NCBI GenBank assembly: GCA_946626695.1
Contig: CAMOUV010000005.1
Coordinates: 1 to 32,601, forward strand
Reading direction: 5' to 3'
Source of the DNA: an uncultured Blautia sp.
Lineage (GTDB): Bacteria; Bacillota; Clostridia; Lachnospirales; Lachnospiraceae
Length of the DNA: 32,601 nt
Below are positions 1 to 32,601 of the stretch, piece after piece. Position numbers and translations under genes: made by a program. Under the pieces are notes generated by a model, which had not been told where the DNA came from, searched no databases, and worked only from the letters and a program-made list of their open reading frames with translations. Numbering within the stretch: position 1 is the stretch's first letter; each line of letters starts with the position of its first letter.

Positions 1-230
1 CGAATGAAAAAGCAAGTTTGTCATTATGGCTTATTATTCGCAGGAATATAACAATCCATACTGAAAGCGTGATCGAAGTCTTTTTCGTCGTTTGTATTTC
101 ATATTCCAGGCTTTTGGCCTTTCTTTATTTGTTTTAATATCTCTTTAAAACCTCTTATTTGCAAATCAATATCAAAATCCCTATTCTATTTAATACAAAT
201 TTTTTAAAACGATTATACTTTCAGCCAACA

Positions 231-266
231 AAAAAAGGAATGTTTCACGTGAAACATTCCTTTTTT
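231..266. terminator. Perfect 36-nt palindromic terminator (A6-GGAATGTTTCACGTGAAACATTCC-T6) downstream of rsmG; contains parS
   Basis: AAAAAAGGAATGTTTCACGTGAAACATTCCTTTTTT read directly; lies just past the rsmG stop (268). Confidence 0.8.
241..256. promoter_or_regulatory. parS: parS centromere-like site (ParB/Spo0J binding)
   Basis: Exact TGTTTCACGTGAAACA, the 16-mer known as the Firmicutes parS consensus. Confidence 0.93.
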
Positions 267-267
267 C

Positions 268-993
268 TTATAGGGGATCTTTCGAAGGAGTCCCTGCTTT
301 CCTGGGATATTTACCTGATATCTGACGGATCTTATGGATCAGCAGCAAAGTTCTTTGATACTCCATGTCAACAGGAGAGAAGTATTTCACATCCTCCATT
401 TCACTTCCAAGAATACTCAAAGCATTCTTTGAATTCTCGATTTCACTGTTCGCAGTATCAAAGCCTCCTTTGTAGGCTACAAAGTGGCCATTCACACGAA
501 CAAATGGAAGAGTAAGCTCACATAATACCGGCAGGGATGCAACTGCCCTGGATACACACAGATCAAATTTTTCTCTGTATTCGTTTCGATGTGCCAGATC
601 TTCTGACCGTCCATGCATAGCAGTTATCGAATCCAGTTTCAGCAGATCAATCGTTTCATTTAGGAAATCAACCCGTTTCCGGAGTGAATCGAGTAAAACT
701 ATATTGATTTCTGGATATACTATCTTGATTGGAATGCCAGGAAATCCTGCACCTGTTCCAATATCGATCACGTTTTTCTTCCTTCTCACGTCCAGGACCT
801 TAACAAGAGAAAGACTGTCGTAAAAGTGTTTTCTGACAACCTCTTTGAAATCCGTGATTGCTGTCAGATTCATTACTTTATTTTTTTCGACCAGAAAATG
901 ATAATACTTCATGAACTTTTCGATCTGGTCTTCATTCAGGTCAATTCCCAGATCTTTTATGGAAGTGTAGAGATATTTTTCTTCATTATTCAT
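268..993 (-). CDS. rsmG: 16S rRNA (guanine-N7) methyltransferase RsmG/GidB
   Basis: Motifs [17 protein letters not shown] and [18 protein letters not shown]; start at the internal MNNEEKYLY preferred because of the GGAAGGAG RBS; position next to mnmG. Confidence 0.93.
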
Positions 994-2884
994 CTCTGTG
1001 TCTCCTTCCATATTGTTCCATGTAGACAAGAAGGACCGATATATCAGCAGGAGAGACTCCCGAAATACGTGAAGCCTGTCCGATTGAAACGGGCTGATAT
1101 TCTTTCAGCTTCTGCCTGGCCTCCAGGCGGAGGCTTCCAACATCATCATAGTTGATGTCTGCCGGTATCTTCTTTATCTCCAGCTTTTTAAACTGTTCAA
1201 CCTGCTTTTTCTGCCTTGTGATGTATCCTTCGTATTTTACATTGATTTCAACCTGTTCACATACATCGTCTGAAAGAACAGGACGTTCTTTATCAAGAAC
1301 AGCAAGAGAGGAATACGTGAGTTCCGGTCTTTTAACAAGCTCCGACAGGGTAATTCCTGATTTTAAGGGAGTGCTTTCCTTTTCGATCAGAAACTTCTGT
1401 ACTTCCTCCGTATTGCCAATATAGGTATGTTCCAGTCTTTCTGTTTCCTGACGGATCAGTTCTTCCTTCCTGCAGACCTTCTGATAGGTTTCTTCATCCA
1501 CAAGACCAACCCGGTATCCTTTTTCCCGAAGACGAAGGTCCGCGTTATCCTGACGAAGAAGCAGCCGGTATTCTGCCCGGCTTGTCATCATTCGATAAGG
1601 CTCCCGGTTTTCCTTTGTCACCAGATCATCGATCAGTACACCAATGTAGGCTTCAGACCGATCCAATACCAGAGGTTCTTTGCCGAGAATCTTCATGGAA
1701 GCATTGATGCCGGCAATCAGGCCCTGGGCCGCAGCTTCCTCATAACCCGAGCTTCCGTTAAACTGTCCTGCGCTGAAAAGGCCCTGTATCTTCCGGAATT
1801 CCAGCGTCGGATACAGCTGTCTTGCATCAATACAGTCATATTCGATGGCGTAAGCGTTTTTAACGATCTTCGCGTGTTCCAGACCTGGTACGGAGTGGTA
1901 CATTTCGAATTGGACATCCTCGGGCAGAGAACTGGACATACCGGAAAGATACATCTCGTTGGTATAATTGCCTTCCGGCTCCACAAAGACCTGGTGACGG
2001 TTTTTCTCCGCAAAACGGACCACCTTGTCTTCGATGGACGGGCAGTACCGCGGCCCGGTCCCTTCGATGGTTCCGGAGAACAAAGGAGAGCGGACCAGAT
2101 TTGCCCGGATAATCTCGTGGGTTTTTTCCGTTGTATAGGTCAGATAACAGGATCTCTGGGGAATCTGCACATCCTTCGGATCGGTGGAAAAGGAGAAGGG
2201 CACAACCGGAACATCTCCTTTCTGTTCCTCCATTTTGCTGTAGTCCAGCGTATTTCCCGCTACTCTGGCTGGTGTACCGGTCTTAAAGCGAAGCATACGG
2301 ATTCCAAGCGATAAGAGGGAGTCCGTCAGATAATTGGCCGCCTGGAGGCCGTTAGGGCCTGTAGGATAGCTGACATCTCCGTAGATGCATCTGGCCTTCA
2401 GATAAGTCCCGGTGCAGAGGATCACGGCCTTGCTGTGATAGACGGCTCCGGAATAGGTCGTAACGCCCCGGATCTGCCCGTTTTCGACGATCAGAGAAGC
2501 GACCTCCCCCTGGCGTATGGTGATGTTTTCGTTTTCTTCCAGTGTACGCCTCATGGCGTTGGTGTAAGCCTGCTTGTCCGCCTGCGCCCGAAGGGAATGA
2601 ACCGCCGGTCCTTTTGATTTATTCAGCATTCTGGACTGCAGAAAGGTCTTGTCGATGTTCTTGCCCATCTCACCGCCCAGGGCGTCCAGTTCCCTCACCA
2701 GATGCCCCTTTGAGGTCCCTCCGATGTTTGGATTGCAGGGCATCAGGGCGATGCTTTCGGCGCTGACGGTAAACAGGATCACCTGAAGACCCAGACGGGC
2801 TCCCGCCAGAGCAGCTTCACATCCTGCATGACCGGCACCGACCACAACGATATCATAGTTTTCTGTAATCTTTTTTTCTGTCAT
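986..2884 (-). CDS. mnmG: tRNA uridine-5-carboxymethylaminomethyl modification enzyme MnmG/GidA
   Basis: FAD motif [32 protein letters not shown]; 632 aa; synteny. Confidence 0.97.
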
Positions 2885-2893
2885 GTTCTCATC

Positions 2894-4270
2894 CTATTTT
2901 CCGATACAGAATTTGCTGAAAATTTCGTTTACAATATCTTCACTGACGGATTCTCCGGTGATCCTTCCGAGAGCCTCGCAGGCGTTCCGGAGATCAATGG
3001 CAAGACAGTCCTCGGGCATGCCCAGCTCCGCCCCCTGGGTCACCAGCTGCAGGGCATCCTGGGCCTCTGTCAGGGCCTCTTTATGCCGGCTGTTGGTGAC
3101 ATACACTTCGTCGTTAAAGGAGAGGCTTCCGCTGAAAAACATCTTCTCGATGGTGTCTTCCAGCTCATCCAGCCCTTTGTTCTCCACCATGGACACAGGG
3201 ATCACGGGATGCGGCTGCACGGCCTGTGATACCTCCTCCACGGAAATCTGCGGGGAAAGGTCCGTCTTGTTATACAAAACGATCACCTTGCGGCCTTGCA
3301 GGATCGGCAGGATCTCCTCGTCATTCTCATCCATGGGAGTGGAAGAGTCAACCACATACAGGATCAGGTCAGCCTTGTCCGCCATATCCCGGGAACGCTC
3401 CACTCCGATCTTCTCAATGGTATCCTCGGTATTCCTGATCCCGGCGGTATCGATCAGATGCAGGGTGATCCCCTTGATATTCATGAATTCCTCCAGCGTA
3501 TCCCGGGTCGTCCCTGCGATGTTCGTCACGATTGCCCGTTCTTCTCCGAGCATGGTATTCAGAAGAGAAGATTTCCCGGCATTCGGTTTTCCGAGGATAA
3601 CGGTCCGGATCCCTTCCCGGATCAGCTTTCCGTCGGAAAAATGATCCAGAAGCCAGGCCAGCTTCTGTCTCTGGGTATCGACAACATTGCAGATTGTTTC
3701 GGTATAGCCATCCAGACTGATATGCTCCGGATCATCCAGGGCCGATTCGATATAAGCAATCTGGTACAGCAGATCCTTCCGTATCTCCGCGATCTTTTCC
3801 GAAAGAGAGCCCTTCAGCTGCTCCAGAGAACTCTGAAGCGCATATTCGTTTCTGGACCGGATCACATCCATGACCGCTTCGGCCTGAGACAGGTCCAGAC
3901 GGCCATTCAGAAATGCCCTTTTGGTGAATTCACCGGGTTCCGCGATGGAGGCTCCGTTTTTCAATACGGTTTCCAGTACCTTTTTCATGGAAAGGATCCC
4001 GCCATGGCAGTCAATCTCGACGGTGTCTTCCCCGGTATAGGTATGGGGCCCTTTCATGATCATGACCAGGACCTCGTCGATCGTTTTTTCTCCGTCAAAG
4101 ATATACCCGTAATGGATGGTATGGGAGGGTACGGAAAGAATGTCTTTTTCTTTTTTTCCGGGACGGAATATTTTACAGATCACCTGCATTGCTTCCGGTC
4201 CGCTGATCCGGATGATCCCGATTCCGGCCTCGCTCATGGCGGACGAAATTGCCGCTATCGTTTCTCTCAT
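2894..4270 (-). CDS. mnmE: tRNA modification GTPase MnmE/TrmE
   Basis: GKPNAGKSSLLN, DTAGIRNTEDTIEKIGVERS, C-terminal FCIGK. Confidence 0.97.
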   Translation of the reverse strand: MRETIAAISSAMSEAGIGIIRISGPEAMQVICKIFRPGKKEKDILSVPSHTIHYGYIFDGEKTIDEVLVMIMKGPHTYTGEDTVEIDCHGGILSMKKVLETVLKNGASIAEPGEFTKRAFLNGRLDLSQAEAVMDVIRSRNEYALQSSLEQLKGSLSEKIAEIRKDLLYQIAYIESALDDPEHISLDGYTETICNVVDTQRQKLAWLLDHFSDGKLIREGIRTVILGKPNAGKSSLLNTMLGEERAIVTNIAGTTRDTLEEFMNIKGITLHLIDTAGIRNTEDTIEKIGVERSRDMADKADLILYVVDSSTPMDENDEEILPILQGRKVIVLYNKTDLSPQISVEEVSQAVQPHPVIPVSMVENKGLDELEDTIEKMFFSGSLSFNDEVYVTNSRHKEALTEAQDALQLVTQGAELGMPEDCLAIDLRNACEALGRITGESVSEDIVNEIFSKFCIGK

Positions 4271-4293
4271 AAATGATTCAGCTCCGATAAAAA

Positions 4294-4341
4294 AGAAGGA
4301 GAGGAGCGGGCATAATAAGCTTTTGCACCTCTCCTCCTTCT
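4294..4341 (-). terminator. Candidate terminator/attenuator between jag and mnmE
   Basis: On - strand AGAAGGAGGAGAGG...CCTCTCCTTCT followed by TTTTTT; stem contains a 3-nt bulge and a long loop. Confidence 0.5.
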
Positions 4342-4356
4342 GTTTTGATCTAGAAA

Positions 4357-5370
4357 TCAGTTCTTTTTCAGTTTAACCACAATATGTCTGTAAGGCTCTT
4401 CCCCTTCACTGATGGTCTCGACATATTTGTTTCCCTGCAATGCAGAGTGGATGATCCTTCTTTCGTAAGGATTCATCGGTTCAAGAACGACCGGTCTTCT
4501 GGACTTCTTGACCTTGTAGGCGATCCCTTTTGCAAGGTTTTCCAGGGTATCCTTACGGCGTCTGCGGTAGTCCTCCGTATCCAGCTTGACGCGGATATAG
4601 TTTTCCTGGCCCTTGTTTACGACAAGGCTGGTCAGGTACTGCAGCGAATCCAGAGTCTGGCCTCTCTTTCCGATCAGAACGCCCATGTCATCGCCTTCGA
4701 AATCCACTTCCAGGCTGCCGTCCTCACGGTTGTATACCGATTTGATCTCGACCTCTCCGAGCTCCATGGAATCGAAGACATCCTTCAGGAAATCAGCAGC
4801 TCTCTGCTCAACCTGACGGATCACTTCTTCATCCTTGATGATCTCGATGGGCTTGCTCTGATGAACCGGTTTTTCCTCTGCCTCCGGTTTTGCCTGTTCC
4901 TTCTGTTCTTTCTGTCTGGGCTCCTTCGGAGCCTTTTCCTGTTTCTGTTTTTCCTTCCGGGGAGTCTCGTTCGCCGGCTTTTCTTCCGGTTTTCCTTCGG
5001 CTGCCGCGGGAGCTTCCTCCGGAGCTTTTTCCTTCACCGGTTTGTCCTTCGGTTTGTTTTCCTTTGCCGGTTTCGGAGTCTGCTTTTTCTCATTCTTGGG
5101 TTTCGGTTTTCCGGAATCCTTCTTTTCGGGCGCTTTGATCGCATCCAGACTTACACTGTCGATGATTTCCTTGATTTCCTGTTCTTCCGCGCTTTCGGCT
5201 TTTCTGCGGGCCTTGATCACAGCCGGCTTGGCACCAAATCCGAAAAATCCCGTGGTTCCCTCGGAAATCACGATGATATCCAGCTGATCGCTGGTGGTTC
5301 CCAGCTCAATGCAGGCCTTGGTGATGGCTTCGTTTTTATTTTTTGCCGAAAACTGCATATATTCTTCCAT
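4357..5370 (-). CDS. jag: Jag/KhpB-like RNA-binding protein (Jag_N, KH, R3H) with long K/E/P-rich linker
   Basis: N-term MEEYMQFSAKNKNEAITKACIELGTTSDQL; KH-like VLIGKRGQTLDSLQYLTSLVVN; position before yidC; start chosen by GGAAGGA RBS. Confidence 0.9.
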   Translation of the reverse strand: MEEYMQFSAKNKNEAITKACIELGTTSDQLDIIVISEGTTGFFGFGAKPAVIKARRKAESAEEQEIKEIIDSVSLDAIKAPEKKDSGKPKPKNEKKQTPKPAKENKPKDKPVKEKAPEEAPAAAEGKPEEKPANETPRKEKQKQEKAPKEPRQKEQKEQAKPEAEEKPVHQSKPIEIIKDEEVIRQVEQRAADFLKDVFDSMELGEVEIKSVYNREDGSLEVDFEGDDMGVLIGKRGQTLDSLQYLTSLVVNKGQENYIRVKLDTEDYRRRRKDTLENLAKGIAYKVKKSRRPVVLEPMNPYERRIIHSALQGNKYVETISEGEEPYRHIVVKLKKN

Positions 5371-5391
5371 GCGTGTAGATCCTTCCTTCAC

Positions 5392-6693
5392 TTACTTCTT
5401 TTTATTTCTCTCATCAAAGTCTCGGACCATGTTTGCCTTCGCCGTTATGCTGCCGGGTCTTGCATTTTTTGCCTTATCATAGGCATCGCTCACTTTTCTG
5501 GCCCTGGAATCCGGACTGGTATTGCTGCTGCCTTTTTCAACACGGGTATCGATGTTTCTGACACTCTGGTGGGCCTGATTCGTGATCTTCTGGGGAGGAA
5601 GACCGTTCTTTGCACGTTTTTCCTCGATCTTCTTCATGTTCTCGTTGATCAGGACATCCATGTCGATCTTATCCAGATGACGATTGATCAGCACCTGCTG
5701 CACGCTTCGCACCACTGCGCTGGCGATCCAGTAGATACCCATACCAACGGGGAATGTGAAACAGAATACGGCTGACATCAGAGGCATTACGGTGTTCATA
5801 GTCTTCATGGAATTGGCCATGGTACCGGTTGCCTGCTCATTGTTGGATGCCTGCGGCATCAGCTTGATGTTGGCCATCTGTGTTGCCCAGGAAAGGATCG
5901 GGATCAGCAGTGCGATGATTGCAAGAAGGATCGGCCCGTTGCCCTGGAAAAAGTCCATGATATAGGTGAGCGGCTGGTTGGCGATGTTCAGCTTGCAGAA
6001 GCTCTGCATCGGAGAAATATCGGCGGCCGTCTTGGTGATGGTGGAAGAAAGTCCCGAAAATTCTGCGACCTCTTTCAGCTTTTCCCACTGATCCGTGGAA
6101 AGTGCATACAGGAAGTCGATCACGGAATTGTTGGTCGCAATGCCGTCTTCCACGACCAGGGCCACACGGCCCATCTTATTGTCGGTGATGAACTGCTGAA
6201 GGATCTCCGTAAAGCCGTTCACACCGGTGATGCCGTTTACCAGATCGGTAAAGACATCCCTTACGCTTCCTACATAGGCGGGGATCCGGTAGATAACCTG
6301 CCACAGCGCCATCAGGATCGGAAACTGGATGGCCAGCTGTACACAGCTGCCCGTAGGCGATACGCCATACTTCTGATAAACGAGCTGTGTTTCCTCGTTC
6401 ATCCTCTGCATGGATTCCTGGTCTCTTTTCCCCTGGTATTTTTTCTGTACGGCCTGGATCTCAGGCTGCATGATTGCGCTCAGCTTGGAAAATTTCTGCT
6501 GCTTGATCTGCAGCGGTGTCATCAGAAGATAAATGATGATACTGAAAATAATGATACAAAGGCCCAGATTCTGGATCCCGAAAAGACCATTCAGGAACCG
6601 GAAAATACCATCCATGATAAAGCCCATCAGAGATGCAATCTGGCCAATGACCGGTGTACTGCTTTTTGTCGCTAATAAAAAATCCAAATTCAA
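5392..6693 (-). CDS. yidC: Membrane protein insertase YidC/OxaI
   Basis: GLCIIIFSIIIYLLMTPLQIKQQKFSKLSAIMQPEIQAVQKKY; hydrophobic segments; synteny. Confidence 0.95.
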   Translation of the reverse strand: MNLDFLLATKSSTPVIGQIASLMGFIMDGIFRFLNGLFGIQNLGLCIIIFSIIIYLLMTPLQIKQQKFSKLSAIMQPEIQAVQKKYQGKRDQESMQRMNEETQLVYQKYGVSPTGSCVQLAIQFPILMALWQVIYRIPAYVGSVRDVFTDLVNGITGVNGFTEILQQFITDNKMGRVALVVEDGIATNNSVIDFLYALSTDQWEKLKEVAEFSGLSSTITKTAADISPMQSFCKLNIANQPLTYIMDFFQGNGPILLAIIALLIPILSWATQMANIKLMPQASNNEQATGTMANSMKTMNTVMPLMSAVFCFTFPVGMGIYWIASAVVRSVQQVLINRHLDKIDMDVLINENMKKIEEKRAKNGLPPQKITNQAHQSVRNIDTRVEKGSSNTSPDSRARKVSDAYDKAKNARPGSITAKANMVRDFDERNKKK

Positions 6694-6727
6694 TTCCTCC
6701 TGAACGGAATGTTAGATAATTTCCCGT

Positions 6728-6940
6728 TTACGGAACCGGATCATAACCGCCGTGGGAAAACGGATTGCAGCGAAGGATCCTCCATACGGCAAGGAGTCCT
6801 CCCTTGACAGCGCCATATTTCTGCACGGCCTCCAGTCCATACTGGGAGCATGTGGGAATATAGGGACATTTTGTCCTTTTCATCGGTGAAATGTATTTCT
6901 GATAGAGACGGATCAGTCGGATCAAAAACTTCTTTGCCAT
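6728..6940 (-). CDS. yidD: Membrane protein insertion efficiency factor YidD
   Basis: [53 protein letters not shown]. Confidence 0.97.
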
Positions 6941-6949
6941 GCGGTCCTG

Positions 6950-7294
6950 TTATCCTTTCTGCCGGCAGATCTTATTCTTTGAGGCCACATGCAGAAGAGC
7001 GCTCTCTATCTCGTGAAAGCTCACTCCCTTTGCGGTGGGTCTTGCGATGACCACAAGATCCAGCCCTGCTGCAAACAGCTCCTCATTCAGCCGGTACGAT
7101 TCTCTGATCAATCTGGTGACTCTGTGGCGAACCACACTGTTCCCTACTTTTTTGCTTACTGATATTCCCAGACGATTCCTCTTGTACTGATTGGGCAGTA
7201 CATACATCACCAGATACCGATTCGCATTTGATGTTCCTTTTTGATAAACTGTTTGAAAATCTTTGTTTTTCTTTAATGATTCTGAAAATTTCAT
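6950..7294 (-). CDS. rnpA: Ribonuclease P protein component
   Basis: NRLGISVSKKVGNSVVRHRVTRLIRESYR RNR motif; synteny. Confidence 0.97.
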   Translation of the reverse strand: MKFSESLKKNKDFQTVYQKGTSNANRYLVMYVLPNQYKRNRLGISVSKKVGNSVVRHRVTRLIRESYRLNEELFAAGLDLVVIARPTAKGVSFHEIESALLHVASKNKICRQKG

Positions 7295-7323
7295 TCTGTT
7301 AGTAATGAAAAAATTATAGAAGA

Positions 7324-7349
7324 AAAGACCACATATCTATGCGGTCTTT
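7324..7349 (-). terminator. Candidate attenuating hairpin between rpmH and rnpA
   Basis: AAAGACC(G)CATA..TATG(T)GGTCTTTT on - strand. Confidence 0.45.
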
Positions 7350-7355
7350 ATTTAC

Positions 7356-7490
7356 TCAAGCAGAGAGCTGCTTTCTTCCTTTTAATCTTCTTGCTGCCAA
7401 AACCTTACGTCCGCCTTTTGTGCTCATGCGGGCTCTGAATCCGTGCACTTTCGCTCTGGATCTTTTCTTTGGCTGAAATGTCATTTTCAT
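7356..7490 (-). CDS. rpmH: 50S ribosomal protein L34 (44 aa; absent from supplied ORF track)
   Basis: Translation [44 protein letters not shown]. Confidence 0.97.
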
Positions 7491-7549
7491 GGCAAAACAC
7501 CTCCTTACGTTTCTTCCTTATTTTATTATCCCAAAAGAACATCATTTAA

Positions 7550-7578
7550 ATTATAGCCATTCCGTCTCTTTTAGTCAA
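7550..7578 (-). promoter_or_regulatory. Sigma-A promoter for rpmH-rnpA operon
   Basis: TTGACT - 17 nt - TATAAT on - strand. Confidence 0.8.
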
Positions 7579-7622
7579 GGAAAATCGTAAGAAAATCCGC
7601 ATTTTTACGGCATTCTTCCGGG

Positions 7623-7652
7623 AAAAACAGCCTCGTCAAAAGACGAGGCTGT
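7623..7652 (-). terminator. Intrinsic terminator of the hydrogenase structural operon
   Basis: On - strand ACAGCCTCGTC-TTTT-GACGAGGCTGT followed by TTTT; 11-bp perfect stem. Confidence 0.9.
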
Positions 7653-7683
7653 CTGTAACTTCCTGTTTATGAATGGATCTGCA

Positions 7684-9432
7684 TCATTCCTTCACAAATT
7701 TTTCTCTCTTCACATAAGAGGTGTGCAGAGCATGATGCGCTTCTCCCTTTCCGAAGCCTTCGGTATACCACTCTTTGTACAGAGTCTTGACAAAGGGTGA
7801 TTCATGAGACTTGCGGAGGGTCATGGCCTGATCCTGATCATACAGAGCCTTTGCACGGACTGCCTTCAGATCGACAGTGTCACGTACATACTGCGGCTGA
7901 TAGGGCTGTCCGCCGCCGTTTACGCAGCCGCCCGGGCATCCCATGATCTCGATGAAGGTCCATCCTTCGGGATTGCCTGCTGCCAGCTTGTCCATGACAT
8001 TCTTGGCTGCTGCAGCGCCGGAAGCGACGGCTACCTTTACCTTCATGCCTGCGAAGTCGACTTCGGCTTCCTTCAGGCCGGCTGTACCACGGACTGCATG
8101 GAAATCAACATCCGTGTTGTCCTTGCCGGTGAGCCAGTCATTGGCGGTACGAAGAGCTGCTTCCATAACACCGCCGGTTGCGCCGAAGATTACGGCTGCG
8201 CCGGTGTCTTCGCTCAGCGGGCTGTCATATTCTTCATCGGGAAGTGCGGTGAACTTGATGCCTGCACGGTCGATCATGCGGCTCAGTTCTCTGGTGGTGA
8301 TGACCACGTCAACATCCGGATATCCGGAAGCGTTCTCGTCGTCACGGCCGATCTCGAATTTCTTCGCTGTACAGGGCATAACCGATACAACGACGATATC
8401 CTTGGGATCGATTCCCATCTTCTGTGCATAGTAGGTCTTGATCACGGCACCCAGCATGGTGTGCGGCGATTTGCAGGTAGACAGATGAGAGGTCAGATCG
8501 CCGTAATAGGTCTCGCAGAACTTGACCCATCCCGGTGAACAGGAGGTAATCATCGGAAGAACGCCATTGTTGTTGATGCGCTCTACCAGCTCATTTGCCT
8601 CTTCCACGATGGTCAGGTCAGCACCTGCATCGGTGTCAAACACTTTGTAGAAGCCGAGACGGCGGAGTGCAGCGACCATTTTGCCTTCCACGTTGGTGCC
8701 GGGTTCCATGCCGAAGCATTCGCCCAGGGTAGCACGGACAGCGGGAGCGGTCTGTACGATGACCTTCTTGGAGGAATCTGCCAGAGCAGCCCATACCTTG
8801 TCGGTGTCATCCTTCTCAACCAGAGCGCCGGTCGGACATACAACCGTACACTGGCCGCAGGCGATACAGGGTGTGTTCGCCAGAGACATTCCGAATGCCT
8901 GGCCGATGTTGGTATCGATACCACGGTCATTGGCGCCCAGTACGGAAACAAACTGTTCCTTGCAGGCTGCTACGCAGCGGCGGCAAAGGATACATTTGTT
9001 GTTGTCGCGTACCAGATGAACCATGCTGGTGTCAAGCTCATATTCCGGCTTGAAGCCTTCAAATGCATGCTCGTCCACGCCGTACTCATAGCAGAGCTTC
9101 TGCAGTTCGCAGTTGGTGGAACGTACGCAGGACAGACACTCTTTCTTATGCGTGGAAAGCATCAGCTCAAGAGTCGTCTTTCTTGCCTTCAGTACCCGGG
9201 CGGTATTGGTACGGACATCCATGCCCTCTGCCACCGGGAATACACAGGAGGTAACAATACGGCCGTTGGCCTCTACTACACAGATCCGGCAGGCGCCGAT
9301 CTCGTTCTTTTCCTTCATGAAGCAAAGGGTGGGAATCTCCACTCCCGAAAGACGGGCAGCTTCAAGGATGGTGGTATTTGCCGGAACGCTTACCGGAATA
9401 CCGTTAATCGTCAAATTAATCATATTTTCCAT
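7684..9432 (-). CDS. hydA: NADH-dependent/bifurcating [FeFe] hydrogenase catalytic subunit (group A)
   Basis: N-terminal 2Fe-2S (GVEIPTLCFMKEKNEIGACRICVVE), 4Fe-4S clusters, H-cluster motifs TSCSPGW, MPCTAKK, EIMGCPGGCVNGGGQP. Confidence 0.95.
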   Translation of the reverse strand: MENMINLTINGIPVSVPANTTILEAARLSGVEIPTLCFMKEKNEIGACRICVVEANGRIVTSCVFPVAEGMDVRTNTARVLKARKTTLELMLSTHKKECLSCVRSTNCELQKLCYEYGVDEHAFEGFKPEYELDTSMVHLVRDNNKCILCRRCVAACKEQFVSVLGANDRGIDTNIGQAFGMSLANTPCIACGQCTVVCPTGALVEKDDTDKVWAALADSSKKVIVQTAPAVRATLGECFGMEPGTNVEGKMVAALRRLGFYKVFDTDAGADLTIVEEANELVERINNNGVLPMITSCSPGWVKFCETYYGDLTSHLSTCKSPHTMLGAVIKTYYAQKMGIDPKDIVVVSVMPCTAKKFEIGRDDENASGYPDVDVVITTRELSRMIDRAGIKFTALPDEEYDSPLSEDTGAAVIFGATGGVMEAALRTANDWLTGKDNTDVDFHAVRGTAGLKEAEVDFAGMKVKVAVASGAAAAKNVMDKLAAGNPEGWTFIEIMGCPGGCVNGGGQPYQPQYVRDTVDLKAVRAKALYDQDQAMTLRKSHESPFVKTLYKEWYTEGFGKGEAHHALHTSYVKREKFVKE

Positions 9433-9450
9433 TCTCCTCAGGCTCCCTTC

Positions 9451-11274
9451 TTACTTTTTGCTGATGGCTTTGAACTTACAGTTCGCCATGCAGGCTCCGC
9501 ACTTGATACACTTATCCTGATGGATCTCGAAGGAGCCCAGTTTGTGGCCAGGAGCGACATAATCGGTACGGGTAATGGTATTGACCGGGCAGTTCTTTGC
9601 GCAGAGACCGCAGCCGATACATTTATCCTTATCGATGGTGTAGGACAGCAGATCTTTACAGACGCCGGCCGGACATCTCTTTTCTACTACGTGAGCCACA
9701 TACTCATCGCGGAAGAACTTCAGGGTAGCAAGCACCGGGTTGGGAGCTGTCTGTCCAAGACCGCAGAGAGAGTTCTCTTTGATGTAGTGGCAGAGCTCTT
9801 CGATCCGGTCCAGATCTTCCAGAGTTCCCTTGCCGGAAGTGATCTTCTCCAGCATTTCCATCAGTCTCTTCATACCGACACGGCAGGGTGTACATTTACC
9901 GCAGGATTCATCAACGGTAAACTGCAGGAAGAACTTAGCCATATCTACCATACAGCTGTCTTCGTCCATGATGATCAGACCGCCGGAACCCATCATACAT
10001 CCGATGGCTGTCAGGTTGTCGTAATCTACCGGTGTGTCGATAAGAGATTCCGGAATACATCCGCCGGAAGGACCGCCGGTCTGGGCTGCCTTGAACTTTT
10101 TGCCGTTCGGAATGCCGCCGCCGATGTCCTCGATGATCTCACGCAGGGTGGTACCCATGGGGATTTCCACCAGACCGGTGTTGTTGATCTTTCCGCCGAG
10201 AGCGAATACCTTGGTACCTTTGGATTTTTCGGTACCCATGGAAGCGAACCAGTCTGCGCCGTTCAGGATGATCTGCGGAATATTTGCAAAGGTCTCCACG
10301 TTGTTTTCAACGGTGGGAGAGTTGTACAGACCACGTACTGCCGGATACGGAGGACGCGGACGCGGCTCACCACGGTTGCCTTCGATGGAGGTCATCAGAG
10401 CAGTCTCTTCACCGCAGACGAATGCGCCGGCGCCAAGACGGATCTGAAGATCAAAATCAAAACCGGAACCGAAGATATCCTTGCCCAGAAGGCCGTACTC
10501 TCTGGCCTGTGCGATTGCGATGCTCAGACGTTTAACGGCGATCGGATATTCTGCACGTACATAGACATAACCCTTTGTTGCACCGATGGCATAACCGGCA
10601 ATAGCCATAGCCTCGATGATGGCGTGGGGATCACCTTCCAGCACGGAACGATCCATGAATGCGCCCGGGTCGCCTTCGTCAGCGTTGCAGACGACATATT
10701 TCTGAGGTGCTTTGTTCGGTGCGCAGAGTGCCCATTTGCGTCCGGTGGGGAATCCGCCGCCGCCTCTTCCGCGGAGACCGGAGTCCGTTACGCACTGGAT
10801 GACCTCTTCCGGCGTCATTTCCGTAAGGGCCTTGCCGAGAGCTGCATAACCGTCCATTGCGATATACTCTTCGATGTTTTCGGGATCGATCACACCGCAG
10901 TTACGCAGAGCCACACGCTTCTGTGCTTTGTAGAAACGGGTCTCTGAAAGAGCGGTATCCAGATGGGTGTCGTCTTCTTCCTTTTTGTCTGTGTCATTGT
11001 ATACCAGACGCTCTACCGGACGTCCCTTCAGCAGATGCTCTTCAACGATTTCCGGAACATCGGCTTCCGTAACACGGCTGTAGAAGGTGCCGTCGGGATA
11101 TACGATTACGACCGGGCCGAGGGAGCAGAGTCCGAAGCATCCGGTCTGAACCAGCTTGACCTCGTTTTCCAGGTCAAAATTCTTAATCTGAGTTTCGAAT
11201 TCCGCGCGGATCTTCGGGCTGCCGGATGACGTACAGCCGGTACCGCCGCAGATAAGTACCTGTGATCTTACCAT
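9451..11274 (-). CDS. hydB: NuoF-like bifurcating hydrogenase subunit B
   Basis: GLRGRGGGGFPTGRKW, NADEGDPGAFMDRSVLEGDPHAIIE, ESCGKCTPCRVG, C-terminal 2x[4Fe-4S]. Confidence 0.95.
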   Translation of the reverse strand: MVRSQVLICGGTGCTSSGSPKIRAEFETQIKNFDLENEVKLVQTGCFGLCSLGPVVIVYPDGTFYSRVTEADVPEIVEEHLLKGRPVERLVYNDTDKKEEDDTHLDTALSETRFYKAQKRVALRNCGVIDPENIEEYIAMDGYAALGKALTEMTPEEVIQCVTDSGLRGRGGGGFPTGRKWALCAPNKAPQKYVVCNADEGDPGAFMDRSVLEGDPHAIIEAMAIAGYAIGATKGYVYVRAEYPIAVKRLSIAIAQAREYGLLGKDIFGSGFDFDLQIRLGAGAFVCGEETALMTSIEGNRGEPRPRPPYPAVRGLYNSPTVENNVETFANIPQIILNGADWFASMGTEKSKGTKVFALGGKINNTGLVEIPMGTTLREIIEDIGGGIPNGKKFKAAQTGGPSGGCIPESLIDTPVDYDNLTAIGCMMGSGGLIIMDEDSCMVDMAKFFLQFTVDESCGKCTPCRVGMKRLMEMLEKITSGKGTLEDLDRIEELCHYIKENSLCGLGQTAPNPVLATLKFFRDEYVAHVVEKRCPAGVCKDLLSYTIDKDKCIGCGLCAKNCPVNTITRTDYVAPGHKLGSFEIHQDKCIKCGACMANCKFKAISKK

Positions 11275-11291
11275 AGCTTAGTAACCCTCCG

Positions 11292-11663
11292 TTAAGACTG
11301 ATATGCGCCGATCGTATACTGCTCTACGACCTTGCCGCCCTTCAGGTGCTGCTCGACGACTTCCTTAGCCTTTTCCGCCGTCATCTTTACATAGGTGACT
11401 TTTTCTTTGTCTGCCTGGAAGATTTCCACAACAGGCTCATACTGACAGATACCGATACATCCGGTCTGAGAGACGGTAACCTTGTCGGAAAGACCTTCTT
11501 CGCTGACATCTTTCACAAACTCATTAAGAACGGGTCTCGCGCCGGCGGCAATACCGCAGGTAGCCATACCCACAACGACACGGATATCGCCCGAGCCTTC
11601 GCGGAGAACAACTCTGTCCTGCATCCTGGCTTTGATTTTCTGAAGTTCCGCCAAAGATTTCAT
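11292..11663 (-). CDS. Thioredoxin-like [2Fe-2S] ferredoxin domain protein
   Basis: VVGMATCGIAAGARPVLNEF ... VSQTGCIGICQYEPVVEIF. Confidence 0.88.
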   Translation of the reverse strand: MKSLAELQKIKARMQDRVVLREGSGDIRVVVGMATCGIAAGARPVLNEFVKDVSEEGLSDKVTVSQTGCIGICQYEPVVEIFQADKEKVTYVKMTAEKAKEVVEQHLKGGKVVEQYTIGAYQS

Positions 11664-11684
11664 ATATAACCTCCTAAAATTTTA

Positions 11685-12257
11685 TTACTCCGTATCCTGA
11701 GGACCGGAATACTGTTCATTCACGTATTCCTCGATCCACTTGATCACTTCATATTCGTTCAGGGGAACACCGTCCAGAACCTCCCGGATCTGTCTGGTAT
11801 CCAGTTCCACCAGAACGTCTTTCTGCTGGTTCAGAATCCTGTGTCTGAAATAAAAATCCGTATCCGGATGACCCTGGATCAGGGTACAGACGGTGGATAC
11901 CACATCCCCTAAGGGAGTGAAATCGATACTGTCCTGATAAAACAGGGCTTCCACCTTTGTCCCGTGATGAACCGGATCCACGTCCTTGCTTACCGATTCC
12001 ACCTTCATAAAGCCTCCGGTCTGTTCCGCGGCCAGCTTTAAGAGAGGAAGTCCCATTCCCACCTTCCGGGTGGTCCTGGTGGTATAAAACGGATCCGTGA
12101 CTCCACGGAGGATTTCTTCGGACATTCCCGAACCGTTGTCCTCTATGGTCAGCCTGAGCGTATTCTCTTCTTCGTCAATGAGAATGGAAGTAAGCGTCGC
12201 ACCTGCTTTCGTAGAGTTCTCGGTGATATCCAGAATATTCAGTGACAATTCCTTCAC
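11685..12257 (-). CDS. Stand-alone HATPase_c (histidine-kinase-like ATPase) domain protein
   Basis: N-box NILDITENSTKAGA, G-boxes EDNGSGM and TRKVGMGLPLLKLAAEQTGG; no obvious HisKA or sensor domain. Confidence 0.85.
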   Translation of the reverse strand: MKELSLNILDITENSTKAGATLTSILIDEEENTLRLTIEDNGSGMSEEILRGVTDPFYTTRTTRKVGMGLPLLKLAAEQTGGFMKVESVSKDVDPVHHGTKVEALFYQDSIDFTPLGDVVSTVCTLIQGHPDTDFYFRHRILNQQKDVLVELDTRQIREVLDGVPLNEYEVIKWIEEYVNEQYSGPQDTE

Positions 12258-12991
12258 AGCTTTTCCCCCCTGATGATTCTGATCAGATTATGCCTGACCA
12301 ATGCACTGGAATAGGGTTCATCCGGAATTTCCAGAGATTCGTTTTCCTCCCGCAGATCCGTCAGATAATGTGCATCCGAACTTACCAGGATCTGCTTGTT
12401 TTCCAGATGATGATCCTTTGTATATGTATCGATATTTTTCCGGAAATGAAATTCCACAGCCGGAAATTCCGGCTCCGGCGGCACCGTTCCCAGTATGGCA
12501 ACAACGCCGTTCGATTCCCGGTCGATATGAGCCGGATAACAGACGCCATCATATTTTTCCACGATTTGGGGGACCTCATCGTAGGAAATATCGGTAGCGT
12601 TCGTGAGAAAATCAGGCTCTTCTCCGATGATCTCATCCTCACCGTCCAGGATCAGCTGATCTCCGAAGATTTCCTTGTCATTCGGAAAACGGATTCTGTG
12701 CTCATCGATCTCGTCATTAAACCGAAGAGCATTTTCCAGCTCCGGAAACAGGCATACCACATGGATATCCTCCGAGGTGGTCAGTTCCATTCCCGGAACA
12801 GGGATGATCCCGTACCGCTTTGCGGCGGTAAAAAATGCGGGACAGTTCCTGCAGCTGTTATGGTCGGTAAGGGCCATGATCTGAATATTGTTTAATGTTG
12901 CCATCCCCGCCAGATTATTCGGCGTATTGTCATTGTCTGCACAGGGTGACAGACAGGAATGGACATGAAGGTCGTAGGTATAACGGCTCAT
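12254..12991 (-). CDS. PHP-domain phosphoesterase-like protein
   Basis: YDLHVHSCLSPCADND, ALTDHNSC, PVPGMELTTSEDIHVVCLF. Confidence 0.88.
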   Translation of the reverse strand: MSRYTYDLHVHSCLSPCADNDNTPNNLAGMATLNNIQIMALTDHNSCRNCPAFFTAAKRYGIIPVPGMELTTSEDIHVVCLFPELENALRFNDEIDEHRIRFPNDKEIFGDQLILDGEDEIIGEEPDFLTNATDISYDEVPQIVEKYDGVCYPAHIDRESNGVVAILGTVPPEPEFPAVEFHFRKNIDTYTKDHHLENKQILVSSDAHYLTDLREENESLEIPDEPYSSALVRHNLIRIIRGEKL

Positions 12992-13314
12992 GAAAGAAGT
13001 TCCTTCAGCCTTACGGCCGTCTCATAGATCGGAAGCGGACTTTTCAGGACGTTGACATCCTTTATCTCCGCCTGGGCTTTTACATCTTCCGGAAGATCCA
13101 CATTTTCAGCCAGAATCACACAGGCTGTATCCGCCAGCGTCGCCACCGCGATCACGTTGATGTTGGACATGATCGTGATCCAGGCGTTATCCTGACGGGC
13201 GCGCCCCATGACCCAGCTCAGAAGATCTCCGATATAGACACCGTCGATCTCCCGGTCTCCATCCGGAAGCGTGATCATCTCAAAACCGTTGTTGATAAGC
13301 TCAGAAACCTTCAT
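12988..13314 (-). CDS. DRTGG-like domain protein
   Basis: YIGDLLSWVMGRARQDNAWITIMSNINVIAVATLADTACVILAE; position in hydrogenase cluster. Confidence 0.75.
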   Translation of the reverse strand: MKVSELINNGFEMITLPDGDREIDGVYIGDLLSWVMGRARQDNAWITIMSNINVIAVATLADTACVILAENVDLPEDVKAQAEIKDVNVLKSPLPIYETAVRLKELLS

Positions 13315-14575
13315 TCTCCTGTTTCTCCTCTCGTCTCGCTATCAGAATGGGACAGGAAATCTCTTTGATGCCTGCACGTACCATATCCTCCGCATGTGCC
13401 CTGCAGTTCGGAGCCCCGCAGGCACCGCAGTCGATTCCGGGAAGAGCTTTCCGGATCCGCTGGATATCCGCCATCATCCGCATGGATTCGCCGATATTGC
13501 TGCTGAGACGCGACATCGGCACATACGCCGGCATCTCGCCAAAAAGAAAATTATCGGGAATATACTGTTCATCCTTATCCGGAAAATTAACGGCTATGGG
13601 CAGACACCGGCTTATGGACCGCAGCCGGCTTTTTGCAATGAACGGATTCTGTACGGTCAGAACGCCTCCCACGCATCCGCCGGGACAGGCATTCAGCTCG
13701 ACAAATCTGACATGCTGGATATTACCGTTTTCGATTTCCTCCAGCACTTTCCTTACATTGTCAATTCCGTCTGCTGCCAGATAATCTTCATTCAGGATCG
13801 CTGTGGATTCTCCTCCGCTGCTCGCCCACATGATTCCGTTCATACCGGTTTCTGACAAAGTTTCCATGTTTTCATCCCTCTTCATGACATCCAGAAGACG
13901 GAAATAAACATCACTGATCGCCACAACAGCGTCTACCTTGCTTTTGTATTCGCCGAAATTGTTATGAACATAGCTCATTTTCGAGGGACACGGAGAAATA
14001 AAACAGATTCCTATTTCTTCATCCGCCAGCTCCGGATGTTCTTCCTTTGCCTTCATTCTGGCCCAGTCCGCTGCAACCTCCATCGGAGGCAGCATATGAA
14101 GCACATGATCCTCCAGCGAAGGATAGACCAGGGAGATCAGCCGCAGCACGGCCGGACAGGCCGAGCTGATGAGAGGTTTTGCAACACCGTCAGCCTTCAG
14201 ATATTTCCGGGTATAGGCAGAAACCAGTTCCGCCGCCTTGGCTACCTCAAAAACATCGTCAAAGCCGATTTTTTTCAGCCCGTTCAGGATATAGTCCACA
14301 TCATCCATATTGTTGAACTGGCCATACAGACTGGGCGCCGGCAGCGCTATTTTATAGCGGAACCGTTTCATCACTTCAAGGCTGTCCGTCTCTGCGCGCT
14401 TTGCGTTGTTGGCACAGATCCGGATGCATTCTCCGCAGTCTATACACCGATCCTGATTGATCACGGCATGACCGTCAATGATCCTGATGGCTTCCGTGGG
14501 ACAATGATGGAGGCAATTCGTACATCCTGTACACTTCTTACGGTCCAGCAAGACGGAATGTTCGTAAGAATCCAT
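13301..14575 (-). CDS. HydS-like (putative sensory) [FeFe] hydrogenase with 2x[4Fe-4S] N-term and C-term Fe-S domain
   Basis: CTGCTNCLHHCP and CIDCGECIRICA; H-cluster-like motifs SSACPAV, SPCPSK, ELNACPGGCVGG; C-term DCGACGAPNCRAHAEDM; start by AAAGGAGG RBS. Confidence 0.85.
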   Translation of the reverse strand: MDSYEHSVLLDRKKCTGCTNCLHHCPTEAIRIIDGHAVINQDRCIDCGECIRICANNAKRAETDSLEVMKRFRYKIALPAPSLYGQFNNMDDVDYILNGLKKIGFDDVFEVAKAAELVSAYTRKYLKADGVAKPLISSACPAVLRLISLVYPSLEDHVLHMLPPMEVAADWARMKAKEEHPELADEEIGICFISPCPSKMSYVHNNFGEYKSKVDAVVAISDVYFRLLDVMKRDENMETLSETGMNGIMWASSGGESTAILNEDYLAADGIDNVRKVLEEIENGNIQHVRFVELNACPGGCVGGVLTVQNPFIAKSRLRSISRCLPIAVNFPDKDEQYIPDNFLFGEMPAYVPMSRLSSNIGESMRMMADIQRIRKALPGIDCGACGAPNCRAHAEDMVRAGIKEISCPILIARREEKQENEGF

Positions 14576-14589
14576 GTCTCCTCCTTTGT

Positions 14590-15015
14590 TCACTTCATGA
14601 AAATTCTCATTCTTATGGTGGTCCCGACACCCAGTTCGGTTTCGATGGACATCTCATCCGAGTACCGTTTCATGTTGGGCAGTCCCATACCGGCGCCGAA
14701 TCCGAGAGAATGGATCTCCGCCGTAGCCGTGGAATATCCTTCCTGCATGGCTTTGTCCACATCCTCAATACCGGGTCCCTGGTCGGCAAGGACAATATCC
14801 ACATAATCCTCCGTTACGATGACATCGGCTGTACCGCCGCTGGCATGGATCACCATATTGATTTCGCCTTCATACATGGCGATCGATAGCTTTCTGATCA
14901 CTTCAGAAGGAAGACCAAGCTGTCTCAGACTTTTTTTGACAGCCACTGACGCGGTTCCGGCCGAAGTAAAATCAGATCCGTCCACTTCGTAGTGGAATAC
15001 AAGAGGCTCAGACAT
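14590..15015 (-). CDS. RsbT/RsbW-type anti-sigma-factor-like Ser/Thr kinase ATPase domain
   Basis: IAMYEGEINMVIHASGG, DQGPGIEDVDKAMQEGYSTA, GFGAGMGLPNMKRYSD. Confidence 0.87.
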   Translation of the reverse strand: MSEPLVFHYEVDGSDFTSAGTASVAVKKSLRQLGLPSEVIRKLSIAMYEGEINMVIHASGGTADVIVTEDYVDIVLADQGPGIEDVDKAMQEGYSTATAEIHSLGFGAGMGLPNMKRYSDEMSIETELGVGTTIRMRIFMK

Positions 15016-15367
15016 CCTGCTTGACATCATCTTTCTGAAGCCCGTTCGAATAAAGTCTTCCGCAGGCTTCATACAGCCTCATATCGGTAGCCATAACGAC
15101 TATTCCCGAATTTCTGGCCAGCGTCAGAATGGCCTCCGTAGGCTGTTTCGATCTCACGAAAACGATGCATACCATATCCATCATTTCCGCTGTTCTGACT
15201 ACCTGAGGATTTACAAGGCCGGTAAGCAGCACTGCCTGATCCTTCACGTAAGCAAGAACATCACTCATCATGTCACATCCACAGGCGGAATATACATGCC
15301 TTCCCAGCTCTTCTTCGCCACAGAGTACTTTGGCGTTCAAAAGCTCCTTTACCCTGCTGATCTTCAT
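15008..15367 (-). CDS. DRTGG-domain protein
   Basis: ACGCDMMSDVLAYVKDQAVLLTGLVNPQVVRTAEMMDMVCIVFVRSKQP; ORF-track start (15388, TTG) replaced with internal ATG. Confidence 0.8.
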   Translation of the reverse strand: MKISRVKELLNAKVLCGEEELGRHVYSACGCDMMSDVLAYVKDQAVLLTGLVNPQVVRTAEMMDMVCIVFVRSKQPTEAILTLARNSGIVVMATDMRLYEACGRLYSNGLQKDDVKQDV

Positions 15368-15384
15368 CCCTTCAGGCCCTTTCG

Positions 15385-15882
15385 TCAATCGGTGTACTTC
15401 GCCAGGATGCCATCCACATCCTTCTCCGTAATACGGCCGTACACATCCTCATTTACCATCATGACCGGTGCAAGACCGCAGGCTCCTACGCATCTGGCAG
15501 CCATCAGGGAGAATTTTCCGTCTTCGGTACATTCTCCTTCGCCGATCCCCAGTTTTTCCTGAAGTGTCTCGTAGATTTTACCGGATCCCTTGACATAGCA
15601 GGCTGTGCCCAGACAGACGGAAATGTTGTATTTTCCTTTTGGTGAAAGGGCAAACTGTGCATAGAAGGTGGCTACGCCGTACACCTTCTCGAAGGGTACA
15701 TCCATTCCCTCCGCAATGGCATTCTGAACTTCGTAGGGCAGATATCCGTAGATATCCTGAGCCTTCTGCATAACGACCATCAGATTGCTGGCATCATGCT
15801 TGTTCTCATCGATGACCTTCTGAAGCTCGAGTGCCTGTTCCTCCGTTCCTTTAAAAGGAACTTTGCTGGCTACTTTCTTCAT
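15385..15882 (-). CDS. hydC: NuoE-like thioredoxin-fold [2Fe-2S] hydrogenase subunit C
   Basis: VCLGTACYVKGSGKIYETL ... AARCVGACGLAPVMMVNEDVYGRI. Confidence 0.94.
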   Translation of the reverse strand: MKKVASKVPFKGTEEQALELQKVIDENKHDASNLMVVMQKAQDIYGYLPYEVQNAIAEGMDVPFEKVYGVATFYAQFALSPKGKYNISVCLGTACYVKGSGKIYETLQEKLGIGEGECTEDGKFSLMAARCVGACGLAPVMMVNEDVYGRITEKDVDGILAKYTD

Positions 15883-15980
15883 TCAATAACCTCCAGATGT
15901 TTGATATTAAAACAACAGTCATTAAAACCTCTGCCTTGTTTTGGGCATAGTACACCCATAGACAGCAGTTTCTGCCAATA

Positions 15981-16009
15981 ATTATACACACGGCCTTCTT
16001 CCATGTCAA
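15981..16009 (-). promoter_or_regulatory. Perfect-consensus sigma-A promoter for hydC-...-hydA operon
   Basis: TTGACA - 17 nt - TATAAT on - strand. Confidence 0.9.
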
Positions 16010-16064
16010 CGAAAACCCGTTATTTAATTCACAAAACGGGCTGTTTTTACTGGTATAAAACAAT

Positions 16065-16103
16065 AAAAAAACTAACAGGAAAGCGATTTTTCCTGTTAGT
16101 TTT
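16065..16103 (-). terminator. Terminator of the maturation operon downstream of hydF
   Basis: ACTAACAGGAAA-gcgatt-TTTCCTGTTAGT perfect 12-bp stem; A6 on + side gives T-tract on - strand. Confidence 0.88.
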
Positions 16104-16109
16104 AATTAA

Positions 16110-17327
16110 CTATCTTTCTGTTATCTCTTTCATTTCCGGAAGCATCCGTATGCTTCGTTCCAGGATCCCGTTCATCCAGGCAATGGCGATGCCGTAATTG
16201 GTAAAAGGAACGCCGTTCTGTACGGCCTGCTTCATCCGGTACTGCATTTCGGCGGCATTCAGCATGCATCCTCCGCAGTGGATCACAAGATCAAAGCTTT
16301 GGATATCCTCCGGATATTCTCTTCCGCTGGAATAAGACAACGAAAAATCCTTTCCGGTATATTTCCGGAGAAGGGCGGGCAGCTTCACGGTCCCTATATC
16401 CTCACACTGCCGGTGATGGGTACAGCCTTCGCTGATCAGGATTTTTGCTCCGGACTGCAGCCGGTCGATCTTCCGGGCTCCTTTTACCGCCTCCGTCAGA
16501 AATCCCTTATACCGGGCCATCAGAATCGAAAAGGAGGTCAGCGGAATTGTTTCCGGAACGATGTTCCTGACATAGGCAAATACCTGCGAATCGGTGACCA
16601 CAAGAGCCGGCTGCTGTCCGGATTTTTCCAGCAGCTCCAGCGTTTTCTGGAGCTGTTTTTCCTTTGTCACCACGGAAACCGCATCCAGATCCAGGATTTC
16701 CCGGATCATCATCTGCTGGGGAAGGATCATGCGGCCTTTCGGGGCGCTTCCGTCGATGGGCGTCACCAGTACCACAAGATCCTCCGGACGGATCACATCT
16801 TCCAGAAGCAGCCCTTTAATCTGATCCGGTTTGAGAAGGCGGCCGATTTTTTCCTTCAGCTCTTCAACACCCTGTCCGGTAAGAGCGCAGGTATAAACCG
16901 TATTCTCTTTTTCTTCTTTCTTTTCCGCGGGACAGAGATCGGTTTTGTTGCAGACCGTAAGCCAGGGGATCTTTCTCTGTTCGAATATCCGGATCAGGTC
17001 CTCTTCGGCAGGCTGCAGCTTTCTGCCGCATTCGGTCACCAGAACGGCGATATCACAGTTCATGGTTATTTTTCTGGCTGCCTGGATTCTCTTTTCTCCG
17101 AGACTTCCCTCGTCGTCGATTCCCGGCGTGTCAATGATCACCACCGGTCCGAGAGGAAGGATCTCCATGGATTTCCGTACCGTGTCGGTGGTGGTTCCTT
17201 TCACTTCGCTGACCACCGACATTTCCTGACTGGTCACTGCATTGACAATACTGCTTTTTCCGGCATTTCGAAGCCCGAAAAAGCCAATGTGGATCCGGTC
17301 GCCCGAAGCGGTATCATTCAGACTCAT
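16110..17327 (-). CDS. hydF: [FeFe] hydrogenase H-cluster maturation GTPase HydF
   Basis: GLRNAGKSSIVNAV, DTPGIDDEGSLGEKR, EGCTHHRQCEDIG and VIHCGGCMLN. Confidence 0.96.
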   Translation of the reverse strand: MSLNDTASGDRIHIGFFGLRNAGKSSIVNAVTSQEMSVVSEVKGTTTDTVRKSMEILPLGPVVIIDTPGIDDEGSLGEKRIQAARKITMNCDIAVLVTECGRKLQPAEEDLIRIFEQRKIPWLTVCNKTDLCPAEKKEEKENTVYTCALTGQGVEELKEKIGRLLKPDQIKGLLLEDVIRPEDLVVLVTPIDGSAPKGRMILPQQMMIREILDLDAVSVVTKEKQLQKTLELLEKSGQQPALVVTDSQVFAYVRNIVPETIPLTSFSILMARYKGFLTEAVKGARKIDRLQSGAKILISEGCTHHRQCEDIGTVKLPALLRKYTGKDFSLSYSSGREYPEDIQSFDLVIHCGGCMLNAAEMQYRMKQAVQNGVPFTNYGIAIAWMNGILERSIRMLPEMKEITER

Positions 17328-17389
17328 TCTGATTCCTCTCTTTTATACTGATAAATCATCAATCTCGGATTTCTGAAAAAATTCATTTT

Positions 17390-18811
17390 TTAAAAGTATA
17401 TATCCCTCTTCCCGTTTTCGATCTTTTTCAGTTCGGTGCGGACCACTTCCTTGATGGAATCTTTTCCTATATTATTAATTTCTTTTTCGATCAGTGCATC
17501 ACCGACCTTCTTTGTCTCCTCCGAAGCATAATCCACCAGGAATTCCTTCAGCGTCATCAGTGCATTCGGATGACAGCAGTTCTGGATCTGTCCGGATTTG
17601 CAGAGGGACATAAAACGGTCTCCGGTGCGGCCTTCCCGATAACAGGCGGTACAGAAGGACGGAATATATCCCGCTGTCATAAGCCAGCGTACCACTTCGT
17701 CGAGAGTACGGTTGTCCGATACGTCAAACTGTTCGGTGTCATGCGGTCTTTCCTCTTCGGTGTAACCGCCTACGGAGGTACGGCTGCCGCCGCTGATCTG
17801 GCTCACGCCGAGACGAATGATCTTTTCTCTTACTTCCGGCGTTTCTCTGGTGGAAATGATCATTCCGGTATACGGAACAGCGATACGGATGCAGGCTGCG
17901 ATCTTGCAGAACATATCATCGCTCAGAGAATTGTCGAAAGCGGTGGGATCGATGTCATCCGCTTTCTTCACCCTGGGTACGCTGATAGTATGCGGGCCTA
18001 CGCCGTGAACCGCCTCCAGATGTTCCGCATGCATCAGAAGACCGGCAAATTCGTATCTGTATTTGTCCAGACCGAAGAGAACGCCGATTCCCACATCATC
18101 GATTCCGCCTTCCATGGCCCGGTCCATGGCTTCGGTATGATAGGCATAATTATGCTTCGGTCCTGTCGGATGAAGAGTCTCATAGCCTTCCTTGTGATAG
18201 GTTTCCTGGAAAAGGATGTAGGTACCGATGCCGGCTTCCTTCAGCTTCCGGTAGTTCTCCACCGTTGTTGCCGCAATGTTGACATTCACTCTGCGGATCG
18301 CGCCGTTTTTATGCTTTACGGAATAGATCGTGTTGATGCATTCCAGAATATATTCGATGGGATTGTTTACCGGATCTTCACCGGCTTCGATGGCCAGCCG
18401 CTTGTGTCCCATATCCTGCAGGGCGATCACCTCCGCCCTGACCTCTTCCTGGGTCAGTTTTTTACGGGGAATCGTCTTGTTTACAGCGTGATACGGACAG
18501 TACAGACATCCGTTTACGCAGTAATTGGAAAGATAAAGAGGAGCAAACATAACGATACGGGTACCGTAGAAATCCTTTTTGATCTGCTCCGCCAGATCAT
18601 AGATTTCATTGTTCTTCTCTTCATTTTCGCAGGCCAGAAGAACACTGGCTTCTCTGTGGGAAAGACCTTTTCTGAGCTTTGCCTTTTCGATGATCTGATC
18701 GATCAGCTCCAGATTGTTCTTATTTTCATCCGCGTAGGCCAGTGTGGCACGGATTTCTTCATCGTTGATAAATTCCTCTGCTTTCAGTGATTTTGGATCA
18801 TATTTGATCAT
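17390..18811 (-). CDS. hydG: [FeFe] hydrogenase maturase HydG (radical SAM tyrosine lyase)
   Basis: CVNGCLYCPYHAVN; C-terminal CTACYREGRTGDRFMSLCKSGQIQNCC. Confidence 0.96.
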   Translation of the reverse strand: MIKYDPKSLKAEEFINDEEIRATLAYADENKNNLELIDQIIEKAKLRKGLSHREASVLLACENEEKNNEIYDLAEQIKKDFYGTRIVMFAPLYLSNYCVNGCLYCPYHAVNKTIPRKKLTQEEVRAEVIALQDMGHKRLAIEAGEDPVNNPIEYILECINTIYSVKHKNGAIRRVNVNIAATTVENYRKLKEAGIGTYILFQETYHKEGYETLHPTGPKHNYAYHTEAMDRAMEGGIDDVGIGVLFGLDKYRYEFAGLLMHAEHLEAVHGVGPHTISVPRVKKADDIDPTAFDNSLSDDMFCKIAACIRIAVPYTGMIISTRETPEVREKIIRLGVSQISGGSRTSVGGYTEEERPHDTEQFDVSDNRTLDEVVRWLMTAGYIPSFCTACYREGRTGDRFMSLCKSGQIQNCCHPNALMTLKEFLVDYASEETKKVGDALIEKEINNIGKDSIKEVVRTELKKIENGKRDIYF

Positions 18812-19874
18812 TTTCGTTTCCTCCTTTTGAATCTCCTCTGTCTGTCACGATCCGGCAGCCGGTCTTCTCCATGCGTTTTTTCAGACATTCGATGCATTGG
18901 GCCGCCTCGTCTCCGGTACATATTTTGTTGTCATACAGAAGGTATTTTTTTCGTACATCTCCCGGTGAAAGATTGGGCATCAGCACGTTGGCTCCCGCCA
19001 TGATCCCAAGCTCTCTTCCTCGGGGATCGATGGTCCCCAGAGCGGTCGTAGCCGGAAGAAGAACCTTGGGCAGGGTAAGCCGTATCAGTCCCAGCATAAA
19101 AAGGGTCATGGAAAGCGTTCCCGCTTCCCGGTCTCCGAAGGGAGTATCCTTATGCGGTATAAAAGGTCCGATCCCGCACATGTGCGGATTCAGCTCCTTC
19201 AGAAACAAAAGCTCCTCCGCAAGATTTTCTTCGGTCTGGAAGGGAGAACCCACCATAAAGCCGGCCCCGGTCTGATACCCAAGCTCTTTCAGCTTCCGCA
19301 GACATTTCATCCGGTTTTCAAAATCCATTTCCGGCGGATGCAGCTTTTCGTAATGCTCTCTGCAGGCCGTTTCGTGCCGCAGCAGATACCGGTCCGCACC
19401 GGCTTCCTTCAACCGCTTATAGCTTTCTTCGCTTCGTTCGCCGAGAGAAAGCGTCACCGCGCAGTCCGGATGCTTTTGTTTGATATTCCGGACGATGGAT
19501 TCCATCCGGGCATCCGTATACCAGGGATCTTCTCCTCCCTGCAGTACAAACGTCCTGAATCCCAGTTCGTATCCTGTGTCCGTGCAGGAAAGGATCTGAT
19601 CCTCCGACAGCCGGTATCGTTCTGCCTTGTGATTGGACCGCCGGAGTCCGCAGTAAAGACAGTCATTCCTGCAGTAACTGGAAAACTCGATCAGGCCTCT
19701 TATATAGATGTCTTTTCCATAGATCCTGTCGGTTGTCTCCCTCGCCTTTTTATACAGATATTCACTGCAGAGATCCTTGTTTTCGATCAGAAAAAGGTAT
19801 TCTTCCTTCTGCAGGATATGTCGGTCCGAAAGCTTGTCTGTCAACTGCCTGCACCGTTCGGCTTTATCCATCAT
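18798..19874 (-). CDS. hydE: [FeFe] hydrogenase maturase HydE (radical SAM)
   Basis: EFSSYCRNDCLYCGLRRSN; FVLQGGEDPWYTD; adjacent to hydG. Confidence 0.95.
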   Translation of the reverse strand: MMDKAERCRQLTDKLSDRHILQKEEYLFLIENKDLCSEYLYKKARETTDRIYGKDIYIRGLIEFSSYCRNDCLYCGLRRSNHKAERYRLSEDQILSCTDTGYELGFRTFVLQGGEDPWYTDARMESIVRNIKQKHPDCAVTLSLGERSEESYKRLKEAGADRYLLRHETACREHYEKLHPPEMDFENRMKCLRKLKELGYQTGAGFMVGSPFQTEENLAEELLFLKELNPHMCGIGPFIPHKDTPFGDREAGTLSMTLFMLGLIRLTLPKVLLPATTALGTIDPRGRELGIMAGANVLMPNLSPGDVRKKYLLYDNKICTGDEAAQCIECLKKRMEKTGCRIVTDRGDSKGGNENDQI

Positions 19875-19885
19875 TTTTCTCTTCC

Positions 19886-20137
19886 TTATACATTTCCATA
19901 GGATATTTTTGCGGTGACGCCTTCCAGCTTTCCGATCTTTCCGCCGAGTGAATTGATCACATCCTGCGGAGCATCCACAGCCACGGAAATAATGCTGACA
20001 TTCTTTTTATCGTAGGGGATTCCCATTCTTCCTATGATATAGGCTCCGTATTCGGATAAAAGACTGTTCAGCAGACCTGCATTTTCTCTTTTTTCCACTA
20101 TGATTCCGATCACAGCAACTCTTGTCGTTGTTTCCAT
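19886..20137 (-). CDS. TM1266-family putative iron-only hydrogenase system regulator (ACT-like)
   Basis: METTTRVAVIGIIVEKRENAGLLNSLLSEYGAYIIGRMGIPYDKKNVSIISVAVDAPQDVINSLGGKIGKLEGVTAKISYGNV; start after AAAGGA RBS rather than the upstream ORF-track start. Confidence 0.85.
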   Translation of the reverse strand: METTTRVAVIGIIVEKRENAGLLNSLLSEYGAYIIGRMGIPYDKKNVSIISVAVDAPQDVINSLGGKIGKLEGVTAKISYGNV

Positions 20138-20149
20138 ATGAATCCTTTC

Positions 20150-20177
20150 AAAAACAAAAAGCGCCCAAAAAGGGCGC
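20150..20177 (-). terminator. Intrinsic terminator in the 5' leader of the maturation operon (candidate attenuator)
   Basis: On - strand GCGCCC-TTTTT-GGGCGC-TTTTTGTTTTT, only about 12 nt before the start codon. Confidence 0.88.
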
Positions 20178-20259
20178 ACAGTAACCATCCAATGCTCTTT
20201 GCCCTCTTTCAGTCAGGTTCGTTTCCTCCGCTTTCTGTCAGACACAAACAGATCGTGTC
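20178..20259 (-). promoter_or_regulatory. Structured leader RNA of unassigned class upstream of the TM1266-like gene
   Basis: 5' hairpin GACAC..GUGUC; AAGAGGGC (20201-20208) can pair with terminator-proximal GCCCUUUU (20168-20175). Confidence 0.6.
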
Positions 20260-20263
20260 AAAA

Positions 20264-20292
20264 ATCATACCATTTTCATCCGTATAAAGCAA
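20264..20292 (-). promoter_or_regulatory. Promoter of hydrogenase maturation operon
   Basis: TTGCTT - 17 nt - TATGAT with extended -10 TGG on - strand. Confidence 0.75.
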
Positions 20293-20338
20293 GTTCCAAA
20301 TAAAAAACACTCCATAAAAAATATCTGTTTTTTTTGAA

Positions 20339-20551
20339 TGTGGATAAAAATACCATTTATTTTCGTTTACGTAAATTTTCCACTTTTTGTGGATAACCTG
20401 TGGAAAACCGATGCAGATACAACAGGTTTTCCACAGAAATACCCTTTATGAACGGTGTTTCCGTGTGGAAAAAAAGAAAAAGGGAAAAGGAATAAGTGGA
20501 AAATCTATATATTTTATGTAAACTATAACTTTTTATCCACTCTTTTCCACA
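20339..20551. other. oriC: oriC: cluster of DnaA boxes upstream of dnaA
   Basis: TGTGGATAA at 20339-20347 and 20388-20396; TTATCCACT 20533-20541; TTTTCCACA/TGTGGAAAA-type at 20376-20384, 20399-20407, 20427-20435, 20464-20472, 20495-20503, 20543-20551; transcription strand switch here. Confidence 0.88.
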
Positions 20552-20676
20552 TTCCTTTCCCTTCTTGCTTTCTTCCTGCTTCCCTTAATTTCCGATTCTT
20601 TTGATTGCGAAAAATGCAATTTTATTATAAGATGTTAGTTGGGATAGAATGTCAAAAAGAACGAATGGAGAAACCA

Positions 20677-22035
20677 ATGGATAAAGTAACCGAAAAATGG
20701 GACTTGATCCTCAAATCGATCAAAGAAGAATACGAAATCGGCAATGTGCCGTTTAAAACATGGCTTGAACCCCTTAAGGTGGATTCCGTAAAAGACAATA
20801 TCGTTACGCTGGCGGTACCTTCCGAAATGTCCACGGTAGGTCTTAAATATATCAAGGGTCATTATACCCTGCCCCTGCAGGTAACCATCAGCATGATCAC
20901 AGGAATGGAAAACTGTGAAGTCCTGTTTATCCTTAAAGACGAACAGACCGTCAAAAAACCGGCTGTTGTTGTTAATCCGGTGCTGAATGCCCGTTTCCAG
21001 GAGGCAAATCTCAACCCGAAATATACTTTTGATACCTTCATCATCGGAAGCAACAACCGCCTGGCCCAGGCGGCTGCTTTTGCTGTCGCCGAAACCCCGG
21101 GGGAATCCTTCAATCCTCTTTTCATATGGGGAGGCGCTGGGCTTGGAAAGACCCACCTGATGCATTCCATCGCCCATTATATTCTGGAGCACAACGAGAA
21201 CAAGAAAGTTCTGTATGTAACCAGCGAGGATTTTACCAACGAACTGATCCAGATCATCCGAAGCGGAAACAATCCTTCCGAGTGGACCAATTTCCGGAAC
21301 AAATACCGGAATATCGATGTTCTTCTCATCGATGATATCCAGTTTATTATTGGTAAGGAATCCACCCAGGAGGAATTCTTCCATACCTTCAATGCCCTTC
21401 ACGGAGCAAAAAAACAGATCATCATATCCTCCGATAAGAGACCAAAAGATATGGAGACACTGGATGAGCGTTTCCGTTCACGGTTCGAATGGGGCCTGAT
21501 CGCGGACATCTCTTCACCGGATTACGAGACAAGAATGGCGATTCTTCACAAAAAAGAAGAACTGGAAGGATACGAGATCGAAGAAGAGATTCTTCAGTAC
21601 ATTGCAAACAATATCAAATCCAATATCCGGGAACTGGAAGGCGCTTTCAACAAGCTGCTGGCCAAATCCAGACTGGAGCAGAAGGATATCACCATGGAAC
21701 TGGCGGAGGAGGTTCTGAAGGATTACATTTATCCGAACGAAAAGAAGCCTGTCACTCCGGAAAAGATCATTTCCTCCGTGGCGGACTATTTTGAAGTTTC
21801 GCTGGCGGATCTGAAGGGAACCAAAAGAAATTCCAAGATCGTTGTGCCGAGACAGATCGCCATGTATCTCTGCAGAGAGATCACAGGCATCAATTATACC
21901 GAAATCGCGGCTCTTCTCGGCAAAAAGGACCATACCACCATTCTGTACGGGATCGACAAGATCGACAAAGCGATCAAAAAAGATGAAAGCCTCCGGAACA
22001 GCATAGAAATCCTGATCAACAAGATCAACGGATGA
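20677..22035 (+). CDS. dnaA: Chromosomal replication initiator DnaA
   Basis: NPLFIWGGAGLGKTHLMHSIAHYI, VLLIDDIQFI, GKKDHTTILYGIDKI; start at MDKVTEKWDLIL after GGAG RBS. Confidence 0.98.
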   Translation: MDKVTEKWDLILKSIKEEYEIGNVPFKTWLEPLKVDSVKDNIVTLAVPSEMSTVGLKYIKGHYTLPLQVTISMITGMENCEVLFILKDEQTVKKPAVVVNPVLNARFQEANLNPKYTFDTFIIGSNNRLAQAAAFAVAETPGESFNPLFIWGGAGLGKTHLMHSIAHYILEHNENKKVLYVTSEDFTNELIQIIRSGNNPSEWTNFRNKYRNIDVLLIDDIQFIIGKESTQEEFFHTFNALHGAKKQIIISSDKRPKDMETLDERFRSRFEWGLIADISSPDYETRMAILHKKEELEGYEIEEEILQYIANNIKSNIRELEGAFNKLLAKSRLEQKDITMELAEEVLKDYIYPNEKKPVTPEKIISSVADYFEVSLADLKGTKRNSKIVVPRQIAMYLCREITGINYTEIAALLGKKDHTTILYGIDKIDKAIKKDESLRNSIEILINKING

Positions 22036-22227
22036 TTTTCGACATTTTTCAACACGAATACCCATTTTTCCAACATGGTTTTTCACGGGTTTTCCACATC
22101 AGCAAACCCTTTTAAACAAAGGCTTTTTACGGGTTTTACACAAATCCACGGCCCTTATTAAGGAGACTGCTGATTTCTTTTCTAAAAATATACAAGGCAT
22201 TTTTCGACAAAAAGGAGATGTAACTTC

Positions 22228-23343
22228 ATGAAGCTGGTGTGTTCGAAAAGCAATCTTTTAAAAAGCATCAATATTTCCATGAAGGCGGTTCCTTCCAAAA
22301 CCACCATGACCATTCTGGAATGCATTCTGATCGATGCCTCTTCCAGTCAGATCAAATTTATATCCAATGACATGGAACTGGGTATTGAGACGATCGTGGA
22401 AGGAATGATCCTGGAAAAGGGAATCGTTGCTGCGGATGCAAAGATTTTCTATGAAATCATCCGTCGTCTTCCGGACAATGATGTTTCCATTGAAAGCGAC
22501 AACAATTATACCATCACGATCACCTGTGAAAAAGCGAACTTCAAGATTCCGGGAAAATCGGGTGAGGACTTTACGTACCTTCCCATCATCGAAAGGGATC
22601 ATTCTCTGACGCTTTCCCAGTATACCCTGAAGGAAATGATCCGGCAGACCATCTTTTCCATTGCCGTCAATGAGAATAATCCGATGATGACCGGTGAACT
22701 GATCGAGATCAAGGATCATTATCTGAAGATGGTTTCCCTGGACGGTCACAGGATATCCATACGCCGTACGGAGCTGAAAAAGGATTATCCGGAAACAAAG
22801 GCAGTTGTTCCCGGAAAGACCCTGAACGAGATCAGCAAGATACTGTCCGGCGAGATGGATGATCAGGTCAGCATTTATTTTACGAAAAACCACATCATGT
22901 TTGAATTTGACCAGACCATGGTGGTATCCCGTCTGATCGAGGGCGAGTATTTCCGTGTGGATCATATGCTCTCCAACGATTATGAAATTCGTGTTTCCGT
23001 CAATAAAAAAGAATTTCTTGAGTGTATCGAAAGATCCACGCTTCTTGTAAAAGAAGGGGATAAAAAGCCGATCGTGGTCAATCTGATCGACAACCAGATG
23101 GAGATGCGGATCGATTCCGCCCTTGGTTCCATGCGGGAAGATATCAATGTGGAAAAGGAAGGAAAAGATATCATTATCGGTTTCAATCCGAAATTTCTCG
23201 CCGATGCTCTGCGGGTGATCGATGATGAGACCATCGATATTTATATGGTCAATGCAAAAGCTCCCTGTTTCATAAAGGATGAGCAGGAAATGTACACCTA
23301 TCTGATCCTGCCGGTCAACATCAACCAGAATCAGTACAGATAA
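22228..23343 (+). CDS. dnaN: DNA polymerase III beta sliding clamp
   Basis: 371 aa; MKLVCSKSNLLKSINISMKAVPSKTTMTILECILI ... C-terminal YTYLILPVNIN; follows dnaA. Confidence 0.97.
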   Translation: MKLVCSKSNLLKSINISMKAVPSKTTMTILECILIDASSSQIKFISNDMELGIETIVEGMILEKGIVAADAKIFYEIIRRLPDNDVSIESDNNYTITITCEKANFKIPGKSGEDFTYLPIIERDHSLTLSQYTLKEMIRQTIFSIAVNENNPMMTGELIEIKDHYLKMVSLDGHRISIRRTELKKDYPETKAVVPGKTLNEISKILSGEMDDQVSIYFTKNHIMFEFDQTMVVSRLIEGEYFRVDHMLSNDYEIRVSVNKKEFLECIERSTLLVKEGDKKPIVVNLIDNQMEMRIDSALGSMREDINVEKEGKDIIIGFNPKFLADALRVIDDETIDIYMVNAKAPCFIKDEQEMYTYLILPVNINQNQYR

Positions 23344-23355
23344 AGGAAAAAGAGT

Positions 23356-23562
23356 ATGGAAGTTACGATCAGAGATGATTTTATCAAGCTCGGACAGGTT
23401 CTGAAGCTTGCCAATGTGGTCCAGGACGGCGTGGAGGCCAAGTATGTGATCCAGGAGGGCAAGGTGAAGGTGAACGGAGAAGTGGATCTCCGGAGAGGCA
23501 GGAAAATACATCCCGGTGATGTCATCACATACGGAGATGAAGAGATCGTTGTGATCGGGTAA
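23356..23562 (+). CDS. yaaA: S4-domain RNA-binding protein YaaA/RlbA
   Basis: 68 aa; IKLGQVLKLANVVQDGVEAKYVIQEGKVKVNGEVDLRRGRKIHPGDVI; dnaN-recF context. Confidence 0.92.
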   Translation: MEVTIRDDFIKLGQVLKLANVVQDGVEAKYVIQEGKVKVNGEVDLRRGRKIHPGDVITYGDEEIVVIG

Positions 23563-23566
23563 GCGT

Positions 23567-24649
23567 ATGTATATTGAATCCATTCAGCTGAAAAATTTTC
23601 GGAATTATCGATCTCTGGAAATGGAGTTTGATCAGGGGACCAATATACTGTACGGGGACAACGCCCAGGGAAAGACAAACATTCTGGAATCGGTCTATCT
23701 GTGCGGGACAAGCAAATCCCACAGAGGGAGCAAGGACCGGGAAATGATCCTTTTCGGTGAAGAGGAATCGCACATCCGTCTTTTTATTCATAAAAACGGT
23801 ATCCAGTACAAAATCGACATGCATCTGAAAAAGAATAAGCCGAAGGGAGTTGCCGTAAACGGGGTGCCGATCCGGAAAGCAAAAGAGCTTCTGGGTGTGA
23901 TCAATGTGGTTTTCTTTTCTCCGGAAGATCTGAATATCATAAAAAACGGTCCGGCAGAGAGAAGAAGATTTACCGATATGGAGCTTTGTCAGCTGGATCC
24001 GGTTTATGTTTCGGATCTTTCCGGATATAACCATGTGATCAATCAGAGAAACAAGCTTCTGAAGGATCTGTGGAGCAGTCCGTCCCTGAAGGATACCCTG
24101 GATATCTGGGATGAACAGCTTGTACAGTACGGACTGAAGGTGATCCGTAAAAGGAGAGAATTCATCCGGGAGCTGAATGAGATCGCTTCGGAAATCCATC
24201 ATAATCTGACGGGAGGCATTGAAAAAATAGAGATCCTCTATGAGCCGGATGTCCCGGAGGAGCTCCTGTCAGAAAAGGTCTTTCTGAACCGGGAAAGGGA
24301 TCTGAAGCTGAAAACCTCTTCCACAGGTCCGCACAGAGATGATTTCTGCGTAAGGATCAACGGGATCGACATACGAAAATACGGATCCCAGGGACAGCAG
24401 AGAACAGCTGCTCTTTCTCTAAAGCTTTCGGAAATCTATCTGGTGAAGAAAAAGATCCATGATGAACCGATTCTGCTTCTTGACGATGTTCTTTCGGAGC
24501 TGGACAGCAGCCGTCAGAACTATCTTCTCGGCAGTATTCATGATATTCAGACAATCATTACATGTACCGGACTGGATGATTTTGTGAGTCATCAGTTCGA
24601 GATCAATAAGGTTTTTCACGTGGTAAAAGGGGAAGTCAGTGGTCTTTGA
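23567..24649 (+). CDS. recF: DNA replication/repair protein RecF
   Basis: QLKNFRNYRSLEMEF, LYGDNAQGKTNILESVYL, LLLDDVLSELD. Confidence 0.97.
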   Translation: MYIESIQLKNFRNYRSLEMEFDQGTNILYGDNAQGKTNILESVYLCGTSKSHRGSKDREMILFGEEESHIRLFIHKNGIQYKIDMHLKKNKPKGVAVNGVPIRKAKELLGVINVVFFSPEDLNIIKNGPAERRRFTDMELCQLDPVYVSDLSGYNHVINQRNKLLKDLWSSPSLKDTLDIWDEQLVQYGLKVIRKRREFIRELNEIASEIHHNLTGGIEKIEILYEPDVPEELLSEKVFLNRERDLKLKTSSTGPHRDDFCVRINGIDIRKYGSQGQQRTAALSLKLSEIYLVKKKIHDEPILLLDDVLSELDSSRQNYLLGSIHDIQTIITCTGLDDFVSHQFEINKVFHVVKGEVSGL

Positions 24650-24674
24650 CAAGCATACAGGTGTATGATACACT
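24646..24674 (+). promoter_or_regulatory. Candidate promoter overlapping the recF stop, with palindromic operator-like element
   Basis: TTGACA - 17 nt - TACACT; palindrome GTGTAT-G-ATACAC (24661-24673) overlaps the -10. Confidence 0.5.
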
Positions 24675-24709
24675 GACTGTAGAATGAGTAAAATGCTTGC
24701 AGAAAGCTG

Positions 24710-27187
24710 GTGATCGTTTTGGACAAAGAAGAATTCAGAATCAAACTGGAAGAAATCAACCGTCTTGTAGAGATAAAAGATTACAAGGGAGCCATGGACG
24801 TGGTTGACAGTATCGACTGGAGACGTGTCAAGAATGTCCGGACTCTCTGCGTCGTGGGAGAAATCTATGCGGCCAACAAAAAATATGAGGACAGCAAGGA
24901 AATATTCCGGCTGGCTTATCACAGGTCTCCCATCGGAAAAAATATTCTTTACCGGCTGGTTGAGATCTGTCTGAAGACGGGAGATATCGAGGATGCGGAG
25001 GATTATTATGATGAATTCTGCGTGGTTGCTCCTCATGACAGCAATTCCTATATTCTGAAATATAAGATCCTGAAAGCCCAGAACGCACCGATTGAAGAAC
25101 AGATCCGGGTACTGGAAGACTACAAAGAGAGCGAATTCACCGAAAAATGGTCCTATGAGCTTGCCAGTCTGTACTATAAATCCGGACAGAAGGAAAAATG
25201 TCAGGATCTCTGCAATGAGATGATCCTGTGGTTCAGCGAAGGAAACTATATTATAAAAGCCCTTGATCTGAAGTCACAGATGGGTACCCTGACGGAAAAA
25301 GAAAAGAAAAAATACGAAGACCAGCTGATGCCTGTACTGGCGAAAAGAGAGGCCGAAGAAAAAGCAGAGGAAGCTTCTGCGGAGGAAGAAAAATCCGGGG
25401 AAGAGTCCACGGGCGAAGAAACAGAGCCGAAGGAAGAAACCGAAGAGAAACCAGAGGAAGACTCTGATGAAAAACCGGAAGAAGCCGAAGTAAGCGAAGT
25501 TCCGGATGAATATGATGAAGACAGGGATAATCCGCAGATCGACAGCATCATCATGAAAAACGAGAAGGATCTGCAGAATGCGGAAACCCTGCAGGAGAGA
25601 ATATCCAAGGGAATCCGTGATCTGTTCGGCGGTATCCGGAAGGAGATTGGTCCTTCGGAGGAAAACGAAGATGAAGAAGATACTGAGGAAGGGGATGACA
25701 TTCTTTCCGATGAGCCTTCTTCCTCCGAAGAATTTGACGATGTACCCGTTCTGGAAGAGGAAGGGGAAGCCGTAAAAATTTACAAAAAGAAGAAAAGAGG
25801 CCATTCCAGATCCTTCCATATTCCAGAGCTTAAATCTTCCTCGAAAGAAAGCATACTGGAGAAAAAGAGTGCGTTCACGCCGGATGAAGATAACATTCTG
25901 ATCGAGGATGTGGTTATTCCGGAAGAGCCTCCGAAGGAATTCAATCTGGAGGATACGATCCTGGCGGCGGCAGCTTCCCAGGGAATTGAGATTCCGGAGG
26001 AAAAGCAGGAAGAAGCACCGGAAGAAGAAGTGAAGGAAGAGATCATTGATCTTTCCGGCGATGAGGAAGAAGAGAATCCGAAAGAAGAGAATGAAGAATT
26101 TCCGGAAGAAACGGTGATCTCCGAAGAAGGAGCAGCGGACGATGTTCCGGATCTGGAATTCCCGGATCTGAAGCCGGAAGAGATTGATCTGGAGAAGGTG
26201 GAGGACAAGAGCATCCTTCCGACGCCGCTGGAGGAAAAAGATCTTTTCAGCGAGGAAGAGGTACCGGAAGAGACGGAAGAAAAAGAAACTTCCGAAGCCG
26301 AGGAACCGGAACCAAAGGAAGTGCCGGAGGAGGATGAAAACCTCACCGAAGAAGAAAGACTGGAAAAGTTCATCGATTCGATCCATCCGGAAGAGGAAAA
26401 AAATGCGGATATCATTCCCAGGGAGAAGGATCTGAGGGAGGAAGAAATCCGTCTGTTCTCTTATTTCGTGATGGTTCCCGGAATGAAGGAGCAGATCATC
26501 AATACCCTTTACGATGTACAGATGGGGGCGGCGGACAATACATCCAGAACAGGCAATGTGATCGTCATGGGCGGCGCGGAGACCGGAAAGACCAGACTGA
26601 TCTCGGGTCTGATCCCGGCAATCTGCAAAGAGCTGAATCTGGAAGCATCCAAGGTTGCCTATGTGTTTGCCGAACAGATCAACGGAAAGAATATCGACCG
26701 TATCGTGGAAAAGCTTTCCGGCGGATTTCTGGTGATCGAAAAAGCCAACCAGCTGGATCCGAAAACCGCCGAGGCCCTGAACCAGGCGATGGAAAAGGAT
26801 ACGAACGGCATGATCTTCATTCTGGAGGATGATAAGATCGGCATGCGGAAGATGATCGCCCGTTATCCGAAGCTTGCAAGAAAGTTCACATCCACCATCA
26901 ATATACCCGTATTCACCAACGATGAGCTTGCGTATTTTGCCAAGATCTATGCGATGGAAAACGGCTATAAGATCGACAATATGGGAATGCTTGCTCTGTA
27001 CAATCTGATCGGCATCAATCAGAAGGAGGACATGCCGATGAATATCGGCGCCGTCAAGGAAATCATTGACGCGGCGATCGCCAAATCCCAGGGAGGATTT
27101 AAGCTGTTCAGAAAGAAAAATGAGAAGAAGAGAATGGATCAGGACGGATACATCGCTCTTCTTGAAAAGGATTTTAACATCAAATAA
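24710..27187 (+). CDS. Large uncharacterised protein: TPR-like N-term, about 350-aa acidic low-complexity middle, C-terminal AAA/CbxX-like ATPase domain
   Basis: GGAETGKT P-loop, GGFLVIEKANQL Walker-B-like, TPR-like helices in first about 170 aa; no ATG start (GTG 24710 or TTG 24719). Confidence 0.8.
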   Translation: MIVLDKEEFRIKLEEINRLVEIKDYKGAMDVVDSIDWRRVKNVRTLCVVGEIYAANKKYEDSKEIFRLAYHRSPIGKNILYRLVEICLKTGDIEDAEDYYDEFCVVAPHDSNSYILKYKILKAQNAPIEEQIRVLEDYKESEFTEKWSYELASLYYKSGQKEKCQDLCNEMILWFSEGNYIIKALDLKSQMGTLTEKEKKKYEDQLMPVLAKREAEEKAEEASAEEEKSGEESTGEETEPKEETEEKPEEDSDEKPEEAEVSEVPDEYDEDRDNPQIDSIIMKNEKDLQNAETLQERISKGIRDLFGGIRKEIGPSEENEDEEDTEEGDDILSDEPSSSEEFDDVPVLEEEGEAVKIYKKKKRGHSRSFHIPELKSSSKESILEKKSAFTPDEDNILIEDVVIPEEPPKEFNLEDTILAAAASQGIEIPEEKQEEAPEEEVKEEIIDLSGDEEEENPKEENEEFPEETVISEEGAADDVPDLEFPDLKPEEIDLEKVEDKSILPTPLEEKDLFSEEEVPEETEEKETSEAEEPEPKEVPEEDENLTEEERLEKFIDSIHPEEEKNADIIPREKDLREEEIRLFSYFVMVPGMKEQIINTLYDVQMGAADNTSRTGNVIVMGGAETGKTRLISGLIPAICKELNLEASKVAYVFAEQINGKNIDRIVEKLSGGFLVIEKANQLDPKTAEALNQAMEKDTNGMIFILEDDKIGMRKMIARYPKLARKFTSTINIPVFTNDELAYFAKIYAMENGYKIDNMGMLALYNLIGINQKEDMPMNIGAVKEIIDAAIAKSQGGFKLFRKKNEKKRMDQDGYIALLEKDFNIK

Positions 27188-27214
27188 TCCGTATCCGGAT
27201 TTTGGAGGAATAAA

Positions 27215-28084
27215 ATGGCCGAACCGTATCTTGGAAATGCAAAAAGTACATCGGAGATCCTGAAAAAGTACGATTTTGTATTCCAGAAAAGGTTCGGCCA
27301 GAATTTTCTGATCGATGAGCATGTTCTGGAAAAGATTATCGATGCGGCTGAGATCGGAAAAGATGATTTTGTGATCGAGATCGGACCGGGGATCGGAACG
27401 ATGACGCAGTATCTTGCCGATCGTGCCAGACAGGTCCTGGCCGTGGAAATCGATAAAAAACTGATCCCGATCCTGCAGGATACCCTGAAGGACTGGAACA
27501 ATGTGGAGATTGTAAACCAGGATATTCTGAAAATGGATCTGGCGGCGGCAGCAGAAGAATACAATGGAGGAAGGCCGGTAAAGGTGGTGGCAAATCTTCC
27601 GTACTATATCACAACGCCGATCATCATGGCTCTGTTTGAAGAAAATGTGCCTCTGGACAGCATCACGGTGATGATTCAGAAGGAAGTGGCACAGAGGATG
27701 CAGGCATCGCCGGGGACGGCTGATTACGGAGCTCTTTCGCTGGCGGTGCAGTATTACGCAGAGACGAAGATCGCGGCGAATGTACCCCGGAATTGTTTTA
27801 TGCCCAGACCCAACGTGGACAGTACCGTGATCTGTCTGAAGAAATATGCGGTTCCTCCGGTTTCCGTGAAGAATGAGAAGCTGATGTTCGGTCTGATCAA
27901 AGCTTCTTTTAACCAGAGGAGAAAAACACTGGCAAACGGGATCAAAAATGCGGGATTTCTTTCTTTTGGAAGGGAAGAGGTTGAAAAAGCACTGACAGAC
28001 TGCGGCCTGCCGGTGAATATCAGAGGAGAAGCTCTGTCGCTCGCACAGTTTGCGGCGCTCAGCGACTGTCTGACAGAAATATAA
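27215..28084 (+). CDS. rsmA: 16S rRNA dimethyladenosine transferase RsmA/KsgA
   Basis: KRFGQNFLIDEHVLEKI, VIEIGPGIGTMTQYLA, VVANLPYYITTPI. Confidence 0.97.
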   Translation: MAEPYLGNAKSTSEILKKYDFVFQKRFGQNFLIDEHVLEKIIDAAEIGKDDFVIEIGPGIGTMTQYLADRARQVLAVEIDKKLIPILQDTLKDWNNVEIVNQDILKMDLAAAAEEYNGGRPVKVVANLPYYITTPIIMALFEENVPLDSITVMIQKEVAQRMQASPGTADYGALSLAVQYYAETKIAANVPRNCFMPRPNVDSTVICLKKYAVPPVSVKNEKLMFGLIKASFNQRRKTLANGIKNAGFLSFGREEVEKALTDCGLPVNIRGEALSLAQFAALSDCLTEI

Positions 28085-28114
28085 AACCGCACCCTTTGCA
28101 GGATGCGGTTTTAT
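28081..28114 (+). terminator. rsmA terminator hairpin overlapping its stop codon
   Basis: ATAAAACCGCA...TGCGGTTTTAT 11-bp perfect inverted repeat; stop TAA at 28082-28084 lies in the stem. Confidence 0.75.
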
Positions 28115-28534
28115 AAGTTAAAAGGAAGGAGAGTTGGCTGTTTTGCAGCCAACTTATGAAAAAGAAATATAAAAATAACGTTGGCATGATTATTTTTATA
28201 TGCTCAAATTATAGATCCTAATTATGGAAAAATAATGGTAATCATGTAAAAGATTTGTGAATAAATGAAAATTTTCTGTGAATAAAAGAGGTGATGATTT
28301 ATTAGGTAAAATTGATAAAAGTATCCAGGTTAGTCAACATTTTCTGTACAAAAAACCTAAAATATACTGAATGTTTACCTTGCGTTCATACTTTATTCAT
28401 AAAATCATGGTAAAGTATGAATAACTTGATGAAAGGCAATGTAATGGCTATCATTACAGGACCATTTTTTTCATAATAATGCCCTCGGTAAACCACTACC
28501 GGGGGCACTCCTCGTTTTATGGGAAAGGAGAGCC

Positions 28535-29404
28535 ATGAATTACACAATCCGGAATGAACACATGACAGTAACTGCTGAGACCTTCGGAGGTCAGCTTGTA
28601 TCGGTCAAAAAGGACGGACAGGAATACCTGTGGCAGAGGGATCCTTCCTACTGGAAGGACAGCGCGCCGAATCTGTTCCCCTATATAGCGAGACTGTACG
28701 ACGGAAAATATACCTTTGAAGGAAAAACCTATTCCATGAAGATTCACGGCTTTCTGAAATACCGGGAGCTTACCCTGATCGAACAGGAAAAGGACCGCAT
28801 GACCTTTGAGCTCCGGTATGACGACGAAACGCTGGAGCAGTATCCGTGGAAATTTGTCTTCCGGATTTCCTATATCCTGAAGGAGAATGAGCTGTCGGTA
28901 TCCATGGAAGTGCTGAATGAGGATGAAAAGACCATGTATTTCGGCGTGGGCGGACATCCGGGATTCTGTGTTCCCATGGAAGAAGGACTTGCTTTTGAGG
29001 ATTATTATCTGGAGCTGCCGGAGGCGGAGGATCCGGTACGGATCGGTTTTACCGAGGCATGTTTCCGGAACGGTGAAGACGAAGCATATTCTCTGTCGGA
29101 AGGAAAGAGGATCCTTCTCCGTCACGACCTGTTCGATCAGGATGCCATCGTGCTCAAGAACGCCGGGCATGCGGTGCGGCTCGGAACCGACAAGGGAGAA
29201 AAGGGACTGATCCTTCGCTGGGATTATGATTATGTGGGTTTCTGGAGCAAACCGGGAACGGATGCTCCTTATGTGTGCATTGAACCCTGGGGTTCTCTTC
29301 CTTCCAGAGACGGAAAGCCCGAAGATTTTGCCGCGCAGCCGGATCTTCTGACGCTGGAGCCGGGAAAGACCTGTACTTCAGGCTGGAAAGTCGAGATTCT
29401 TTGA
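28535..29404 (+). CDS. Aldose 1-epimerase family protein (LacX/GalM-like)
   Basis: GGQLVSVKKDGQEYLWQRDPSYWKDSAPNLFPYIARL, MKIHGFL, FGVGGHPGF, CIEPWGSLP. Confidence 0.9.
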   Translation: MNYTIRNEHMTVTAETFGGQLVSVKKDGQEYLWQRDPSYWKDSAPNLFPYIARLYDGKYTFEGKTYSMKIHGFLKYRELTLIEQEKDRMTFELRYDDETLEQYPWKFVFRISYILKENELSVSMEVLNEDEKTMYFGVGGHPGFCVPMEEGLAFEDYYLELPEAEDPVRIGFTEACFRNGEDEAYSLSEGKRILLRHDLFDQDAIVLKNAGHAVRLGTDKGEKGLILRWDYDYVGFWSKPGTDAPYVCIEPWGSLPSRDGKPEDFAAQPDLLTLEPGKTCTSGWKVEIL

Positions 29405-29494
29405 AAAACGAAGGAATTACCTACTTTCTATGATGCGGAACTTATGATATAATCGGCTTTAAAGAAAAACGCAGTACGGAAGGAGAACCGGACA

Positions 29495-30397
29495 ATGTCA
29501 GAATCAATGAAAGACTATGAAAAAGAACTTGAGGCATCCTTTAAGAAAATCGAAGAGGGAGATATTCTTACCGGAACCGTGATCAGTGTGGATGAGAACC
29601 AGGTGGTGCTGGATCTGAAGTATTATGCCGAGGGGATCATCCCGGCGGCGGATTACAGCAGGGAACCGGGCTTTAACCTGAAGGAATCGGTTCAGATCGG
29701 TGATGAGGTGTCTGCGACCGTGGTGAGAACGGATGACGGACATGGAAACATCCTTCTTTCCAAGGTAGAAGCCAACGATGTTCTCAGCTGGGAAAAGCTG
29801 AAGGAGCTGAAGGCATCCGGTGAAGTGCTGGATGTGGTGATCAAGGGTGCAGTCAAAGGCGGCGTGATCGCGTATGTGGAGGATGTGCGCGGCTTCATTC
29901 CGGCCTCCAAGCTTTCTCTTTCCTATGTGGAAGATACCAACGAATATCTGAACAAGCACATTCAGGTGCAGGTTTTTGATGTGGACAAGGCGAACAACCG
30001 TCTGATTCTTTCTGCAAGAGAGATCCTCCGCAAAAAGGCAGAGGAAGAAAGAAAGAACCGGATTTCCAATCTGCAGGTGGGTCTGGTGACGGAAGGAACC
30101 GTCGAGACGCTGCAGCCCTACGGTGCTTTTGTCGATCTTGGCAACGGTCTTTCCGGACTGGTTCATGTTTCGCAGATCAGCACGAAGAGAATCGCAAAAC
30201 CCTCCGAGGTTCTTTCGGTGGGAGACAAGGTCAAAGTAAAGGTGACTGCCGTGAAGGACGGAAAGATCAGTCTCAGCATGAAAGCGATGGAGGATGCCCC
30301 GGTTACGGAGATCGAGGAAGAAACCTACAAGCTTCCGGAGTCCACCGAGCAGGCTACCACCTCTCTGGCATCCCTTTTTGCCAATATCAAACTGTAA
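29495..30397 (+). CDS. S1 RNA-binding domain protein (ribosomal protein S1-like, three S1 repeats)
   Basis: GDILTGTVISVDENQVVLDLKYYAEGIIPAADYS; KGGVIAYVEDVRGFIPASKLS; EGTVETLQPYGAFVDLGNGLSGLVHVSQIS. Confidence 0.9.
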   Translation: MSESMKDYEKELEASFKKIEEGDILTGTVISVDENQVVLDLKYYAEGIIPAADYSREPGFNLKESVQIGDEVSATVVRTDDGHGNILLSKVEANDVLSWEKLKELKASGEVLDVVIKGAVKGGVIAYVEDVRGFIPASKLSLSYVEDTNEYLNKHIQVQVFDVDKANNRLILSAREILRKKAEEERKNRISNLQVGLVTEGTVETLQPYGAFVDLGNGLSGLVHVSQISTKRIAKPSEVLSVGDKVKVKVTAVKDGKISLSMKAMEDAPVTEIEEETYKLPESTEQATTSLASLFANIKL

Positions 30398-30406
30398 TGG
30401 AATAAC

Positions 30407-30997
30407 ATGAAGAAATATAAAAAACAGCTGTGGAAAGCAGGAAACATGCTCTATCCGCTTCCTGCCGTGATGGTAAGCGTCACGGACGGAGAAGGCCGTG
30501 ACAATATCATCACGGTGGCCTGGACCGGCACGATCTGTACAAATCCGCCCATGGTTTATATTTCTGTAAGACCTTCCCGGTTTTCCTGTGATATGATCAG
30601 GAAAACCGGGGAATTTGTCATTAATCTGACAACGGAGGAAACAGCCTTTGCCACGGATTACTGCGGGGTTCGTTCCGGCCGGGATACGGACAAATTCGAA
30701 AAAATGCACCTGACGCGGCAGAAGGCGGAGTATGTGAAGGCACCGCTGATCGCGGAATGTCCCGTTTCCATCGAGTGCAGGGTGACGGAGGAAAAGCCCC
30801 TGGGTTCCCATACCATGTTCATGGCGGAGGTACTGGCGGTGCATGCGGCGGAAGAACTGCTGGATCCGGACGGCGGACTGCATCTGAATGCGGCAGGGCT
30901 GATGGTGTATTCCCACGGAGAATATCTGAAAACGGGAAAGAAGCTGGGCACCTTCGGATACAGCGTCAAAAAGCAGAAGGTCAGAAGGACAAAATGA
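30407..30997 (+). CDS. Flavin reductase-like (FMN-binding) family protein
   Basis: PLPAVMVSVTDGEGRDNIITVAWTGTICTNPPMVYISVRPSRFSCDMI...EFVINL. Confidence 0.87.
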   Translation: MKKYKKQLWKAGNMLYPLPAVMVSVTDGEGRDNIITVAWTGTICTNPPMVYISVRPSRFSCDMIRKTGEFVINLTTEETAFATDYCGVRSGRDTDKFEKMHLTRQKAEYVKAPLIAECPVSIECRVTEEKPLGSHTMFMAEVLAVHAAEELLDPDGGLHLNAAGLMVYSHGEYLKTGKKLGTFGYSVKKQKVRRTK

Positions 30998-31082
30998 TTG
31001 CAGAAACCCCGGATGTATGATAAAATAAGCTCTATTGGTAGACATAACTAGCCGGACACAGGCGTCAATCGCCTGAAAAGGC

Positions 31083-31110
31083 TTTACAAATGAATATTTT
31101 GTGATATAAT
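31083..31110 (+). promoter_or_regulatory. Candidate sigma-A promoter for murA
   Basis: TTTACA - 16 nt - TATAAT. Confidence 0.7.
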
Positions 31111-31236
31111 GACGAGGCTGTTTGTTTTGGAAACCGGCTCATGACCGGGATCAGAATAGCATTCTGTTATTCTGCTTCCGTTCTTTACTGGGGAGTATGG
31201 CCGGATAACACAGGGGTAATCTTACAGAGGTGTCTT

Positions 31237-32529
31237 ATGGAACAGTATGTTATAAAAGGCGGTACTCCGCTGGTAGGGGAAGTGGATATTGCCGGTGCAA
31301 AAAACGCTGCTCTGGCCATTCTGGCTGCAGCAATCATGACGGACGAGACAATAACCATTGAAAATCTTCCGGATGTGCGTGATATCAATGTCCTTCTGGA
31401 AGCGATCGCCGGAATCGGTGCCATTGTGGACCGGGTAAACAAATCGACCGTGAAGATCAACGGCTCCACCATCGGTGATGTCAGTGTCGACTATGAATAT
31501 ATCAAAAAAATCCGTGCATCCTATTATCTGCTGGGAGCGCTTCTCGGCAAATACAAACATGCGGAGGTTCCGCTTCCGGGCGGATGCAATATCGGCAGCA
31601 GACCCATCGACCAGCATCTGAAAGGCTTCCGGGCTCTCGGAGCCGACGTGGACATTTTCCACGGTGCGATCGTGGCTAAGGCGGAAAACCTGCATGGAGC
31701 CCATATTTATCTGGATGTGGTTTCGGTAGGTGCGACCATCAATATCATGATGGCAGCGGCCCTTGCTCCGGGACGCACGATCATCGAAAATGCAGCCAAA
31801 GAGCCTCATGTGGTAGATGTGGCTAACTTCCTGAACAGTATGGGAGCCAACATCAAGGGAGCCGGAACCGACGTGATCCGGATCAAGGGTGTGGAAAAGC
31901 TGCATAAGACAGAGTATTCCATTATTCCGGACCAGATCGAGGCCGGAACCTTTATGTTTGCCGCCGCAGCTACCGGCGGTGATGTAACGGTGCGCAACGT
32001 GATTCCCAAGCATCTGGAAGCGACCACGGCCAAGCTGATCGAGATCGGATGCGAGGTGGAGGAATTTGACGATGCCGTACGGGTCCGGGCAGCGCATAAG
32101 CTTCGCAGAACCAATGTGAAGACACTGCCTTATCCGGGATATCCCACGGATATGCAGCCGCAGATCACGGTTACCCTGGCGATCGCCGAGGGTACCAGCA
32201 TCGTGACGGAAAGTATTTTTGAAAACCGTTTCAAGTATGCCGACGAGCTGGCACGGATGGGTGCATCCATCAAGGTCAAGGGCAATTCCGCCATCATCGA
32301 CGGCGTGCCGAAGCTGACCGGTGCCCGGGTATCCGCTCCGGATCTGAGAGCAGGCGCAGCTCTGGTGATCGCAGGCCTGGCCGCGGAAGGAATCACCATT
32401 GTGGACGATATTGTCTACATCCAGCGCGGCTATGAGAATTTTGAAGGAAAACTGCGGCTTTTAGGCGCAGAGATCGAAAAGGTTTCGACCGAAAGAGAGA
32501 TTCAGCGTTTCTGTCTGCGGGTCGGATAA
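31237..32529 (+). CDS. murA: UDP-N-acetylglucosamine 1-carboxyvinyltransferase
   Basis: MEQYVIKGGTPLVGEVDIAGAKNAALAILAAAIMTDE; LPGGCNIGSRPIDQHLKG; start after GAGGTG RBS, not the 31141 ORF-track start. Confidence 0.97.
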   Translation: MEQYVIKGGTPLVGEVDIAGAKNAALAILAAAIMTDETITIENLPDVRDINVLLEAIAGIGAIVDRVNKSTVKINGSTIGDVSVDYEYIKKIRASYYLLGALLGKYKHAEVPLPGGCNIGSRPIDQHLKGFRALGADVDIFHGAIVAKAENLHGAHIYLDVVSVGATINIMMAAALAPGRTIIENAAKEPHVVDVANFLNSMGANIKGAGTDVIRIKGVEKLHKTEYSIIPDQIEAGTFMFAAAATGGDVTVRNVIPKHLEATTAKLIEIGCEVEEFDDAVRVRAAHKLRRTNVKTLPYPGYPTDMQPQITVTLAIAEGTSIVTESIFENRFKYADELARMGASIKVKGNSAIIDGVPKLTGARVSAPDLRAGAALVIAGLAAEGITIVDDIVYIQRGYENFEGKLRLLGAEIEKVSTEREIQRFCLRVG

Positions 32530-32551
32530 TATCAAGTCATATTGTTGCCTT

Positions 32552-32601
32552 TTATTCAGAGTGGTGGAGATACATAGGATCTGTGAAGCCACGGCAACCC
32601 C
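32552..32601 (+). promoter_or_regulatory. SAM-I (S-box) riboswitch, 5' portion, truncated by window end
   Basis: TTATTCAGAGTGGTGGAGATACATAGGATCTGTGAAGCCACGGCAACC matches the conserved S-box 5' core (AGAGnGGUGGAG...GAAgCC.cGGCAACC). Confidence 0.9.

Follow-up and report, generated by a model that had tools for sequence, protein, structure and literature searches.

The window analysed here is an entire contig of 32,601 nucleotides (CAMOUV010000005.1) from a 2.25-Mb draft genome (227 contigs) of an uncultured Blautia sp. Near its left edge it carries the gene run yidC-jag-mnmE-mnmG-rsmG, oriented towards a palindrome that lies immediately behind rsmG and has the chromosomal centromere site parS as its core (Table 1). 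The true start of rsmG is probably near 990, within the open frame listed. dnaA lies at 20605–22035, 20.4 kb from parS, which places the site in the origin region and agrees with the distance of about 20 kb from oriC given in an earlier note made from the letters of this DNA. An [FeFe] hydrogenase (group A6) and a NuoF-like subunit are encoded at 7684–11274, between dnaA and the yidC run, unlike in a congener (locus L048), where dnaA adjoins the run. Beyond parS the contig continues for 240 bp, in the direction in which relatives carry parAB. In the same congener (G018, L048) the interval matching the terminal spacer of the window leads into parA-parB, and the arrangement is unfused: a terminator hairpin of its own stands behind rsmG, with parS copies after it and parA-parB after those.

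Table 1. Features of the window at and upstream of the parS palindrome
Feature	Position	Strand	Basis and remarks
A+T-rich spacer, no gene, up to contig edge	1..230	.	30% G+C versus 49% for the window
T7 tract 3′ of hairpin on rsmG strand (A7 on +)	230..236	-	Sequence
36-nt perfect palindrome, hairpin of intrinsic-terminator type	231..266	.	Sequence and folds; stem GGAATGTTTC/GAAACATTCC, ACGT loop, A/T tracts
parS core TGTTTCACGTGAAACA	241..256	.	Exact match; upper 6 bp of the hairpin and ACGU loop
T6 tract 3′ of hairpin on + strand	261..266	+	Sequence
rsmG (gidB)	268..1029	-	TIGR00138, E 4e-49; open frame as listed; transcript would end at the hairpin
mnmG (gidA)	986..2884	-	TIGR00136, E 5e-261; next gene upstream, same direction
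mnmE	2894-4270		Upstream of mnmG; named from the gene order common to relatives
jag	4357-5391		Upstream of mnmE; Jag/EloR model
yidC	5392-6693		Upstream of jag; YidC model

A sequence scan of the window matched the parS 16-mer at 16 of 16 positions, and pairing continues without mismatch for 10 bp on either side of this core, giving the 36-nt perfect palindrome that the earlier note had described; at the local base composition, ten paired flanking positions have a chance probability of ~3e-6. The A6 and T6 tracts that the note had placed on its flanks are present, as A7 and T6, but they form the outer part of the palindrome and are not added to it. As RNA, 231–266 is predicted to fold at −18.6 kcal/mol on the rsmG strand (z −8.7, with no shuffled sequence equally stable) and at −18.5 kcal/mol on the other strand, and the hairpin without its A/U part, GGAAUGUUUC-ACGU-GAAACAUUCC, folds at −12.1 kcal/mol. 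The parS core includes neither the lower stem, GGAA/UUCC, nor the U tract. Since the rsmG stop codon occupies 270–268 on the minus strand, the palindrome starts one base past it, directly behind rsmG as had been noted, and the element has what is expected of an intrinsic terminator: a stable short-loop hairpin, a U tract directly after the stem and a position just 3′ of a gene. The similar folds of the two strands and the presence of both T7 and T6 bear out the proposal of a hairpin capable of acting in both directions, termination itself being predicted. Counting against a terminator, a terminating ribosome might delay folding of the hairpin, the stem of which begins ~8 nt past the rsmG stop. 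A mechanical terminator scan of the window missed the element, apparently because the stem absorbs the A/T tracts and leaves no T tail, and all matches in an Rfam search were far under the gathering scores of their families. A 9/12 promoter match at 190–219 on the + strand was set aside, such matches being no more than the number expected by chance.

The comparison covered parS sites at 80 named rsmG loci of Lachnospiraceae, in relatives of the same genus and order, and in samples of the class and the phylum; as a control for their arms, right arms were exchanged among sites, preserving base composition and parS-flank preferences. Perfect arms of at least 8 bp beyond the core are found at 12 of 140 sites in the named loci, versus 0.17 expected (~70-fold), and at 8 of 57 sites in the genus/order set, versus 0.30 expected (~26-fold), while the class sample has arms of at least 7 bp at 4 of 45 sites, versus 0.16 expected; duplicates were removed on the basis of flanking sequence alone and the counts are not wholly free of shared ancestry, although the listed arms differ widely. 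Only two long-arm sites occur in the phylum-wide sample (34 sites, mostly from other classes), and the effect is therefore strongest among Lachnospiraceae and other bacteria of their class. The majority of parS sites in relatives lie outside hairpins. The arm shuffling rules out a chance origin of the long arms in the named loci, the genus/order set and the class sample, and the fusion of parS with a terminator appears to be a case of one palindrome being put to two uses repeatedly. One genome has a variant parS, TGTTCCACGTGGAACA, within a very strong G+C-rich hairpin, AAAAAGCCCCCCGATGTTCCACGTGGAACATCGGGGGGCTTTTT (G138:C14:25624–25691), so core variants also occur in terminator-like hairpins.

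Directly 3′ of rsmG, the position occupied in the window, one relative (L268) has the same GGAATG arms, followed by T7, at a point where its contig also ends, and in others (L251, L093, L150, L154 and L090) the arms are different and still pair. In an alignment of this position (A2; nine rows, 16 pairs) 9 of the 16 pairs have changed on both sides, and the seven invariant inner pairs are the parS core together with the first flanking pair. Across these rows, a partly selected set because three of the nine (L268, L251 and L252) came from a T6-selected search, 89.6% of cells are paired, versus 73.8% in shuffles, and covariation is 0.455 versus 0.136. Five named loci, which were not selected in this way, have parS no more than 150 bp from rsmG, and at four of them the arms reach at least 5 bp. 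That conserved arms are required for DNA binding is ruled out by the free variation of arm sequences while pairing is kept. A core held invariant, as ParB recognition would demand, between arms held by pairing only, as an RNA form would demand, thus points to a parS built into the rsmG terminator.

The surroundings of long-arm sites were examined with gene ends taken from simple open-reading-frame calls and not from curated annotation; on this basis a gene 3′ end is found no more than 60 bp away from 12 of the 23 sites with arms of at least 7 bp and from 32 of the 152 sites with short arms (p 0.0026); coding sequence contains none of the former and 21 of the latter. A T run of at least 4 is present on the sense strand at 8 of 16 long-arm and 7 of 51 short-arm sites, and on the antisense strand at only 2 of the 16. 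Terminator-like parS sites, defined by the core, arms of at least 4 bp and a T tract, number 22 among 279, versus 1.65 expected. In the family (299 genomes), 46 genomes have T6 at 2–14 nt after parS, versus 24 that have it at 40–52 nt. The gene-end placement and sense-strand T tracts, together with the recurrence and the compensatory arm changes, support the central claim of the earlier note, that parS is fused with a terminator-type hairpin.

The arms could also have arisen by mutation, the 16-bp parS nucleating single-stranded DNA hairpins in which template switching (quasipalindrome correction) makes the flanks complementary, so that the arms would be a by-product with no transcriptional role. 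Such palindrome growth covers the long arms that lack a T tract or a nearby gene end (L034:13031, 15 bp; L082:20494; L120:7765), the extreme 25-bp arms at L032:10128 and the lack of G+C enrichment in long arms (32% versus 31%). However, it predicts neither the excess at gene 3′ ends, nor sense-strand T tracts unaccompanied by an antisense excess, nor the excess of T6 at 2–14 nt, and we regard it as unlikely. It can explain some sites, above all those without a T tract, and growth of this kind could supply raw material for terminators.

Within the genome, 241–256 is the only site at up to two mismatches from parS, a scan for further copies having been proposed in the earlier note. A search of the assembly, which is rated 94% complete, found no ParB, and a search with an approximate generic ParA N-terminus as query yielded no close ParA, only a 35% match, which is weak evidence; as the assembly is without ParB, 241–256 is a putative binding site for it. 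Genomes of the genus generally have both chromosomal ParB and exact parS or neither. A strong chromosomal ParB is present in 17 of 24 congeners, and 16 of these 17 have exact parS, in 2–6 copies each versus one in the genome of the window, while six of the eight genus genomes lacking chromosomal ParB have no exact parS. The other two are this genome and G012, and both have their site near a contig end. Given this co-occurrence, and given that the contig ends on the parAB side, parAB is most simply taken to lie just past the contig edge.

It is conceivable that the lineage has instead lost ParAB and that the parS sequence persists since its hairpin still terminates rsmG transcription. The missing ParB, the single parS copy and the existence of several congeners without chromosomal ParB are consistent with such a loss, but the contig stops short of the very region in which relatives have parAB, the core is perfect at all 16 positions, and apart from G012 the other ParB-less congeners have not kept an exact parS; we therefore consider this history very unlikely. 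Contigs end beside or within parS in several assemblies (window position 1, G000:C5; L009, G012:C272; L268, G420:C26; and G420:C181). In G420 the GGAATG parS terminator is present twice, once at the extreme end of a contig, which could break short-read assembly.

We consider it likely that 231–266 is a genuine chromosomal parS within the intrinsic terminator of the yidC-jag-mnmE-mnmG-rsmG run, and that the two functions co-exist without mutual control. In double-stranded DNA the 16-bp core would serve, near oriC, to load ParB clamps; once transcribed, these 16 nt would form the top of the terminator hairpin. The core sequence would be fixed by ParB recognition, with the arms free to change provided that pairing persists, so that different lineages would make the fusion from different arms. 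Such fusions may often arise where parS sits just behind a gene end beside parAB. We infer that ParB occupies the site, that transcripts end there and that neither ParB loading nor termination regulates the other. RNA polymerase would traverse parS before terminating, and parS would thus not be shielded from transcription of its own operon.

Regulatory coupling has been considered as well, with ParB at parS altering rsmG termination, or transcription ejecting ParB, so as to tie segregation to operon output and to a downstream parAB. The earlier note had suggested such a link between segregation and termination, and an effect of ParB loading on readthrough, neither of which is supported by these data. 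Both functions fall on one 16-bp sequence, and readthrough would reach parAB in several relatives, where it forms the next operon and points the same way. Yet RNA polymerase moves steadily through ParB-DNA condensates in vitro (PMC10681803), the expression of genes beside parS sites in B. subtilis is unaffected by Spo0J loss (reviewed in PMC7022226), and no sequence feature requires coupling, which makes this mechanism extremely improbable. A wider proposal, that the centromere sites of the family have been selected to sit in bidirectional terminators, placing ParB loading or SMC recruitment at a transcription boundary where ParB occupancy would tune readthrough into parAB, appears highly doubtful.

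parS occurs in other settings among the relatives. Many congeners, in similar surroundings, have an exact parS within the coding sequence of a long open reading frame (~490–640 aa); this coding parS is found repeatedly in the genus, while the window has nothing comparable (L033:10450, L034:2547, L035:3209, L037:3488, L041:11229, L042:7630, L043:333, L045:14229, L046:10661 and L049:9782). Elsewhere a TATACT/TATAAT box follows 7–9 nt after parS, in several cases ahead of parA (L090:10795, L096:10778, L122:12563, L132:20204, L152:12267 and L153:11842), and parS may there double as the −35 side of a promoter for parAB. A further repeated neighbourhood, like CACAAGATAATGTTTCACGTGAAACA followed by CAAGATATTG, is found at L109:13263, L134:15890, L141:13343, L155:20078, L156:12448 and L160:13576, where parS is often the second of two sites ~49 bp apart.

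If confirmed, the element would be one short palindrome that is read in two unrelated ways, as DNA by ParB and as RNA in termination, a combination assembled repeatedly by evolution near the replication origin, and parS and terminator annotations would overlap. The fused sites offer natural test cases for the debated question of whether transcription termination responds to ParB loading, or ParB loading to termination. In the open-licence literature we found no paper that places parS inside terminators; the main parS survey lies outside that scope, and an earlier mention is possible. The word “terminator” is absent from two parS reviews (PMC7333895; PMC7022226).

Like the chromosomal parS sites of Bacillota, at which ParB/Spo0J loads, the window's site has the exact 16 bp, lies ~20 kb from dnaA and adjoins the rsmG operon where relatives have parAB; it differs from them in being the core of a hairpin of intrinsic-terminator type. 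With intrinsic (Rho-independent) terminators it shares the stable short-loop hairpin directly 3′ of a gene, the U tract and the potential to act in both directions, but the top 16 nt of its hairpin would be fixed by the needs of DNA binding and not by folding alone. A comparable reuse is known from Neisseria, where DNA uptake sequences, short motifs with a non-transcriptional role, are employed in Rho-independent terminators (PMC2397512). In Neisseria, however, the stem consists of two inverted copies of the motif, whereas in the window free arms extend one palindromic centromere site.
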